Source: Pseudomonas antarctica
GTDB lineage: Bacteria; Pseudomonadota; Gammaproteobacteria; Pseudomonadales; Pseudomonadaceae
Length of the DNA stretch: 64,000 bases
Direction of reading: 5' to 3'
Assembly (NCBI RefSeq): GCF_001647715.1
Contig: NZ_CP015600.1
Location: 3,534,001 to 3,598,000 of the forward strand
Made by a program: the position numbers and the translations under genes. The notes below the pieces were generated by a model. That model was not told the DNA's origin. It saw only the letters and a program-made list of their open reading frames with translations, and searched no databases. Below, piece after piece: positions 1 through 64,000 of this stretch (position 1 is its first letter; the number at the start of each line of letters is the position of its first letter).

Positions 1-1
1 A

Positions 2-922
2 ACCATCAACGAATACCTGCAAATCATTGAGAGCAACGACTTTCACGTGATTCTGGCGCCGACGCCGGCCGAGCGCGCCCAGGCGATCAAGGCCCATGGT
101 GGGCAGATCAAGGCGGTGCTGACCCGTGGGCCGTTGGGCTTGTATGCCGAGGAAATCGCTGCACTGCCGCTGCTGGAGATCATCTGCGTGATCGGCGCCG
201 GCTACGAGCATGTGGACCTGCAGGCGGCGAGCAATCGCGGGATTGTTGTGACCAACGGCGCGGGTGTGAACGCACCGTCAGTGGCCGACCACGCCATGGC
301 GTTGCTGCTGTCGCTGGTGCGCGGCATTCCGCAAACGGACGCAGCCGTAAGGCGCAGCGAATGGCCGAAGGTGATGCGCCCTTCCCTGGGCGGCAAACAC
401 CTGGGCATTCTCGGCCTTGGCGCGGTGGGCATGGAGATCGCCAAGCGCGCCGCCCTCGGGTTCGGCATGGAGGTGAGTTACCACAACCGCCAGCCCCGCG
501 ATGACGTGGATTACACCTACTGCGCAACGGCCGTGGAGCTTGCGCGCACATCGGACTTCCTGATCCTGGCAACACCCGGTGGCGCAAGCACCCGTCACCT
601 GATTGATCGCCACGCCCTGGACGCCCTGGGGCCGCACGGTTACCTGGTGAACATCGGGCGCGGCAGTGTGGTTGTGACCGCTGACCTGGTGACCGCCCTT
701 GAGCAGCGGCGTATCGGCGGTGCCGCACTGGATGTGTTCGACGATGAGCCCAAAGTGCCCGACGCCCTCAAACACCTGAGCAATACCGTGCTCACCTCCC
801 ATGTGGCCGGCCTGTCGCCGGAAGCGGCCCATGACACCGTGCAGCGCGTGGCCGACAACCTGGTGGAATACTTCGCGGGCCGCCCCGTTCTGACGCCCGT
901 TACCTTGCCGCCACGCAACTAG
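2..922 (+). CDS. 2-hydroxyacid dehydrogenase (5'-truncated by window edge)
   Basis: D-isomer-specific 2-hydroxyacid dehydrogenase, which reduces 2-keto acids (glyoxylate or hydroxypyruvate type) with NAD(P)H in the cytoplasm. The frame is open to the first base of the window, so the true start lies upstream; a GTG at 47 is internal. Visible are the Rossmann glycine motif LGLGAVG, the NIGRGSVV segment with the catalytic Arg, the acidic DDEP (catalytic Glu) and LTSHVAGLSPEA with the catalytic His. The order Arg-Glu-His is standard for the family. The substrate cannot be told from sequence; glyoxylate/hydroxypyruvate reductase is the usual annotation. Confidence 0.9.
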   Translation, partial: TINEYLQIIESNDFHVILAPTPAERAQAIKAHGGQIKAVLTRGPLGLYAEEIAALPLLEIICVIGAGYEHVDLQAASNRGIVVTNGAGVNAPSVADHAMALLLSLVRGIPQTDAAVRRSEWPKVMRPSLGGKHLGILGLGAVGMEIAKRAALGFGMEVSYHNRQPRDDVDYTYCATAVELARTSDFLILATPGGASTRHLIDRHALDALGPHGYLVNIGRGSVVVTADLVTALEQRRIGGAALDVFDDEPKVPDALKHLSNTVLTSHVAGLSPEAAHDTVQRVADNLVEYFAGRPVLTPVTLPPRN

Positions 923-1012
923 TAGCGATTAGCCAGCGCCTGCGCAAAACCTGACTACACTGTTTTCGGGGATGCTCAGGACGTCGGTGCAGGACCGGCG
1001 AAGGAACGCACA

Positions 1013-2869
1013 ATGTTTGGCCATGGACTCGGCCCGGCCCGCCAACGCGGGGTCATCGGCCTGGTGGGCGCTGTAACCCTCGGGATCGCGTTGTTGTTTC
1101 TGTTGCTGGTGATCGACAGCGGTCGCTTGTACCTGGAGAAGCGCAAGTTGCAGCGCGTCGCCGATACCGCGGCGCTGGAAGCGGTGAGCCGCGGCGGCAC
1201 ATGCGCGGCGCCCAATAACAATGCCGCGCAATTCGCAACGCAAAGCGCGGAACGCAACAACTTCAAGGTCGACGCCGATCGCACGCTGGCAATCGCCTGC
1301 GGCACCCTGGCCACCGGTGCTGACTTTATGCGCACCTTCAGCGCCGATCCCAACAAGGCCGACGCCATCCGGGTCATCGCCACCCATCGCGTCACGACCA
1401 GCGTTGGCCACGCCATCCACTCATTATTCTCGGGACGAACCCTCAGCCAGACCTCTCTCTTGAGCGCCACGGCGGTCGCTGCCGCACCCTCGCCGCCCGT
1501 GGCGACCCTCACCGTTCGCAGTACCTTGTTGACGGTGGACAGCACCAAATCGGCGGCACTCAATGGCTTGATCGGCGGTTTGCTGGGCGGCAAATTGCAA
1601 ATCGATGCGGTGGGTTGGAAAGGCTTGATCAACACGGACATCAGCTTGCTCAGCTACCTGGACGCGTTGGCTATCCGCCTGAATGTCAGCGCCGGCAACT
1701 ACGACCAGTTGCTCAAGACCGACGCGACCGTCGGCCAGTTGATCCAGGCCGCCATCGATGTGCTCAAGCTGGGCGGTGATGCGGTCAAGGTGGTGATCAA
1801 TAACCTCGAAGCAATCAAGCTGATTGCGCCAGGCACGCAGATCCTGCACCTGGGCGACCTGATCAATATACAAAACGGCACGGACAAGAGCGCCCTGGAC
1901 GTCAACCTGCAACTGTTCAACCTGATTCAGGGCTTTGTGCAGCTATCCAACAAAGCCAGCGCGGTGGCCGTCGAGTTGCCGGTGGACGTACTGGGGCTGC
2001 TGAATATCACGGTCAAGACCCGTGTCATCGAACCCGCGCAGATTTCTGCAATTGGCAACCCGCAGTTGATCGACACCCAGCCGATTTTTGTCAGGACCGC
2101 GCAAGTCCGCACCTGGATTTCCCTGAAGTTGCCCGTCATCGACGTGCTCAATAAAGTGATCGGCCTGGTCACCGATGTGGTGGGTTTGCTGCTGGGCAGT
2201 TCACTCGACCCTGTGCCGGGCACGCAAATAGACATAGCCCTCGAGGCCGCCAGCGGTAGCAGTTACGTCACCGGCTACCGCTGCAACGGGCCCGCCGACA
2301 AATCACTGTCCGTGTCAGGCAGCACGTCTGCGGTGCGATTGATGGTGGGCCAGATAGATCCGAAAAACCTGTTTTCCTCCACCGAAACCCTGAAAGTCGA
2401 CGATTTTCCGCTGCTCGACCTTGGCGTCAAAAAATGCAGTCAGGGCGTGTGCGAGCCTAGGCAGCCCTACGCAGTCGGCGGCCTCAGCCTGAGGGTCGAC
2501 AGCAGCGTGGCCGAGACCACGCGCAACCATGTCTACGTGGCGCCTCCGGAGGTGAAGCAGCCACCGAGCTATTTCAGCTTCAGTTCCAATAACGTCATCG
2601 GCAGCTTGAGCAACACCCTCAACGGTATTCGGCTGACTAGCCATACACCGACGCTCGACGGGCTTCTAGGCTTAGTGCTCGGCTTGGTGGTCGGCATACT
2701 GACCGAGGTCCTGAACCTGCTCAGCGGTATCATCTCAAGCCTGCTCAGCCCATTGCTCGACCCACTGGTCAACAGCCTGCTCGCCGGCCTGGGCATCGAC
2801 CTGGCAAAAGTCGAAATAGGTGCCAACCTGTCCTGCAACCCCGGTGGCCGGGCGATGCTGGTGATTTGA
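1013..2869 (+). CDS. TadG-like membrane-anchored protein, stand-alone
   Basis: A 618-residue protein whose N-terminus (QRGVIGLVGAVTLGIALLF, then DSGRLYLEKRKLQRVADTAA) is the typical single-pass anchor of TadE/TadG-like Flp-pilus assembly proteins. TadG proteins sit in the inner membrane with most of the chain outside the cytoplasm. The C-terminal ~100 residues are very rich in Leu/Gly/Ile and read like an amphipathic or membrane-associated repeat, followed by a short tail containing one Cys. An AAGGA ribosome site about 8 nt before the ATG supports the start. No other tad/flp gene is nearby, so a role in pilus assembly is inferred from the N-terminus only. Confidence 0.7.
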   Translation: MFGHGLGPARQRGVIGLVGAVTLGIALLFLLLVIDSGRLYLEKRKLQRVADTAALEAVSRGGTCAAPNNNAAQFATQSAERNNFKVDADRTLAIACGTLATGADFMRTFSADPNKADAIRVIATHRVTTSVGHAIHSLFSGRTLSQTSLLSATAVAAAPSPPVATLTVRSTLLTVDSTKSAALNGLIGGLLGGKLQIDAVGWKGLINTDISLLSYLDALAIRLNVSAGNYDQLLKTDATVGQLIQAAIDVLKLGGDAVKVVINNLEAIKLIAPGTQILHLGDLINIQNGTDKSALDVNLQLFNLIQGFVQLSNKASAVAVELPVDVLGLLNITVKTRVIEPAQISAIGNPQLIDTQPIFVRTAQVRTWISLKLPVIDVLNKVIGLVTDVVGLLLGSSLDPVPGTQIDIALEAASGSSYVTGYRCNGPADKSLSVSGSTSAVRLMVGQIDPKNLFSSTETLKVDDFPLLDLGVKKCSQGVCEPRQPYAVGGLSLRVDSSVAETTRNHVYVAPPEVKQPPSYFSFSSNNVIGSLSNTLNGIRLTSHTPTLDGLLGLVLGLVVGILTEVLNLLSGIISSLLSPLLDPLVNSLLAGLGIDLAKVEIGANLSCNPGGRAMLVI

Positions 2870-2999
2870 ACACATCAAGCCCGCTGATCATCATCCAACA
2901 CGCTAACCTATTAAGCCGCCCCGACCTTGTCGCTGGGCGGTGGTGCGCATTAGATTAGCCAATAGTCCAAGGCCTTTAGAATAAGCAGAAGGGATAAGC

Positions 3000-4067
3000 A
3001 TGGCGCTTAACGACCAATCGACCCAGATTCGCCCAGGCGAAGAACTTGATGCCAGCCTGATCGATCCCTACCTCAAGGCCCACATTCCGGGCTTGAGCGG
3101 CACGGTCAAAATCAGCCAGTTCCCCGGCGGTGCGTCGAACCTGACTTACCTGCTTGAATACCCGGGCCAGGAATTCGTGCTGCGGCGCCCGCCGTTTGGC
3201 CACAAGGCCAAGTCCGCCCATGACATGGGCCGCGAGTACCGCATTCTCAACCAGCTGAAAGACGGCTTCCCCTATTGCCCTAAAGCCTATGTGCATTGCA
3301 CCGATGAGTCGGTGATCGGCGCCGAGTTCTATGTGATGGAACGGGTCAACGGCATCATTCTGCGCTCCGACCTGCCGCCCGAGCTGGGCCTGGATGCGGC
3401 CAGGACCGAAGCCCTGTGCAAAAGCTTTATCGACAAGTTCGTCGAACTGCACCAAGTCGATTACACCGCCTGCGGCCTGGCCGACCTGGGCAAGCCTGAA
3501 GGCTACGTAGAGCGCCAGATTCGCGGCTGGAGCGACCGCTACGAAAAAGCCCTGACCCCCGATGCCCCACGCTGGGAAGCGGTGCGCGCATGGCTCAACG
3601 ACAAGATGCCGGCCGACCACCCTACCTCCAGCATCGTGCACAACGACTACCGCTTCGACAATGTGATCCTCGACCCCAACAACCCGATGCAGATCATCGG
3701 CGTGCTGGACTGGGAGCTGACCACCTTGGGCGACCCGTTGATGGATTTGGGCAACACCCTCGCCTACTGGATCGAAGCCGCTGACCCCGCGCCCGTGCAA
3801 CTGATGCGCCGCCAGCCGAGCAACGCCCCCGGCATGCTCACGCGCCGCCAGTTCGTCGATTACTACGCCGAGCGCGCCGGCATCCAGGTCGACAATTTCG
3901 ATTTCTATTACACCTACGGCCTGTTCCGCCTGGCCGGTATCGTGCAGCAGATCTACTACCGCTTTTTCCACGGCCAAACCCAGGACAAACGCTTTGCGCA
4001 GTTCATCCATATGAACAAGCTGCTGGAGCAAATGAGCCTGAATGTCATCGACAAATCCGCCCTCTGA
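3000..4067 (+). CDS. Phosphotransferase family protein (APH/ACAD10-like kinase fold)
   Basis: A 355-residue aminoglycoside-phosphotransferase-fold protein. The catalytic loop reads H214-N-D-Y-R-F-D-N (HxDxxxxN type), followed by the metal-binding VLDWELTTLGDP segment. This subgroup resembles the kinase part of ACAD10/11 and is usually found with acyl-CoA or short-chain dehydrogenases, so it probably phosphorylates a hydroxyacyl or alcohol metabolite rather than an antibiotic. The SDR gene starts 10 nt after its stop codon, so the two are probably co-transcribed. The actual substrate is unknown. Confidence 0.85.
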   Translation: MALNDQSTQIRPGEELDASLIDPYLKAHIPGLSGTVKISQFPGGASNLTYLLEYPGQEFVLRRPPFGHKAKSAHDMGREYRILNQLKDGFPYCPKAYVHCTDESVIGAEFYVMERVNGIILRSDLPPELGLDAARTEALCKSFIDKFVELHQVDYTACGLADLGKPEGYVERQIRGWSDRYEKALTPDAPRWEAVRAWLNDKMPADHPTSSIVHNDYRFDNVILDPNNPMQIIGVLDWELTTLGDPLMDLGNTLAYWIEAADPAPVQLMRRQPSNAPGMLTRRQFVDYYAERAGIQVDNFDFYYTYGLFRLAGIVQQIYYRFFHGQTQDKRFAQFIHMNKLLEQMSLNVIDKSAL

Positions 4068-4077
4068 AGGAAACCTT

Positions 4078-4845
4078 ATGTCCAAGACTCACCTGTTCGA
4101 CCTCGACGGCAAGATTGCTTTTGTTTCCGGCGCCAGCCGCGGTATCGGTGAAGCCATTGCCAAGCTCCTGGCCCAGCAAGGCGCCCATGTGATTGTCTCC
4201 AGCCGCAAGCTTGAAGGCTGCCAGCACGTGGCCGATGCGATCATCGCCGCAGGCGGCAAGGCCACCGCCGTGGCCTGCCATATCGGCGAAATGGAACAGA
4301 TCACCCAGGTGTTCGCCGGCATCCGTGAACAGTTCGGGCGCCTGGATATCCTGGTCAACAACGCCGCGACCAACCCGCAATTCTGCAACGTGCTCGACAC
4401 CGACCTCGGCGCCTTCCAGAAGACGGTTGACGTCAACATTCGCGGCTACTTCTTCATGTCCGTGGAAGCCGGCAAGCTGATGCGCGATAACGGCGGCGGC
4501 AGCATCATCAACGTGGCGTCGATCAACGGTATTTCCCCAGGTGTATTCCAGGGTATTTACTCGGTGACCAAGGCCGCCGTGATCAACATGACCAAGGTAT
4601 TTGCCAAAGAGTGCGCGGCGTTCGGCATCCGTTGCAACGCCCTGCTGCCTGGCCTGACCGACACCAAGTTCGCTTCGGCGCTGGTGAAGAACGACGCGAT
4701 CCTGAAAATGGCCCTGGCGCAGATCCCACTCAAGCGCGTGGCGGACCCGAGCGAAATGGCCGGCGCGGTGTTGTTCCTGGCCAGCGATGCCTCCAGCTAC
4801 ACCACCGGTATATCGCTGAATGTGGACGGTGGTTTCCTGTCCTGA
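4078..4845 (+). CDS. SDR family oxidoreductase
   Basis: Classical short-chain dehydrogenase/reductase of 255 residues. The N-terminal cofactor motif is SGASRGIGEAIA, the NNAA motif follows, and the catalytic Ser-Tyr-Lys set is visible, with Y161 and K165 in YSVTKAAV. The end (YTTGISLNVDGG) is typical of the family. The ATG at 4078 follows a GAAGGAAA ribosome site; an upstream in-frame ATG at 4042 would lie inside the preceding gene. It follows the kinase-fold gene by 10 nt and probably acts in the same pathway. Substrate not deducible. Confidence 0.9.
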   Translation: MSKTHLFDLDGKIAFVSGASRGIGEAIAKLLAQQGAHVIVSSRKLEGCQHVADAIIAAGGKATAVACHIGEMEQITQVFAGIREQFGRLDILVNNAATNPQFCNVLDTDLGAFQKTVDVNIRGYFFMSVEAGKLMRDNGGGSIINVASINGISPGVFQGIYSVTKAAVINMTKVFAKECAAFGIRCNALLPGLTDTKFASALVKNDAILKMALAQIPLKRVADPSEMAGAVLFLASDASSYTTGISLNVDGGFLS

Positions 4846-4875
4846 CCCGCCAGGCACAACCACATCCCTATGAGA

Positions 4876-4906
4876 GCTGGCACGCCCGCGACAGCGGCGT
4901 GCCAGC
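4876..4906. terminator. Hairpin between convergent SDR and tag genes
   Basis: Perfect 11-bp stem GCTGGCACGCC / GGCGTGCCAGC with a 9-nt loop. It lies between the stops of two convergent genes and lacks a clear T-run, so it may be a degenerate REP unit serving as a transcription end. Confidence 0.45.
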
Positions 4907-4958
4907 CATTGGATTGACCGGCACAGCGCCATCATGCGCAAGCTTGAAGCCGATTGGT

Positions 4959-5588
4959 TCAGGGGCGCTTGAACTGTTGGCGTAGCGCTTCGATCCGCGG
5001 TCGGCAGGCACACCCTTCCAAGTGGTCATTGACCATGCCCATGGCCTGCATCAGCGCATACATCGTGGTCGGGCCGACAAAGGTCCAGCCGCGTTTCTTC
5101 AAGGCTTTCGACAAACGCACCGAAGCCGGTGACGTCGGGTTGCCTGTCCAGTAAGCCACGTCCACCACCTGCGGACGCTCATCATCCACAGGTTCAAATG
5201 CCCACAGCCAGCGCGCCAGCGAGCCGGTTTCATCCACCAGTTCACACGCTCTGCGCGCATTGTTGATGGTAGAGACGATCTTCGCGCGGTTGCGCACGAT
5301 GCCCGGGTCATTCATCAGCCGCGCTATGTCGGGCTCGGTGTATTGCGCCACGCGGCGAAAGTCAAAGCCCTCAAACGCGGCCCGAAACTGCTCGCGCTTG
5401 CGCAAAATGGTGATCCAGGCCATGCCCGCCTGAAAACCTTCCAGGCAGATCTTCTCGTACAACTGGATATCGTCGGCTACCGGCACGCCCCATTCATCAT
5501 CGTGGTAACGCGGGTACTCCGGCGCCGCCGTGCGCCAGGTGCAGTGAGTCAGCCCTGCTGCATTCGTGGTCAGTCCTGGTTTGTCCAT
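4959..5588 (-). CDS. tag: DNA-3-methyladenine glycosylase I
   Basis: Constitutive base-excision repair enzyme that removes 3-methyladenine from alkylated DNA. The sequence shows the Tag family hallmarks: THCTWRTAAPEYPRYHDDEWGVP near the N-terminus with the zinc-ligand Cys and His, the GFQAGMAWITILRKRE segment, the GWTFVGPTTMYALMQAMGMVNDH block and the C-terminal zinc ligands around HLEGCAC. Of the clustered Met codons (5606, 5591, 5588), 5588 or 5591 gives the usual N-terminus. It is convergent with the SDR gene and appears monocistronic. Confidence 0.95.
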   Translation of the reverse strand: MDKPGLTTNAAGLTHCTWRTAAPEYPRYHDDEWGVPVADDIQLYEKICLEGFQAGMAWITILRKREQFRAAFEGFDFRRVAQYTEPDIARLMNDPGIVRNRAKIVSTINNARRACELVDETGSLARWLWAFEPVDDERPQVVDVAYWTGNPTSPASVRLSKALKKRGWTFVGPTTMYALMQAMGMVNDHLEGCACRPRIEALRQQFKRP

Positions 5589-5673
5589 CATCACCTCGCG
5601 GAACAAGCGGCGGATGATAAGCGAAAATTTTTCCGACCCGCCAACCGCTCAAGCATCGCAATCACCGACAAAC

Positions 5674-5769
5674 TGGTCAGACCGGGACCGGTCAAGCACC
5701 GAATATTTACTTGTGGTTTCAAAAAAACCCGGCGTAGACTGGCCGCGCACTGGACTTACCGGTAAGACC
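5674..5769. promoter_or_regulatory. Candidate GntR/FCD operators upstream of the dicarboxylate transporter
   Basis: TGGTCAGACCG at 5674-5684 fits the TnGTnnnACnA style of FadR-subfamily operators except for its last base and is followed by the palindrome GACCGGTC. A second dyad, GGACTTACCGGTAAGACC (5752-5769, one mismatched pair), contains the perfect palindrome CTTACCGGTAAG. Both precede the transporter gene, and two FCD-type GntR regulators lie just downstream of it. Binding is inferred. Confidence 0.35.
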
Positions 5770-5819
5770 ACAACAATTAAGCCCTGGAACCACCAGGGCA
5801 CCGAATAGAGATCCCTCCC

Positions 5820-7130
5820 ATGCTCAGATGGTGCTCGCGTTCGATTTTCCTGCAAGTCGTGATTGGCCTGATGCTCGGCATCGTCTGCGGCCTGGCCCTT
5901 CCCGAATTCTCCTCGCAACTCAAACCCTTGGGTGACGGCTTTATCAAGCTGATCAAGATGCTGATTGGCCTGATCGTGTTTTGCGTAGTGGTCAGCGGTA
6001 TTTCCGGCGCCGGCGACTTGAAAAAAGTCGGGCGTATCGGACTCAAGTCGGTGATCTACTTTGAAGTGCTCACCACCGTCGCCCTGGTGATCGGCCTGAT
6101 CATGGCCTTCAGCACCGGTATCGGCACCGGCGCCAATATCCACCTGGAACAGTTGTCCTCCGCCGGCCTGAATGAACTGGCCGACAAGGGCCAGCATATC
6201 CGCGGCACCAGCCAGTTCCTGATGGAGCTGATTCCCAACTCGGTGATCGGCGCCTTCGCCGACAACAATGTGCTGCAAGTGCTGCTGTTCTCGGTGCTGT
6301 TCGGCAGCGCGCTGAACCTGGTGGGTGAAGCCGCTTCCGGCATCTCGCGGCTGATCAATGAACTGAGCCATGTCATCTTCCGCATCATGGGCATGATCGT
6401 ACGCCTGGCGCCCATCGGCGTGTTCGGTGCCATCGCCTTCACCACCAGCACTTATGGCCTGGATTCGCTGCAACACCTGGGCAGCCTGGTGGGCTTGTTC
6501 TACCTGACCTGCTTGGCCTTTGTCGGGCTGGTGCTTGGCCTGGTAATGCGCCTGTCCGGCCTGCGCATGCTGCCGCTGCTCAAGTACCTGCGCGAAGAGC
6601 TGCTGATCGTGATGGGCACCGCGTCGTCCGACGCCGTGCTGCCACAGATCATGCGCAAACTTGAACACCTGGGCATCGGCAGCTCGACGGTCGGCCTGGT
6701 GATTCCAACCGGCTACTCGTTCAACCTCGACGGTTTCTCGATCTACCTGACCCTGGCCATCGTGTTTATCGCCAATGCCACCGGCACGCCGTTGTCGATG
6801 ACCGACCTGTTGACCATTTTGCTGGTGTCGCTGATCACCTCCAAAGGTGCCCACGGGATTCCAGGCTCGGCGCTGGTGATTCTGGCGGCGACCCTCACGG
6901 CCATTCCGGCGATTCCGGTGGTGGGCCTGGTGCTGGTGCTGGCGGTGGACTGGTTCATGGGCATCGGCCGCGCGCTGACCAACCTGATCGGCAACTGTGT
7001 CGCCACCGTGGCCATTGCACGCTGGGAAAAAGACATCGATATCCAGCGCGCCAACAAGGTGCTGCACGGCGAGCAAGGCTATGCCTTTCAGGCCAAGAAG
7101 CCGGTGTTGCCGGCGCATCAGGAGTTCTGA
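5820..7130 (+). CDS. Dicarboxylate/amino acid:cation symporter (DctA family)
   Basis: A 436-residue inner-membrane DAACS-family symporter that takes up C4-dicarboxylates (or related acids) with protons or sodium. It has about eight hydrophobic segments, the two re-entrant-loop regions, and family motifs such as GTASSDAVLPQIMRKLEHLG, VIPTGYSFNLDG and SKGAHGIPGSALV. The leader contains a GCCCTGG/CCAGGGC hairpin (5781-5799) upstream of the start. It is divergent from tag and followed by two GntR-type regulators, suggesting substrate-controlled expression. It could be DctA itself or a paralogue for another organic acid. Confidence 0.88.
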   Translation: MLRWCSRSIFLQVVIGLMLGIVCGLALPEFSSQLKPLGDGFIKLIKMLIGLIVFCVVVSGISGAGDLKKVGRIGLKSVIYFEVLTTVALVIGLIMAFSTGIGTGANIHLEQLSSAGLNELADKGQHIRGTSQFLMELIPNSVIGAFADNNVLQVLLFSVLFGSALNLVGEAASGISRLINELSHVIFRIMGMIVRLAPIGVFGAIAFTTSTYGLDSLQHLGSLVGLFYLTCLAFVGLVLGLVMRLSGLRMLPLLKYLREELLIVMGTASSDAVLPQIMRKLEHLGIGSSTVGLVIPTGYSFNLDGFSIYLTLAIVFIANATGTPLSMTDLLTILLVSLITSKGAHGIPGSALVILAATLTAIPAIPVVGLVLVLAVDWFMGIGRALTNLIGNCVATVAIARWEKDIDIQRANKVLHGEQGYAFQAKKPVLPAHQEF

Positions 7131-7156
7131 CCCATTCTATGAGCGAGACAGATCAA

Positions 7157-7248
7157 CTGTGGGAGCGGGCTTGCTCGCGAAGGCGTTGGGTCAGCTAAAT
7201 AATAAGCTGACTGACACTCCGTATTCGCGAGCAAGCCCGCTCCCACAG
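7157..7248. repeat. REPIN (GTGGGAGCGGGCTTGCTCGCGAA type)
   Basis: Two REP units in inverted orientation, each with an internal palindrome (GCGGGCTTGCTCGC), flanking a ~45-nt spacer. It sits just after the transporter stop codon. Confidence 0.9.
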
Positions 7249-7301
7249 TTTGACCGTCGCCAGTTTGGCCATTGTATTTGCACTCTCAAGGAGACGTAGA
7301 C

Positions 7302-8003
7302 GTGATCAGCACCTCAACCGTCGTCAACTCAGTCGTAGAAAAACTGCGCGCGGCCCTGGCCCGGGGCCAGTGGCGGCGTGGCGAAATGCTGCCCGGCCAG
7401 CGCGAACTGGCCGAGCAGATGGGCATCAGTCGCCCGAGCCTGCGTGAAGCCGTGATCGTGCTGGAAACCCTCGGCCTGGTGCGTTCGATGCCGGGCAAGG
7501 GCGTGGTGGTGCTGGAAACCAGCCTCAGCGAACCGCAATCGAGCGACGCCGTGGCGGACGCAAGCCTCGAAGACATCCTGCAACTGCGCTACACCCTTGA
7601 GCCCTTCATCGTCGGCCTGGTCGCTCAGTCCATCAGCAGCAAGGAAGTCGGCCAACTGCGCCTGACACTCATGGACATGCGCGAAGCCCTGGATGCCGGC
7701 GATGCCGAAGCGGGCATGAACGCCTACATCGGCTTCCACGAAGAACTGTTCGCCCTCACCTCCAACCCGATCTTCCAGAACGTGGTGCAACAGACCAGCA
7801 ACGCCCTCAAGCAGAGCGCCCAGGTGTTGCGTAACTCACCCGAACACCTGGCGGAACGCCTGCAGGAAAACGAGGCCGTGGTGCGCGCGATCCGCAACAA
7901 GAACAGCGCCCTGGCGAGTGCCGAAATGCGTCGGCACATCCTTCAGGAAGGCCTGCGCATGGGCATTCGCTTGAACATCCCGGACGACCATCTGGGCAGC
8001 TGA
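7302..8003 (+). CDS. FadR/GntR-family transcriptional regulator (FCD domain) 1
   Basis: A 233-residue repressor-type regulator. The N-terminal winged helix contains GEMLPGQRELAEQMGISRPSLREAV, the GntR signature, and the C-terminal FCD ligand domain contains the metal-binding LRYTLEPFIV and FHEELFALTSNP motifs. The GTG at 7302 is chosen because AAGGAG lies 8 nt upstream. The next regulator gene begins 17 nt after its stop, so the two probably share a transcript. It probably controls the DctA-family gene in response to a carboxylate ligand (inference from position). Confidence 0.88.
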   Translation: MISTSTVVNSVVEKLRAALARGQWRRGEMLPGQRELAEQMGISRPSLREAVIVLETLGLVRSMPGKGVVVLETSLSEPQSSDAVADASLEDILQLRYTLEPFIVGLVAQSISSKEVGQLRLTLMDMREALDAGDAEAGMNAYIGFHEELFALTSNPIFQNVVQQTSNALKQSAQVLRNSPEHLAERLQENEAVVRAIRNKNSALASAEMRRHILQEGLRMGIRLNIPDDHLGS

Positions 8004-8020
8004 CTTTTTGGAGACAGGCC

Positions 8021-8776
8021 ATGACCGCTCACGCGCTGCACCGCAAATCAGTCCTCACCGCCCTGCCCGCGATGCGCCTGGTGGCAGGTAAAAAGCCGTC
8101 GGTGGAAGACATCTACCCGCGCCTGTTCGACGCCATTCTGGAACAACGCATCGCACCCGCCAGCCGTTTTACCGAAGAAAGCCTGGGCGAAACCTTTGGT
8201 GTGAGCCGCAGCGTGATTCGCCGGGTACTGGCAAAGCTTTCGCATCAGCAAGTCATCATTCTGCGCCCCAACCAGCGCGCCCAAGTGGCCGCGCCGGATG
8301 CCCTGCAGACGCGACAGATTCTGGAAGCGCGACGCCTGACGGAAATCACCGTGGTGCAGTTGGCCTGTGTGCACGCCACACCGACCCAGGTTCGGCACTT
8401 GCATGAGCTGATCGCTCGCGAACGTGAGTGCATCGAGCGCGATCAACGCGGGCCGGCGATTCGCCTGTCCGGGGAATTCCACCTGCAATTGGCCGCGATG
8501 GCGCGGAATGCTCCGCTGGCTCAGTTTCTCAACAGCCTGGTACCGCTGACCTCGCTGATCATCGCCCAATATGAGGCGCACGCCTGCACGTACTGTGCGT
8601 GGCAGGAGCATGCAGCCATTGTCGACGCCGTCGAGCAACGGGATGTGAACAGCGCAGTCAGCCTGATGACCGAGCATCTGGATCACCTGGAAACCAAGCT
8701 ACTGAGCCGCGCTGCATTTGCGAAAAACCCGACAGAACCGGTTATCGCTGACAGGCAAAATGCATTCATTCCTTAG
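8021..8776 (+). CDS. GntR-family transcriptional regulator (FCD domain) 2
   Basis: A 251-residue GntR/FCD protein. The winged helix includes RFTEESLGETFGVSRSVIRRVL, and the C-terminal all-helical FCD domain includes FHLQLAAMARN and HAAIVDAVEQRD. A TTGGAGACAG ribosome site precedes the ATG. Two unlike FCD regulators in tandem are unusual; this one has an N-terminal extension of about 25 residues before the DNA-binding domain. The effector is unknown; carboxylates or purine-derived acids are plausible for this subfamily. Confidence 0.85.
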   Translation: MTAHALHRKSVLTALPAMRLVAGKKPSVEDIYPRLFDAILEQRIAPASRFTEESLGETFGVSRSVIRRVLAKLSHQQVIILRPNQRAQVAAPDALQTRQILEARRLTEITVVQLACVHATPTQVRHLHELIARERECIERDQRGPAIRLSGEFHLQLAAMARNAPLAQFLNSLVPLTSLIIAQYEAHACTYCAWQEHAAIVDAVEQRDVNSAVSLMTEHLDHLETKLLSRAAFAKNPTEPVIADRQNAFIP

Positions 8777-8794
8777 CTCACGTCTTACACGCGG

Positions 8795-9436
8795 ATGAAT
8801 ACCTCTATGCGAGCCTTCACCTTTACGTTGTTCGCTGCCATTTTCGCTCTACCTCTCATTGCTCAAGCACAGGCAGGCGACGAGTCAGGTATCGGAACTG
8901 CCATCATTACCCCAGCGCACCCTGTGTGGTTGCTTGAGCAACCCTACGCAGACAGCCCGATGCTCACCGCGCGTACTTTTGGTGTCAGCGCCTACGGCGG
9001 CTTTCACGTCAAGGCCAGCCTGGAAATCAGCTGTCACCCGCAGAACCCGACGGCCAGCCTTGCGCTGCAGATCACCCCGCAATCACTGGGTTTCGACAGC
9101 GATCCGTTTGAAGGCAAAGATGCCAGCGCAAACGGTCCGTTGCGTATTACCACCGGAACACGCGCGAGCATCGAACGCCCGGTAAATGGCGTTTGGACTT
9201 ACGCCGGGGCTTTCCAGATCGGTACGGTCTTTGCGCTCAGCACCTCTGTTGCGCCCGATGAATTAGCCTACTGGATCAGCGATGCTTCGCGAGGCCAAAC
9301 GCTAAAACTTTCGTTAGCCCCGGCCACAGAAGGCGCAGAGCGGTTGACCGCGACGTTCGCGTTGCCGGAAAACAACAACGGGTTGAAAAAAATCATCCAG
9401 TCTTGCCAGGGTATTGCCAGCGCGACCCCGCGCTAG
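8795..9436 (+). CDS. Secreted/periplasmic protein of unknown function
   Basis: A 213-residue protein with a clear signal peptide (FTFTLFAAIFALPLIAQAQA), so it is exported. The rest is predicted mostly beta and contains two Cys (ISC..., IIQSC...) that could form a disulphide. The general plan (a beta domain ending in a helix with Cys) is loosely like type VI accessory proteins of the VasI/TagO kind, but there is no T6SS gene here and I do not assign that. It starts 18 nt after the GntR gene at ATG 8795; ATG 8807 is an alternative. Unrecognised. Confidence 0.6.
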   Translation: MNTSMRAFTFTLFAAIFALPLIAQAQAGDESGIGTAIITPAHPVWLLEQPYADSPMLTARTFGVSAYGGFHVKASLEISCHPQNPTASLALQITPQSLGFDSDPFEGKDASANGPLRITTGTRASIERPVNGVWTYAGAFQIGTVFALSTSVAPDELAYWISDASRGQTLKLSLAPATEGAERLTATFALPENNNGLKKIIQSCQGIASATPR

Positions 9437-9509
9437 TTTTTGAGATCAAACACACTGTGAGAGCTACTTGCCTGCGATAACCGTCTCTCAGTGGAGAATG
9501 GGCTCCCAC

Positions 9510-9615
9510 AAAAAAGCAGCCCTGTTTTTGCCCTGCTTCCGCTTCTACCACTCAGGTCGGCTACCAGGCCGCCGTGCTCTGCTTTTGATTTTGATCTGAC
9601 AGGCCCTGTTAATCA
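9510..9615. repeat. Partial copy of the 5' module of the dispersed structured repeat
   Basis: This stretch (CAGCCCTGTTTTTGCCCTGC, then CTCAGGTCGGCTACCAGGCC) repeats the 5' part of the element starting near 9779, with scattered changes, and stops before the structured core. A degenerate REP half lies just before it. Confidence 0.75.
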
Positions 9616-9674
9616 CATTTTGAACTCAGCACATCAGGCAGAGGGTATGCGGCTCTTCAGGCTGTACTCAGTCA

Positions 9675-9778
9675 ATGTGGGAGCTGGCTTGTCGGACCGC
9701 GGAACCGCTGCGATGGCATCAGCTGGGTATGCCTGATGGACCGAGGTGCCGGCATCGCAGGCAAGCCAGCTCCCACAG
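9675..9778. repeat. REPIN (GTGGGAGCTGGCTTG type), partly decayed left arm
   Basis: The right arm CATCGCAGGCAAGCCAGCTC is intact, while the left arm has lost the match after GCTGGCTTG. It lies between the partial and complete copies of the dispersed repeat. Confidence 0.8.
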
Positions 9779-10146
9779 AAAAGCAGCCCTGTTTTTGCCC
9801 TGCTTTTGCTTCAACCACTCAGGTCGGCTACCAGGCCGCCGTGCTCTGCTTTTGATCTGCTGTTGATCTTGATCTGAGAGGCCCCGTTAACCACGCTGGC
9901 CGAACGCAGGCTTGAATCCGTGGGTAACCCGGCAGGACGCCGGGTTAGCCGCGCTGGGCCAAGGATGGCCCATCGCGGCGGCCCACGGATTCAAGCCGGA
10001 GTGCGGGCATGCCGAGCCTAGGCGAGGCACCGAGTGGTGGGGCAAAGCGTTTTTTGGTTACTTTTTTAGGCGTTTTGTAAAAAAGTGACCCGCCGTAAGG
10101 GCGGAACCCTAAGCCGCCGTTACCGCAGCAACGGATATGTACTCAA
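9779..10146. repeat. Dispersed structured repeat, copy 1 (three-way-junction core)
   Basis: About 370 bp, nearly identical to 24086-24427. The core 9910-9996 folds as an outer 15-bp stem (GCTTGAATCCGTGGG / CCCACGGATTCAAGC) closing two arms: TAACCCGGC/GCCGGGTTA (9925-9947) and GCCGCGCTGGGCCA/TGGCCCATCGCGGC (9948-9979). Further hairpins follow: GGTTACTTTTTTA/TAAAAAAGTGACC (10056-10090, one G-T pair), CCGCC/GGCGG and CCGTT/AACGG. No protein-coding gene is supported inside it. Confidence 0.9.
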
Positions 10147-10264
10147 TCTACTCAACCCCCTCACAGACTTAAAGCGACACAAAGAGTTGTGTAGATACCT
10201 ATGGCTATCACAGGCAAGCCAGCTCCCCCCATTGACCCAGGTGTTTGATAAATAGGGTTCCAAC

Positions 10265-10304
10265 AAAAAGCCCCCGTATCTCACGATACGGGGGCTTTTG
10301 TTTT
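10265..10304. terminator. Intrinsic terminator, gdhB 3' end
   Basis: GCCCCCGTATC / GATACGGGGGC with a TCAC loop, flanked by A- and T-runs on both sides. It can act in both directions and lies just beyond the gdhB stop codon. Confidence 0.9.
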
Positions 10305-10313
10305 ACGGCGGGA

Positions 10314-13300
10314 TCAAGCCGGCGCAAGCACCGACTGACCGCTCAACGCCAGGTCCAACAACTCACGGTTAGCCACCGCGTACATGGCGTAGTCCGTGCC
10401 GACAGCTGCACGAATTTCCACCATCATTGCGCGCCAGCGATCGGCCATGTCCTGGTGCTGCTCAAGCCACAGGGCCACGCGGGCTTCCATGTCTTGTGGC
10501 GCATCGGCCATTTGCAGGACCGCGATGGTGATCGCCCGTTGCTGCCAGTCCACGTCGTCGCGGAAGGCTTCGCGTGCCTGGGCCTGCCAGTTGTTGGCCA
10601 CCGGCAGATCGCTGATCTGCTGCAGGTACCACGGCAAGTCCAGGGCACTGCCGACGGCGAAGTAGGCTTTGGCCACTTCAGCGGCGTCATGCCCGGTAAC
10701 GTCGGCGGCTTCGATGATCGGCAGCAATGTGTACAGGTGGGTAGTACCTGCAACCATGCGCGCCAACAATTCCGGTACGCCGGCTTCGGTGTAGGCCTGG
10801 TAGCGGTTCTGCCAGCCTTCGCGGGTCGGGCCTTCCAGCAATTCGTCGAGCTTGAGGCCCAACGCCGCCAGGTGTGGACCGAAATGCGCGGTGTCACGGC
10901 CAGCGTCCTGCTCGTTGCGACGGCTGCGCAGGAACCAGCGCGTAGCACGGCGGCCCAGGCGCATCAGCTCGTCCATCAGCTCCAGTTGCACGTCGGCGGA
11001 GACCAGGTGGTCCAGGGCTTCAATCTGACGGAACCAGTGCGGGAGATGGAAGATGTCACGCACAATCACATACGCGCCCGCTACGTTCGCCGGGCTCATG
11101 CCGGTCGACTCTTTGAGTCGTTGAACGAAGGTGATGCCCATGTGGTTAACCAGGTCGTTGGCGATCTGGGTGCTGACGATCTCACGCTTGAGGCGGTGGC
11201 GACGCATGGCTTCGCCGAACTTGGCGACCAGGCTCGGTGGGAACGCGGTCTCCATGTCACGGGTCAGGTAGTCGTCATCCGGCACCAGCGACTTGAGCAG
11301 TGCTTCCTTGAGGTCGATCTTGCTGTAGGAGATCAACACCGACAGCTCCGGACGGGTCAGGCCCTTGCCGGTTGCGGCGCGCTCGGAGAGCTGCTCCTCG
11401 GTCGGCAGGTACTCGATGGCGCGGTCCAGCTTGCCACGGCCTTCCAGGTCGCTCATCAGGCGCTTGTACTCGGCAGCACGCTCGTAGGCACGGCGTGCGG
11501 CCAGGGACAACGCCTGGGTTTGCTTGTAGTTGTTGCCCAACACCAGGTTGCCGACTTCGTCGGTCATGCTCGCCAGCAGCTGGTTGCGCTGCTTGTCGGT
11601 CATGTCACCGGCCTGCACCACTTCGTTGAGCAGGATCTTGATGTTCACTTCGTGGTCGGAGCAGTCCACACCACCGGCGTTGTCGATGAAGTCGGTGTTG
11701 GAACCGCCGCCATTGAGGCCGAACTCCACACGACCCAGCTGGGTCATGCCGAGGTTACCGCCCTCGCCCACGACCTTGCAGCGCAGCTCGTTGCCGTTGA
11801 CGCGCAGCGCGTCGTTGGCCTTGTCGCCCACGTCGGCGTGGCTTTCAGTGCTGGCCTTGACGTAAGTACCGATACCACCGTTCCACAACAGGTCCACCGG
11901 CGCCTTGAGCAAGGCGTTCAGCAGTTCGGTCGGGGTCAGCTTGTCGGCCCGGATGTCGAAGCGCTCTTTCATCTGTGGCGAGATGGCAATGCTCTTCGCG
12001 CTGCGCGAGAAGATGCCGCCGCCTTCGGACATGATGCTGGTGTCGTAGTCGGTCCACGCCGAACGCGGCAGCTCGAACATGCGCTGACGCTCGACGAAGC
12101 TGGTCGCCGGGTTCGGGTTCGGGTCGATGAAGATGTGCAAGTGGTTGAAGGCCGCGACCAGTTGCAGCTTGTCGGACATCAACAGGCCGTTACCGAACAC
12201 GTCACCGGCCATATCGCCGACGCCCACCACCGTGATGCTGTCTTCCTGCACGTTGATGCCGCGCTCACGGAAGTGACGCTGCACACCGACCCACGCGCCC
12301 TTGGCGGTGATGCCCATTTTCTTGTGGTCGTAACCGGCGGAACCACCGGAAGCGAACGCATCGCCCAGCCAGAAGCCGTAGTCGATGGCAATGCCGTTGG
12401 CGATGTCGGAGAAGGTCGCAGTGCCCTTGTCCGCAGCCACAACCAGGTACGGGTCATCGTCGTCATGACGCACGACGTTGACCGGCGGCACCAGGGCGCC
12501 GTCTTTCAGGTTGTCGGTGATGTCCAACAGGCCGGAAATGAAGATGCGGTAGCAGGCGATGCCCTCGGCCGCGATCTCGTCCCGGCTGCCGCCCAATGGC
12601 AGGCGACGCGGCAGGAAGCCGCCCTTGGCGCCCACTGGCACGATCACCGAGTTCTTCACTTGCTGGGCTTTTACCAGGCCGAGCACTTCGGTACGGTAAT
12701 CCTCTTCACGGTCGGACCAACGCAGGCCGCCGCGCGCGACGTTACCAAAGCGCAGGTGCACGCCTTCAACGCGTGGCGAGTACACGAAAATTTCAAACTT
12801 CGGTACCGGCTTGGGCAGTTCAGGGATGGCGCGCGGGTCGAACTTGAAGCTGAAGTACGACTTGTTCTGGCCGTTGGCGTCGGTCTGGTAGAAGTTGGTA
12901 CGCAGGGTCGCCTTGATCAGGTCCAGGTAGCGACGCAGGATACGGTCTTCGTTGAGCACCTGAACGTCGTCCAGGGCGGTGAGGATCGCTTGCTCCAGAC
13001 GTTGCTGCTTGTCTTCCAGGTCATCGGCGGTGAGCTTGCGCGCCAGGTAGAAGCGGGTCTTGAACAACCGGGTCAACTCGCGGGCGATGTCGGTGTGGTT
13101 GTTCAGGGTGCTGGCGATATAACCGAGGTCGAAGCCCAGGCGGATCTGCTTCAGGTAGCGCGCGTACGCACGCAGCAGCGCCACGTCGCGCCAAGGCAGG
13201 CCGGCGGTCAGTACCAGGCGGTTGAACGCATCGTTTTCGGCATCGCCGTGAACGATGTGCACGAACGCGTCCTGCAAGGTGTCGTTGAGCTGCTGGATAT

Positions 13301-15182
13301 CCAGGTTCACGCCTTCGGCGGCGATGAACGCAAAGTCATGGATCCAGAACTCGCGGCCATTGGCATGACGCAGGCGGTACGGGAACTCACCCAGCACGCG
13401 CAGGCCGAGGTTTTCCAGGATCGGCAGCACGTCGGACAACGCCAGCGGGGTATCGGCGTGGTAGAGCTTGCAATGCAGCTCGCGTTGGCCGGAGACCTGG
13501 CCCAACGGCTGGTAGAAGCTCATCACCAGCGGGTTGGCTTCGGTCAGGCTGTTCAGGTGCTGCATATCGACCACAGCCGAATGCGCAGCAAAACGTTCAC
13601 GGTAACCGGCTGGGAAGCCTTTCGGGAAATCCGCCAGCACGTTGGTGCCTTGGGCTTCGCCGAAGCTTTCCACGACCAGGCTGGAGTAGTCGTCCTGCCA
13701 GCTGCGGCAGGCCTGCACCACTTCTTTTTCCAGCTGCAGCGGGTCGATGGCGAGGCGGTTCTTCGGGTCAACCCGCAGAATCAATTGCACACGGGCCAGC
13801 ACGGACTCGGAGAAGAAGGTCCAGAATTCGCAGTCCGAGGCTTTCAGACGATCCATCAGCACTTGCTGAATCTTCTGGCGCACTTCGGTGGAGTAGATGT
13901 CACGTGGCACGTAGGCCAGGCAGTAGCAGAAACGACCGTACGGGTCTTTGCGCAGGAACACGCGGATCTTGTTGCGCTCCTGGATCTGCACGATCGACAT
14001 CACGGTGCTGAACAGCTCGTCGACCGGGGTCTGGAACAGGTCATCGCGCGGCAACACTTCAACGACTTGCGCCAGTTCCTTGCCCAGGTGAGCCTTGGCC
14101 TGGAAGCCCGAACGGCGTTCGATTTCCGCCACCTTGCGGCGGATATAAGGAATCACCCGCACGCTTTCGCCGTACACCGAAGAGGTGTAGAGGCCCATGA
14201 AGCGGTGTTCCTTGATGACTTTGCCGTCGGCGCTGATCTCGCGGATCGACACATAGTCCGGATAAGCCGGGCGATGCACGCGGCTTGGGTGCGCAGCCTT
14301 GGCGAACGACAGCACAACCGGCTCGTTCAGGTAGGCCACGGCGTAGTCTTCGATACGCAGGTCTTCGGCGGTGAGGCCGGCACGCAGCAGCTTGGTCAGG
14401 CCGAGGAAGGAATTGGCGTCATATTCGATATGTCCGCCATCCGCCCCGTCACGTACCACAAACTCTTCATAGCCGAGGAAGGTGAAGTGGTTGCCCACCA
14501 GCCATTCCAGGAAGCTTTTGATCTCGGCTTTTTCTTCGCCGTCGATGCTGAACTTGCTCGCATCAATACCGGCCAGCAGGTCCTGGACCTTGGCTTTCAT
14601 CGGTTCGAAATCGGCCACGGCCACGCGCACTTCGCCCAGTACCTGCTCAAGCTCTTTGCTCAGCACGCTCAGTTCGGCGGCATTGGCGCAGCGGTCGATT
14701 TCCAGGTACATCAGCGATTCTTGCTGGATGCCTTCGCCCTGGGTGCCTTTTGGCAGGATTTCCAGCAGCTCGGCCTTCTTGCCACGGCGCACGCTGAGGA
14801 CGGTGGTCTGCAGGGTATGGATGCTGTAGCCACGACGGTTCAGCTCGGTACGGACCGAGTCCACCAGAAAGGGCAGGTCATGGTGCAGCACTTCGACGGC
14901 GGTATGGGTCGACTGCCAGCCATGACGTTCGTAATCGGGGTTGTAGACCCGCACTTGCGGTTGGGTGTGATCAAAGCGCTCAAGCAGGCGCCAGGCAGAT
15001 AAAGTGCAACCGGCCAGGTCGGAAAGGCGACGTTGGGTCAGTTCGTCCAGGGAAATGATGCCGAAAAATTGTTCAGCGAACAGCGCCACTTGTGGCAGTG
15101 CCTGTTCACTGATGTGCTGCGCCAGTGCCGCTTGCAGTTGATGCTGGAAGTCGGCCTTGCTGGCTGCGGTGAAGAACGCCAT
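10314..15182 (-). CDS. gdhB: NAD-specific glutamate dehydrogenase (large, ~180-kDa class)
   Basis: A 1622-residue enzyme converting glutamate to 2-oxoglutarate and ammonia with NAD+. The length matches the L-180 class of Pseudomonas. The N-terminal ~600 residues form the long regulatory region. The catalytic part contains EVLGLVKAQQVKNSVIVPVG followed by AKGGF (catalytic Lys around residue 850), and the NAD-binding region includes VGVGDMAGDVFGNG and VVGEGGNLGMTQLGR. It appears monocistronic, with a strong bidirectional terminator at its 3' end. Pseudomonads use it for growth on arginine and glutamate. Nearly the whole antisense strand is open, which is a codon-bias artefact. Confidence 0.97.
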   Translation of the reverse strand: MAFFTAASKADFQHQLQAALAQHISEQALPQVALFAEQFFGIISLDELTQRRLSDLAGCTLSAWRLLERFDHTQPQVRVYNPDYERHGWQSTHTAVEVLHHDLPFLVDSVRTELNRRGYSIHTLQTTVLSVRRGKKAELLEILPKGTQGEGIQQESLMYLEIDRCANAAELSVLSKELEQVLGEVRVAVADFEPMKAKVQDLLAGIDASKFSIDGEEKAEIKSFLEWLVGNHFTFLGYEEFVVRDGADGGHIEYDANSFLGLTKLLRAGLTAEDLRIEDYAVAYLNEPVVLSFAKAAHPSRVHRPAYPDYVSIREISADGKVIKEHRFMGLYTSSVYGESVRVIPYIRRKVAEIERRSGFQAKAHLGKELAQVVEVLPRDDLFQTPVDELFSTVMSIVQIQERNKIRVFLRKDPYGRFCYCLAYVPRDIYSTEVRQKIQQVLMDRLKASDCEFWTFFSESVLARVQLILRVDPKNRLAIDPLQLEKEVVQACRSWQDDYSSLVVESFGEAQGTNVLADFPKGFPAGYRERFAAHSAVVDMQHLNSLTEANPLVMSFYQPLGQVSGQRELHCKLYHADTPLALSDVLPILENLGLRVLGEFPYRLRHANGREFWIHDFAFIAAEGVNLDIQQLNDTLQDAFVHIVHGDAENDAFNRLVLTAGLPWRDVALLRAYARYLKQIRLGFDLGYIASTLNNHTDIARELTRLFKTRFYLARKLTADDLEDKQQRLEQAILTALDDVQVLNEDRILRRYLDLIKATLRTNFYQTDANGQNKSYFSFKFDPRAIPELPKPVPKFEIFVYSPRVEGVHLRFGNVARGGLRWSDREEDYRTEVLGLVKAQQVKNSVIVPVGAKGGFLPRRLPLGGSRDEIAAEGIACYRIFISGLLDITDNLKDGALVPPVNVVRHDDDDPYLVVAADKGTATFSDIANGIAIDYGFWLGDAFASGGSAGYDHKKMGITAKGAWVGVQRHFRERGINVQEDSITVVGVGDMAGDVFGNGLLMSDKLQLVAAFNHLHIFIDPNPNPATSFVERQRMFELPRSAWTDYDTSIMSEGGGIFSRSAKSIAISPQMKERFDIRADKLTPTELLNALLKAPVDLLWNGGIGTYVKASTESHADVGDKANDALRVNGNELRCKVVGEGGNLGMTQLGRVEFGLNGGGSNTDFIDNAGGVDCSDHEVNIKILLNEVVQAGDMTDKQRNQLLASMTDEVGNLVLGNNYKQTQALSLAARRAYERAAEYKRLMSDLEGRGKLDRAIEYLPTEEQLSERAATGKGLTRPELSVLISYSKIDLKEALLKSLVPDDDYLTRDMETAFPPSLVAKFGEAMRRHRLKREIVSTQIANDLVNHMGITFVQRLKESTGMSPANVAGAYVIVRDIFHLPHWFRQIEALDHLVSADVQLELMDELMRLGRRATRWFLRSRRNEQDAGRDTAHFGPHLAALGLKLDELLEGPTREGWQNRYQAYTEAGVPELLARMVAGTTHLYTLLPIIEAADVTGHDAAEVAKAYFAVGSALDLPWYLQQISDLPVANNWQAQAREAFRDDVDWQQRAITIAVLQMADAPQDMEARVALWLEQHQDMADRWRAMMVEIRAAVGTDYAMYAVANRELLDLALSGQSVLAPA

Positions 15183-15672
15183 CTGTGGTACTCCGCTTGG
15201 GCTTGTTATTGATGGAAGCGTCGCGTTTTCCCCTTGCGGGGAGACCGTCAGCGCTGTTCGCAGGTACTGATAACAAGCACCATAAACGAATCAGGGTGAC
15301 AGGTGGGTGAAGCTGGACAAGACAATGAGGTCACATACAACTCCCATAAGATGTGCAGCATGCAGGGCGACGGTACGACGGGCAGGTCAGACTCCCGGCA
15401 CAGGGCACATCCGTTGCGCAGCTTAACGAGTGTAGGAAGACGGCTGCTTGCGACGCTGCGACATATTCGGTCATCGGTACGCAGGCCTGGGGTTGCGACT
15501 TGAGCAACCCGTATTTTTCCGAAGAAAAACCCGCTATTTTCCAGCTCACGAGTACCGAAAATGACTGATAGAGCCCGTCAGGTCATACCCTGGGTCTGAC
15601 ACAGAATGCAGCACAAAATTCGCCGCAATGGCACAATTGCCCCGCTGTGCCCTCCCCCAAACAGGATTTCCC
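15183..15672. other. 490-bp non-coding interval (gdhB promoter region)
   Basis: Divergent interval between gdhB and the small acidic protein gene. Open frames here (for example 15331-15549 minus) have no ribosome site or recognisable product. A GTCAG...CTGAC dyad lies near 15577-15599. It presumably holds promoters for both neighbours; no confident -35/-10 pair was identified. Confidence 0.5.
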
Positions 15673-16026
15673 ATGCTGCAACTGAACACCGACGCGCTGA
15701 TGGCCACCCCGTGCGACGACGAAGAAGACAACATGGCCATGCTCTGCTGCCACGGTAAAAACGGCGAGATGTTCATGCTCACCCGTTACCCGGACGAAGA
15801 TGAAGTCGAACTGACTTGGGATTACGAGCCGTCGACCCTGGATGGGCTGAAGGTCACGCTAAGCGACACGACGTTGCGGGTTGAGTTAGCTGCGGGCGAT
15901 GCCGATGCACTGGGTGGCAAGGATCATCTGGAAATTCTCCACAGCACCGCCGCGTCGGACTTGGCTGAAGTTGAGGAAACCTTGCAGAACATTCTTAAGG
16001 GCACAGGCACCTTTACCCGAATCTAA
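15673..16026 (+). CDS. Small acidic conserved hypothetical protein
   Basis: A 117-residue acidic protein (CDDEEDNMAMLCCHGKNGEMF, then RYPDEDEVELTWDYEP). It has no signal peptide or membrane segment, so it is probably cytoplasmic. The ATG at 15673 is preferred over upstream frame codons because AGGA lies ~7 nt before it. It has a Cys-Cys pair and many Asp/Glu, but no family I can name. It is followed by a REPIN and appears monocistronic. Confidence 0.7.
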   Translation: MLQLNTDALMATPCDDEEDNMAMLCCHGKNGEMFMLTRYPDEDEVELTWDYEPSTLDGLKVTLSDTTLRVELAAGDADALGGKDHLEILHSTAASDLAEVEETLQNILKGTGTFTRI

Positions 16027-16041
16027 ACCGCACCAACGATC

Positions 16042-16134
16042 AAATGTGGGAGGGGGCTCGCCCCCGATAGCAGTCGATCAGTCACAGACGTATAAACTGA
16101 TCCACCGCTATCGGGGGCAAGCCCCTCCCACATT
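16042..16134. repeat. REPIN (GTGGGAGGGGGCTCGCCCCCGA type)
   Basis: Inverted REP units, ATGTGGGAGGGGGCTCGCCC on the left and GGGGGCAAGCCCCTCCCACAT on the right, each with an internal palindrome. It lies between the small acidic protein gene and the MoxR operon. Confidence 0.9.
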
Positions 16135-16284
16135 GACCGTGTTCCCATACAAATTTCCTACAAGATTTGCCAAAAATACCCGTCACGCCGTTAGTCGCCA
16201 CCCCCCTCGATGCATTAAAGTAAGCGCCCCAGGCCCGGCGTTTTTTCTCGACGCCCAGGCTCACCTCTCCAGGAACCGTCATCG

Positions 16285-17244
16285 ATGGAACATCGTGAAG
16301 CGCTGCTCGCGCTGCGAACCTTTCTTTCTACGCAGATTCTCGGCCAGGAAAAACTCATCGATCGCCTCCTGATCGCCCTGCTTGCCGACGGCCATATGCT
16401 GGTCGAAGGCGCACCGGGCCTGGCCAAGACCAAAGCCATCAAAGAGTTGGCCGAAGGCATCGAAGCGCAGTTCCATCGCATCCAGTTCACCCCCGACCTG
16501 CTGCCTGCCGACATCACCGGCACCGAGATCTATCGCCCGGAAACCGGCAGCTTTGTGTTCCAACAGGGCCCGATCTTCCACAACCTGGTGCTGGCGGACG
16601 AAATAAACCGCGCACCGGCCAAGGTGCAGTCGGCACTGCTCGAAGCCATGGCCGAGCGCCAGGTCAGCGTCGGGCGCAGCACCTACGACTTGTCGCCACT
16701 GTTTCTGGTGATGGCCACGCAAAACCCCATCGAGCAGGAAGGCACCTACCCATTGCCCGAAGCCCAGCTCGACCGCTTCCTGATGCACGTCAAAATCGGG
16801 TTCCCGGATGCAGCGGTAGAGCGACGCATCCTGCAACAAGCCCGAGGCGAAGCCCTCAACGGTGAAACCAAGCCCGAACGCCGCGTCAGTCAGCAGGCGA
16901 TTTTTGCTGCGCGCAAGGAAATCCTCGGCCTGTACATGGCCGATGCGGTGGAGGAATACCTGGTGCAACTGGTGATGGCCACGCGCACCCCGGCCAAGTT
17001 CGACCCGGAAATGGCCGAGTGGATCGCCTACGGCGCCAGCCCGCGCGGCTCTATCGCCCTGGACCGCTGCGCCCGCGCGCATGCGTGGCTGGCCGGGCGC
17101 GACTTTGTGAGCCCGGAAGATATCCAGGCCGTGCTGTTCGACGTGCTGCGCCACCGCATCATTTTGTCGTTCGAAGCCGAAGCGGCCGGCATTGACCAGG
17201 ACCGCGTGGTGCAACGCATTCTCGACGTCGTTGCCGTCGCTTGA
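16285..17244 (+). CDS. MoxR-family AAA+ ATPase
   Basis: A 319-residue MoxR ATPase, a chaperone-like AAA+ protein that acts with von Willebrand factor A (VWA) proteins to mature or remodel partners. Visible are Walker A (EGAPGLAKT, about residue 40), Walker B (VLADEIN), the MATQNPIEQEGTYPLPEAQLDRF sensor region and the MoxR lid domain. It is the first gene of a six-gene set whose members overlap or abut (DUF58, DUF4381, VWA, VWA-TPR, BatD). This is the classic MoxR/Bat arrangement linked to envelope stress and metalloprotein maturation. Confidence 0.95.
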   Translation: MEHREALLALRTFLSTQILGQEKLIDRLLIALLADGHMLVEGAPGLAKTKAIKELAEGIEAQFHRIQFTPDLLPADITGTEIYRPETGSFVFQQGPIFHNLVLADEINRAPAKVQSALLEAMAERQVSVGRSTYDLSPLFLVMATQNPIEQEGTYPLPEAQLDRFLMHVKIGFPDAAVERRILQQARGEALNGETKPERRVSQQAIFAARKEILGLYMADAVEEYLVQLVMATRTPAKFDPEMAEWIAYGASPRGSIALDRCARAHAWLAGRDFVSPEDIQAVLFDVLRHRIILSFEAEAAGIDQDRVVQRILDVVAVA

Positions 17245-17249
17245 AACCC

Positions 17250-18182
17250 ATGAACGCCAGCGATGGAATCCGCGTCACGCTCAGCGAATTGATTGAGATG
17301 CGCCACCGTGTGCGCGAAGTGCAGTTGTTTTCCACGCCGAGCCAGCGCAGCCCATTGATCGGCCTGCACCATTCCAAGTTGCGTGGGCGTGGCGTGGACT
17401 TTGACCAGGTGCGTGTGTACCAGGCCGGGGACGATGTGCGCACCATCGACTGGCGTGTGACGGCGCGTACCCAGGAACCGCATACCAAACTGTTCCACGA
17501 AGAACGCGAGCGACCGATTTTCATCATGGTCGAGCAAAGCTGCCGGCTGTTTTTCGGTTCCGGCCAGATGTTCAAGTCGGTACTGGCCGCGCAAGCCGCC
17601 AGCCTGATAGGCTGGGCAGCCCTGGGGCATAACGACCGCGTTGGCGGGCTGGTCTTCGGCGACAGCGAACACTACGAAATCAAGCCCCGGCGCAGCAAGC
17701 AAAGCCTGCTGCAACTGCTCAACCGCCTGGTGCGGGTCAACCAGAGCCTCAATACCGAAAGCCGACCCGAAGCGGACGCCCTCGGCATGGCCTTGCGCCG
17801 TGGCCGCGAAGTGTTGCGCCCGGGCAGCCTGGTGATTGTGATCTGCGATGAACGCGCGCTCACCGAAGGTGCCGAACAGCAGCTGAGCCTGCTGTCTCGG
17901 CATTGCGACCTCTTGCTGCTGCCCATCTCCGACCCGCTGGACCACGCCTTGCCCGCCGCAGGGTTGTTGCGCTTTGCCGAACGCGGCGCGCAGTTGGAAC
18001 TGGACACGCTTAACTTCGACTTACGCCAGGCCTACAAGGCCCAGGCCGAAGCGCGCATCGCCCGCTGGGAACTGCTCGCACAGAAACTGCGGATTCTATT
18101 GATGCCCTTGAGCACCCAGAGCGAAATGGTCGAGCAGCTGCGCGAATACCTCAACCCGCAACGCCCGGTTAAAAAGCAATGA
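17250..18182 (+). CDS. DUF58 domain-containing protein
   Basis: A 310-residue DUF58 protein, a VWA-like partner found next to MoxR. The family block LRGRGVDFDQVRVYQAGDDVRTIDWRVTAR is complete, with the RxYxxGDDxRxIDW signature. The ATG at 17250 is preferred; a TTG at 17241 overlaps the moxR stop codon. It is soluble and probably cytoplasmic, interacting with the MoxR ATPase. The next gene overlaps its stop by 4 nt (ATGA), indicating translational coupling. Confidence 0.93.
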   Translation: MNASDGIRVTLSELIEMRHRVREVQLFSTPSQRSPLIGLHHSKLRGRGVDFDQVRVYQAGDDVRTIDWRVTARTQEPHTKLFHEERERPIFIMVEQSCRLFFGSGQMFKSVLAAQAASLIGWAALGHNDRVGGLVFGDSEHYEIKPRRSKQSLLQLLNRLVRVNQSLNTESRPEADALGMALRRGREVLRPGSLVIVICDERALTEGAEQQLSLLSRHCDLLLLPISDPLDHALPAAGLLRFAERGAQLELDTLNFDLRQAYKAQAEARIARWELLAQKLRILLMPLSTQSEMVEQLREYLNPQRPVKKQ

Positions 18183-18673
18183 GCAGCCTCGACCAACTGC
18201 AACCCCTGATCGCCCCGCCGGCCATCGGCTTCTGGCCCCCTGCGCCGGGCTGGTGGCTGTTGCTGCTGGTGATTCCGCTGTGCGCCTGGGGGTTGTGGTG
18301 GCTGCGCCGTTTCCTGCCGGCGCGCCGCCCGGTCGCGCGTGCCGAACAACCGCTGGACCCGCTGCGCATCACCGCCCTGGCAGAGCTTGCGCTGATGCCA
18401 AAACCTTACGACGGCGCCCCCGCCGGCGCCTGGCTGCAACAGCTCAACGGCTTGCTCAAGCGCCTGTGCCGCAACGACTACCCCTACAGCCAGAGCCACA
18501 CCCTCAACGGCCGCAAATGGCTGGCGTTCCTCGACAACCGCTGCCCTGCTGCCGGCCTGACCCGCTGGATGGTGCTGGTGGAAGGCGCCTACAAACCCGA
18601 ATGCAAACTCGACGACAAGGCTATCGCCGGCCTGACCCAAGCCGTCGACACCTGGATTCGCAAACATGTTTGA
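18179..18673 (+). CDS. DUF4381 domain-containing membrane protein
   Basis: A 164-residue protein with one transmembrane helix near residues 22-42 (GWWLLLLVIPLCAWGLWWL), the usual pattern of DUF4381 members in MoxR-VWA operons. The remaining ~110 residues form a cytoplasmic or periplasmic domain (LNGLLKRLCRNDYPYSQ...). It overlaps both the upstream DUF58 gene (4 nt) and the downstream VWA gene (8 nt). The function is unknown but it should be part of the same membrane complex. Confidence 0.9.
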   Translation: MSSLDQLQPLIAPPAIGFWPPAPGWWLLLLVIPLCAWGLWWLRRFLPARRPVARAEQPLDPLRITALAELALMPKPYDGAPAGAWLQQLNGLLKRLCRNDYPYSQSHTLNGRKWLAFLDNRCPAAGLTRWMVLVEGAYKPECKLDDKAIAGLTQAVDTWIRKHV

Positions 18674-19754
18674 GTTCGCCTGGCCGTGGATCTTCGCCCT
18701 GTTGCCATTGCCCTGGCTGATGCGGCTGATCCTGCCCGTGGCCGACAGCGGCGAGCCCGCCCTGAAAGTCAGCTACCTCGCCGACCTCGAAGGCCTGGCC
18801 CGTCGTCGCGCGCGCGTCAACCTGCCGGGCTGGCGCCAGCAGGCGCCCTTCGTGGTGCTGTGGCTGCTGCTGCTGAGCGCTGCCGCCCGCCCGGAATGGC
18901 TCGGCGAACCGCTGCCGATTGCCGCCAGCGGCCGCGACTTGCTGGTGGCGGTGGACGTGTCCGGCTCCATGGACTTCCCGGATATGCACTGGCAAGACGA
19001 TGACGTCAGCCGCCTGAGCCTGGTCCAACACCTGCTCGGGGACTTCCTGGAAAGCCGCGAAGGCGACCGCGTCGGCCTGATCCTGTTTGGCAGCCAGGCC
19101 TACCTGCAAGCGCCGCTGACCTTCGACCGGCGCACCGTGCGCACTTGGCTGGACGAAGCGCGCATCGGCATTGCCGGCAAGAACACCGCCATCGGTGATG
19201 CGATTGGCCTGGCCCTGAAACGCCTGCGCCAGCGCCCGGCGCAAAGCCGCGTGCTGATCCTGGTCACCGATGGCGCCAACAACGCCGGGCAAATCGACCC
19301 GTTGACCGCCGCACGCCTGGCCGCTGAAGAAGGCGTGAAAATCTACCCCATCGGCATTGGCGCCGACCCCGAGCAAACCGGCTCCCTGGGCATCCTCGGC
19401 GTCAACCCGAGCCTCGACCTCGACGAACCCGCGTTGAAGGCGATTGCCGACGCGACCGGTGGCCGCTACTTCCGCGCCCGCGACGGCAACGAGCTGCAAA
19501 AGATCAAGGACACCCTCGACCAGCTTGAGCCTGTTGCGCAACAACCGACACAAGCCCGCCCGGCCCAGGCGCTTTACAGTGCGCCATTGGCCCTGGCGTT
19601 GATCCTGAGCATGTTGCTGGTGGTCCAGGAACGCTGGCCCAACAACGCGCTGCAACGCTTACTCAATAAACTCTCGACCAAGGGCATTTTCCTGCAACAG
19701 CACCCCGAATGGCGCCAACGCCTCAAACGCCTGCGTTTGCGGAGGCGTCGATGA
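18666..19754 (+). CDS. VWA domain-containing membrane protein (BatA-like)
   Basis: A 362-residue protein with two N-terminal hydrophobic segments, a periplasmic VWA domain and a C-terminal transmembrane helix near residues 300-320. The metal-ion-dependent adhesion site is intact: D97-V-S-G-S-M (DxSxS), then later TDGANNAGQ. This matches BatA-type proteins. It is translated with its neighbours by overlapping start and stop codons. It probably pairs with the next VWA protein and with the MoxR ATPase. Confidence 0.92.
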   Translation: MFEFAWPWIFALLPLPWLMRLILPVADSGEPALKVSYLADLEGLARRRARVNLPGWRQQAPFVVLWLLLLSAAARPEWLGEPLPIAASGRDLLVAVDVSGSMDFPDMHWQDDDVSRLSLVQHLLGDFLESREGDRVGLILFGSQAYLQAPLTFDRRTVRTWLDEARIGIAGKNTAIGDAIGLALKRLRQRPAQSRVLILVTDGANNAGQIDPLTAARLAAEEGVKIYPIGIGADPEQTGSLGILGVNPSLDLDEPALKAIADATGGRYFRARDGNELQKIKDTLDQLEPVAQQPTQARPAQALYSAPLALALILSMLLVVQERWPNNALQRLLNKLSTKGIFLQQHPEWRQRLKRLRLRRRR

Positions 19755-21490
19755 TCGACCTGTGGCCGCACTGGTTCCGTCCCTGGTGGCAGTTGTTGTT
19801 GCCGCTGCTCGGCTGGCTGCTGTGGCAGCTTTGGCATCGGCAAAAACGCGCCGGGCGCTGGCAGATGATCCTGCCACCGGCCTTTCATGCGGTGTTGCTC
19901 AGTGGTGGCAACGGTCGCGAAAGCAAATCGCCGTGGGTGCTGCTGGGTGTCGGCTGGCTACTGGCCGTGTTGGCCTTGTTGGGTCCCAGCTGGCAAAGGG
20001 TTGAACAGTCCAGCCAGAAACCCTCCGACCCGGTCGTGGTGCTGCTGGAATTGACCCCGGAAATGCTCGCCACCGACAGCCCACCCAATCGCCTGGAGCA
20101 AGCGCGGCGCAAGCTGTATGACTTGCTGCAAGCACGCGACAATGCGCCGACCGCAATCGTCGTGTATGCCGGTAGCGCCCACACCCTGGTGCCGCTGTCG
20201 GATGACCTGGCCACCAGCCGTAACCTGCTCGAGGCCCTGCGCCCTTCGATCATGCCCGAGCCCGGCCATCGCGCCGACCTGGCAGTGGCCAAGGCGCTGG
20301 GTTTGCTTAAACAGGGCGGCCTCGGTCAGGGGCGCCTGCTGCTGGTGGGCTCGTCGCTGTCGAAACAGGAACGCCAAGGCATTCGGCTGCAGCTGCAAGG
20401 TGGGCAGGCGCCAACGCTGTCGATCCTCGGCATCGGCAGCCGTGAAGGCACACCGGTGACCCAGGAAAGCGGCGAGTTCCTCAAGGACGACCAAGGCGCG
20501 ATCCTGGTGCCGCGCCTCGACAGCCCGACCCTCAAGGCCTTCGCCAGTGAAATGGGCGGCCGTTACCGCGCCGCACGCCTGGACGACAAAGACCTGCGTC
20601 AACTCAACCTGCTCGACGGCCCGCAAACCCTGCGCAACGATGGCCAACTGTTGCACCTCGACGCCTGGGCCGACCAGGGTTACTGGCTGCTCCTGCCGCT
20701 GTTGCTCCTCGCTGCCTGCGCCGGGCGCCGTGGCTGGCTGTTTTGTTTGCCTTTGCTGTTACTCGGGGCGCCGCAACCAAGTTACGCCTTTGAACTTCAG
20801 GACCTGTGGCTGCGCCCCGACCAGCAGGGCCAGTACCTGCTCAAGCACAAGCGCCCCGCCGAAGCGGCCGAGCGCTTCGAGGACCCGCAATGGCAAGGCG
20901 TGGCGCTGTACGAGGCCGGTAACTATGCCGAGGCTATCAAGCGTTTTGCCCAAGGCAATGACGCCTACTCCCACTACAATCGTGGTAACGCCCTGGCCAA
21001 ATCCGGCGAACTGGAAGCGGCCATCGACGCCTACGAACAGGCGCTGGAGGCCCAGCCCGACCTGCAACCAGCGCTCAAAAACAAAGCCTTGGTGGAAAGC
21101 GTGATGCAGCAACAAGCACAGCCCGAACCGACCAAGCCGGCAAAAAACGAAGATGACGAAACCACCCAGCCCGGCCAAACTGCGCAACCGGGCAATACCG
21201 GGCAAAGTGCCACAGGTGGCGAGCAATCACCCCAGGGCCAGGGTGAGACCGGCACCGGCGAGAGCCAATCAGGCACTGCGCCAAAAGCCGGCGGCAACGA
21301 CGTACCGGGCAGCGAGTTAGGGGATGAGCAAACCACCACCCCGCCCTTGCGCCCTGCCGATGCCAGCATTGACGGCGAACATCGCCAGGCCCTGGAGCAA
21401 TGGCTGCAGGAGATCCCGGACAACCCCGGCGAACTGCTGCGCCGCAAATTCTGGTACGAACAGCAACAACATCAGGACAAGACTCGATGA
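19751..21490 (+). CDS. VWA and TPR domain fusion protein (BatB/BatC-like)
   Basis: A 579-residue membrane protein: two N-terminal transmembrane segments, a VWA domain, another membrane segment near residues 315-340, then TPR repeats (AIDAYEQALEAQPDLQPALKNKA) and a Gln/Gly/Thr-rich disordered tail. In other bacteria BatB (VWA) and BatC (TPR) are separate. Unlike the upstream protein, its expected metal-site loop reads LLELTPEMLATD, with the DxSxS residues missing, so the VWA domain is probably structural. The ATG at 19751 follows GGAGGCG and overlaps the previous stop codon by 4 nt. Confidence 0.9.
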   Translation: MIDLWPHWFRPWWQLLLPLLGWLLWQLWHRQKRAGRWQMILPPAFHAVLLSGGNGRESKSPWVLLGVGWLLAVLALLGPSWQRVEQSSQKPSDPVVVLLELTPEMLATDSPPNRLEQARRKLYDLLQARDNAPTAIVVYAGSAHTLVPLSDDLATSRNLLEALRPSIMPEPGHRADLAVAKALGLLKQGGLGQGRLLLVGSSLSKQERQGIRLQLQGGQAPTLSILGIGSREGTPVTQESGEFLKDDQGAILVPRLDSPTLKAFASEMGGRYRAARLDDKDLRQLNLLDGPQTLRNDGQLLHLDAWADQGYWLLLPLLLLAACAGRRGWLFCLPLLLLGAPQPSYAFELQDLWLRPDQQGQYLLKHKRPAEAAERFEDPQWQGVALYEAGNYAEAIKRFAQGNDAYSHYNRGNALAKSGELEAAIDAYEQALEAQPDLQPALKNKALVESVMQQQAQPEPTKPAKNEDDETTQPGQTAQPGNTGQSATGGEQSPQGQGETGTGESQSGTAPKAGGNDVPGSELGDEQTTTPPLRPADASIDGEHRQALEQWLQEIPDNPGELLRRKFWYEQQQHQDKTR

Positions 21491-23127
21491 GCCGCCGCAC
21501 CACCCTTCTGCTCCTGCTTGCGTTGTCGGCAGGCCACGCCCAGGCGGAAAACCTCGTCGCCAGCGTCGACCGCAGCCGCGTCAATTCCGGGGAAACGGTG
21601 GAACTGACGGTGGAGTCCAGCGACGTCACCCAATTCGGCAAACCCGACCTGTCGCCCCTCGACGCACAGTTCGAAGTCAGCGGCACCCGCCAGATCAACC
21701 AGCTCACCACCCTGGGCGGCGATAACCACGCCACCACGCGCTGGATCATCACCCTGCTGCCCAAGGAAAACGGCACCGTGGTGATTCCGCCGCTGCAAGT
21801 CGGTGAGCTCAAGACCCAGCCGATCAGCCTGCAAGTGGTCGAAACGGCCAGCCAGAACACCAGCGCCGAACTGGCCCCGGTGTTCATCGAAACCAGCCTC
21901 GACCAAACCAGCGTGTACGTCCAGGCCCAGGCCCTGTTGACCGTGCGCGTTTATCATTCGGTGTCGCTGTATGACGACAGCAGCCTCACGCCGTTGCAGA
22001 TTCCGGATGCACGCATCGAGCAGTTGGGTGAGTCGCGCACCTACGAGAAAGTCATCAACAGCATTCGCCATGGCGTGATCGAAACCCGCTACGCGATCTA
22101 CCCGCAGCACAGCGGCGCATTGATGATTCCGGCGCAGACCTTCAGTGCGACCCTGGTGGAATCGCGCCCGCCCCAAGAGAACACGCTGCAAGGCACCAAA
22201 CCGGGCAAGTTGATTCACGTCAGCTCGGCCGAGTTGCCGTTGACGGTCAAACCCAAGCCGGAATTCTACCCCGCCGATGCGCCCTGGTTGCCTGCGCGCA
22301 GCCTGAACCTGAGCGAAGCCTGGAACCCCGCGCCTGATCACGTGCAGGTCGGCGACTCCTTGACCCGCAGCCTCACAGTCAAGGCCGAGGGCCTTTCCAG
22401 CGCGCAACTGCCGGCGCTGCCCAGCACCGACATCAACGGCCTGCGCCGCTACCCCGACCAACCGGTGCTCGCCAACCAGAGCAACGACCACGGCCTGACA
22501 GGCAGCCGCGAAGACCGCGAAGCGCTGGTGCTGACCCGCGCCGGCGCTGTCGAACTGCCGGCCGTGGAAGTGGTGTGGTGGAACACCCACGAAGACCACC
22601 TCGAACGCACCAGCCTGCCCGCGCGCACCTTGCAAGTGGCGACCAACCCGAGCCTGGTGGTGGACACCCCCGCCACGCCGACGGTAATTACTGCGCCAGA
22701 CGATGACCGCCTGTGGCTGTGGCAACTGAGCACACTGATCTTTGTGTGCACCACGCTGCTGGGCTTCGGCCTGTGGTGGCGTGCGCGTCGGCAACCGGCC
22801 GTGCAACGTGCCGCGCAAACCGGCCCAAGCCCGCGCAGCCTGCTCGACGACCTCAAGCGCGCCACCCAGGCCAACGACCCGCAGGCCACGCGCCAGGCAC
22901 TGGACGCCTGGGCGCGGCAACAGCCGGAAACCCTGGCGGATATGGCCGCGCGGTTTGTGCCGTTGTCGGATGCGCTGGATGGGCTGAACGGCGCGCTGTA
23001 CAGCGAAAGCGGCCAATATTGGCTGGGCGAAGACTTGTGGCGCGCGATAAAAGCCATTCCTACGGCTGAACGCGAACAAGACCCGGCGACGGATACCACC
23101 AGCCTGCCGCCGCTGTATCCCAAGTAA
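21487..23127 (+). CDS. BatD family protein
   Basis: A 546-residue exported protein with a cleavable signal (LLLLLALSAGHAQA), a large extracytoplasmic beta-sandwich region typical of BatD (DUF7939-type oxygen-tolerance protein) and a C-terminal transmembrane helix (residues ~410-430) followed by an arginine-rich cytoplasmic tail. Its ATG overlaps the stop of the VWA-TPR gene (ATGA). BatD closes the operon and is thought to work with BatA/B at the inner membrane. A REPIN array follows. Confidence 0.9.
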   Translation: MSRRTTLLLLLALSAGHAQAENLVASVDRSRVNSGETVELTVESSDVTQFGKPDLSPLDAQFEVSGTRQINQLTTLGGDNHATTRWIITLLPKENGTVVIPPLQVGELKTQPISLQVVETASQNTSAELAPVFIETSLDQTSVYVQAQALLTVRVYHSVSLYDDSSLTPLQIPDARIEQLGESRTYEKVINSIRHGVIETRYAIYPQHSGALMIPAQTFSATLVESRPPQENTLQGTKPGKLIHVSSAELPLTVKPKPEFYPADAPWLPARSLNLSEAWNPAPDHVQVGDSLTRSLTVKAEGLSSAQLPALPSTDINGLRRYPDQPVLANQSNDHGLTGSREDREALVLTRAGAVELPAVEVVWWNTHEDHLERTSLPARTLQVATNPSLVVDTPATPTVITAPDDDRLWLWQLSTLIFVCTTLLGFGLWWRARRQPAVQRAAQTGPSPRSLLDDLKRATQANDPQATRQALDAWARQQPETLADMAARFVPLSDALDGLNGALYSESGQYWLGEDLWRAIKAIPTAEREQDPATDTTSLPPLYPK

Positions 23128-23156
23128 ATCCCGGGCTGCCTCACCCCACAAAACCT

Positions 23157-24047
23157 ATGTGGGAACTGGCTTGTGTGGGAGCCGGGCTTGCCCGCGATGC
23201 AGGCACCTCGCTGTTTCAGATGTTCCGAGGTGATGCCATCGCAGGCAAGCCAGCTCCCACAGAAAAGCGCAGCGCCACGGCCTGGCAGATAAACTCGGTC
23301 AAACTGTGGGAGCCGGGCTTGCCCGCGATGGCATCAACTGCTTATACCTGATGTACCGAGGTGCCTGCATCGCAGGCAAGCCAGCTCCCACAGAAAAGCG
23401 CAGCGCCGCGCCTGGCAGCTAAACTCGGTCAAACTGTGGGAGCCGGGCTTGCCCGCGATGGCATCAACTGCTTATGCCTGATGTACCGAGGTGTCTGCAT
23501 CGCAGGCAAGCCAGCTCCCACAGAAAAGCGCAGCGCCAGGGCCTGACAGCTAAACTCAGTCAAACTGTGGGAGCGAGCTTGCTCGCGATGGCATCAACGG
23601 CTTATGCCTGATGTACCGAGGTGTCTGCATCGCAGGCAAGCCAGCTCCCACAGAAAAGCGCAGCGCCACGGCCTGACAGCTAAACTCAGTCAAACTGTGG
23701 GAGCGAGCTTGCTCGCGATGGCATCAACGGCTTATGCCTGATGTACCGAGGTGTCTGCATCGCAGGCAAGCCAGCTCCCACAGAAAAGCGCAGCGCCTCG
23801 GCCTGGCAGCTAAACTCGGTCAAATTGTGGGAGCGAGCTTGCTCGCGATGGCATCAACGGCTTATGCCTGATGTACCGAGGTGTCTGCATCGCAGGCAAG
23901 CCAGCCCCCACAGAAAAGCGCAGCGCCACGGCCTGGCAGATAAACTCGGTCAAATTGTGGGAGCGGGCTTGCTCGCGAATGCGGTGGTTCAGTTACAAAT
24001 GTGCTGACTGACCCACCGCTTTCGCGAGCAAGCCCGCTCCCACATTT
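23157..24047. repeat. Tandem REPIN array, ~130-bp period, 7 units
   Basis: Left REP heads (GTGGGAGC...) start at 23175, 23306, 23436, 23567, 23697, 23827 and 23957, so the period is 130-131 bp. Each of the first six units ends with the same right arm, CATCGCAGGCAAGCCAGC plus TCCCACAG, and a shared linker (AAAGCGCAGCGCC...). Left arms change along the array: CCGGGCTTGCCCGC in units 1-3, GCGAGCTTGCTCGC in 4-6, and a different REPIN type in unit 7. No coding gene is supported. Confidence 0.93.
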
Positions 24048-24085
24048 GGATCTCATTACATCAGGTGGATGCTGTGTTGCACTGC

Positions 24086-24427
24086 TTCTGCTCTGCTTTT
24101 GCTTCAACCACTCAGGTCGGCTACCAGGCCGCCGTGCTCTGCTGTTGATCTTGATCTGAGAGGCCCCGTTAACCACGCTGGCCGAACGCAGGCTTGAATC
24201 CGTGGGTAACCCGGCAGGACGCCGGGTTAGCCGCACTGGGCCAGGGATGGCCCATTGCGGCGGCCCACGGATTCAAGCCGGAGTGCGGGCATGCCGAGCC
24301 TAAGCGAGGCACCGAGTGGTGGGGCAAAGCGTTTTTTGGTTACTTTTTTAGGCGCTTTGTAAAAAAGTGACCCGCCGTAAGGGCGGAACCCTAAGCAGCC
24401 GTTACCGCAGCAACGGATATGTACTCA
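24086..24427. repeat. Dispersed structured repeat, copy 2
   Basis: Second copy of the element at 9779-10146, with a core at 24192-24278. It differs from copy 1 by a small deletion in the 5' module and a handful of substitutions, including the paired change G9953-C9974 to A24235-T24256 within one stem. Confidence 0.9.
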
Positions 24428-24578
24428 TATCTACCTAAACGCCTGATCGACATGCATTGTTAAAGGCCAGCAATCCATATCCCTTTAATTTGCGGGAAGT
24501 TTCCTAGACAATCCTTCGGCCTTGCGCCTGCTCACTCCACTGGCTAGCCTTCGCTCCGTCGCTGCATATCAGCGATCA
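24428..24578. other. Non-coding interval, little identifiable
   Basis: Stretch between the dispersed repeat and the structured leader. The only clear element is a CGCTG/CAGCG hairpin near 24560-24574. No gene is supported. Confidence 0.4.
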
Positions 24579-24734
24579 GGGGTGAGATCCTGTGATGTGA
24601 TTAGGTACCAAGTGCCACAACCGCGAGCAACATGCTCTATGGCGGCTGTGTGCGGGCAGACTTCGGTCTGACCGGGTGTACCTGACCGGCAATCTCACCC
24701 CGCACATAGCTGCCACCTTTTGACGAGTGAGATC
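24579..24734 (+). promoter_or_regulatory. Structured leader (candidate cis-regulatory RNA) of DUF3077-like gene
   Basis: A 17-bp stem, TGGCGGCTGTGTGCGGG (24640-24656) with CCGCACATAGCTGCCA (to 24715), encloses a CAGAC-TTCG-GTCTG hairpin (24657-24670), a classic stable tetraloop, and a CCGG...CCGG arm. The stem's two non-Watson-Crick positions are both G-U if transcribed. ATCTCACCCC (24692-24701) can instead pair with GGGGTGAGAT (24579-24588), or its first seven bases with GTGAGAT (24727-24733). The ribosome site AGGAG lies ~30 nt downstream. Confidence 0.6.
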
Positions 24735-24773
24735 GGCAAGAGAATGGCTCCAGATCTTTCAGGAGATTCATTC

Positions 24774-25073
24774 ATGCATAAAATCGTCCCAGACCCACCC
24801 CGCTTCACCCCCGACCGCGAAATCTTCGAACGCGCCCTGAGCCACTACCTACAACCCGACTCACCGCCGTCCTTCACCGTGCACCACGACCTCAGCTTCG
24901 AAGACGCCCTCGCCCAAATCTGCGACTTGCTGCGCTGTGCAGCCGCCACCGCAGCCGTTTCCAGCCAAGGGTTGAGCGGCGATCAACGCCACATCGCCGG
25001 TGCCACCGAGCACCTGATCGACAGCGCCAAAACCCTCGCCGACCGCGCGCTGGACTGCCTGCACGCCGCATGA
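24774..25073 (+). CDS. DUF3077/DUF6124-like small protein
   Basis: A 99-residue protein with an N-terminal PDPPRFTPDREIFERALSHYL segment and a C-terminal helical region (DLSFEDALAQICDLL...ADRALDCLHAA), the layout of a Pseudomonas-specific family annotated DUF3077 or DUF6124. It has no export signal. The ATG at 24774 is 8 nt after AGGAG; an upstream ATG at 24720 would lie inside the structured leader. Function unknown. Its long structured leader suggests post-transcriptional control. Confidence 0.75.
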   Translation: MHKIVPDPPRFTPDREIFERALSHYLQPDSPPSFTVHHDLSFEDALAQICDLLRCAAATAAVSSQGLSGDQRHIAGATEHLIDSAKTLADRALDCLHAA

Positions 25074-25078
25074 CCCCT

Positions 25079-25165
25079 GTTGGAGCTGGCTTGCCTGCGA
25101 TACAGACACCTCGGTCTTTCTGTCACACCGAGGTGATGCCATCGCAGGCAAGCCAGCTCCCACAG
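25079..25165. repeat. REPIN (GGAGCTGGCTTGCCTGCGAT type)
   Basis: Inverted REP units around a spacer with its own CACCTCGG/CCGAGGTG dyad. It lies between the DUF3077-like gene and sbcD. Confidence 0.88.
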
Positions 25166-25246
25166 TTGATCTGGGTCAGCCGCGGGCACGGTGTGGGCTT
25201 TTACAGGTAAACTCCCCTCCTTTTCATCTTCTCCACGGAGTTCGCC

Positions 25247-26488
25247 TTGCGTCTGTTCCACACCTCCGACTGGCACCTTGGCCAAAACCTGCATGGCCAG
25301 GAACGCGACTTCGAACACGCCTGTTTTCTCGAGTGGCTGCTGGGTCAATTAAAAGCCGAGCAGCCGGATGTGTTGCTGATCGCCGGGGACATCTTCGACA
25401 CGGTCAACCCGCCGCTCAAGGCCCAGGAGCGTCTGTATGACTTCATCATCAGCGCCCACGAACAAAACCCGACACTCACGATTGTGATGATCGCCGGCAA
25501 CCACGACTCCGGCTCGCGTATCGAGTTGCCGGCGCCGTTGATGCGCCGTTTGCGCACCCATGCCCTGGGGCGGGTGCTGTGGCTGGATGATGGCCAACTG
25601 GATGCCGACCGGTTGCTGATCCCGCTGCCTGACGCCAAAGGCAAGATCGCCGCCTGGTGCCTGGCGCTGCCATTTTTGCGCCCGGCGGAAGTCACCGGCG
25701 CGCACTTGGGCGACGACTACCTGCGCGGCATCGGCCAGGTACATGAATGGCTGATCACCGCCGCCAATGCCAAACGCAAAAAAGGCCAGGCGCTGATTGC
25801 CATCAGCCACGCGCACATGGCGGGTGGTTCGGTGTCGGAAGACTCCGAGCGCAGCCTGATCATCGGCAATGCCGAGGCGCTACCCGCCAGCCTGTTCGAT
25901 GCCAGCGTGAGTTATGTGGCCCTCGGCCATTTGCACAAGCCGCAGCGGGTAAATGGCGAGGACAGGATTCGCTACAGTGGCTCGCCGATCCCCTTGTCGT
26001 TTTCCGAAATCGGCTACAAGCACCAAATTCTCGATGTGACCTTTCAGGGCCAATGCCTGGTGAGTGTCGAGCCGCGCCTGATTCCGCGTTCGGTCAACCT
26101 GCAACGCCTGGAAGCCGCGCCGCTGGCAGATATCCTCAAGCAGTTGGCGGATCTGCCCGACATCGACCTGCTCGCCGAAACCCAGCGCCACCCATGGCTG
26201 GAAGTGCGCGTGCGCCTCGATGAGCCGCAACCGGACCTGCGCCAGCAAATCGAAACCGCCCTGCAAGGCAAGGCCGTGCGCCTGGTGCGCATTGCCGCCG
26301 AATATGCCGGCAAACGCGGCAGTGACGAGACTGACGACGAGCGCCTGATCGAACTCGACCAGCTCACGCCCCAGGAGCTGTTCAGCCGCGCGTGGCAGGA
26401 CAGCTATGGCAGTGAAGTGGATGAACAGACCTTGAAGGACTTCGCCGTGCTGCTCCAGGAAGTGCAACAGGAGGGCGAACAGCCATGA
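25247..26488 (+). CDS. sbcD: Exonuclease subunit SbcD (Mre11-like nuclease)
   Basis: A 413-residue Mre11-type phosphodiesterase, the nuclease half of SbcCD, which cleaves hairpins and DNA ends at palindromes and blocked breaks. The manganese-binding motifs are in order: HTSDWHLGQ, LIAGDIFD, IAGNHDSGSR, ISHAHMAGG and ALGHLHKPQ. The start is TTG at 25247 with an ACGGAG ribosome site; the resulting LRLFHTSDWH N-terminus is the family norm. The stop overlaps the sbcC start by 4 nt. Confidence 0.96.
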   Translation: MRLFHTSDWHLGQNLHGQERDFEHACFLEWLLGQLKAEQPDVLLIAGDIFDTVNPPLKAQERLYDFIISAHEQNPTLTIVMIAGNHDSGSRIELPAPLMRRLRTHALGRVLWLDDGQLDADRLLIPLPDAKGKIAAWCLALPFLRPAEVTGAHLGDDYLRGIGQVHEWLITAANAKRKKGQALIAISHAHMAGGSVSEDSERSLIIGNAEALPASLFDASVSYVALGHLHKPQRVNGEDRIRYSGSPIPLSFSEIGYKHQILDVTFQGQCLVSVEPRLIPRSVNLQRLEAAPLADILKQLADLPDIDLLAETQRHPWLEVRVRLDEPQPDLRQQIETALQGKAVRLVRIAAEYAGKRGSDETDDERLIELDQLTPQELFSRAWQDSYGSEVDEQTLKDFAVLLQEVQQEGEQP

Positions 26489-29400
26489 AGATCCTCGCCA
26501 TCCGCCTGAAAAACCTCGCCTCCCTGGCAGGCCCGTTTGAAATCGACTTTACCGCCGAGCCCTTGGCCAGCGCCGGGTTGTTCGCCATCACCGGGCCGAC
26601 CGGAGCGGGCAAAAGTACCTTGCTGGATGCCTTGTGCCTGGCGCTGTTTGGCGCGGTGCCGCGCCTGGGCGATACCGGCCAGGCGAAAATGCCGGATGCC
26701 GACAGCGACATTTCCATCGGCGACCCGCGCACCCTGCTGCGTCGCGGCACCGGCGGTGGCTATGCCGAGGTGGATTTTGTCGGCGTCAGCGGCCGTCGCT
26801 ACCGTGCGCGCTGGGAAGCCAACCGCGCCCGTGACAAGGCCAGCGGCAAGTTGCAGAACAGCCGACAAAGCCTGATCGACCTGGACAGCGACCAACTGCT
26901 GGCCAGCCAGAAGACTGAATATAAAACCCAGCTGGAACTGGCCCTGGGCCTGAATTTCGAACAGTTCACCCGCGCGGTGTTGCTGGCGCAAAGCGAATTC
27001 AGTGCCTTCCTCAAGGCCAACGATAACGAGCGCAGCGAGCTGCTGGAAAAGCTCACCGACACCGCGCTCTACACCCAGTTGGGCCGTCGCGCCTTCGACA
27101 AGGCCAAAGACGCCAAGGACGCGCATAAACAGCTGCAAGACCAGGCCACCGGCGTGGTGCCGTTGCCCGCCGAAGCCCGCGCCGAACTCGATCAACAGTT
27201 GGCCGAGGCTCAGCAACAGCTCAAGACCCAACAGGCCCAACTCAAGCAGTTAGAGCTGCAGCACACCTGGCTCAAGGAGCTGCGTGAGTGGCAGGAGCGC
27301 CAGCACCATGCAACAGAGCAACTGCAACGGGCGCAGGCGGATTGGGCAGGCCAGGGCCAGCAGCGCCAAGACCTGAGCCGACTGGAGCAATTGGCACCGC
27401 AACGCCATCAGTTTGCGCGCCAGGCTGAACTCGCTACGTTACTTGCACCGCTCGCCGCGCAGATTCAGCAGCACCTCGCGCAGCAAACCACGCTGCAGGC
27501 GCGTCAGGAGCAGGCGCAACAGCAGCAGTCCGCCGCCCAGGCAGCCTTGGCTGACGCCCTGAAACAGCAGGCCGACGCCGTGCCCTTGTTGCGTCAGGCG
27601 TTCGAAGCACAGAGCACCCTCGCCCACCTGACCCAAGACCTGACCAAGCGCAGCGACGACAAACAGCAACAAGAAAGCGCCTGCCAAGAAGGCCAGGCCT
27701 TGCTCACCGGGTTGCTGGAGAAGCAAACCCAAGTCACCGAACGCCTGCAACGCCTGGCGGCCGAGCTGGAACGCAGTGCCACTCTGGCACCGCTGAGCGA
27801 CGCCTGGAGCGCCTACCGCGACCGTCTGCAACAGCTGATGCTGATCGGCAACCGCCTCAACAAGGGCCAGAGCGAGCTGCCGCAACTCGAACAGTGCGCC
27901 ACCGCCGCAGCCGACAAGTTCGCCCAACAACGCGACGCGCTGGACCTGCTGTATCAGGAAGCCGGTGCCGAGCCGCACGCGGTCGCCGAGCAGATTCAAT
28001 TACTCGCCAGCCTGCTGCAAGACAACCGCAAGCAACAGCGCGCCTTCGAAGACCTCACGCGCCTGTGGGACAGCCAGCAACAGCTGGACCAACAGGCTGC
28101 TGCATTAACGCAAAAGCTCGCGGACGCCCAGCAGCAACGCGAGCAACTGAACCAAACCGGCTTGCAAACCAAGGCCGAACTGACGGTGGCCGAACAAACC
28201 CTGACGGTGACCAAGCAACTGCTGGAACGCCAGCGCCTGGCTCGCAGTGCCAGCGTCGAGGAATTGCGCGAGCAGTTGCAGGACGACCAACCGTGCCCGG
28301 TGTGCGGCAGCCATGAGCATCCGTACCACCAGCCCGAAGCGTTGCTGCAAAGCCTTGGCCGTCATGATGAAAACGAAGAAGCGACGGCGCAGAAAGCGGT
28401 CGACACGCTCAAGGAAAAACTCACCGAGCTGCGTGGCGAAGTCGGCGGTTTGATCGCCCAGCAAAAGGAGTTCCTGCAGCAGCAGGAGCAACTGGCGACC
28501 CAGCAACAAGGCCTGACACCCAGCCTGCAAGCGCACCCATTGGCCGCCTCGTTGTTCAATCAGGACGCCGCCAAACGCAGCACCTGGCTGGCCCAGCAAC
28601 TGGCGCAACTGACGCAAAGCATCAGCCAGGACGAACAACGCCAGGGCGCCCTGCTCAACCTTCAGCAAAATGCCGGGCGCTTGCAGCAACAACTGCAAGC
28701 CGCCCAGGACGCAAGCCAGCAAGCCCGCCAGTTGCTGGTGGACCAGCAGCGCGAACTGTCCAACGACCGCGAGCGCCTCGACGAAGAACTCCATGCCTTC
28801 GCCAGCCTGCTGCCCGCCGAAACCCTCGAAGGTCTGCGCCGTGAACCGGCGGCGACGTTTATGCAGTTGGACCAGCACGTCAGCCAACGCCTTGAGCAAC
28901 TGGGCCACCAGCGCGATGAACTGGCCGAGCAGCATGAGCGCCAGCAGGCCATCGAGAAAGAACACACCCATCAGCAGCATCGCCAGCAGCAACTGGACGC
29001 CTTGCTCCAGCAGGTCACCGAGCTGTCTGCACGGCAACAGACCGCGCAGGCAACACTCAGCGCACTGCTCGGCGAGCACAGCAGTGCCGAACAGTGGCAA
29101 CAGCAACTGGACCAGGCGGTGGCCCAGTCACGCCAAAGCGAGACCGATGCCAACCAACAGCTGCAAGAGATCCGCAACGCGCTGATTCAATTGGCCGCCG
29201 ACCTCAAGGCGCAGCAGGATCGCCAACAGGCTTTGGCCGCCGAGCAGCACACCCTGGGCGAACGCCTGAGCGAATGGCGTGCCTTGCACCCCGACCTGCA
29301 TGACGAAGGGCTCACGCGCTTGCTGGCCTTTGATGACAGCCACGTCAGCGCATTGCGCCAGCAGTTGCAGCACAGCGAAAAAGCCGTCGAACAAGCCAAG

Positions 29401-30123
29401 GTGCTGCTGCAGGAACGCGAACAACGCCTGGCTGAACACCAAGCGTTGCACAACGGCAACCTGGCAGCCGAACAACTGGACGCCGCCCTGGCTGCGCTCA
29501 ATCAGCAATTGGCCGAAGGTGAGAAAACCTGCGCGGAACTGCGTGCGCGCCAGTCCGAAGACCAGCGCCGCCAGGACGCCAACCACGTGTTGGCCGAGCA
29601 TATCGCCAAGGCGTATGACGAGTGGCAGCGCTGGGCACGCCTGAATGCGCTGATCGGCTCGGCCACCGGCGACACCTTCCGCAAGATCGCCCAGGCCTAC
29701 AACCTCGACCTGTTGGTGCACCACGCCAACGTGCAACTGCGCCAGCTGGTGCGCCGCTACCGTCTCAAGCGTGGCGGCAGCATGCTCGGGTTGCTGGTGA
29801 TGGATACGGAGATGGGCGACGAATTGCGCTCGGTGCATTCGTTGTCCGGTGGCGAAACATTCCTGGTGTCACTGGCGCTGGCGTTGGGCCTGGCTTCGAT
29901 GGCGTCGAGTACGTTGAAAATCGAGTCGCTGTTTATCGACGAAGGCTTTGGCAGCCTCGACCCGGAATCGCTGCAATTGGCGATGGACGCCTTGGACGGC
30001 CTGCAGGCACAAGGCCGCAAGGTGGCGGTGATCTCTCACGTGCAGGAAATGCACGAGCGCATCCCGGTGCAGATCCAGGTCAAGCGCCAGGGCAATGGCT
30101 TGAGCACCCTGGAGGTCAAGTGA
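26485..30123 (+). CDS. sbcC: Exonuclease subunit SbcC (Rad50-like ATPase)
   Basis: A 1212-residue SMC-like ATPase partner of SbcD. Walker A GPTGAGKST is at residues 37-45, two long Gln/Glu/Ala-rich coiled coils flank a zinc hook C604-P-V-C607, and the C-terminal lobe carries the signature LSGGE (1120-1124) and Walker B SLFIDEGFGSLD (around 1150). It is somewhat longer than E. coli SbcC because of extra coiled coil. ATGA overlap with sbcD gives coupled translation. The complex is expected to act on the many palindromic REPINs in this genome. Confidence 0.96.
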   Translation: MKILAIRLKNLASLAGPFEIDFTAEPLASAGLFAITGPTGAGKSTLLDALCLALFGAVPRLGDTGQAKMPDADSDISIGDPRTLLRRGTGGGYAEVDFVGVSGRRYRARWEANRARDKASGKLQNSRQSLIDLDSDQLLASQKTEYKTQLELALGLNFEQFTRAVLLAQSEFSAFLKANDNERSELLEKLTDTALYTQLGRRAFDKAKDAKDAHKQLQDQATGVVPLPAEARAELDQQLAEAQQQLKTQQAQLKQLELQHTWLKELREWQERQHHATEQLQRAQADWAGQGQQRQDLSRLEQLAPQRHQFARQAELATLLAPLAAQIQQHLAQQTTLQARQEQAQQQQSAAQAALADALKQQADAVPLLRQAFEAQSTLAHLTQDLTKRSDDKQQQESACQEGQALLTGLLEKQTQVTERLQRLAAELERSATLAPLSDAWSAYRDRLQQLMLIGNRLNKGQSELPQLEQCATAAADKFAQQRDALDLLYQEAGAEPHAVAEQIQLLASLLQDNRKQQRAFEDLTRLWDSQQQLDQQAAALTQKLADAQQQREQLNQTGLQTKAELTVAEQTLTVTKQLLERQRLARSASVEELREQLQDDQPCPVCGSHEHPYHQPEALLQSLGRHDENEEATAQKAVDTLKEKLTELRGEVGGLIAQQKEFLQQQEQLATQQQGLTPSLQAHPLAASLFNQDAAKRSTWLAQQLAQLTQSISQDEQRQGALLNLQQNAGRLQQQLQAAQDASQQARQLLVDQQRELSNDRERLDEELHAFASLLPAETLEGLRREPAATFMQLDQHVSQRLEQLGHQRDELAEQHERQQAIEKEHTHQQHRQQQLDALLQQVTELSARQQTAQATLSALLGEHSSAEQWQQQLDQAVAQSRQSETDANQQLQEIRNALIQLAADLKAQQDRQQALAAEQHTLGERLSEWRALHPDLHDEGLTRLLAFDDSHVSALRQQLQHSEKAVEQAKVLLQEREQRLAEHQALHNGNLAAEQLDAALAALNQQLAEGEKTCAELRARQSEDQRRQDANHVLAEHIAKAYDEWQRWARLNALIGSATGDTFRKIAQAYNLDLLVHHANVQLRQLVRRYRLKRGGSMLGLLVMDTEMGDELRSVHSLSGGETFLVSLALALGLASMASSTLKIESLFIDEGFGSLDPESLQLAMDALDGLQAQGRKVAVISHVQEMHERIPVQIQVKRQGNGLSTLEVK

Positions 30124-30713
30124 GCGAAGCGCTGCTGTATTCGTTTCGGCGCTGCCCGTATGCGATGCGGGCGCGCCTCGCGTTGCGCTACTCGGGCGTG
30201 CCTGTGCAGATCATCGAGGTAAGCCTCAAGGCCAAGCCGGCCGAGATGCTCGCGCTGTCACCCAAGGGCACGGTGCCGGTGCTCAGCGTGGGTGGCCGGG
30301 TGATCGAGGAAAGCCTGGAAATCATGCAATGGGCGTTGGCGCAGCATGATCCGGATGACTGGTTGCTCCAAGGCGACCCGAGGGTGCTGGACCTGATTAC
30401 CGAGAACGATCAGGTCTTCAAACATCACTTGAATCGATACAAGTACGCCGAACGCTACCCGGAGCAGCCGATGGAACATTACCGGGCCGAGGGCGAGGTG
30501 TTTTTGCAGACGCTGGAAGGTTTGTTGGCGGGAAATGACTATTTGCTGGCCGAGCATTTGAGCCTGGCCGATGTGGCACTGGCGCCGTTTGTGCGCCAGT
30601 TTGCCCATGTGGATCGCGAGTGGTTTGCCGGGACGCCATATCGCCAGTTACAAGCCTGGCTACAACGCTTTGTGGAATCGCCGCTGTTTATTGCGGTGAT
30701 GGCAAAACCCTGA
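30120..30713 (+). CDS. Glutathione S-transferase family protein
   Basis: A 197-residue GST with a thioredoxin-like N-terminal domain containing the active-site region RRCPYAMR (Cys12), PKGTVPVLSVGGRVIEESLEIM for glutathione binding and an all-helical C-terminal domain with LAEHLSLADVALAPFV. The GTG at 30120 overlaps the sbcC stop codon, so it is the third member of the sbcDC operon. Longer upstream extensions of this frame lie inside sbcC and are not real. The substrate is unknown; Cys-type GSTs usually do deglutathionylation or reduction. Confidence 0.9.
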   Translation: MSEALLYSFRRCPYAMRARLALRYSGVPVQIIEVSLKAKPAEMLALSPKGTVPVLSVGGRVIEESLEIMQWALAQHDPDDWLLQGDPRVLDLITENDQVFKHHLNRYKYAERYPEQPMEHYRAEGEVFLQTLEGLLAGNDYLLAEHLSLADVALAPFVRQFAHVDREWFAGTPYRQLQAWLQRFVESPLFIAVMAKP

Positions 30714-30726
30714 GCCCAACACAATC

Positions 30727-30819
30727 AAATGTGGGAGCTGGCTTGCCTGCGATGCCGACAACTCGGTCCAACTGATACACCGAGTTGATTTCATCGCAGG
30801 CAAGCCAGCTCCCACATTT
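30727..30819. repeat. REPIN (GTGGGAGCTGGCTTGCCTGCGATG type)
   Basis: Near-perfect inverted REP pair just after the GST gene, AAATGTGGGAGCTGGCTTGC on the left and its complement on the right. The spacer carries an ACTCGG/CCGAGT dyad. Confidence 0.92.
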
Positions 30820-30839
30820 GACCGTCGCTCAGCTCAAGC

Positions 30840-31019
30840 TCAGTGTTGAATCTTGTGATCCAGTGCGGCATAGAAGTTGGCGCTCTGTTGCAGGTATTTC
30901 TGGGTGTAGGCGCTGGTGCTGGATTTTTTGCCGGAGACTTCCACGCTGGCAGCGGCAGGCAATGCCACGGTGGCGGAAACAGCGGAAGCGGCGATAATCG
31001 AGAAGAGATTGAAGTTCAT
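30840..31019 (-). CDS. Small secreted peptide, 59 residues
   Basis: A short gene with ATG at 31019 preceded by an AAGGG ribosome site. The product starts MNFNLFSIIAASAVSATVA and has a convincing signal peptide ending at PAAAS. The mature ~34 residues (VEVSGKKSSTSAYTQKYL onward, ending HKIQH) are basic and polar with several Tyr and Gln. There are no Cys residues. It is transcribed toward the REPIN and lies downstream of, and on the same strand as, the lactonase gene. Function unknown; a small periplasmic or secreted protein of the kind common in pseudomonads. Confidence 0.72.
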   Translation of the reverse strand: MNFNLFSIIAASAVSATVALPAAASVEVSGKKSSTSAYTQKYLQQSANFYAALDHKIQH

Positions 31020-31149
31020 GTCGGTAACCCTTGTGTTCGTTTGATTGAGTGGCCGGGGAGGGCCTTGGAACCAAACTTACGCCCGAGGGCTAAACCTTAG
31101 AAATGCTTTGAAACAGTAGCCGCTATTAATAGAATTAATACACAGAGTC

Positions 31150-31170
31150 AGGCCCCGCACTGCGGGGCCT
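31150..31170. terminator. GC-rich hairpin after the lactonase-fold gene
   Basis: AGGCCCCGCA-C-TGCGGGGCCT is a perfect 10-bp stem just past the lactonase stop codon. There is no strong T-run, so termination is likely but not certain. Confidence 0.6.
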
Positions 31171-31175
31171 GTGGC

Positions 31176-32360
31176 TTATTGACGCACCAGGAACTTGAGG
31201 TCGCTGGGTGCATCGATCGGCAATTTCTGCACGGTTTTACCCAGCAGGCCGGTCTTGGGGTCACGTTCGACCACCACGATTTCATTGCTTTTCTGGTTGG
31301 CGATCAGCAGGAACTTGCCGCTCGGGTCCAGGCTGAACTCGCGAGGGTGATCACCTTCGACGGGACGGCGCTGCAGTTCCTTGAGGTGCGCGGTAGCCGG
31401 GTCGATGCTGAATACCAGCATCTGGTTGGCTGTGCCGCGGTTGCTGACGTAAAGGAATTTGCCGTCACTTGAGGCGTGCAGTGCTGCGCCCGCCTTGTCG
31501 GACACCGGCTGCCCGGCAGCGAAATCCACCAGTTGGGTTTGGCTGAGCGTGCCGTCCTTGTAATCGAACACCGCCACCTGAGCGCTCATCTCGGTGGTCA
31601 GCCAGGCATGCTTGCCATCGGCGCTGAACAGCAAGTGGCGTGGGCCGCTGCCCGGTGGCAATGGCACGGAGGCCGGGTTAGCCGCAGTGAGTGGCAGTTC
31701 ATGGTTGGCCTTTGGGTCATAGTGGTAAACAAAAATCTTGTCTGCCCCCAAGTCCTGGACATACACGTACTTGCCATCCGGCGACGACACCACCGAATGC
31801 ACATGGTTGGAGGCCTGGCGCTCAGGGTTGACGCGGCTCGCCGGGTGCGCGCTCAACTGCACCGGCGCCGACAGCTTGCCATTGGCATCGACCGGCAGCA
31901 CCGCCAGGCTACCGCCCGGGTCTTCCAGCACTGAATAGTTGGCGACGAACAGGTAGCGCCCGTCAGCAGCCAGGCTGGAATGGGTCGGCTCGTTGCCCAG
32001 GCTCTGCACCTGGTTGATCAGGGTGAGCTGATGGCTCTGCGGGTCAATGCTGTAGCTGCTGACGCGCCCGACCGGGTCTTTCTGGCCCGGGCCGTTCTCG
32101 TTGACCACAAACAGGTGCTTCTGGTCTTTGGAAACCGTCAGCCACGAGGGGTTGGCAGCCTTGGCCGCCAGCACCGGCTTGCCACTGAACTGCCCCGTAC
32201 GGCTATCAAACTGCAGGCGGTAGATTCCTTCGCTGGTGCCGGCCGTGTAGCTGCCCACCAGCAGTTCATACGTGTCGACCGGCGCGGCTTGCACCGACAT
32301 CGCACCCACACTGCCCGCCATCAGCAGGGGCCAGAATTTACGCATCATCATCCGCTTCAT
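31176..32360 (-). CDS. Exported lactonase-fold (6-phosphogluconolactonase-like) beta-propeller protein
   Basis: A 394-residue protein of the lactonase family (seven-bladed propeller, PF10282 type). The N-terminus MRKFWPLLMAGSVGAMSVQA is a signal peptide, so it acts in the periplasm and is unlikely to be the pentose-phosphate enzyme despite common naming. Propeller repeats are visible (LFVVNENGPGQKD, YLFVANYSV, YVYVQDLGADKIFVY, FLYVSNRGTANQMLVF, FLLIANQKSNEIVV). Three Met codons cluster at the start. Its 5' end overlaps the upstream small gene by ~23 nt, so the two are co-transcribed. Confidence 0.88.
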   Translation of the reverse strand: MKRMMMRKFWPLLMAGSVGAMSVQAAPVDTYELLVGSYTAGTSEGIYRLQFDSRTGQFSGKPVLAAKAANPSWLTVSKDQKHLFVVNENGPGQKDPVGRVSSYSIDPQSHQLTLINQVQSLGNEPTHSSLAADGRYLFVANYSVLEDPGGSLAVLPVDANGKLSAPVQLSAHPASRVNPERQASNHVHSVVSSPDGKYVYVQDLGADKIFVYHYDPKANHELPLTAANPASVPLPPGSGPRHLLFSADGKHAWLTTEMSAQVAVFDYKDGTLSQTQLVDFAAGQPVSDKAGAALHASSDGKFLYVSNRGTANQMLVFSIDPATAHLKELQRRPVEGDHPREFSLDPSGKFLLIANQKSNEIVVVERDPKTGLLGKTVQKLPIDAPSDLKFLVRQ

Positions 32361-32640
32361 CCTCGTCGTTATTGTTGCCGGTGACGCCGCTCATGCAGAC
32401 CAGGCGATGCTCGCCCGAGTCACCGGTAAGGGTCCAGCTTTGCAGGGTTTGATCAAAAACCGCCGCCTTGACTTGCTCCAGGCTGAAACTCCAGCGTTTC
32501 TCGGCACGACCGTCCATGCAAATGATCAGCAATTTTTGGTCGTCCAGGCTGAAATCGAACGTGTGCAGCCCGTCGATTTCGACCATCTGGCAGTCTTTAA
32601 AAGCGTCGAGCAAGGTAGCGGTGTCGGCAGTCATAACCAT
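32338..32640 (-). CDS. Small conserved Pseudomonas protein (DUF5629-like)
   Basis: A ~100-residue acidic protein (MTADTATLLDAFKDCQMVEI..., then LEQVKAAVFDQTLQSWTL, ending in an Asn/Asp/Glu-rich tail). It resembles the Pseudomonas family annotated DUF5629, of unknown function; this family call is from memory and moderate. ATG 32634 is an equally good start. The acidic C-terminus is encoded where the gene overlaps the lactonase start, so the tail may be an effect of gene overlap. Confidence 0.7.
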   Translation of the reverse strand: MVMTADTATLLDAFKDCQMVEIDGLHTFDFSLDDQKLLIICMDGRAEKRWSFSLEQVKAAVFDQTLQSWTLTGDSGEHRLVCMSGVTGNNNDEDEADDDA

Positions 32641-32706
32641 CAATCATCAAAAGGAAAGACGTCATGATAGGTCAATTTGTTGCATCGGCCTAAGGCCGCG
32701 CAATGC

Positions 32707-32736
32707 AAAACGCCGTGGCACAAGCCACGGCGTTTT
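32707..32736. terminator. Intrinsic terminator of the RND exporter operon
   Basis: Perfect 13-bp stem AAAACGCCGTGGC / GCCACGGCGTTTT with an ACAA loop, followed by T-rich sequence in both directions, just beyond the exporter stop codon. Confidence 0.9.
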
Positions 32737-32751
32737 GGCAGCAGCGATGGA

Positions 32752-35127
32752 TCAGTGGGCAAACAACGAATTGCCCTTCTGCCCCGCCAGTTTCTCGGGC
32801 TTGATCAGGAACCGCGCGAGCGCCGGCAACAGCCACAGCGCGCCGAACATGTTCCACAGCAGCATGAAGGTGAGCATCAAGCCCATGTCGGCCTGGAACT
32901 TGATGGCCGAGAAGATCCAGGTGCACACGCCGATTGCCAGGCACAGGCCGGTGAACAGCACGGCTTTGCCGGTGGACTTGAGCGTTTGGTAGTAAGCCTC
33001 TTGCAACGGCAAGCCGGCACGCAGGAAGCTTTCCAGACGGCTGTAGATGTAGATGCCGTAATCCACGCCAATCCCCACACCCAGCGCCACCACCGGCAAG
33101 GTCGCGACCTTGACGCCGATGCCCATGAACGCCATCAGCGCGTTGCCCAGCACCGAGGTCAGTACCAGCGGCAACACGATGCACAGGGTGGCGGCCCACG
33201 AGCGGAAGGTGATCATGCACATGGTGGCCACGCACAGGTAGACCAGGATCAGAATGGTCAGCTCCGACTCCTTGATGACCTCGTTGGTGGCGGCTTCGAT
33301 CCCGGCGTTACCGGCGGCGAGGATAAATTCCAGGCCGTCCTTGTTGTTCTCCTTGGCGAAGTCCTGCACGGCATGTACCGCACGGTCGAGGGTTTCGGCC
33401 TTGTGGTCGTTGAGGAACACCAGCACCGGCGCCAGCGAGCAATTGTTGTTGTACAGGCCATCGGCACGGGCAATAGAGTTGTTCAGTACGTCAGGGTTGC
33501 GCGACAAGGTTTCCCATTTGAGGTTGCCCTCGTTCATCCCCTTGATCATTTGCTTGGACACGGTCACCAGTGAGATCGCCGACTGCACGCCCTCGGTGTT
33601 CTGCATCTTCCACATCAGTTGGTCGATGGGCGCCATGGCTTCATAGCGCGAACAGCCTTCAGCACGGGTTTTGACCATCACCACCAGCACGTCGGAACTG
33701 GTGGAGTAGTTGCTGATGATGAAATTGTTGTCCTTGTTGTAGCGCGAGTCCGGGCGCAGTTCCGGTGCGCCCTGGTCCAGATCGCCAATCTTGAGGTTCT
33801 GGCTGTACCAGAGGCCGCCACCGAAGGCGATCAGCGCGAGCAAAACAGACACCGGCGCGACCTTGGGGCTGGCGAATTTGGACAGCAGGCGCCAGAACGG
33901 GTGTTCGCGGTGCGCGTCCTTTTTACTCTTGGCGATGGCGCGCTGGCTGATGCCGACGTAGGAGATCGCCACCGGCAGCAGGATCAGGTTGGTGAACACG
34001 ATCACCGCCACGCCGATGGAGGCGCCGATGGCCAGCTCGCGGATTACGCCGATATCGATGATCAGCAGCGTGATAAAGCCCACGGCGTCGGCGAGAATCG
34101 CGATCATCCCCGGCAGGAACAGTTGCCGGAACGTGCGTCGCGCCGCGGTCAGCGCGTTGTCAGCCTCACTGGATTGCAGCGCAATACCGTTGATCTTCTG
34201 CACGCCATGGGAAATACCGATGGCGAAAATCAGGAACGGCACCAGCATCGAATACGGATCGAGGCCGAAACCGAAAAAGTGCATCAGCCCGAGTTGCCAG
34301 ACCACCGCCACCAATGTCGTGCTCAATACCGCGACGGTGCTGCGCAGGCAGTTGGTGAACCACAGCAGCAGAATCAGGGTGATGACGAACGCGATACCAA
34401 AGAACATCACCACCATGACCAGGCCATCAATCAGGTCGCCGACCTTCTTGGCAAAGCCGACGATGTGGATTTTGACGTTGGGGTTTTGCGCTTCAAACTT
34501 GTCGCGGATCTTGTCTTCGAGTTCATGGGAGAACTTGCGGTAGTCCAGGGCCAGCAATTTGCCCTGATCCTGCGGGTCCGGGTAGGACTCCAGCAACGGA
34601 ATGTCGACGATGCTCGACTTGAAGTCGTTGGCCACCAGGCGCCCGACCTGGCCGGACTTGAGCACATTGTTGCGCAACTGGTCGAGGCTTTGCGGCGAGC
34701 CGTTGTAGCTTTGCGGGATCACTTCACCGCCGGCAAAGCCTTCTTCGGTGACTTCGGTCCAGCGTACGCTGGGGCTCCACAGCGACTTGAGGCCCGAGCG
34801 GTCGACGCCCGAGATGTAGAACACCTCGTCGTTGATCTGGCGCAGGGTCTCCATGTACTCCTTGGTGAAAATGTCGCCATCCTTGGCCTCCACCGAGATG
34901 CGCACGGTGTTGCCCAGGTTGGCCAGGTCATTGCGGTGTTCCATCATCTTTTCGATGAAGGGATGCTTGAGGGGGATCATCTTTTCAAAGCTGGTGGACG
35001 GACGAATCAGCGTCGCCTGCCAGAACAGGAAAATACTCACCAGCAGGCAGATGACGATGACTGCCGGGCGATTGTTGAAGATCAGGCGCTCAAGCAAGGT
35101 CGCTTTATCGTTGTGATGACTGCTCAT
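32752..35127 (-). CDS. RND superfamily (MmpL/HAE3-type) exporter
   Basis: A 791-residue inner-membrane protein with the RND layout: a transmembrane helix (PAVIVICLLVSIFLFW), a large periplasmic loop, five helices, a second loop and six helices, the last group including GIGVDYGIYIYSRL. It belongs to the short HAE3/MmpL-like family, which often moves lipids or hydrophobic molecules, rather than the AcrB drug pumps (about 1030 residues). It is co-transcribed with the upstream YCF48-like protein (15-nt gap), an association common in gammaproteobacteria. Substrate unknown. Confidence 0.88.
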   Translation of the reverse strand: MSSHHNDKATLLERLIFNNRPAVIVICLLVSIFLFWQATLIRPSTSFEKMIPLKHPFIEKMMEHRNDLANLGNTVRISVEAKDGDIFTKEYMETLRQINDEVFYISGVDRSGLKSLWSPSVRWTEVTEEGFAGGEVIPQSYNGSPQSLDQLRNNVLKSGQVGRLVANDFKSSIVDIPLLESYPDPQDQGKLLALDYRKFSHELEDKIRDKFEAQNPNVKIHIVGFAKKVGDLIDGLVMVVMFFGIAFVITLILLLWFTNCLRSTVAVLSTTLVAVVWQLGLMHFFGFGLDPYSMLVPFLIFAIGISHGVQKINGIALQSSEADNALTAARRTFRQLFLPGMIAILADAVGFITLLIIDIGVIRELAIGASIGVAVIVFTNLILLPVAISYVGISQRAIAKSKKDAHREHPFWRLLSKFASPKVAPVSVLLALIAFGGGLWYSQNLKIGDLDQGAPELRPDSRYNKDNNFIISNYSTSSDVLVVMVKTRAEGCSRYEAMAPIDQLMWKMQNTEGVQSAISLVTVSKQMIKGMNEGNLKWETLSRNPDVLNNSIARADGLYNNNCSLAPVLVFLNDHKAETLDRAVHAVQDFAKENNKDGLEFILAAGNAGIEAATNEVIKESELTILILVYLCVATMCMITFRSWAATLCIVLPLVLTSVLGNALMAFMGIGVKVATLPVVALGVGIGVDYGIYIYSRLESFLRAGLPLQEAYYQTLKSTGKAVLFTGLCLAIGVCTWIFSAIKFQADMGLMLTFMLLWNMFGALWLLPALARFLIKPEKLAGQKGNSLFAH

Positions 35128-35142
35128 TCTTTACCCGCCTTC

Positions 35143-36192
35143 TTATTGTTTTTCGAGTTCAGCGCCGGCCGGCGTCGCAACGCGTACACCGCCCTGCCCG
35201 ACCAGAATCAAGTTGCCATTGCCTGCCGCAGTGACCGCCGACAATGAAATGCGGTCCGGGCGGTTGAATACGCTGAAGGTCTGGCCGTCGTCGTGACTGA
35301 CCACCACACTGCCGCCGTTGCCGACCACGACCAGCGAGCCATCATCGAGCAAACTCGCCCCCGACAAACCGAACTCCAGGGCGCCACGCGCCGCATTCAA
35401 TTGGACCTGCTCCCAGGTGGTGCCGAAATCCGTGGAGCGATACAGGTTGCCGCGCAGGCCATAGACCAACAGGGTTTGCGGTTGGGCGGTGCTGATCACA
35501 CCGAACAGCGACCCCGCGTAGGGGCCTTCGAGCTTCTCCCAGGTCTGGCCGTCGTCGCTGGAGCGGAACATGCTGCCCTGCTCGCCGACAATAAACAGCC
35601 CGGCATCCTCGATGTGGGCGATGGCGTTGAGGTGGAACTGGTCTTCGTTGTCGAGACGGTCGCTGACGTCTTCCCAGCGTTTGCCGCCATCCGTGGTTTC
35701 AATCAACGCACCGTAGGCGCCCACGGCGATACCGTGTTCGGCATCCTTGAACCACACGTCGAGCAACGGGGCTTCGCGCTTGAGGTCCTGGTATTGCTGG
35801 GCCCAGGTGGCGCCGCCGTCGGCGCTTGCCAGAATCTGCGCATCATGGCCGACCGCCCAACCGTGTCTATCGTCGACGAAATACACCGCCGTGAGCAGTT
35901 GCCGGGTAGGGACTTTGGCTTGGGTCCAGGTGCTGCCCTGGTCATCGGAATAGAGGATGTGCCCGCGATCACCGACCGCCACCAGACGCTTGCCGGCGTG
36001 GACCACATCGATCATCAGGCCTTTGGCGGCCTTGGGGGATTCAATCGCAAATACCGGCTGTGCACTGGTATCGCCGGCGGCGAACACGGGTGTCGATAAC
36101 ACCCCAAACAGCGAGAGCGCTGTGGCCAGCATCGCAACCTTGCGTGCGGCGCGCGGGCAGCAAACAGCCCAACCCATGACAGGCTCACTCAT
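35143..36192 (-). CDS. YCF48/HCF136-like beta-propeller protein
   Basis: A 349-residue exported protein with a twin-basic N-terminus and a hydrophobic signal (KVAMLATALSLFGVLSTPVFA). The propeller repeats carry the family motif (DDGQTWEKLEG, DGGATWAQQYQD, DFGTTWEQVQL, DDGQTFSVF), typical of YCF48/BNR-like proteins. It sits directly upstream of the RND exporter, which suggests a periplasmic accessory role for that system. The ATG at 36192 is preceded by GAGAAAGG; a longer frame start at 36255 is less likely. Confidence 0.88.
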   Translation of the reverse strand: MSEPVMGWAVCCPRAARKVAMLATALSLFGVLSTPVFAAGDTSAQPVFAIESPKAAKGLMIDVVHAGKRLVAVGDRGHILYSDDQGSTWTQAKVPTRQLLTAVYFVDDRHGWAVGHDAQILASADGGATWAQQYQDLKREAPLLDVWFKDAEHGIAVGAYGALIETTDGGKRWEDVSDRLDNEDQFHLNAIAHIEDAGLFIVGEQGSMFRSSDDGQTWEKLEGPYAGSLFGVISTAQPQTLLVYGLRGNLYRSTDFGTTWEQVQLNAARGALEFGLSGASLLDDGSLVVVGNGGSVVVSHDDGQTFSVFNRPDRISLSAVTAAGNGNLILVGQGGVRVATPAGAELEKQ

Positions 36193-36451
36193 AGACCTTT
36201 CTCCCCATTTATTATTGTTAGGTGGTCTCGCCTTCCCGGGCTCTGAAACCTGCACTCTAGAGCGCCTGGAGGAAGCAGGGCCATCCTATCGGGCTTTCGA
36301 ATCGTCTGACAATCGGCGCTACGTTATCTTTTGTTAACTGGCGGCGTTTGGCCGCGGCCTGAATATGACTGCATTACCCAGGCTGATTAATGAATATTTA
36401 TTCCACCTATTGAATTTAGAGAATTTTTATTCCATTAATGGCGCTCTTGAA

Positions 36452-36459
36452 AACAATAA
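36452..36459 (+). promoter_or_regulatory. Candidate Crc/Hfq catabolite-repression site
   Basis: AACAATAA fits the A-rich AAnAAyAA motif bound by Hfq with Crc in Pseudomonas. It lies 4 nt before the AAAGGA ribosome site of the Gfo/Idh/MocA gene, the position where it would block translation. Confidence 0.45.
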
Positions 36460-36476
36460 TTCAAAGGACCACGGCT

Positions 36477-37592
36477 ATGCGTGAACTCGGAATCGGCCTG
36501 ATCGGCACGGGCTTCATGGGGCGCGCCCATGCGTTAGCGTTCAACAATGCGCGGGCGGTATTCGAACTGCCGGTACGCCTCAAGCTGGCCGCCCTGGCCG
36601 ATGCCGACACCGAGCGCGCTCGGCGTTGCGCCACGGCGTGGGGGTTTGCCCAGGCCCACGGCGATTGGCAGGCGCTGATCGACGACCCCACGGTTGAAGT
36701 GGTGGCCATCACCACCCCCAATCATCTGCACTACCCCATGGCCATGGCCGCCATTGCGGCGGGCAAGGCGGTGTATTGCGAAAAGCCGCTGGCCGTCAGC
36801 CTGGAGCAGGCCGACGCCATGCGCCGCGCCGCGCGTGCTGCCGGCGTGGTCACGCGTGTCGGCTACAACTATCAGCACAACCCGATGATCAGCCTGGCAC
36901 GGCAGATGATCGCCAATGGCGAGCTGGGCGAGATCATCAGCTTCCAGGGCGAGTTCAGCGAAGACTTCATGGCCGACCCGGCTTCGCCCTGGTCGTGGCG
37001 TTGTGAAGTGGAACATGCCGGTGGTGCGCTGGCGGACCTCGGTAGCCATCTGCTGTCGATGGCGCGCTACCTGGTGGGCGATGTGCTCAGCGTGTGCGCC
37101 GATACCCAAACCGTCCATGCCCAGCGCCCCGCCACCGCCGGTAGCCAGACGCACCGCGCGATTGCCGTGGATGACCAGGTGCATGCGCTGCTGCGCTTTG
37201 CCAGCGGCGCCCGTGGCACCGTGAGCAGCAGTTGGCTCAAGCATGGCTACAAGAACCACCTGAGCTTCGAAATCAGCGGTACGAAAGGCACCCTTGCGTT
37301 CGATCAGGAACGCTTGAATGAGCTGCGTGTATGCCGTGTCGGCCAGGACGGGTTCCAGCGTTTGCTGGCCGGTCCTGCCCTGCCCGGCTATGCCGCGTTC
37401 AGCCCGGCGGCCGGGCATCAGTTGGGCTACAACGAGTTGAAGACGCTGGAAGTACACGAATTGATCATGGCGCTGGCAGGCCAGGGCGTCGATGGTACCG
37501 ACTTTGACCACGCGTGGGAGGTCGAGCGGCTGGCAACGGCGATTCGCCTGGCCGCGCGGGAAGCGCGTTGGGTCAACGTGAACGAGGTGTAA
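36477..37592 (+). CDS. Gfo/Idh/MocA family oxidoreductase
   Basis: A 371-residue NAD(P)-dependent sugar or cyclitol dehydrogenase. The N-terminal Rossmann motif is GLIGTGFMGRAHA, the catalytic CEKPLAV motif contains the conserved Lys, and the C-terminal GFO/IDH domain includes ADLGSHLL with the active-site His. The ATG at 36477 follows AAAGGA by 8 nt; an earlier ATG at 36438 has no ribosome site. It appears monocistronic. Probable substrates are inositol-like or C6 sugars; this cannot be fixed from sequence. Confidence 0.9.
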   Translation: MRELGIGLIGTGFMGRAHALAFNNARAVFELPVRLKLAALADADTERARRCATAWGFAQAHGDWQALIDDPTVEVVAITTPNHLHYPMAMAAIAAGKAVYCEKPLAVSLEQADAMRRAARAAGVVTRVGYNYQHNPMISLARQMIANGELGEIISFQGEFSEDFMADPASPWSWRCEVEHAGGALADLGSHLLSMARYLVGDVLSVCADTQTVHAQRPATAGSQTHRAIAVDDQVHALLRFASGARGTVSSSWLKHGYKNHLSFEISGTKGTLAFDQERLNELRVCRVGQDGFQRLLAGPALPGYAAFSPAAGHQLGYNELKTLEVHELIMALAGQGVDGTDFDHAWEVERLATAIRLAAREARWVNVNEV

Positions 37593-37596
37593 ATGC

Positions 37597-37615
37597 GGGG
37601 AGCGGCGCGCTCCCC
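37597..37615. terminator. Hairpin between convergent oxidoreductase and chemoreceptor genes
   Basis: GGGGAGC / GCTCCCC perfect stem with a 5-nt loop, just after the oxidoreductase stop codon and before the 3' end of the chemoreceptor gene. Confidence 0.55.
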
Positions 37616-37627
37616 CACGCTTTCGGA

Positions 37628-39253
37628 TCAGATGACGAAACGCGCGACCATCCCGTTCAAATCCACCGCCAGGCGCGACAGCTCATGGCTGGCCGCGCTG
37701 GTCTGGTTGGCGCCCGCCGCCGACTGAGTCGCCAGGTCGCGGATGTTCACCAGGTTGCGGTCCACTTCACGGGACACCTGCGCCTGCTCTTCCGACGCGC
37801 TGGCGATCACCAGGTTGCGCTCATTGATCAGGCTGATGGATTGGGTGATCTGCTCCAGGGCCACACCGGCGGCGCGGGCCATTTCCAGGGTGGCCTGGGT
37901 GCGCTGGTTGCTCTGCTGCATCGACTGCACCGCTTCACCGGTGCCGCTCTGGATACCGGCGACCATTTTTTCGATTTCCTGGGTCGACTGCGCGGTGCGA
38001 TGAGCCAAGGCGCGGACTTCATCGGCCACCACCGCGAACCCACGGCCGGCTTCACCGGCGCGGGCCGCTTCAATCGCTGCGTTGAGCGCGAGCAGGTTGG
38101 TCTGTTCGGCAATTGCGCGTATCACGTCGAGGACCTTGCCAATGTCGCGGCCCTGAGTCGCCAGGCCTTCGATCATGACCGACGTGTTTTGTACATCCTG
38201 AGTCATGGTTTGAATCGCGCCGACGGTTTCCACCACACGGTCACGCCCTTCACGCGCCGCCTGGTTGGATTGGCTGGAGGCTTCGGAGGTGGACACCGCG
38301 TTGCGCGCCACCTCTTCCACGGCAGCGGTCATTTCGTTGACGGCGGTGGCGGCCTGGTCGATTTCGTTGTTCTGCTGTTGCAGGCCTTTGGAGGCTTCCT
38401 CGGTGACCGCGCTCAGTTCTTCCGCTGCTGACGCAAGCTGGGTGGCGGAACCGGCAATGTGCTGGATGGTTTGGCGCAGGTTGGTTTGCATGGCCGACAG
38501 GGTACTAAGCAGGCGTGCCGGCTCATCCTTGCCATCGTCCTCTATAACTTTGGTCAAGTTGCCACCGGCAATAGTTTGCGCCACCTCCATCGCTTTGCGC
38601 AGCGGCGTAACAATGCTGCGCGTCAGCAGCCAGGCCAGCAGCACGGTCAACAATGCCGCCACCACGGAAACGATGATGATCCCGGTAACGCCTTGCTGAT
38701 AACTGGCCTCAGCATTACGCCCGGCCTGGTCGGCATCGGCGCTATTGATCGCAATCAGCTTGTTGAGTTGCTCACCCATCAAGTCGGTGCCGTCCTTGAT
38801 ACGCGTATTGATGAGGGTACGCATCTCCTCGACTTTGTTTTGCTGGGACAGCGACAGCATCTCTGCCTGGGCCGCGAAGTAATTCTCAAGGGTCGCGGCG
38901 AAGGTTTTATACAGGGCCGCCTCCTCGGTACCCGCCGGCATCACCGAATAAGCGCTCTGAGCCTGCTTGACCTTATCCATGAGTACGCCAATGCGCGTCT
39001 TGGCTTCTTCGAGCGCAGCAGGTTCGCGGTTGATCAGAACCCGAAAGGACAGAATGCGCAGGCGCAGGACGTTTTCTGTCAGGTTACCGAGGTATTTCAC
39101 ACTCGGTAGTTGGTTGGCCCCCATGTCCAAGGATGCCTGGCGGATCGTCGTCATGCGGGTGACGGCAAACACACCAAGGATTACTACCAGCAACGCAATG
39201 AACGCAAAACCGAGAAAAGCGCGAGGGGCAATATTCAGATTACGAAGGGACAT
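37628..39253 (-). CDS. Methyl-accepting chemotaxis protein
   Basis: A 541-residue chemoreceptor: N-terminal transmembrane helix ([19 protein letters not shown]), a periplasmic four-helix-bundle ligand domain (~residues 35-190), a second transmembrane helix ([23 protein letters not shown]), a HAMP domain and the cytoplasmic signalling domain with the conserved hairpin tip [22 protein letters not shown]. Length and order are standard. The ATG at 39253 gives the usual [13 protein letters not shown]-terminus. Ligand unknown. Confidence 0.95.
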
Positions 39254-39489
39254 AGGGCTGCTCTCGAGAAGTAGTGTTTGCACGCATCCCTGCCGCGACA
39301 CGATCAGTCAGCGTCAACGCGGCGACCTGATCTTTGGGCACCACTCTTGTAATTAGGATAGGTGGGCTTACCTACGCTATCGGCAGACGTGTGAAATTTA
39401 TGCAGAATATTTCGAAATTTTTTTACACACTTCTGACAACACGTACTTTCTGGCATCCTGCGCGCCCCTTTCCCTACCGGGCCTGTATT

Positions 39490-40917
39490 TTGTCTGACGC
39501 TCAAACCCCTCGCCCCCGCTATAAATCCGACCTGATCTACGGCCTGGAAGACCGCCCGCACTTCACCGCAGCGATTTTTGCAGCACTGCAACATGTGCTC
39601 GCGAGTTTCGTCGGCATCATCACCCCCACGTTGATCGTCGGCGGCGTGCTTGGCCTGGAAAGCGAAGTGCCGTACCTGGTGAGCATGGCGCTGTTCGTGT
39701 CCGGGCTCGGGACCTTTGTGCAAGCGCGCACGTTCGGTCCGATCGGTTCCGGCCTGCTGTGCCTGCAGGGCACCAGTTTTTCGTTTATCAGCGTTATTTT
39801 AAGTGCCGGGTTCATGGTCAAGGCCCGAGGCGGCGGCACGGATGAGATCCTCTCGACGATCTTCGGCATCTGCTTTTTCGCAGCCTTTATCGAAGTGGTG
39901 CTCAGCCAGTTCATCGGCAAGCTGCGCAAGCTGATAACCCCGGTAGTGACAGGCACCATTATCACCTTGATGGGCTTGTCACTGATCAAGGTGGCGGTCA
40001 CCGACATGGCGGGGGGCTTCGGTTCCAGTGATCTGGGCGCGGCGAGCAACATGGGGCTGGCGGCGCTGGTGCTGCTGACCATTGTGGTGCTCAACCGCTT
40101 CAGTAATCCGTTCCTGCGCCTGGGTTCGATCGTAATCGGCCTGACCCTGGGCTTCGTGGTGGCCTGGTGGATGGGCCGCGTCGACATGGCGGCGCTGCCG
40201 CAGGTGCCGTTGATCAGCGTGCCGGTGCCGTTCAAGTACGGGTTCTCGTTCGACTGGGTGGCGTTTATACCGGTGGCTGTGATCTTCCTGATTTCGCCAT
40301 TGGAAGCCGCCGGTGACTTGACGGCCAACTCGATGATTTCCCAGCAACCGGTCAAAGGCCCGCTGTACATCAAGCGTATCAAGTCGGGCCTGCTGGCCGA
40401 CGGCCTCAATTCAGCGATGGCCGCGACGTTCAACAGCCTGCCGATGGTGACCTTCGCCCAAAACAATGGCGTGATTCAGCTGACCGGCGTGGCCAGTCGC
40501 TACGTGGCGTACTTTATCGCCGGCCTGCTGGTGCTGCTGGGGCTGTTCCCGATGATCGGAGCCGTGCTGCAACTGATGCCCAAACCGGTACTCGGCGGCG
40601 CCACCCTGATCATGTTCGGCACCGTGGCCGTGGCCGGGATCAAGATTCTTGCCGAAGCCGGGCTGCATCGGCGCAATGTGCTGATTGTGGCGATTTCCCT
40701 GGGCATGGGCCTGGGTGTCGCGGCCGTGCCGGAAGTCTTGCGCGACTTGCCCAAGGCGCTGCACAACATCTTCGAGTCGCCCATCACCGTGGGTGCGTTC
40801 TGTGCAATTGTGCTGAACATTTTCCTGCCGGAAGAGTTCTTAGAGCTGGAAGAGGATGAATTTGATCCGGAGTCCTCTACCCTCAAGGTCATGCAGGATC
40901 CGGACGTCACGAAATAG
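39490..40917 (+). CDS. Uracil/xanthine permease (NCS2 family)
   Basis: A ~475-residue NCS2 nucleobase:cation symporter with about 14 membrane segments. Family signatures include the start SDLIYGLEDRPHF, QHVLASFVGIITPTLIVGG, the QGTSFSFISVI segment and the NNGVIQLTGVASR motif (QNNG type). The TTG at 39490 is chosen because it places the N-terminus at the conserved region; the ribosome site is weak, and ATG codons at 39400 and 39334 are alternatives. Purine (xanthine/uric acid) or uracil transport is expected; the substrate is not assigned. Confidence 0.9.
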   Translation: MSDAQTPRPRYKSDLIYGLEDRPHFTAAIFAALQHVLASFVGIITPTLIVGGVLGLESEVPYLVSMALFVSGLGTFVQARTFGPIGSGLLCLQGTSFSFISVILSAGFMVKARGGGTDEILSTIFGICFFAAFIEVVLSQFIGKLRKLITPVVTGTIITLMGLSLIKVAVTDMAGGFGSSDLGAASNMGLAALVLLTIVVLNRFSNPFLRLGSIVIGLTLGFVVAWWMGRVDMAALPQVPLISVPVPFKYGFSFDWVAFIPVAVIFLISPLEAAGDLTANSMISQQPVKGPLYIKRIKSGLLADGLNSAMAATFNSLPMVTFAQNNGVIQLTGVASRYVAYFIAGLLVLLGLFPMIGAVLQLMPKPVLGGATLIMFGTVAVAGIKILAEAGLHRRNVLIVAISLGMGLGVAAVPEVLRDLPKALHNIFESPITVGAFCAIVLNIFLPEEFLELEEDEFDPESSTLKVMQDPDVTK

Positions 40918-40928
40918 GAGCATCTTTA

Positions 40929-41390
40929 ATGCGCAAGCTCATGGTTCTATCGCTGCTGCTGCTTACCTTGAGCGCCTGCGCGCTGTTCCCCAACCGCGAC
41001 CCGGTCAACATTACGGTGGTCGGCATCGAGCCGCTGCAAAGCCAGGACCTGGAAGTACGCTTCGCCGTGAAGCTGCGGGTGCAAAACCCCAATGAAACGG
41101 CGATCGACTACAGCGGCGTAGCCCTGGACCTGGACGTGAATGGTCGGCCGCTGGCGTCGGGGGTGAGTGATCAAGCCGGTACCATTGCACGCTTTTCCGA
41201 GACCGTGCTGATGGTGCCGGTCAGCGTTTCGGCGTTTTCGGTGTTGCGTCAAACGCTGGGGCTGAGCCAGACCCAGAGCTTGAACAACTTGCCGTACGTA
41301 CTGCGTGGCAAACTGGCCGGTGGGCTATTCGGCACCATGCGCTTCGTGGAGCGCGGTACGTTGGACCTGCCGAACACGGCGACCTGGTAA
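40929..41390 (+). CDS. LEA type 2 (WHy domain) lipoprotein
   Basis: A 153-residue lipoprotein with signal peptide and lipobox LSAC (Cys17). The mature part matches the LEA14/WHy fold found in bacterial envelope stress proteins: NITVVGIEPL, then VQNPNETAIDYSG with the NPN signature. It begins 11 nt after the permease stop codon with an AGGAG ribosome site and is followed at 5 nt by a GNAT gene, so the three may be co-transcribed. Probably anchored to a membrane on the periplasmic side. Confidence 0.88.
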   Translation: MRKLMVLSLLLLTLSACALFPNRDPVNITVVGIEPLQSQDLEVRFAVKLRVQNPNETAIDYSGVALDLDVNGRPLASGVSDQAGTIARFSETVLMVPVSVSAFSVLRQTLGLSQTQSLNNLPYVLRGKLAGGLFGTMRFVERGTLDLPNTATW

Positions 41391-41395
41391 CTGCC

Positions 41396-41947
41396 ATGCA
41401 ACCGATATTGCTCACTGAACGACTGATCCTGCGCCCGCTCACCCTGGACGACGCGGACGGTATCCAGCAGCAATTCCCGCATTGGGAAGTGGTGCGCTAC
41501 CTCAATGCCCTGGTGCCCTGGCCCTACCCGGCTGACGGCGCACGCACTTATCTGCAACAGAACGCCCTGCCCGCCATGGCCCGTGGCGAGGAGTGGCACT
41601 GGTCGATCCGCCTCAACAGCGCGCCCGAGCAACTGATCGGCAATATCAGCCTGATGGACGAACAGGACAACAACCGAGGTTTCTGGCTGGGCCCGCAGTG
41701 GCAAGGCCAGGGCTTGATGAGCGAAGCCAGTGCGGCGGTGACCGAATACTGGTTCGGCACGCTCAAACGCCCGCTGCTGCGCGTGCCTAAGGCTGCGCCT
41801 AACCTGGGGTCACGGCGGATTTCCGAGCGCACGGGGATGCGGTTGATCCGCACGGATAACGGGGAGTTTGTAGAAGGGACTTTCCCACGCGAGCTGTGGG
41901 AAATGACCCGCGAGGAATGGCTTGAATCACAATTGCACAAGCGCTGA
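41396..41947 (+). CDS. GNAT family N-acetyltransferase (RimJ/RimL type)
   Basis: A 183-residue acetyltransferase. The N-terminus (LLTERLILRPLTLDDADGI) and the LIGNISLMDEQDNNRGFWLGPQWQGQGLMSEA block with the acetyl-CoA loop (QWQGQG) are typical of the RimJ/RimL-like subgroup, and NLGSRRISERTGM near the C-terminus is a further hallmark. It starts 5 nt after the LEA-type gene. The target (protein N-terminus or small molecule) cannot be deduced. Confidence 0.9.
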   Translation: MQPILLTERLILRPLTLDDADGIQQQFPHWEVVRYLNALVPWPYPADGARTYLQQNALPAMARGEEWHWSIRLNSAPEQLIGNISLMDEQDNNRGFWLGPQWQGQGLMSEASAAVTEYWFGTLKRPLLRVPKAAPNLGSRRISERTGMRLIRTDNGEFVEGTFPRELWEMTREEWLESQLHKR

Positions 41948-41952
41948 AAATT

Positions 41953-42045
41953 AATGTGGGCGCTGGCTTGCCTGCGATGGCGCCGGGTCAGCAGCAGAGG
42001 TGTTGACTGACATACCGCTATCGCAGGCAAGCCAGCGCCCACATT
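41953..42045. repeat. REPIN (GTGGGCGCTGGCTTGCCTGCGATG variant)
   Basis: Inverted REP pair in which both arms carry the same GAGC-to-GCGC change, so the two halves still pair. It lies between the convergent GNAT and nitrilase genes. Confidence 0.92.
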
Positions 42046-42058
42046 GTTCCAGCGGGTT

Positions 42059-42985
42059 TTAGTCAGTGATGTAGCGCACACCCGGTTTGGCACGTTCATC
42101 CACCACCAGCTCAAAAACATCCGGCCGCGCGTAATGCCCCACTACGTCATAGTCATACCGCGCCCGCACCAGGTCATCGGTGTCGATCTGCGCGATCAAT
42201 AACCCCGCCTCTCCCACCAGCGGCCCGGCCAGGATGTCGCCCATCGGCCCGACAATCACGCTGCCGCCGGCGATCAACGCGCGGTCTGATGGCCAGTTGG
42301 CAACCTTCACCCCCAGCGCCTCGGGAGAAGCCTGCACCTGACAGGCGCTCACCACAAAGCAGCGACCCTCATGGGCAATATGGCGCATGCTCACCTGCCA
42401 CATCTCGCGCTCATCCACGGTCGGCGCGCACCACACCTCCACGCCCTTGGCGTACATCGCTGTGCGCAGTAACGGCATCATGTTTTCCCAGCACACTGCG
42501 CCGCCGATGCGGCCTACCGCTGCGTCGATCACCGGCAAGGTCGAGCCATCGCCCTTGCCCCAGATCAGCCGTTCGGTGCCGGTGGGCATCAACTTGCGGT
42601 GCTTGGCGACCAGGCCGCCCGACGGCTCGAAATACAGCACGGTGCAATACAGCGTGCTGCCACTGCGCTCAATCACACCGAGTACCAGGCTCGCGCCGGT
42701 ACGTGCCGACAACCCGGCCAGGGCCTCGGTCTCGATGCCCGGCACGTCGATGGCATTGGCAAAATACCGCGCAAACGCTTCGCGGCCTTCCGGCAGGCGA
42801 TAACCCAACTGCGTGCCGAAGCTTTCGCCCTTGGGATAGCCGCCGAGCAAGGCCTCCGGCATCACCACCAATTGCGCGCCACTGCGCAGTATTTCGTCCT
42901 CATAGGTCAGGATTTGTGCCAGGGTTTGCGCCTTGCCACCCGGCAGGGCGCCGATTTGCAATGCGGCCACGGTAGAAATAGGCAT
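42059..42985 (-). CDS. Nitrilase / carbon-nitrogen hydrolase
   Basis: A 308-residue nitrilase-branch enzyme that hydrolyses nitriles to carboxylic acids and ammonia. The Glu-Lys-Cys triad is present: [13 protein letters not shown] (E44), [12 protein letters not shown] (Lys) and [14 protein letters not shown] (Cys). The CWENMMP context is characteristic of true nitrilases rather than amidases. The ATG at 42985 has a GGAGTG ribosome site. It is divergent from a LysR regulator 82 bp away, which probably controls it. Confidence 0.93.
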
Positions 42986-43067
42986 GACGAACACTCCGAA
43001 CAAGGGGGGTTGCCCATTCTCCGGCCAGCCAGGATCATGAATAAAGCCCACTTCAGTGCTGAATGAT

Positions 43068-43976
43068 ATGAGCCAAATGAATATCGCGCAGGTTGACCTT
43101 AACCTGCTGAAAACCTTCGAAGCCCTGCACGACGAGTCCAGCGCCAGCCGCGCGGCATTGCGCCTGGGCGTCACCCAGTCGGCAATCAGTGCCGGTTTGC
43201 GGCGCTTACGCGAAATGTATGGCGACCAGCTGTTCGTGCGCACTGGCCGTGGCTTGGCGCCGACCCTGCGGGCCAATCAGTTGAAGCCGGTCATCAGCGA
43301 GGCACTGGACCGCTGTCGGCAGAGCCTGGCGATGACCCATCCGACTCATCCCGACTACCAGGGACGGTCGGTGGTGCTGGGTTTGTCCGATGACTTCGAA
43401 ATCGCCCACGGCCGCCGGCTAATGGAGGAAATAGCGCAACGCGCGCCGAAACTGCGGGTGATTTTCCGCCAGACCCATAGCCAAATCGTCGCCGCCGCCC
43501 TGCTCGACCGCACCCTGGACCTGGCGATTACCGCCGGTGGCTTTGCCGAGCGCCGGCTGAGCCGGCACGTGCTGGGAGACGGTGATTACCGCTGCCTGAT
43601 AGACCCGCAAAGCCTGACGCCAGGCCAGCACGGCATCAGCCTGGAAGAATTCGTCACGCGCGAGCATGTGCTGGTGTCGTCGGGAGGGTTTATCGGGATT
43701 ACCGACGAAGGTTTGGCGGCGCAAGGGCTGAGCCGCCAGGTGTGCGCATCCACCAGCCATTTTGCCGCGCTGCCGTACTTGCTCAAGGGCAGCCAGGCGC
43801 TGGCGACGATTCCCGGGCATGCCGCCGAGGCCATTGCGCAGATGACCGGCTTGCGCGTGTTGCCCTGCCCGCTGGCGTTACCGCGCTACCCGGTGGAACT
43901 GGGCTGGCGCACCCAGGCCCAGCTTGATCCGGTGTTGCTTAAAGTACGTGAGGCGATTGTGGCGTGCTTTACTTAG
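43068..43976 (+). CDS. LysR-family transcriptional regulator
   Basis: A 302-residue LysR regulator: N-terminal helix-turn-helix ([40 protein letters not shown]) and a C-terminal substrate-binding domain. It is closest in style to the NodD/SyrM-like subgroup ([10 protein letters not shown]). ATG 43068 and 43077 are both possible starts, and neither has a strong ribosome site. Transcribed away from the nitrilase gene, so it is a likely regulator of that gene and of itself through the shared 82-bp region. Confidence 0.9.
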
Positions 43977-44223
43977 CCGCAGCCATCAGCTTGTTGACTT
44001 CGCTGCGTACCATGTTGGAAAACTCCGGCGGCGACATGCCGTCCAGTTCCGCACGTACCCACTCAGCCCACTTGCCCTTGCGCTTGGCGCGCTCGCCGAA
44101 CAAGCGTGCCGCTTCACCTTTGGCCTTGCCCAGGTTGGTTTGCCACAGGTCGTAGAGGCGGGACTTTTCATCTTCCAGCTCGGCGCGTTCGGCGAGGGTT
44201 TTGTTGGCCAGATTGAAGCTCAT
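43969..44223 (-). CDS. Small charged hypothetical protein
   Basis: An 84-residue, highly charged, predicted all-helical protein (LAERAELEDEKSRLYDLWQ, then GERAKRKGKWAEWVRAEL). No signal peptide or membrane segment. Its 3' end overlaps the LysR gene end by 8 nt in convergent orientation. Conserved-looking codon use supports a real gene. Family not recognised; function unknown. Confidence 0.7.
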   Translation of the reverse strand: MSFNLANKTLAERAELEDEKSRLYDLWQTNLGKAKGEAARLFGERAKRKGKWAEWVRAELDGMSPPEFSNMVRSEVNKLMAAAK

Positions 44224-44387
44224 GTTGAATTACCTGCTGCACAAATAGGTGACATCTTACACTGTAGGTCGAAACTTCCAGATTCGGATTTTGCTCGAGC
44301 ACACGCTATGGGCAAAAAAACTGCAACTTTTGCCGCAACCCGATACTCCATTGTTCACTGTCACATTTACCTGCAAGGAGTCACACA

Positions 44388-44708
44388 ATGGCCCGCAAAA
44401 CTGCCGCCCAAGCTGTCGAAGACCAAATCAAGGATCAAGCTTTCAGTGAACTGACGGCGCTGATCGAAGAATCGGACAAACTGCTTAAAAGCAGCGCGTC
44501 CCTGATAGGCGAAGAAGGCGAAACCTTGCGCGAGCAGGTTGCCATCAAGCTCAAGCAAGCGCTGGACTCGGTGTCCAACGTGCGCGAGCGCAGCAAGCCT
44601 GTCGTCGATGCCACCGAAACCTACATCGGTGGTCATCCATGGCAGACCGTGGCGATTTCCGCAGGCTTTGGCCTGGTGGTCGGCCTGCTGCTCGGTCGCC
44701 GCAACTGA
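44388..44708 (+). CDS. DUF883 family protein (ElaB/YqjD-like)
   Basis: A 106-residue protein with the DUF883 layout: a charged coiled-coil region and a C-terminal transmembrane helix preceded by the signature YIGGHPWQTVAISAGFGLVVG and ending GRRN. E. coli relatives (ElaB, YqjD) are tail-anchored inner-membrane proteins that bind ribosomes in stationary phase. An AAGGAG ribosome site lies ~9 nt before the ATG, and a strong terminator follows the stop codon. Confidence 0.93.
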   Translation: MARKTAAQAVEDQIKDQAFSELTALIEESDKLLKSSASLIGEEGETLREQVAIKLKQALDSVSNVRERSKPVVDATETYIGGHPWQTVAISAGFGLVVGLLLGRRN

Positions 44709-44714
44709 GCAACG

Positions 44715-44745
44715 GGGGCTGCTGCCTGAGGCAGCGGCCCCTTTT
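44715..44745 (+). terminator. Intrinsic terminator after the DUF883 gene
   Basis: GGGGCTGCTGCC-TGA-GGCAGCGGCCCC (one G-U pair) followed by TTTT. It also faces the 3' end of the convergent Ldh-family gene. Confidence 0.88.
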
Positions 44746-45781
44746 AACCCTCGGCCAATTCCTGCAATTGCCGAAGGTCCTTCGCCTCAATCACAATACC
44801 TGCCTCCTGCGACTTCGCCCGTGTGCGATGACGCCGATCCCCCGGCAACCGCCGCAACCCCGCCGCATGCATCTGCCGCACCAACTCCTGGCTGCGCTCG
44901 GCAAAGTGTTGCCCGGCGGTTTTGCTTGGGTCGATCAGAATCAGTAGCTGTCCGGTCCACGGCGTGCGCGCGCCCGGGTGATCCGACCAATTGAATTCAA
45001 ATGAGAAGTTGCCCCCGGTGAGCGCCGCTGCCAACAACTCGACCATCATCGACAGCGCCGAGCCTTTGTGGCCGCCAAACGGCAACAACGCCCCGCCCTC
45101 AAGAATCGCCTTGGGGTCCTGGGTCGGCTGGCCCAGGCTGTCGACGCCCATACCGGGCTCAAGGCGCTCGCCCTTGCGTGCGGCAATCTGCACGTCACCG
45201 TGGGCGATGGCGCTGGTGGCCAGGTCAAACACAATGGGCGCGCCGTCTGCCCGGGGTGCGGCAAACGCAATGGGATTGGTGCCGAACAGGGGCCGATCGG
45301 CGCCATGCGGCACTACGCAGGTCATGCTGTTGACCACGCTCAGCGCCACCAGCCCTTCTTCGGCGAAGGGTTCGACATCCGGCCACAACGCGGCGAAATG
45401 ATGGGAGTTGTGAATAGCCAGCAACGCAATGCCGGCGCTGCGGGCCTTGGCTACCAGCTGTGAACGGGCCGCCGCCAACGCCGGTTGGGCGAAGCCGTTG
45501 CAGGCGTCTACCCGCACGCAACCGGACGCGACGTCCGTGACCACCGGCACGGCTTTGCCGTCAACCCAGCCGCTGGCCAGCGTGCTGAGATACCCCGGAA
45601 TCCGGAAGATGCCATGACTGTGGGCACCATCGCGTTCGGCGCTGGCGCAGTTGTGCGCCAGGATGGCAGCCACCTGCGGGGATGTGCCATGCCTGATAAA
45701 AATCTGTTGTAGCAATGCCACCAGCTCAGAGAAGCCGATTGAGGTTGATGCCGTGGCAACTGTCGGAGACTGCGCAGACAT
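44744..45781 (-). CDS. Ldh family oxidoreductase (malate/lactate dehydrogenase type)
   Basis: A 345-residue NAD(P)-dependent enzyme of the type 2 malate/L-lactate dehydrogenase family. Signatures include SAERDGAHSHGIFRIPGYL with the catalytic His and the HHFAALWPDVEPFAEEGLVAL segment. Pseudomonas members include the Delta1-piperideine-2-carboxylate reductase DpkA of D-lysine/proline catabolism, which is a plausible identity; ureidoglycolate or sulfolactate dehydrogenase are others. The ATG at 45781 follows GGAGCTTCAA; the longer frame start at 45874 lacks a ribosome site. Confidence 0.85.
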   Translation of the reverse strand: MSAQSPTVATASTSIGFSELVALLQQIFIRHGTSPQVAAILAHNCASAERDGAHSHGIFRIPGYLSTLASGWVDGKAVPVVTDVASGCVRVDACNGFAQPALAAARSQLVAKARSAGIALLAIHNSHHFAALWPDVEPFAEEGLVALSVVNSMTCVVPHGADRPLFGTNPIAFAAPRADGAPIVFDLATSAIAHGDVQIAARKGERLEPGMGVDSLGQPTQDPKAILEGGALLPFGGHKGSALSMMVELLAAALTGGNFSFEFNWSDHPGARTPWTGQLLILIDPSKTAGQHFAERSQELVRQMHAAGLRRLPGDRRHRTRAKSQEAGIVIEAKDLRQLQELAEG

Positions 45782-45951
45782 TTGAAGCTCCGTTTTTATG
45801 ATTGGAAGGGGCAACGAATGAACATTCAGGCCGTTGATTAAACACCACGCACGCGGCCTGCTGTCAACTTGCACCGGGGCTGATTATTTACCCCTGCTCG
45901 CCGCCTGCGCCTATTTACGCTGCCAACTCCTATGCACATTGGAGGCAGACC

Positions 45952-48900
45952 ATGATCCGCGCGACCCCTGCGTATTTTTTCGACGAGTTCCTGCTGCCCG
46001 TCAGCAGAAAAACACCCAGCGAGCGCGAGCGTGCGCTGGGGCTGACAGTCAAAGACCTGGATTGGCTGCATACGCTGTACTACGCCACCGATGCCGCCCG
46101 GCAGGATGCGCAACTGCGCGACCATCCCATGCGCGTCGAAAAGCTGATGATCCACGTTAGCGGCCAGCCTGCGATTCCAATGGCTGGGGCTTTGGTGATG
46201 AGCCCCAGCCCGGACGGTGGCAAGGCCCTGCTTTACACACCTTATGCGGGCATTCAGGTCTCAGACGATCATGCCTCGCTACTCGCCGCGGTCAGCGCGC
46301 AGTTGGCGGATGCGCAGCAGCGCGTGGACTTGATCAGGTTCCTGTCGATCGCCCAGCGCAACGCATTGCCCGTTGGCACGCCCATCACGTTGACCACCCT
46401 GATCGTCGAAGGCGCTGTCATGGAAGACCAGGAGCAAACCCTGCAGGTTTGCCAACAGGCGAACGTGCAAGCCATGCTTGGGCAACTGCAAAACATTCCC
46501 ACGTTGCCCAGCATGCTCGACACACTGCTCGGCATCATGGCGCGGTCTTATTTCCCGGGCCTGGATCAACGTGATACGCGGGTGAACTGTTTTATACAAA
46601 ACCTCGGGGACGCCAATCGACGCAGGGTGGATTCCCTGCCATTAAGCGAAGCACTCCTGCAGTTTTATGTAGGACATGCCTGGCCAAAAGAGCAAAGCCG
46701 CGAGTTCTTGAACCCGAAACATGTCACAACCGCCTTCAACCAGCGCCAGTTGGAACAAGATCGCCAACAGTGGGAGACCTTGATCGAACAGACCTCCAGC
46801 ATGCTGTCAAAGCTGCTGGACAGCCTGCTGCAGACCTTCTGGAACGAAGACACAGACAACGGCGCCTCACGCCTGGATTTTTTCGCACAGGTCATGGCGG
46901 ATAAGTTTCGCGTCGATACCCTGCTCAAGCGCCAAAACAACCTCATCAGCGCCGACGAAAGTCACATGCTCCAGGCAATGTTCCTGAGTGATCAGGCCGC
47001 TCGCAGCGCCTACGCCACTCGCCTGAGTGTTGAAAAAGTACGTGTGTACGCGCCTTACCAGCACTACGTGGAGCTGGCCAGCACCCTGATGATCCACGAG
47101 AACAACGCTTACCTTTACACGCAGTCTCGTGGATTACAGGTGGTCAAAGACCTGGATGACCTGAAAGAGACGTTATTGAGCATGCTCAAGGCCGCAGGGC
47201 ACGAAGACGAGCTACTCAATTTCCTGTCACTGGATGAGCGCAACGTTTTTATCGGCCTGGACCAGATAAACATCGCGACCCGGCCGGTGATGGGCAGCAT
47301 TTTTCCCGGAATGATCGAAGACATCGCGCAAAAGCAAATCAGCAATATGAACCACGCACTGGAACTCTACCGGCGCAGCGATGGCCAGGTAGACGTGAGC
47401 GCCCTGCTCGATTACGCGCTGGATGTACGCACCATGCTGGATGATCGCCTCGCGCCGCTGGACACCGGTGGGCGTTGGACCGTCCACCCCGCCACCAGCG
47501 GTAATGGCCGCCCCTCTACGGTAAAGGCCGAGCGCGCCAAGCTGCACCTTCAGCGCCTGAAGGCCGCCGAGAATACATTGGCCATCGAGCGCAAAAGTCA
47601 TCCGACATTACGCAGCATGGTCGCCCACGCCCTGGACGCGCAACTGCAGTCACAGCGTCTGGATCTCAAGGCAGATGAAGTCTTTATCAACACCTACGAC
47701 ACGCAGGCCAAAGAACGTGAAGTGCGCCCGCCAGTCGCCTCCCTGAGCATGGTTGAACACTTTATCGAGCGTCTGAGCATTAAAACCGGGCCCGTTCCCA
47801 ACGTCGCAGGGATCGGTCTTTACGAGAAGCTAGACCCGCGTGTCGCCTTGCGGTTGCCCAGCATCACCGTAAGCACGTTCAACAAGGTGATTGATGAAGG
47901 CTTGAAGGTGTTTGCCAGCCACGAGATGCGCGAACTCCCACGCCTGTTTCTCAGCAGCCTCAGCAACAAACACGCCCACTCGCTGCTGCTAGGGTTACGC
48001 AGCGAGGCCGAACTGAGGCTATTGGGTAAAACCCTGCCCTCTCGCAGCCAGAAAATACTCGACACCGTACTCAGGGCCGACAGCCTTGTGCGCTTGACGC
48101 GACATGGCCTCAACGGTTTTTTGCCGGATGCCTACGCCTTGACGCTGGATGTCGGCTCGCCGGTTAAATCCGTGCCGCTTGCCAATACGTTTTTACTGAC
48201 TGAACGCGGCGGTATCGATCCGGATTTCTCCGGCCAGGTGGTGCTCTGGACGCCACGGCGCGGGCATGAGGCCTTTGCCTCGATTCAAGCCTTTCGCGAG
48301 GCGACAACAGAGCGTCTTGAGCACCCGATCAGGCGCTTGAGCCTGCTGGAAAACCTGCCCATTTCCCAGCGAGTGCCCCATCAGGTTTATCGATTGGGTC
48401 CCCTGCAACGCGTTGACGATAACGTGCTGGATAATCGCCTGAAAACCTACAGCGACTATGTCATGGACGGGGTTGACCACCTGCTCACCCTGAAATTGCC
48501 CGCCCGCGCGTTCCAGGACGGCCTGGACAGGGTCCTGGAGGAGGCGCCGCCCACCAACCTTGCACGGGCAATCGCGGTGGCCGACGGTATGATCAACCAG
48601 CAGGCCCTGCCGGTCTGGCTGGGAATGGCGCCGACACGAGACCAAATCCATCAGGCGGAGCTTCTCGAGCAGTACCACAACAGCGCCCCCGAAGAAGAAG
48701 ACTACTTGCACGGGATCACGCCCTTGCGTGCGTACACCCTCACAGAACTGCAGAAACTGCTCACGGCACGCTTTCCCGGCCAGCCCCTCAACCCCGACAA
48801 CATTTTGATCCCCCTTCACCAGGCCCTCGACATCCATACCTACAGCCTGACCGACTTTGCCCTGCGGCACTGGCCTGACCTGGATGCCCAAAGCATTCGC

Positions 48901-51096
48901 CCACGCTCACGCACCGCCGCCCCGTTGCCGGACACGTTGGACGCAACTGCGGTGATTCAGATGGTCCGGCAGCTGGATCTGAAAACCGCCTACCAGACGC
49001 TGCTGCAAAGCCGGTTGAACAGTCAAACCGAGGAAGGCCGCAAACGCCGACGTTTGTTTTGCCGGCAATTACCTTGGCAATCGTTGCAATACGCCCACGA
49101 GCAAAAGCTGCAAGAGCGACTTTCCACGCAAGCCCTGAGCAGCGTTCAACAAATTTTCGACATGCCAGACGCCCTGGCGCGTGCGTCGCTCCCAGGTGCA
49201 TCGGCCATGATTCGGCCGCTGGAGTTGATGGCGACCGAAGGCGCTACCCCCGTCAAGGTACTGGGCATGTACCTGATAGGTGATGAAACGGCAGGCGCGG
49301 CCCCCCTGGTACTTTATGCGCCCTACAGCGAAAACCATGTGTTCAAGGAATATGCGAACGAGCGAGCGTTGCTGGATGAACTGGAGAGGCCGGGGGAACT
49401 TCAGGACGGGGTCATCATGTATCTGGCGCACCCACATCAGGCCACTTACCGCAACTTGCTGCAAAACAACCATCATCGCCCCTCCGACCTTCGCCTCGCC
49501 TCGACCGCGATAAGCTCGAACGCCCTTCACTCCCTTTTCGCTGACAACACGCAGATCCTGCTCAAGATGCTTGCCTGCCAGTTCGAGAAAGGCGCCAAGG
49601 GGCTATGGGACAGAGTGACCGGCCTGTTGGGCAAAGAAATCCCCCCGGCTGTGCAATTCATGGCGGGCAAACTCGCGTACCCACTGGTGGTCTGGCGCAG
49701 CTATACGCTGTTCAAGCGTTCAGCCGAAGCCCTGCAATTGCACCAATGGAGGGCCGCATTAAAGGACTTTGTCAGAGGCGTGGCGCAAATGGCCTCTCTG
49801 CGCAGTGAGCTTGAGGGCACCGCACAACTGCCCCCCACGGGAAAGGAGGTGCCCGAGGCCGACCTGACAGACGAAACCCTGCCGACCGCCACCCGCCTGG
49901 CGACGCTGGACATCACCGCCCCCTCACGCACTCGGCTGCAGCCTTTCGAGGATCACGATATCGCCTTGAAGGACCTTGAAAAAAGCAGCGTCACCCATGT
50001 TTATAGCGACAAGAAGACGTTGAAAAACTATGTCCCGCTGGACGGCAAAGTGTATTCAGTCAAGAAAACCACCCAACGCTGGCGCCTGGCAAACACTGAT
50101 CAGCGCGGCCCCTATGTTGGCCGCAATGCCAAGGGGCAGTGGGTGCTGGACCTCAGCCACCATAACCCACGCTTCGGCAAGGTCCTGTCGCGCATAAGAA
50201 CACGCGGCGGCGAACGGGAGGCCATCAATATCCAGGCGACCGGCATCCGGGACATTGCGGCGCTGTCCAGCTGGAAAGCTCAAGTCATCAATGAGGCGTT
50301 GAACGTGGCGACTTACTACGCCGTCACGTGCAAGCGCAACATCACCCAGTTTTCCAGATCGCTCGACCCCAATAGCCGGGTAGGTCTCTTTTTGGGTGAA
50401 ATGTTCGGTGTCATCAGCCTGACCCCTGATCAGTTGCAGAGGATCGAGAAGATAGTCGACGGGATGCTGGAGGAGTTGAGCGACCCGAGCTTGACCGGCC
50501 CCGATTCCAAGCGTTTTGTCAGCGGGACCAGCCGCTTGAACCCGACCGTGAGTTACGCCTTTGTGCTCGACGGGGACAAGGACCGTAAGCTGTATCTGCT
50601 CGATCGGTTCTTTGATCCGCATTTGGATGCTTACCAGAATCGCCTGAACTCACCCTTCGATATCTCGGCCCACGCCAGAGCCAGCGTACTGATACACGAG
50701 TTGACACACTTGAAGGCCAAGACTGCCGACATCGCCTACCTTGACAGTATGCGACCGTTCCCTGACCTGATGAATACGGCCAGACCCGGTGCTCGAGAGT
50801 TGAAGACCGACCTGGAGGATATACGCCGGACTGCACTGTCCACGTTGACGCCGGCAACCATGCTGTTCAAGACCTGGGATGATGTCACGGCTTCATGGGA
50901 AGACTATGGGGATGAAACGGATACCCGTCACGTCAAACGCATAGTCCTTAACGCCACGGGTGCGAAGAACCTCGACGACGCCCGGCAGGTGTTCATGACC
51001 AACCCCGACAAACGCATTGACACCATCCTGGCCAACGCCGACTCAGTCACCTATCTGATGACTCATCTGGGCCGTCTTCTGGATCCGGGGGCCTGA
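45952..51096 (+). CDS. Giant toxin-like protein (DUF6543-like) with C-terminal aspzincin-type motif
   Basis: A 1714-residue protein with no signal peptide, resembling the very large Pseudomonas DUF6543/'dermonecrotic toxin domain' proteins. An approximate module recurs about four times, marked by LYTPYAG (~94), LYTQSRG (~388), LWTPRRG (~764) and LYAPYSE (~1121), each followed by a helical stretch. Near the C-terminus VLIHELTH gives H1582-E-x-x-H1586, and T1591-A-D1593-I-A-Y1596 follows, the spacing of aspzincin metallopeptidases (HExxH plus TxDxxY). GGAGG precedes the ATG. Mode of export unknown; proposed effector or toxin. Confidence 0.75.
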   Translation: MIRATPAYFFDEFLLPVSRKTPSERERALGLTVKDLDWLHTLYYATDAARQDAQLRDHPMRVEKLMIHVSGQPAIPMAGALVMSPSPDGGKALLYTPYAGIQVSDDHASLLAAVSAQLADAQQRVDLIRFLSIAQRNALPVGTPITLTTLIVEGAVMEDQEQTLQVCQQANVQAMLGQLQNIPTLPSMLDTLLGIMARSYFPGLDQRDTRVNCFIQNLGDANRRRVDSLPLSEALLQFYVGHAWPKEQSREFLNPKHVTTAFNQRQLEQDRQQWETLIEQTSSMLSKLLDSLLQTFWNEDTDNGASRLDFFAQVMADKFRVDTLLKRQNNLISADESHMLQAMFLSDQAARSAYATRLSVEKVRVYAPYQHYVELASTLMIHENNAYLYTQSRGLQVVKDLDDLKETLLSMLKAAGHEDELLNFLSLDERNVFIGLDQINIATRPVMGSIFPGMIEDIAQKQISNMNHALELYRRSDGQVDVSALLDYALDVRTMLDDRLAPLDTGGRWTVHPATSGNGRPSTVKAERAKLHLQRLKAAENTLAIERKSHPTLRSMVAHALDAQLQSQRLDLKADEVFINTYDTQAKEREVRPPVASLSMVEHFIERLSIKTGPVPNVAGIGLYEKLDPRVALRLPSITVSTFNKVIDEGLKVFASHEMRELPRLFLSSLSNKHAHSLLLGLRSEAELRLLGKTLPSRSQKILDTVLRADSLVRLTRHGLNGFLPDAYALTLDVGSPVKSVPLANTFLLTERGGIDPDFSGQVVLWTPRRGHEAFASIQAFREATTERLEHPIRRLSLLENLPISQRVPHQVYRLGPLQRVDDNVLDNRLKTYSDYVMDGVDHLLTLKLPARAFQDGLDRVLEEAPPTNLARAIAVADGMINQQALPVWLGMAPTRDQIHQAELLEQYHNSAPEEEDYLHGITPLRAYTLTELQKLLTARFPGQPLNPDNILIPLHQALDIHTYSLTDFALRHWPDLDAQSIRPRSRTAAPLPDTLDATAVIQMVRQLDLKTAYQTLLQSRLNSQTEEGRKRRRLFCRQLPWQSLQYAHEQKLQERLSTQALSSVQQIFDMPDALARASLPGASAMIRPLELMATEGATPVKVLGMYLIGDETAGAAPLVLYAPYSENHVFKEYANERALLDELERPGELQDGVIMYLAHPHQATYRNLLQNNHHRPSDLRLASTAISSNALHSLFADNTQILLKMLACQFEKGAKGLWDRVTGLLGKEIPPAVQFMAGKLAYPLVVWRSYTLFKRSAEALQLHQWRAALKDFVRGVAQMASLRSELEGTAQLPPTGKEVPEADLTDETLPTATRLATLDITAPSRTRLQPFEDHDIALKDLEKSSVTHVYSDKKTLKNYVPLDGKVYSVKKTTQRWRLANTDQRGPYVGRNAKGQWVLDLSHHNPRFGKVLSRIRTRGGEREAINIQATGIRDIAALSSWKAQVINEALNVATYYAVTCKRNITQFSRSLDPNSRVGLFLGEMFGVISLTPDQLQRIEKIVDGMLEELSDPSLTGPDSKRFVSGTSRLNPTVSYAFVLDGDKDRKLYLLDRFFDPHLDAYQNRLNSPFDISAHARASVLIHELTHLKAKTADIAYLDSMRPFPDLMNTARPGARELKTDLEDIRRTALSTLTPATMLFKTWDDVTASWEDYGDETDTRHVKRIVLNATGAKNLDDARQVFMTNPDKRIDTILANADSVTYLMTHLGRLLDPGA

Positions 51097-51115
51097 GCAG
51101 CCCCCGCAGGTCACG

Positions 51116-51385
51116 TCAGTCTTTCTGGTCACGCAGAATGTTGCCCGACATGCCGTCGATGCGTGCTTCATAGACGGTGCCATCGGATTTGCGCCCTTTG
51201 ACTTCCCAGTAGCCCTTGTCATCGGCTTCGGCGCTATAGACCTCGACATACGCGGCCTTGGTCTTGGCGGTCTCAATGGCTTTTTCGATGGTAATCCAGC
51301 CGGCACCTGGCTTATCGGCAAGGGCTGCGCCGGCACTCAGCAGCGCGGTGGTTGCACACAGGGCGACTACGGTTTTCTTGAGCAT
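51116..51385 (-). CDS. PepSY domain-containing periplasmic protein
   Basis: An 89-residue exported protein with signal peptide (VVALCATTALLSAGAALA) and one PepSY domain (ITIEKAIETAKTK...GYWEVKGRKSDGTVYEARID, then MSGNILRD). PepSY domains are small periplasmic modules often linked to protease inhibition or envelope sensing. The ATG at 51385 has an upstream GGAGA. It is convergent with the giant metallopeptidase-motif gene, 19 nt apart, which is notable given the inhibitory role proposed for PepSY, but the opposite strand argues against co-expression. Confidence 0.9.
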   Translation of the reverse strand: MLKKTVVALCATTALLSAGAALADKPGAGWITIEKAIETAKTKAAYVEVYSAEADDKGYWEVKGRKSDGTVYEARIDGMSGNILRDQKD

Positions 51386-51537
51386 TTTCGATCTCCATTG
51401 GGGGGATGACGGACTCGTGTCCTGTATTTTCTGATATTTACAAACGAGAATAAGTTCCAATTGATATGCAATCGCCATGACGGCGGTTCTCGCCGTCTGC
51501 CTCCAGAGGTTAGAATGGGCGAAATCAGGATGAGCCC

Positions 51538-52533
51538 ATGAGCGACAAGCCCCTTTCAGAAGCCGAATATGACGCCATCACCGACGCCGCCGCGCATTGG
51601 TGCATGCGACTGCATGCCAGTGATTGCACGGCGGGCGAGCGTCAGGCTTTTGCGCAATGGCACGATGCGCATCCACTGCACGCCTTCGAATACGCGGCCA
51701 TGCTGGAAATCTGGGAGGTCGCCGATCACCTGCCGCGTCACGAACCGGCGCCGGTTGTGCTGCCGCTCACGCCGCGCCGCCGCTTGCGCACTTACGCGGT
51801 GGCCGCCGCTGTCTGCCTTGGCGCCTTGCCGCTTGCCGCCTTCACCGGCTGGGAAGCGGGTTGGTTGCCCAGCGCCTATGAACATTTCGAAGCCACCAAT
51901 GACCAACGCAAGGTTACGCTCGGCGATGGCAGCCAGGTCGAGTTGAACCTGGGCACCGAGTTGGTGTTCAGCAACTACAAGGACCAACGCCGGGTCACCT
52001 TGAAAAAGGGCGAGGCATTTTTCAACGTTGCCCATGACAGCAAGCACCCGTTTATCGTGCGGGCTGGCGAGGGACAGGTGCGGGTCACAGGCACCCAGTT
52101 CAACGTCTGGAAGTATGAGGACCAGGTGCGGGTGATGTTGCTTGAAGGCTCGGTGCAGATTTCCAGCGACCAGGCCCACGCCAGCGTCGCACTGAGCCCA
52201 GGCATGCAAGCCAGCTATCACCACGGTGACGCCGCCCCGCAGGTCGCCACCATCAACCCCAATGACGCAGGCCTGGCATGGCGCCAGGGCAAGCTGGTGC
52301 TCGACAACCTGGCGTTGACCGACGCGTTGCCGCTGATCAACCGCTACCTGAACAAACCGGTGATGCTGGCAGACGCCAGTACCGGAGCCATTCGCATCGG
52401 CGGCATCTACAACATCAATGAAGTCAACAACCTCGTCCCCTCCCTGCCCAAGGTTTTGCCGGTTTATCTGACGCAGAACCAGGATGGCAACCCCGTACTC
52501 AATGCCATCCCGCGTAAAGCACCCAAGGGCTAA
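51538..52533 (+). CDS. FecR-family anti-sigma/sensor protein, without partner
   Basis: A 331-residue FecR protein. It has the N-terminal DUF4880 part (AAHWCMRLHASDCTAGERQAFAQWHDAHP), one transmembrane helix (~residues 82-102) and the periplasmic FecR domain (TLGDGSQVELNLGTEL, KKGEAFFNVAHDSKHPFIV, VRVTGTQFNVW). FecR normally passes a signal from a TonB receptor to an ECF sigma factor encoded next door; neither is present here. It lies just upstream of the fap promoter region, in the same direction. Confidence 0.92.
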   Translation: MSDKPLSEAEYDAITDAAAHWCMRLHASDCTAGERQAFAQWHDAHPLHAFEYAAMLEIWEVADHLPRHEPAPVVLPLTPRRRLRTYAVAAAVCLGALPLAAFTGWEAGWLPSAYEHFEATNDQRKVTLGDGSQVELNLGTELVFSNYKDQRRVTLKKGEAFFNVAHDSKHPFIVRAGEGQVRVTGTQFNVWKYEDQVRVMLLEGSVQISSDQAHASVALSPGMQASYHHGDAAPQVATINPNDAGLAWRQGKLVLDNLALTDALPLINRYLNKPVMLADASTGAIRIGGIYNINEVNNLVPSLPKVLPVYLTQNQDGNPVLNAIPRKAPKG

Positions 52534-52644
52534 GCCTTGTGCCTGCACCTGCGGGCCTGCTCGCGGCGACAGTGTCCATTTTTGAAACACCTCCCTCCCC
52601 TGAATCGCCCGCCCCGAGCGGATTCATCGTTTTGTCATGCCGAC

Positions 52645-52720
52645 TGTTACACCGCTGAGACAGCCTTGACGTGGGGCTGCGCATAGAGGGCCGCGCGGGC
52701 ACTGTCTCAACGGTGAAACA
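52645..52720. promoter_or_regulatory. Paired-dyad enhancer site upstream of fapA
   Basis: TGTTACACCGCTGAGACAG (52645-52663) and CTGTCTCAACGGTGAAACA (52702-52720) form an inverted repeat matching at 17 of 19 positions. Each half is itself a dyad of the form TGTnnCA-N4-TGAGACA, as expected for dimeric activators. It lies 65 bp upstream of the -24/-12 promoter, the usual range for a sigma-54 activator. Confidence 0.6.
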
Positions 52721-52783
52721 CCACAGCCATCACAGGGTCTCGGTTTAATTACAACTCGCTGAATATCAACAACAAATAAAAAG

Positions 52784-52799
52784 CGGCACGCGTTCTGCT
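52784..52799 (+). promoter_or_regulatory. Sigma-54 (-24/-12) promoter of fapABCDEF
   Basis: CGGCACGCGTTCTGCT matches TGGCACGnnnnTTGCw at the key GG and GC with exact spacing; the mismatches are the first base and one base in the -12 box. It lies ~53 bp upstream of the fapA start. Confidence 0.7.
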
Positions 52800-52851
52800 C
52801 TTTCCCTTCCAGCGCTGTTTAGGGTCAGCGCGAAGAATAAGGAACACTGCC

Positions 52852-53307
52852 GTGGACACACATAATCCGAGCTCACTGAGCCTCCTGCTGATCAGCTGTG
52901 TACTGAGTGCCAGCGCAAGCCTTCCGGCTTTGGCGGACGGTGACGGTGTGATTGTGATCCAGCGGCAGGTTCAACCTTATGCAATCGGTCGCTCACGCGG
53001 TAAAGACCCCTACCCCAACACCGTGAATGCCAACCCATCAGCCCAAGTCCTGCACGCTGCCAGCAATGAACTCAGCGACAACGACATCGCGGGTATCAGC
53101 ACTGGCTCAAGCCTGACGCGCAGCATCATGCCCAATGGCGACATTACTGGCCTGAACACATTCGGTAGCAGTACAGGCCTGGGTGCCGGCAGCGCGGCCG
53201 GCCACACCAATGGCGGCGGCATCTCCGGCACGGTCAATGGTGCGATATCCAGCGGTCTCGCCCCCTTGAACAACATCAGTGGCATGGTCGGGGGGGCAAT
53301 GAAATGA
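52852..53307 (+). CDS. fapA: Functional amyloid accessory protein FapA
   Basis: A 151-residue exported protein, first in the fap operon. Signal peptide [20 protein letters not shown], then [20 protein letters not shown] and a Gly/Ser/Asn-rich remainder. FapA is an intrinsically disordered accessory that affects the FapB/FapC balance in the fibre. The start is GTG at 52852 with AAGGA ~9 nt upstream. Its stop overlaps the fapB start, so fapB translation is coupled to it. A -24/-12 promoter and an enhancer-like dyad lie upstream. Confidence 0.9.
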
Positions 53308-53867
53308 ACGGCTCCTGGATGCTCCTTGCGGCGCTCAGTTGCACAGCGGCGATGGCCGACAGCAACAACAACGCAACCATCACGAACTCCGGCAAGCAAT
53401 ACGACGGTGTGGTCTCGACCAACCAGGCAGCCGGCGACCAGCAACAGTTGAGCAACAACCTCGCCATTGCAGTGGGCCACAACGCCCTGGCAAACATTTC
53501 CGTCACACAAAAAATCAGCGGCGCTGCGGCCGACCGCTCCCTGAACGCCAACGCTGCGATCCAGGGCAACTCTTTCAGCAATGGCAACGGTGCACTGAGT
53601 GTCAACCAGTCCGCCGGGGCCCAGAACCAGATGATCAATGCCGTGCGCATCAGCGTGAATGCTGGCCCGCAGAGCATCGACGACAGCGTCATGTCGCAAC
53701 AGACCGTTGCGCTTGCAACCGACTCAGGGTTGACCCCTACCACTGGCAGCCGCCAGGTCGTTACCAGCGACCAGGCCTTCACCGGCAGCCGTGGAGTGGT
53801 TCAGGTCAACCAGAGCGCCGGGGTGGGGAACCGAGTGGCTAACACCCTGAACTTACGACTCAACTGA
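53304..53867 (+). CDS. fapB: Functional amyloid minor subunit FapB
   Basis: A 187-residue exported protein (signal [18 protein letters not shown]) regarded as the nucleator or minor subunit. Three copies of a repeat are visible: [40 protein letters not shown] and [20 protein letters not shown]. The N, Q, A, G-rich composition is typical of amyloid subunits. Its ATG overlaps the fapA stop codon. The mature protein has no Cys. Confidence 0.9.
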
Positions 53868-53934
53868 TGGAGCTGAGTCGATCGCTGGACCGCACCAACA
53901 CTTAACCAACTAATTAGAAGCAAGGAGATACACC

Positions 53935-54630
53935 ATGAAAACTACAATGGCTCTCAAACCACTGGCTTTCGCTCTCGCTGCGCTCATGGCTGTTGCTGCT
54001 CAAGCGGGTCAACCCAACCATCATCCACAGCCAGCGCCTACCACCGCTTCCGCGACCACGCTGGATGGTCAAACCAACCACGGCAACGTGGTCACCAATG
54101 AAAAAACCAAAAACAACGCGTCAGCCAATGATTCCTACAACAACATCAGTGGCGTGGCCAACGGCAACGTGCTGAGCGGCGACAACAACCAAGGCAAAAA
54201 CGATGTGGCCATCGTTTCCGGCGATGCAGACTTCGTGTTCGCCAGTGCCGGCGCCGCACAGTCGAACACCGGCAACAAGGTGCTCAACAGCGCCACTAAA
54301 AACAATGCCTCTCTGAACGACAGCGGCAACCATGCTTCGGGCATCATTCAACTGAACTCCGAAGCAGGCACCTCCAACCAAGGCAGCAGCAGTGTTGCAC
54401 TGGCCTCCGGCAATGGCAGCAGCGGCGCCGCAACCGTCACCGGCGTGCAGGACGTGTCGGGCAACCTGACCCTCAACCTGAGCAGCGGCCACGGCTGGAG
54501 CACCAAACCCGTGGTCAACAATGCCAGCGTGAACAACTCGATGAACTTCAGTTCTGGGATATCGAACTCCAACGTTCTGTCGGGCAGCGGCAACCAAGGT
54601 CAGAACAACGTAGCAGTCACTCGCTTCTGA
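53935..54630 (+). CDS. fapC: Functional amyloid major subunit FapC
   Basis: A 231-residue amyloid subunit that forms the extracellular biofilm fibre. After the signal peptide (ALAALMAVAAQA) come three imperfect repeats: KNNASANDSYNNISG...GDNNQGKNDVAIV, KNNASLNDSGNHASG...TSNQGSSSVALA and NNASVNNSMNFSSG...GSGNQGQNNVAV. Two linkers separate them; the second is longer (~35 residues). The AAGGAG ribosome site is optimal, and an intrinsic terminator directly follows the stop codon, both favouring high FapC yield relative to downstream genes. Confidence 0.95.
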   Translation: MKTTMALKPLAFALAALMAVAAQAGQPNHHPQPAPTTASATTLDGQTNHGNVVTNEKTKNNASANDSYNNISGVANGNVLSGDNNQGKNDVAIVSGDADFVFASAGAAQSNTGNKVLNSATKNNASLNDSGNHASGIIQLNSEAGTSNQGSSSVALASGNGSSGAATVTGVQDVSGNLTLNLSSGHGWSTKPVVNNASVNNSMNFSSGISNSNVLSGSGNQGQNNVAVTRF

Positions 54631-54638
54631 TCCAGATC

Positions 54639-54665
54639 GGGCCCTGGCAACAGGGCCCTTTTTAT
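54639..54665 (+). terminator. Intra-operon intrinsic terminator after fapC
   Basis: GGGCCCTG-GCAA-CAGGGCCC perfect 8-bp stem with a GNRA-type loop, followed by TTTTTATT. It lies between the fapC stop and the fapD start, on the coding strand. Confidence 0.85.
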
Positions 54666-54691
54666 TCCAGCGTCCAACAGGTCATACGATC

Positions 54692-55369
54692 ATGCGCCTC
54701 GGAGCCCTCCTTCTGCTGCTAGCACTCACCGGCCCGACCTGGGCAGCGCAAATGGCAGTGGTCATGCCCAATGGCGCGGTGGTCTACAAGAAAGTCGAGA
54801 GCATCCGTGAACGCAAGTTCGCCAACCTGGTGGAACAGAAAACCGATTTCAGCTGTGGCGCCGCCGCACTGGCGACCATCCTGCGCCAAGCCTATTGGAT
54901 GGATGTGGATGAAGACCACGTCATCAAGGGCATGCTGGTCAACGCCGACCAGAATCTGGTGCGCACCCAGGGTTTCTCCATGCTCGACATGAAGCGCTAC
55001 CTGGAAAGCATCCATATGCGCGCCAAGGGCTACCGGATTACACCTGAGGTACTCATCACCGTAAAAGTACCGGTCGTGGTGTTGTTGGACATTCGCGGCT
55101 ACAAGCACTTCGTGGTGTTGCAGCGAGCCGACAAAGACTGGGCCTATATCGGCGACCCCGTGCTGGGCAACAAGCGCTACGCCAAGGACGATTTCGTCAA
55201 GGGTTGGAATGGCATCGTATTCGCCGTCATCGGCGAGGGTTATGACAAGACCAACGCCCTGCTGACCCCGCCCACCCCGCTGACCGCCAGGAGCCAACTG
55301 AACGGGTTCAGCCCGGTACGCGACAGTGAACTGATGGACTTCGGTTTTATCCAGAGCGACTTCTTTTAG
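54692..55369 (+). CDS. fapD: FapD, C39-family cysteine peptidase
   Basis: A 225-residue exported C39-like peptidase of the fap system. The catalytic triad is visible: C55 in TDFSCGAAALATIL, H139 in RGYKHFVVL and D155 in AYIGDPVLG. The signal peptide is LLLLLALTGPTWAA. FapD is thought to process Fap proteins in the periplasm during export. It follows the terminator after fapC, so its level should depend on readthrough. Confidence 0.94.
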   Translation: MRLGALLLLLALTGPTWAAQMAVVMPNGAVVYKKVESIRERKFANLVEQKTDFSCGAAALATILRQAYWMDVDEDHVIKGMLVNADQNLVRTQGFSMLDMKRYLESIHMRAKGYRITPEVLITVKVPVVVLLDIRGYKHFVVLQRADKDWAYIGDPVLGNKRYAKDDFVKGWNGIVFAVIGEGYDKTNALLTPPTPLTARSQLNGFSPVRDSELMDFGFIQSDFF

Positions 55370-55406
55370 AGGCGCAATAAGGAGCAGGACGCTCCAGGAG
55401 CAAACG

Positions 55407-56156
55407 ATGAACACTCTCCGTTGGCTGACGGTCATGTGCCTGGCAGCCACTGCACCTGCTTATGCTTCCTCGGCGTTCAAGCCGATCGAACTCAAGGACT
55501 CGGAAATGGCCGAGCTGCGCGGACGCTATGTGATGCCGGGACGGATTATCAGTTTTGGTATCGTCATGAGCAGCACCTGGACCAACGCCGCCGGTGCAAC
55601 CGTTACTGGCAGCGCCAATATGCAAGTCAACGCGTCCACCGTCACCCCTCAGTTTTATGTGCAAGTCACCGGCAATGATGGCAACGGCATCGTCAAGCAA
55701 CCTCAAGGCACCGGCACGGTAATCGGAGGCTCCGGCCTCGGAACGGGACAGGGCGTGACGCAAAGCGTACGCGCAGCAGGCGACGGCAACACCGCCAGCA
55801 ACGGCGTGGACATCAACGTCACCCAAAACGGTTTGGCCCCCGCCAACTACGTACAGTCAGGCCAAGCGCTGATGGCAGGCCAGCCCATCAGCGGTGGCAC
55901 CGCTGCAGGGCAAGTAACGGTAACGGCGAATAACGGCGGGCTGCAAATGGCACTTCAGGCCAATAACAACCAGGGCAATGTGGTGCAGCAAATTGGCGGT
56001 GGCAACGTCCTGCAAGGCACGGTTATTCAGGGCAACAGCAACTTTGTAAACAATATGACCCAACTCAACGTGGTGCTGGGCAACAACGGTTTAAACAACA
56101 TCAACCAGAACCTTAACCTCGATCAACTCAAAGGCCTCCGCCCTTCCGGTTATTGA
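55407..56156 (+). CDS. fapE: Fap accessory subunit FapE
   Basis: A 249-residue exported protein (signal LTVMCLAATAPAYA). The middle is Gly/Asn-rich; the C-terminal half has Asn/Gln-rich strands (NNQGNVVQQIGGGNVLQGTV, NNMTQLNVVLGNNGLNNINQ) reminiscent of the amyloid repeats. FapE is a minor fibre component and extracellular chaperone-like member of the operon. It begins 37 nt after fapD and precedes fapF by ~50 nt. Confidence 0.9.
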   Translation: MNTLRWLTVMCLAATAPAYASSAFKPIELKDSEMAELRGRYVMPGRIISFGIVMSSTWTNAAGATVTGSANMQVNASTVTPQFYVQVTGNDGNGIVKQPQGTGTVIGGSGLGTGQGVTQSVRAAGDGNTASNGVDINVTQNGLAPANYVQSGQALMAGQPISGGTAAGQVTVTANNGGLQMALQANNNQGNVVQQIGGGNVLQGTVIQGNSNFVNNMTQLNVVLGNNGLNNINQNLNLDQLKGLRPSGY

Positions 56157-56205
56157 ACTACGCTGAGCCACGGCACTTACGCATTAGAAAGGGACGGCTT
56201 ATTTC

Positions 56206-57516
56206 ATGCATCGATCGATATCGTTACGTACCGTGATTTGTTTGAGTACGCTATTGCCGGCATCCATGCTGTATGCCGCGCCGGACGCCGACATCGAAAC
56301 CTTGAAGCAGCAACTTTTAGAGCTCAAGCAACGCTATGAAGTGCAGCAAAAAGCACTGGCCGTGCTGGAGCAACGTGTACGACAAGTAGAAGACCAACCT
56401 GCAACGCCCGCCCCTAAACGCTTGGCAAAATCTCCGGCCGACTTTCAGAAAGGCGGCACTACCGTCGCAGGTCATACGCCTGGAGTGGGCGCAGCTGCGG
56501 CGTCGGGTGGCGCGGGCGGCGGCAGTTCCTACGGGCAAAGCCTCAAGGACGATTCGGCCCCGGCACAAAGTGTCAGCAACCTCTATAACGAGGCCAGCGG
56601 CTTTTTCGGCAACGGCAAATTCAGCTTTGAAACCGGCGTCACCTATGCCCGCTACGACGCCCGGCAGTTATCCCTCAACGGCTTTTTGGCGCTGGACTCG
56701 ATCTTCCTCGGGAATATCAACCTGGACCGAATCAAATCCGACAGTTGGACGCTGGACCTGACCGGGCGCTACAACCTGGACAACCGCTGGCAGTTCGACC
56801 TGAACGTGCCGGTGGTTTACCGCGAATCGACGTATCAGTCGGGAGGTGTCAACGGCGACGCCAACGCAATGTCGGAAGCCTCCGTCACTCGAAACCCAAC
56901 CATCGGTGACGTCAACTTTGGTGTCGCCTACAAATTCCTTGATGAGACTGCCAACCTGCCGGACGCCGTGGTATCGGTGCGCGTCAAGGCCCCCACTGGC
57001 GAGGAGCCCTATGGCATCAAGCTGATAGAGCAAGCCAATAACAATAACCTTGCCGTGCCGGAAAGCCTGCCGACGGGTAACGGTGTGTGGTCGGTGACGC
57101 CAGGCATTTCCCTGGTGAAAACCTTCGATCCGGCGGTGCTGTTCGGTTCGCTGTCGTATACCCATAACTTCGAGGAGTCGTTCGGCGATATCAGCCCCAA
57201 CGTCAATCAGAAAGTCCCCGGTAAAATCAGCCTGGGCGACAGCTTTCAACTGGGCGTAGGGGTAGCCTTCGCGCTTAACGAGAAAATGAGCATGTCGTTT
57301 TCCGTGTCGGACCTGGTGCAGCGCAAAAGCAAGATCAAGCAGACCGGTCAGGACTGGCAATCGGTGGTTTCCAGCGACGCCAACGCTGGTTATTTCAACG
57401 TGGGCATGACCATTGCCGCTTCGGAAAACCTCACCATCGTACCGAACCTGTCAATCGGCATGACGGATGATGCACCGGACTTCACGTTCAGCTTGAAATT
57501 CCCGTACTACTTTTAA
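56206..57516 (+). CDS. fapF: FapF, outer-membrane amyloid export pore
   Basis: A 436-residue outer-membrane beta-barrel that exports Fap subunits. Signal peptide to ~residue 24, a coiled-coil segment ([20 protein letters not shown], then [11 protein letters not shown]) that forms the trimeric periplasmic plug, a Gly/Ala/Ser-rich linker ([16 protein letters not shown]) and a C-terminal barrel ending in Phe (SLKFPYYF). This matches the FapF architecture. It is the last gene of the operon, with a strong terminator after it. Confidence 0.94.
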
Positions 57517-57527
57517 AGCACGCAAGG

Positions 57528-57565
57528 AAAAGCCCCGCAACGATAAGGGTCGTTGCGGGGCTTTT
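57528..57565. terminator. Bidirectional terminator between fapF and the sigma-54 activator gene
   Basis: AAAAGCCCCGCAACGA / TCGTTGCGGGGCTTTT is a perfect 16-bp stem with a short loop. A- and T-runs on both sides suit termination of the two convergent transcripts. Confidence 0.93.
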
Positions 57566-57578
57566 CGGTTTACCCGCC

Positions 57579-58904
57579 CTAGCGGATCTGGTGTTTGTGC
57601 AGCAACCGGTAGAACGTCGGCCGGGACACGCCCAGCATGCGGGCCGCGACGCTCAGGTTGTCGCTGTGCCGGTTGAGCACATCACACAACGCCTGACGTT
57701 CGGCGCGGTGCTTATAATCTTCCAGTGTAGCCATCGGCGGCACGATTGCTTGTTCGTCCTGGAGTCCCAGATCAACGGCTTCGATCTGGCGCCCTTCGGC
57801 CAGCACCAGGCCACGGCGCACACGGTTGGCCAGCTCGCGCACATTGCCCGGCCAAGGGTGTTGCCCCATCGCGACGAGGGCCTCCTCGCTGAAACTGCGG
57901 GCTCGACGCCCGGTTTCCTGACTGTAGAAGCGCGAGAAGTGATTGGCCAGCATGGCCACGTCGCCATGCCGCTCACGCAGGGGCGCAGTCACCACCTGCA
58001 GAACGTTGAGCCGGTAATACAAGTCTTCTCGAAACGTGCCCTTCTCGACCGCCGCTTCCAGATCAACGTGAGTGGCTGCCAACACCCGCACATCCACCGC
58101 AATGGGCTGGCTGCCGCCAACGCGCTCGATCTGTTTCTCCTGGAGAAAGCGCAGCAGATTGGCTTGCAACTCCATCGGCAAATCACCGATTTCATCGAGA
58201 AACAGCGTGCCGCCGTGGGCCGCCTCAATGCGCCCGACCTTACGCTGGTGAGCACCGGTGAACGCACCCTTTTCATGGCCGAACAGTTCGGACTGGATAA
58301 GGTGCTCGGGAATCGCGCCGCAGTTGATTGCGACAAACGGCTTGGCATGGCGCTGGGATTGACGATGCAGGGTCTTGGCCACCAACTCTTTGCCGGTGCC
58401 GCTGTCCCCCCGAATCAACACGGGAGACTCCGTTGGCGCAAGTTTGGCCAGTAATTTGCGCAACTCGCGGATGGGTCGGCTGTCACCCAGCAACTCGTGT
58501 TCCTGCGCCTCAATCAGCGCGTGGCCTTTGCCCCGCAGGCGCGCCATGCCGAACGCGCGCCCGAGGGTGACCTGCACGCGTGCAACATCAAACGGCAAGG
58601 TGTGGAAGTCGAAAAACCACTCACAGACGAAATCACCGACATTTTGCAGGCGCAAAACATCCTGGCTGAGTACCGCAATCCACTCGGTGCCGCTGCGGCT
58701 GATCAGCTCCTTGACCGCTTCGGGGCGCTCGAGGTGAAAGGGCTGTAATCGCAACAGCCCCACATCGCACGACCGGTCGCCGACGGCGCCCAATGCACAG
58801 TTGTCCACCTCCCACCCGGCAGTGCGCAGGCCGGGCAATAGCCCGTGACAGTCATCGCAGGGGTCAACCACCAGCAGGCGTCGCTGAACAGGTGTAACAA
58901 CCAT
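57579..58904 (-). CDS. VpsR-like sigma-54-dependent activator
   Basis: A 441-residue enhancer-binding protein. The N-terminal ~130 residues are a receiver-like domain without a classical phospho-Asp pocket, similar to Vibrio VpsR ([23 protein letters not shown]...RAFGMARL). The AAA+ domain has Walker A GDSGTGKE (166-173) and an intact GAFTGA loop (213-218) for sigma-54 contact. The C-terminal Fis-type helix-turn-helix ([19 protein letters not shown]) binds DNA. It faces fapF across a shared terminator and is the probable regulator of fap. AAGGA precedes the ATG. Confidence 0.9.
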
Positions 58905-59248
58905 GACTATTCCTTGGCGCCAATATTGTTAAAGTTATTTAGAAACAAAGGTTTGTGAGGCCTGTCGCTAACACTAGCAAGGTATTGACGCTGTTCTTGT
59001 ACCGTTTCGCTATAAGTGTTGGCAGAAAGCCACTGCGCGGCTGTTGCGGGTAAAAAGTTGCAGCGCTGGAAAGCATTCATTGGGCTGTTAAAACAGTCGC
59101 TTACATGACGTCAATCACGAAAGGTTGAAAATTCTTGTTCTAAGATGTGACCCGTACCCCGCCATCGTGCATCAGTACAAGTAACTCGCCGCCTGGCTCG
59201 CCCAACCGACGGCATTCACTTGATTGGGCATTTAGAGAGAAGACCCAC
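58905..59248. other. Divergent non-coding interval, sigma-54 activator / small protein
   Basis: 344 bp of promoter-bearing DNA, more AT-rich than its surroundings. No clear -24/-12 site, REPIN or palindrome was found. An AGAGAGAAG ribosome site at the right end serves the small protein gene. Confidence 0.5.
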
Positions 59249-59509
59249 ATGAACGCCCCGCTCCGCATCAACGAAGCTCTTTTGATCGCAGACCGTGCTT
59301 TCCAGCCCTTTCAGTGCGTGGCCTGGCACGATGGCAATGGCGCTCTCAGCCTGAGCGTCATCGACCGTACCAATACCCGTATCGGCAGCAAACAACTGAC
59401 GTCGAGCACGTATAGCGACCCGGCGCAATTGGAAGATTTGTTGTTGCAGGCCCGAGCCGAACTCGACAAAAACGGCCATCAGTTAAAGTCGTGGGCAATG
59501 CCGAAGTAA
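59249..59509 (+). CDS. Small conserved hypothetical protein
   Basis: An 86-residue protein (MNAPLRINEALLIADRAFQP, then LSLSVIDRTNTRIGSKQLTS). No export signal. The ATG at 59249 follows GAGAGAAG; an earlier frame start at 59147 has no ribosome site and an unlikely composition. It looks like a short single-domain cytoplasmic protein conserved in Pseudomonas. No function is known to me. Confidence 0.75.
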   Translation: MNAPLRINEALLIADRAFQPFQCVAWHDGNGALSLSVIDRTNTRIGSKQLTSSTYSDPAQLEDLLLQARAELDKNGHQLKSWAMPK

Positions 59510-59520
59510 ATCGATACTGC

Positions 59521-59563
59521 AACGTGCGCTCATTGCATGACTGCAACACAATGAGCGCACGTT
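59521..59563. terminator. Long hairpin between convergent genes
   Basis: AACGTGCGCTCATTG / CAATGAGCGCACGTT, a perfect 15-bp inverted repeat. The spacer itself contains TTGCA/TGCAA. It lies between the small protein and the HAD gene; there is no T-run, so the termination role is inferred. Confidence 0.6.
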
Positions 59564-59584
59564 CAGTAGAAGTGCAGTGGACGC

Positions 59585-60409
59585 TTACTGTGCTGCAAGA
59601 ATAAATCGTTCGATCGCTTCCGCTGCACCATTGTCTACATTGCTGCCGGTCACCACGTTGGCCTGTCGCTTGACGGTCTCTTCCGCCTGCCCCATGGCAA
59701 TCGACAAGCCGGCAACCTGAAACATTGCCGGGTCATTGCCGCCGTCGCCGATAGCCGCCGTCTGCTCCATGGGCACGCCAAGGTGCGCAGCCAGGGTCTT
59801 CAAGGCTTCGCCCTTGTTGGCGAGCATCGCCGTTACGTCAAGGTACACCGGCTGCGAGCGTGACACCTGAGCCAGCCCTTGCACCTTGGGCTGCAACTGC
59901 GCTTCCAGTGTTACCAGCAACTGTGTGTTGTTGCTGGCGGCGACAATCTTGTCGACGCGGTCCAGGTACGGCTCAAAACTATCCACGACCACCGGCCCGT
60001 AGCCCAGGCCATCGGCTTCACGCTGCTCCATTGGCCCGGAAGGGTCACGGCGCAGCCAGTCACCGTCGGCGAATACCCACACCTCTACGTCCGGCTCCGC
60101 TGAAAACAGCGCCAGGGTCACCAGCGCCGCTTCCGTCGGCAAATGATGCGCAACCAGGATGCTGCCATCCGGGTTGATCAGCGTGCCGCCATTAAAGCCA
60201 GCGACCGGAACATCAATGCCAAAGGTCTCGATCAGGTGCAGCATGGCCTTGGGCGGCCGCCCACTGGCCAGGCTGAAAAACACCCCGGCGTCGCGCAAGG
60301 CGCGAATCGCATTGGCCGTGCGCTGGCTCAGGCTGTGGTCCGGATGCAGCAACGTGCCGTCCACATCACTGAGGATAAAACGGATGGGATGAATCGTTGC
60401 ATCACTCAT
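59585..60409 (-). CDS. HAD superfamily (Cof-type, IIB) phosphatase
   Basis: A 274-residue haloacid-dehalogenase phosphatase. Motif I is FILSDVDGTLL, motif II SLASGRPP, and the Lys of motif III and motif IV GDGGNDPAMF are present. The cap is of the Cof/IIB type, usually acting on sugar phosphates or phosphorylated cofactors. Its start overlaps the zwf stop by 4 nt, making it the third gene of the gnd-zwf operon. A sugar-phosphate substrate from that pathway is plausible. Confidence 0.92.
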   Translation of the reverse strand: MSDATIHPIRFILSDVDGTLLHPDHSLSQRTANAIRALRDAGVFFSLASGRPPKAMLHLIETFGIDVPVAGFNGGTLINPDGSILVAHHLPTEAALVTLALFSAEPDVEVWVFADGDWLRRDPSGPMEQREADGLGYGPVVVDSFEPYLDRVDKIVAASNNTQLLVTLEAQLQPKVQGLAQVSRSQPVYLDVTAMLANKGEALKTLAAHLGVPMEQTAAIGDGGNDPAMFQVAGLSIAMGQAEETVKRQANVVTGSNVDNGAAEAIERFILAAQ

Positions 60410-61929
60410 CCGAGGCTATGCCAGGTGCGGCCATCGCGGGCCAGTAAGGCATCGGCAGCCTCCGGGCCATCTTCACCGGCCTTGTAGGTCTGGATACCAT
60501 CGTCTTCCTTCCAGGCATCCAGGAACGGCTGCACCGCACGCCAGCCATTTTCGATGTTGTCGGCGCGCTGGAACAAGGTCTGGTCACCGGTCATACAGTC
60601 ATAGATGAGGGTTTCATACCCGGTCGACGGCTGCATTTCGAAGAAGTCCTTGTAGTCGAAACCCAACTCGATATTAGCCATTTCCAGGGTCGGCCCAGGC
60701 TTTTTCGCCAACAGGTCGAACCACATGCCTTCGTTAGGCTGGATCTGGATTTTCAGGTAGGTGGGCTTGAGCTCATCCACTTCGGTATCGCGGAACTGCG
60801 CATACGGTGCGTGCTTGAAACAGATCACGATTTCCGTGTCGCGAATGCTCATGCGCTTGCCGGTTCGCAGGTAAAACGGCACGCCGACCCAGCGCCAGTT
60901 GTCGATCATGACTTTGAGCGCAACGAACGTCTCGGTACTGCTGTCGGGCGCGACATTGGCCTCTTCGCGGTAACCGGGGAGCGGCTTGCCACCCATTTCA
61001 CCGGCGGTGTACTGGCCGCGTACCGAGTTGGCTCGGGCATCTTCCAGGGACCAGGGGCGAATGGCGCCGACGACCTTGGCCTTTTCACCACGCACTGCAT
61101 CGGCGCCGAACGCCGCTGGCGGCTCCATGGCCACCATCGCCAGCAACTGGAACAGGTGGTTGGGTACCATGTCGCGCAGGGTGCCGGTTTTTTCGAAGAA
61201 ATTACCCCGGGTTTCCACACCGACGGTTTCCGCCGCAGTGATTTGCACGTGGTCGATGTAATGGTTGTTCCAGAACGCTTCGAACAGCACGTTGGAGAAA
61301 CGGCTGATCAAAATGTTCTGAACCGTTTCCTTGCCCAGGTAATGGTCGATGCGATAGATCTGCTTCTCGCTCATCACCTTGAGCAGGCTGGCGTTCAGCG
61401 CTTCGGCGGTCGCCAGGTCGGAGCCGAAAGGCTTTTCGATCACCACGCGACGGAAGGCGTCATCGGTTTCCTGGAGCAGACCGGCGCTGCCCAGGCGCTG
61501 CACCACTTCACTGAAGAAGCGCGGTGCAGTGGCCAGGTAAAACACCGCGTTGCCAGTGCCGCTGTCGGCGATCTTCTTGCCGATGTCGGCATAGGTGCTG
61601 TCGTCGAGGAAATCGCCCTCGACGTAGCTGATGCCTTTGGCCAACTGGGCCCACAGCTCGGGGTCAAGGGCATTTTCACCCTTGCCCTTGACCTTGCTCG
61701 CGGCCTCGGTGCGAATGAAATCCTCGAGCTTCTTGGCAAAGTCGGCGTCGCTGATCGCGTTGTGGTCAACGCCGACAATGCGCAGGCCGTCACCGAGCAG
61801 CCCGTCGCGACTCAGGTTGTACAGCGCCGGCATGAGCAGGCGCTTGACCAGGTCGCCATGGGCGCCAAACAGGAACAGTGTGGTTGGAGGTGCAGGTTCG
61901 GCCTTGAGTTTCTTGCCGTTAGCCGTCAT
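60406..61929 (-). CDS. zwf: Glucose-6-phosphate 1-dehydrogenase
   Basis: A 507-residue G6PDH, the first enzyme of the oxidative pentose phosphate and Entner-Doudoroff routes, producing 6-phosphogluconolactone and NADPH. Motifs: [18 protein letters not shown] (NADP-binding GxxGDLxxR type), the active-site [13 protein letters not shown] and the RTGKRM segment. It carries a short extra N-terminus ([17 protein letters not shown]). It overlaps both neighbours by 4 nt. It is probably one of several zwf paralogues, as pseudomonads also have one in the glk-edd cluster. Confidence 0.96.
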
Positions 61930-62909
61930 TTTTTGGAAGTCTCCACATGGCCGCCAAAGCCGAAGCGCATGGCAGACAGCATTTTGTCACCGTAGGTGCT
62001 CTGCTGGCGGGAACGGAAGCGTGCGAACAGCGAGGTAGACAGCACCGGTACCGGCACCGCTTGCTCCATGGCCGCTTCGATGGTCCAGCGGCCTTCGCCA
62101 CTGTCGGCCACGGAGCCGGAGTAACCGTCGAGTTTCGGGTCGGTGGCCAGCGCGTCAGCGGTCAGGTCCAGCAGCCAGGACGACACCACGCTGCCACGGC
62201 GCCACACTTCGGCGATATCGGCAACGTTGAGGTCGAAGCGCTCGTGCTCCGGCAGGTTGTCCGAGTTTTTAGTCTTGAGGATGTCAAAACCTTCGGCAAA
62301 AGCCTGCATCATCCCGTACTCAATGCCGTTGTGAATCATCTTCACAAAGTGCCCGGAACCGGCTGGGCCGGCATGAATGTAGCCATGCTCGGCGCGGCTG
62401 TCGGCAGAGGCTGAACGGTCCTTGGTGCGAGGGATGTTGCCCAGGCCCGGTGCCAGGCTGGCGAAGATCGGGTCGAGGCGCTGCACGGTTTCGGCGTCAC
62501 CACCGATCATCATGCAATAGCCGCGCTCCAACCCCCAGACGCCACCGGAGGTGCCAACGTCGACGTAATGCAGACCTTTCACCGACAAGGCTCTAGCGCG
62601 ACGGATGTCGTCTTTGTACATGGTATTGCCGCCGTCGATGATCACATCACCGTCTTCAAGCAGCTCGCTCAATTGATTAATAGTGTCTTCGGTGGGGTCG
62701 CCTGCCGGCAACATCACCCACACGGCGCGCGGCTTTTGCAGCCCGGCTACCAACGCCTTCAAGTCGGCAACGCCGGTGGCGCCCTCCTCGCTCAAGCCTT
62801 TGACGAATGCTTCGTTACGGTCGTATACAACGGTGGTATGCCCATTGAGCATCAGGCGCCGCGCAATGTTACCGCCCATGCGGCCTAGTCCGATAATCCC
62901 CAGTTGCAT
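61926..62909 (-). CDS. gnd: 6-Phosphogluconate dehydrogenase, decarboxylating (short form)
   Basis: A 327-residue GntZ/YqeC-type 6-phosphogluconate dehydrogenase making ribulose 5-phosphate, CO2 and NAD(P)H. The N-terminal motif [16 protein letters not shown], the [19 protein letters not shown] substrate loop and [16 protein letters not shown] with the active-site residues are present. The length is that of the short form, not the ~470-residue E. coli Gnd. It is the first gene of the gnd-zwf-HAD operon, with TTAGGAGC upstream of the ATG. Confidence 0.95.
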
Positions 62910-63178
62910 GTGCTGATGCTCCTAACTACTAAATAAATGTGTGACATAGTTTATAGCGCAATGAGGCTATTGAGGGTTAGTCCAGAGCGGATCCGTGTAG
63001 TTTCATGACAAAAAAATGCCATCGTTTCAGCATCACCGCCCCAAAAGTCACAGCGACCACCAAAAATAAAAAAGTTCCATTGGCTCAAAAAAGAATTCAG
63101 AATTGCTACGACTGTTGCCGAGAACCTCGACTCATGCGTTCCGGCACCGCGATCTACCGGCTATTTGCGAGGTAAGCA

Positions 63179-63355
63179 ATGAGCACAGCACAGATGACCC
63201 GCCCGCCACAGACCCTTTACGTCAGCGTCCGTCGCGATGAATTGCGCCAATTGAAAGAAGAGCGCGATCAACTGCAGCAGGAAGTCCTGCGCCTGCGCTC
63301 GCACCTTCAAGCCCAGTTGGATCAGACTTCAGCCGCACGATCAGCCCTTTGCTGA
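63179..63355 (+). CDS. Small coiled-coil protein, 58 residues
   Basis: A short gene with ATG at 63179 and a GAGG ribosome site 7 nt upstream. The product begins MSTAQMTRPPQTLYVSVRRD and continues as an ideal coiled coil (ELRQLKEERDQLQQEVLRLR) to a short tail ending LC. No export signal. Codon use is typical of the genome. It precedes the phosphoethanolamine transferase gene by ~165 nt. Function unknown. Confidence 0.7.
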   Translation: MSTAQMTRPPQTLYVSVRRDELRQLKEERDQLQQEVLRLRSHLQAQLDQTSAARSALC

Positions 63356-63395
63356 ACCGCCGCTGAACAGAATGTAAGATAACGTCCACAAAATT

Positions 63396-63411
63396 CTCAC
63401 AAAGTTTTCAC
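63396..63411 (+). promoter_or_regulatory. Candidate ColR-type box upstream of the cptA-like gene
   Basis: CTCACAAAGTTTTCAC resembles the ColR box as I recall it (ending TTTTTCAC), with two mismatches, inside a run of CACAAA-type direct repeats. ColRS controls lipid A phosphoethanolamine genes in some pseudomonads. Tentative. Confidence 0.3.
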
Positions 63412-63440
63412 ATACCCCTCTCGATACTCCCGCGGAGAAG

Positions 63441-63463
63441 GGCCACCCCATGCATGGGTGGCC
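63441..63463. terminator. Palindromic hairpin downstream of the 58-residue gene
   Basis: GGCCACCC / GGGTGGCC around an ATGCAT centre, 85 nt after the small gene's stop codon. Followed by CTCTGTTG, a weak T-run. Confidence 0.5.
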
Positions 63464-63519
63464 TCTGTTGCGTGCGTCCTTGCGCGTCAACTGCAAAAAT
63501 TATCGGGTTGGATTACTGG

Positions 63520-64000
63520 ATGGCGATGTTCAAACGCAGCACCACGTCTGCGAAAGGCTTTGATTGGGCCGGTCTCGGCTGGCTGTTTCTGTTTTTCTGG
63601 TATTTCTCGGGTATTACCCAACTCCTGATCCAGCTGACCGGCACCTCCGGTTTCAGCGGTTTTCGTCAAGCCTTCTTCCTGAGTGCGTTCTGGCTCGCGC
63701 CAATGCTGCTGTTCCCGCGCCGTACGCGCCTGCTCGCGGCCCTGATCGGCATCGTGCTGTGGGCCTGCTCCATGGCCAGCCTGGGTTATTTCTTCATCTA
63801 CCAGCAGGAATTCTCCCAAAGCGTCATCTTCATCATGTTCGAGTCGAACATCTCTGAAGCGGGTGAATACGCGACCCAATACTTCGCCTGGTGGATTGTG
63901 CTGGCGTTTCTCGCCCATACCGCCATGGCGGTTTTCCTGTGGACGCGCCTGCGCCCGGTTTACCTGCCGCGAGGCCAATCGATTCTGGCGGCCACCGCCA
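63520..64000 (+). CDS. cptA: Phosphoethanolamine transferase, CptA-like (3'-truncated by window edge)
   Basis: First 160 residues of a membrane protein beginning MAMFKRSTTSAKGFDWAGLG. Four N-terminal transmembrane segments are visible (WLFLFFWYFSGITQLLIQL, AFWLAPMLLF, LLAALIGIVLWACSMASLGYF and WWIVLAFLAHTAMAVFLW), with QQEFSQSVIFIMFESNISEAGEY between them, as in CptA/EptA-type enzymes that add phosphoethanolamine to lipopolysaccharide. The catalytic sulfatase-like domain lies beyond the window. ATG 63526 is an alternative start. Confidence 0.85.
   Translation, partial: MAMFKRSTTSAKGFDWAGLGWLFLFFWYFSGITQLLIQLTGTSGFSGFRQAFFLSAFWLAPMLLFPRRTRLLAALIGIVLWACSMASLGYFFIYQQEFSQSVIFIMFESNISEAGEYATQYFAWWIVLAFLAHTAMAVFLWTRLRPVYLPRGQSILAATA

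Follow-up and report, generated by a model that had tools for sequence, protein, structure and literature searches.

What switches on the functional amyloid genes in this part of the Pseudomonas antarctica chromosome, and what becomes of the switch in relatives that have no such genes? The window, that is, the whole 64-kb stretch of DNA analysed, carries a Fap functional amyloid operon on the forward strand, with FapA to FapF encoded in order and all six above their curated NCBIfam cut-offs: fapA (52852..53307, GTG start; NF058556, 235 bits, cut-off 100), fapB (53304..53867; NF058557, 266.6 bits, cut-off 190), fapC (53935..54630; NF058558, 222.5 bits, cut-off 195), fapD, encoding a C39 peptidase (54692..55369; NF058616, 420.4 bits, cut-off 330), fapE (55407..56156; NF058559, 345.6 bits, cut-off 250) and fapF, encoding the fibril amyloid transporter (56206..57516; NF058560, 757.1 bits, cut-off 700). 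A perfect 17-bp inverted repeat with a 6-nt loop (57527..57566) separates fapF from the gene convergent with it and is probably a terminator common to both.

This convergent gene (57579..58904, minus strand, 441 aa) is brfA, as judged from its place next to fapF, its reverse orientation and its 1326-bp length, which are those of brfA in P. fluorescens PF07. As the sequence-only reading had proposed, it encodes a VpsR-domain activator with an intact GAFTGA loop: the Pfam VpsR domain (PF20161) spans residues 6-115 (58560-58889; 34.7 bits against a cut-off of 23.7) and is followed by Sigma54_activat (AAA+) and HTH_8 domains, with the GAFTGA at residues 213-218 (58251-58268) and a Fis-type HTH near 57582-57707. 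The AAA+ domain displays the Walker A, Walker B, GAFTGA and arginine-finger motifs of a sigma-54 enhancer-binding protein. The likeness to VpsR of Vibrio cholerae extends to structure matches, PDB 7y19 for the N-terminal domain (E 5e-4) and 7v2b for the AAA+ domain. In VpsR, GAFTGA is reported to be disrupted by a deletion, and the protein probably acts without sigma-54 (PMC3162934). BrfA does not belong with VpsR proper, defined by a disrupted GAFTGA and sigma-54 independence; unlike VpsR, it combines an intact loop with a sigma-54 promoter target. The best NCBIfam match of its AAA+ and HTH domains, the PEP-CTERM response regulator TIGR02915, stays below the cut-off (419.6 against 502.6 bits) and begins at residue 98, therefore leaving the N-domain uncovered. 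Among described regulators, BerB of Burkholderia cenocepacia, a c-di-GMP-binding enhancer-binding protein whose biofilm pathway needs RpoN, is similar in linking c-di-GMP and RpoN to biofilm, but it lacks an N-terminal input domain and works via berA and exopolysaccharide (PMC5552954).

Upstream of fapA, the -24/-12 promoter postulated from the sequence was recovered as GGCACGCGTTCTGC (52785..52798, plus strand), with GG and GC separated by 10 nt, 53 bp before the GTG start at 52852, which places the predicted transcription start at ~52810. In PF07, a -24/-12 element of fapA is reported to have been located by 5'-RACE (PMC9207406). The postulated 19-bp inverted repeat was likewise found, its arms (52645-52663 and 52702-52720) being 89% complementary across a 38-nt spacer and its halves being the dyads themselves, TGTTACA-N4-TGAGACA and, on the minus strand, TGTTTCA-N4-TGAGACA. 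The distal dyad (52645..52662) is centred about -156.5 from the predicted start, and the proximal one, TGTCTCA-N4-TGAAACA (52703..52720), a conserved enhancer element, about -98.5. The window contains two copies of the 18-mer at up to three mismatches (shuffle mean 0.04; none of 100 shuffles reached two), and a degenerate 18-mer spanning both halves finds, at up to two mismatches, these two sites only in the whole genome; at three mismatches the total of 35 is near the control level of 26. Going by sequence features, fapA has the -24/-12 promoter and the upstream sites expected of a target of a sigma-54 enhancer-binding protein.

The arrangement is conserved across the genus. In 103 of 105 fapA upstream regions the proximal dyad (up to three mismatches) falls between -100.5 and -96.5 (none for the reversed pattern), and 97 of the 105 have a second dyad between -195 and -140 at the same stringency. 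At up to two mismatches, 102 of the 105 contain a dyad, compared with 0 for the reversed pattern and 0 to 3 for five shuffles; 17 of the 149 genomes carry an exact double dyad, against none for the control, and a tally of the family draw gave the proximal dyad in 24 of 27 loci. Distances from the other dyads to the proximal one cluster at 47, 58, 69-70, 80-82 and 153-155 bp; the first four clusters step by 11-12 bp and not by the 10.5 bp of strict helical phasing. By these comparisons, both dyads are part of a conserved fapA enhancer at a fixed distance from the predicted start, and we infer that they are the binding sites of BrfA.

BrfA and FapF also co-occur. With fap absence called from FapF alone, the genus draw of 149 genomes comprised 109 FapF-positive genomes, all with BrfA, 26 BrfA-less genomes, none with FapF, and 14 with BrfA only (Fisher 3e-19, a statistic that ignores relatedness). 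A brfA match of at least 60% identity was present in 123 of the 149, and none of the 109 had FapF without BrfA; in the family draw, BrfA accompanied FapF in 33 of 33 genomes. The description of the circuit as self-contained holds for the window, where brfA is convergent with fapF, but not generally: in nine genomes (G003, G024, G051, G057, G081, G091, G104, G110 and G145) more than 10 kb of a single contig separates the two genes, and all nine retain the proximal dyad.

Two further candidates near brfA were set aside. The 9-mer TGTTACACC, which recurs within brfA, was considered as a sign of autoregulation, with the caveat in the sequence-only reading that the recurrence may be chance. The window has two copies of it, compared with a mean of 0.23 expected by chance, and two copies also arose in 3 of 100 shuffles; since the second copy is inside the coding region and no dyad with up to two mismatches was found in the ~1.5 kb upstream of brfA at any of 30 loci (four have one downstream), we attribute the repeat to chance. 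An 86-aa gene divergent from brfA was rejected as its partner because it is found in 147 of the 149 genus genomes, including 24 of the 26 without BrfA.

Collectively, we consider it very probable that promoter, dyads and activator form one BrfA-sigma-54-fap switch. BrfA would sense c-di-GMP, bind TGTNTCA-N4-TGANACA dyads upstream of fapA and, via the GAFTGA loop of its AAA+ ring, remodel the sigma-54 polymerase bound there at the -24/-12 element, so that the Fap amyloid genes, or at least fapA-E, are switched on; once a lineage loses fap, BrfA would be left without the sigma-54 job that maintained its L1/L2 loops, and these would decay. The comparative data and the PF07 mutants favor this view of a single fap-controlling circuit. 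The PF07 reports describe an RpoN-dependent Fis-family activator, with fap expression that falls when rpoN or brfA is mutated, reduced fapA and fapC expression upon brfA deletion, fapF not following (PMC9207406), and, in the words of their authors, c-di-GMP sensing and fapA promoter binding by BrfA (PMC13101488). The system in the window resembles that of PF07 in gene order, orientation, the length of the 1326-bp ORF and the sigma-54 fapA promoter (PMC9207406, PMC13101488).

Pseudomonas has another enhancer-binding protein that binds c-di-GMP, FleQ; it is highly improbable that FleQ is instead the direct activator of fapA, with BrfA acting indirectly. P. ogarae F113 gives this idea some footing, as raised c-di-GMP in an amrZ fleQ double mutant was not accompanied by a rise in fapB (PMC9279365); BrfA may therefore not be the sole c-di-GMP input. 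However, a FleQ-like box gave no signal above the reversed control in the 105 upstream regions (1 versus 4 at up to one mismatch, 19 versus 27 at up to two), FapF presence tracks both BrfA and, as described below, its loop, and in PF07 the deletion of brfA reduces fapA and fapC expression. We also regard it as very unlikely that the dyads belong to another regulator while BrfA binds elsewhere, although exact single dyads do occur without BrfA (3 in 14 genomes), one of which precedes a gene for an autotransporter protease, as a dyad in G020 does. Against this, almost every FapF-positive locus fetched, always from a genome with BrfA, has its fapA dyads at one set enhancer distance from a sigma-54 promoter, and exact dyads are commoner with BrfA: 16 versus 3 in 14 FapF-less genomes each (p 0.004, a generous value, as related genomes share some sites).

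These 16 dyads, spread over 7 of the 14 FapF-less genomes with BrfA, were inspected for other BrfA targets, together with two further sites in the genome of the window and two of the three BrfA-less sites (that of G078 was left out). Matches resembling a -24/-12 element lie downstream of four dyads, L201 (-240), L207 (-236) and L212 (-60) with three mismatches and L208 (-140) with two, the predicted start of the last falling within the gene; none is convincing. The genes next to the dyads vary, from a two-partner secretion gene and a C39-domain ABC exporter to autotransporters and one gene without a family, and no conserved regulon emerges from these exact-dyad neighbors.

The fate of the loop in FapF-less relatives is the second result. 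GAFTGA or GSFTGA was read in 106 of 106 BrfA sequences from FapF-positive genomes and in 2 of 19 from FapF-less ones (G137 and G171), the other 17 having damaged loops; the loops read come from 106 of 139 FapF-positive genomes, the other 33 being outside the set, as are FapF-positive G052, with a stop in its brfA match, and G125 and G076, with partial matches. Among named genomes, 66 have an intact loop with fap nearby, 9 a lost loop without fap, and 5 an intact loop but no fap in the flanking sequence. In six of the 17 lost loops the motif is still recognizable as GAFxG(A/S), E, N or D having taken the place of T, a change that would be expected to abolish sigma-54 contact. On a tree built without the loop columns, six loop changes were placed, and in all six independent pairs the change goes with FapF absence (sign test, p 0.031). 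One of these changes is the g12/g4 clade, 48-55% identical and probably a paralog line, since G230 contains both forms; without it, five of five pairs remain (p 0.0625). The BrfA loop was thus lost five or six times, always in FapF-less rows.

What remains of the protein is unevenly constrained. In five loop-lost pairs compared with eight fap-positive pairs, pN/pS was 0.308 versus 0.054 in the loops, 0.022 versus 0.093 in the HTH and 0.171 versus 0.199 in the N-domain; by this measure, the DNA-binding domain of loop-lost BrfA is under purifying selection. We lean towards the reading that fap loss repeatedly turns BrfA, within one genus, into a sigma-54-independent, c-di-GMP-responsive, VpsR-like DNA-binding regulator of other genes, with L1 and L2 decaying and the sensor and HTH kept under purifying selection. 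If so, BrfA would also work without sigma-54 in Pseudomonas, a second role of which P. viridiflava ICMP 19473 and P. cichorii MAFF 302096 would be examples. That loop-lost BrfA is merely a gene decaying after fap loss, with no working regulator left, seems unlikely: the loops are degenerate, and degeneration extends in some rows to Walker B and the arginine finger, but stops are absent from the loop-lost matches, the HTH ratio is low, and the sensor domain is as constrained as in fap-positive pairs.

The circuit in the window is not new; it has already been published as BrfA (PMC9207406, PMC13101488). What may be new is the enhancer array and the loop-lost relatives. For neither the array with its fixed spacing nor loop decay in fap-less species did we find an earlier description; a 2024 BrfA paper (10.1016/j.micres.2024.127864) lay outside the coverage, and sites mapped there may overlap with the array. 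The notion that BrfA represents a sigma-54-competent branch has to be turned around in our sample: among the best 29 PF20161 loci fetched in a class-wide draw, 26 had an AAA+ match; GAFTGA is exact in 15 of these, differs at one residue in 7 and is lost in 4. Among the sampled loci the competent form is the common one and VpsR-like loss the exception, one that recurs inside Pseudomonas.

The repeated drop of the loop after fap loss is a separate line of evidence for fapA as the sigma-54 target that keeps BrfA loops intact: evolution has repeatedly removed the amyloid operon, and BrfA then tends to shed exactly the loops that touch sigma-54. The conserved dyads offer a precise enhancer for mutation, and loop-lost BrfA predicts a second BrfA regulon. 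If true, the conversion of BrfA repeats the change that freed VpsR from its sigma-54 dependence, and parallel cases of a sigma-54 activator turning VpsR-type would make that question directly testable.

The window carries a complete fapABCDEF cluster on the forward strand (52852-57516), all of whose genes score above their own NCBIfam cut-offs, and, convergent with fapF, the reverse-strand gene brfA (57579-58904), encoding a 441-aa activator with a PF20161 VpsR N-domain, a sigma-54 AAA+ domain and a Fis-type HTH. The sequence-only reading had proposed an activator with an intact GAFTGA loop and a VpsR-like N-domain, and both features were recovered: the AAA+ domain has Walker motifs and GAFTGA at residues 213-218, and the N-terminal 138 residues alone match the VpsR N-domain (PDB 7y19, E 5e-4). 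Because alignment places an arginine (CDVGLLRL) at the aspartate position of the ordinary receiver L002, the BrfA N-domain is probably not phosphorylated. The positions given for the -24/-12 element, for the 19-bp inverted repeat and for both of its dyads (52645..52662 and 52703..52720) are likewise exact, and a degenerate 18-mer spanning both halves occurs with at most 2 mismatches only at these two places in the whole P. antarctica genome. Directly upstream of fapA lies a forward-strand gene for a FecR-type protein (51538-52533; PF04773, PF16220), matched upstream of fapA in 21 of 105 fetched loci (L060-L079, L081).

The BrfA-sigma-54-fap circuit is already known from P. fluorescens PF07. 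There (PMC9207406), brfA (D7M10_RS14495) is a 1326-bp ORF, a reverse gene adjoining fapA-F; a -24/-12 element ahead of the fapA start was located by 5'-RACE; deletion of rpoN or brfA lowered fap expression and impaired mature biofilms; and fapF was expressed unlike fapA-E. The brfA of the window equals that of PF07 in ORF length, place and orientation, the features by which the two were compared. A 2026 paper states that BrfA senses c-di-GMP directly and regulates fapA directly (PMC13101488), and in strain F113 raised c-di-GMP left fapB not raised in an amrZ fleQ double mutant (PMC9279365). In the open-licence literature searched, which does not include the primary 2024 BrfA report, we found no description of a fapA enhancer array or of BrfA loop loss.

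The dyads, whose presence upstream of fapA in related strains the sequence-only reading had named as a check, proved to be widespread. Loci were fetched from the 109 FapF-positive genomes of the genus draw, leaving out that of the window itself and G016, G035 and G076, in which fapF is fragmented; one of the 105 fetched (L139) was cut off, giving 105 usable upstreams including that of the window. TGTNTCA-N4-TGANACA was present with at most 2 mismatches in 102/105, compared with none for the reversed pattern and 0 to 3 for five mononucleotide shuffles, and a -24/-12 match, with GG and GC required to be exact and at most 3 mismatches allowed, was also found in 102/105. A proximal dyad whose centre falls between -100.5 and -96.5 relative to the predicted start occurred in 103/105 upstreams at up to 3 mismatches (97/105 at up to 2; reversed-pattern control, 0). 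L103 lacks it there because another -24/-12 match was picked, and L161 has no promoter match under the rule used. A second dyad lies at -195 to -140 in 97/105, and 25/105 have a third between -260 and -248. The distances that separate further dyads from the proximal one cluster at 47, 58, 69-70, 80-82 and 153-155 bp; that of the window is 58 bp. Among 27 loci from the 30 FapF-positive genomes new in the family draw, a manual tally found the proximal dyad at about -99 in 24 (missing in L254, L264 and L269). In nine genomes brfA and fapF share a contig but lie >10 kb apart (G003, G024, G051, G057, G081, G091, G104, G110, G145), and all nine retain the proximal dyad. Judged by sequence, the dyads upstream of fapA are its probable enhancer.

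Outside fap, 16 exact dyads were found in 14 genomes with BrfA and without FapF (in 7 of them) versus 3 in 14 genomes lacking both, and the reversed pattern gave 1 forward match in all 29 genomes searched. No conserved target emerged at the sites inspected in FapF-less genomes. Several dyads stand 60-85 bp upstream of autotransporter-like genes (L208, L209 and L215 near 5000, L212 near 4998); in G020 these include a PAP2-domain passenger, with a similar frame in G066, and a subtilase passenger, with a similar frame in the BrfA-less G026. Such dyads perhaps belong to another regulator with a similar site. In G085 and G068, related FapF-less genomes with loop-lost BrfA, the same exact dyad (L198 5006, L206 4999, opposite strand) directly precedes a gene for a similar 390-aa protein without a Pfam match, a candidate new BrfA target. 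The P. antarctica genome has two more exact dyads (C1:3865992, L214 5003; C1:2139413, L213 5004), of which one precedes the gene for a 973-aa winged-helix/NTPase regulator and the other falls inside a predicted frame; neither has a sigma-54 promoter match within 400 bp.

In the co-occurrence check that the sequence-only reading had proposed, every FapF-bearing genome drawn also had BrfA. With FapF called at E <= 1e-20 and BrfA at >=60% identity, the 149 genomes of the genus draw contain FapF in 109 and BrfA in 123; BrfA accompanies FapF in 109/109, FapF is found in 0/26 BrfA-less genomes (of which G043 and G123 give partial or 45% BrfA matches), and 14 genomes have BrfA without FapF, fap absence here meaning FapF absence alone. 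In the family draw (119 genomes), BrfA is present in 33/33 FapF genomes and matches at E <= 1e-95 without FapF in 16 more. Only partial brfA matches were found in G125 and G076; that of the FapF-positive G052 (C1:3145028-3146227) has an internal TAG. Divergent from brfA, the window encodes an 86-aa protein without a Pfam or NCBIfam match (59249-59509, forward strand), which we regard as a conserved neighbour: all 44 brfA loci examined have it in divergent orientation, at 61-100% identity and no more than about 410 bp from brfA in 43 of them and 5 kb away in the other, and it is present in 147/149 genus genomes, including 24/26 BrfA-less ones.

The state of the GAFTGA loop follows fap. We read 127 BrfA sequences, leaving out those of G052, G125 and G076: 106 from FapF-positive genomes (of 139 in both draws), 19 from FapF-less genomes (14/14 in the genus draw, 5/16 in the family draw) and 2 that are second copies. 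The FapF-positive sequences have GAFTGA (104) or GSFTGA (2), versus 17/19 FapF-less sequences with the loop altered or deleted and 2/19 intact (G137, G171). Six of the 17 read GAFxG(A/S), with E, N or D in place of the T, and the remainder are worse damaged (EGANGG, ETVDAS, GAAADA, gaps and others). Beside its intact brfA, G137, which has no FapF match, retains a 22-residue fapF tail (L178 4836-4901; 86% identical, E 5e-7), apparently the scar of a recent fap loss. In the FapF-less rows, identity to the window falls at residues 203-220 (the L1 region) and around residues 246-267, which we take to be L2 from its placement relative to known enhancer-binding proteins, whereas in the HTH it holds at 0.85, versus 0.87. 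An overlapping set of named genomes was taken from one-genome-per-species contigs, using the best 80 of the 589 loci found there: 66 loci are intact with a FapF or FapD match within 7 kb, 9 are loop-lost with neither, and 5 are intact but have no fap in the flanking sequence, which in 4 is truncated by a contig end on the fap side. Going by record titles, the 9 include P. viridiflava ICMP 19473, P. cichorii MAFF 302096, P. californiensis and P. graminis; by the same criterion, three more P. viridiflava records (L367, L411, L421) and one of P. syringae (L423) belong to the intact, fap-bearing group.

Fisher tests ignore kinship, and their values overstate the evidence because the genomes are related; the fair test is that on the tree, and it is modest. 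On a BrfA tree, rather than a species tree, built without the loop columns from 61 rows (thinning at 90% identity was applied to the FapF-positive sequences only), loop state changes six times and FapF presence eight times, and FapF absence accompanies the altered loop in 6/6 independent contrasts (sign p 0.031). Without the diverged clade of G222, G214 and G151, five changes and 5/5 pairs remain (p 0.0625). This clade probably represents a paralog line, because in G230 (L277, L287) a fap-linked BrfA (68% identical) coexists with a copy (52-54% identical) from which the GAFTGA region is deleted, the latter likely of the line common to G222 and G214. Between five loop-lost and eight fap-positive pairs of near relatives, hand-picked from trees, pN/pS was 0.308 versus 0.054 in the loops, 0.022 versus 0.093 in the HTH, 0.063 versus 0.121 in the lid, 0.171 versus 0.199 in the N-domain and 0.099 versus 0.096 in the rest of the AAA+ domain.

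Collectively, retention of the loop tracks fap, consistent with fapA being the target that requires the sigma-54 activity of BrfA. Across the class, 26 of 29 fetched PF20161 matches gave AAA+ hits (GAFTGA in 15, variants in 7, lost in 4), and the GAFTGA deletion in VpsR was noted in 2011 (PMC3162934). That sensor and HTH persist where the loop is gone points to a further, putatively sigma-54-independent function of BrfA, and loop-lost BrfA would in this respect resemble VpsR.
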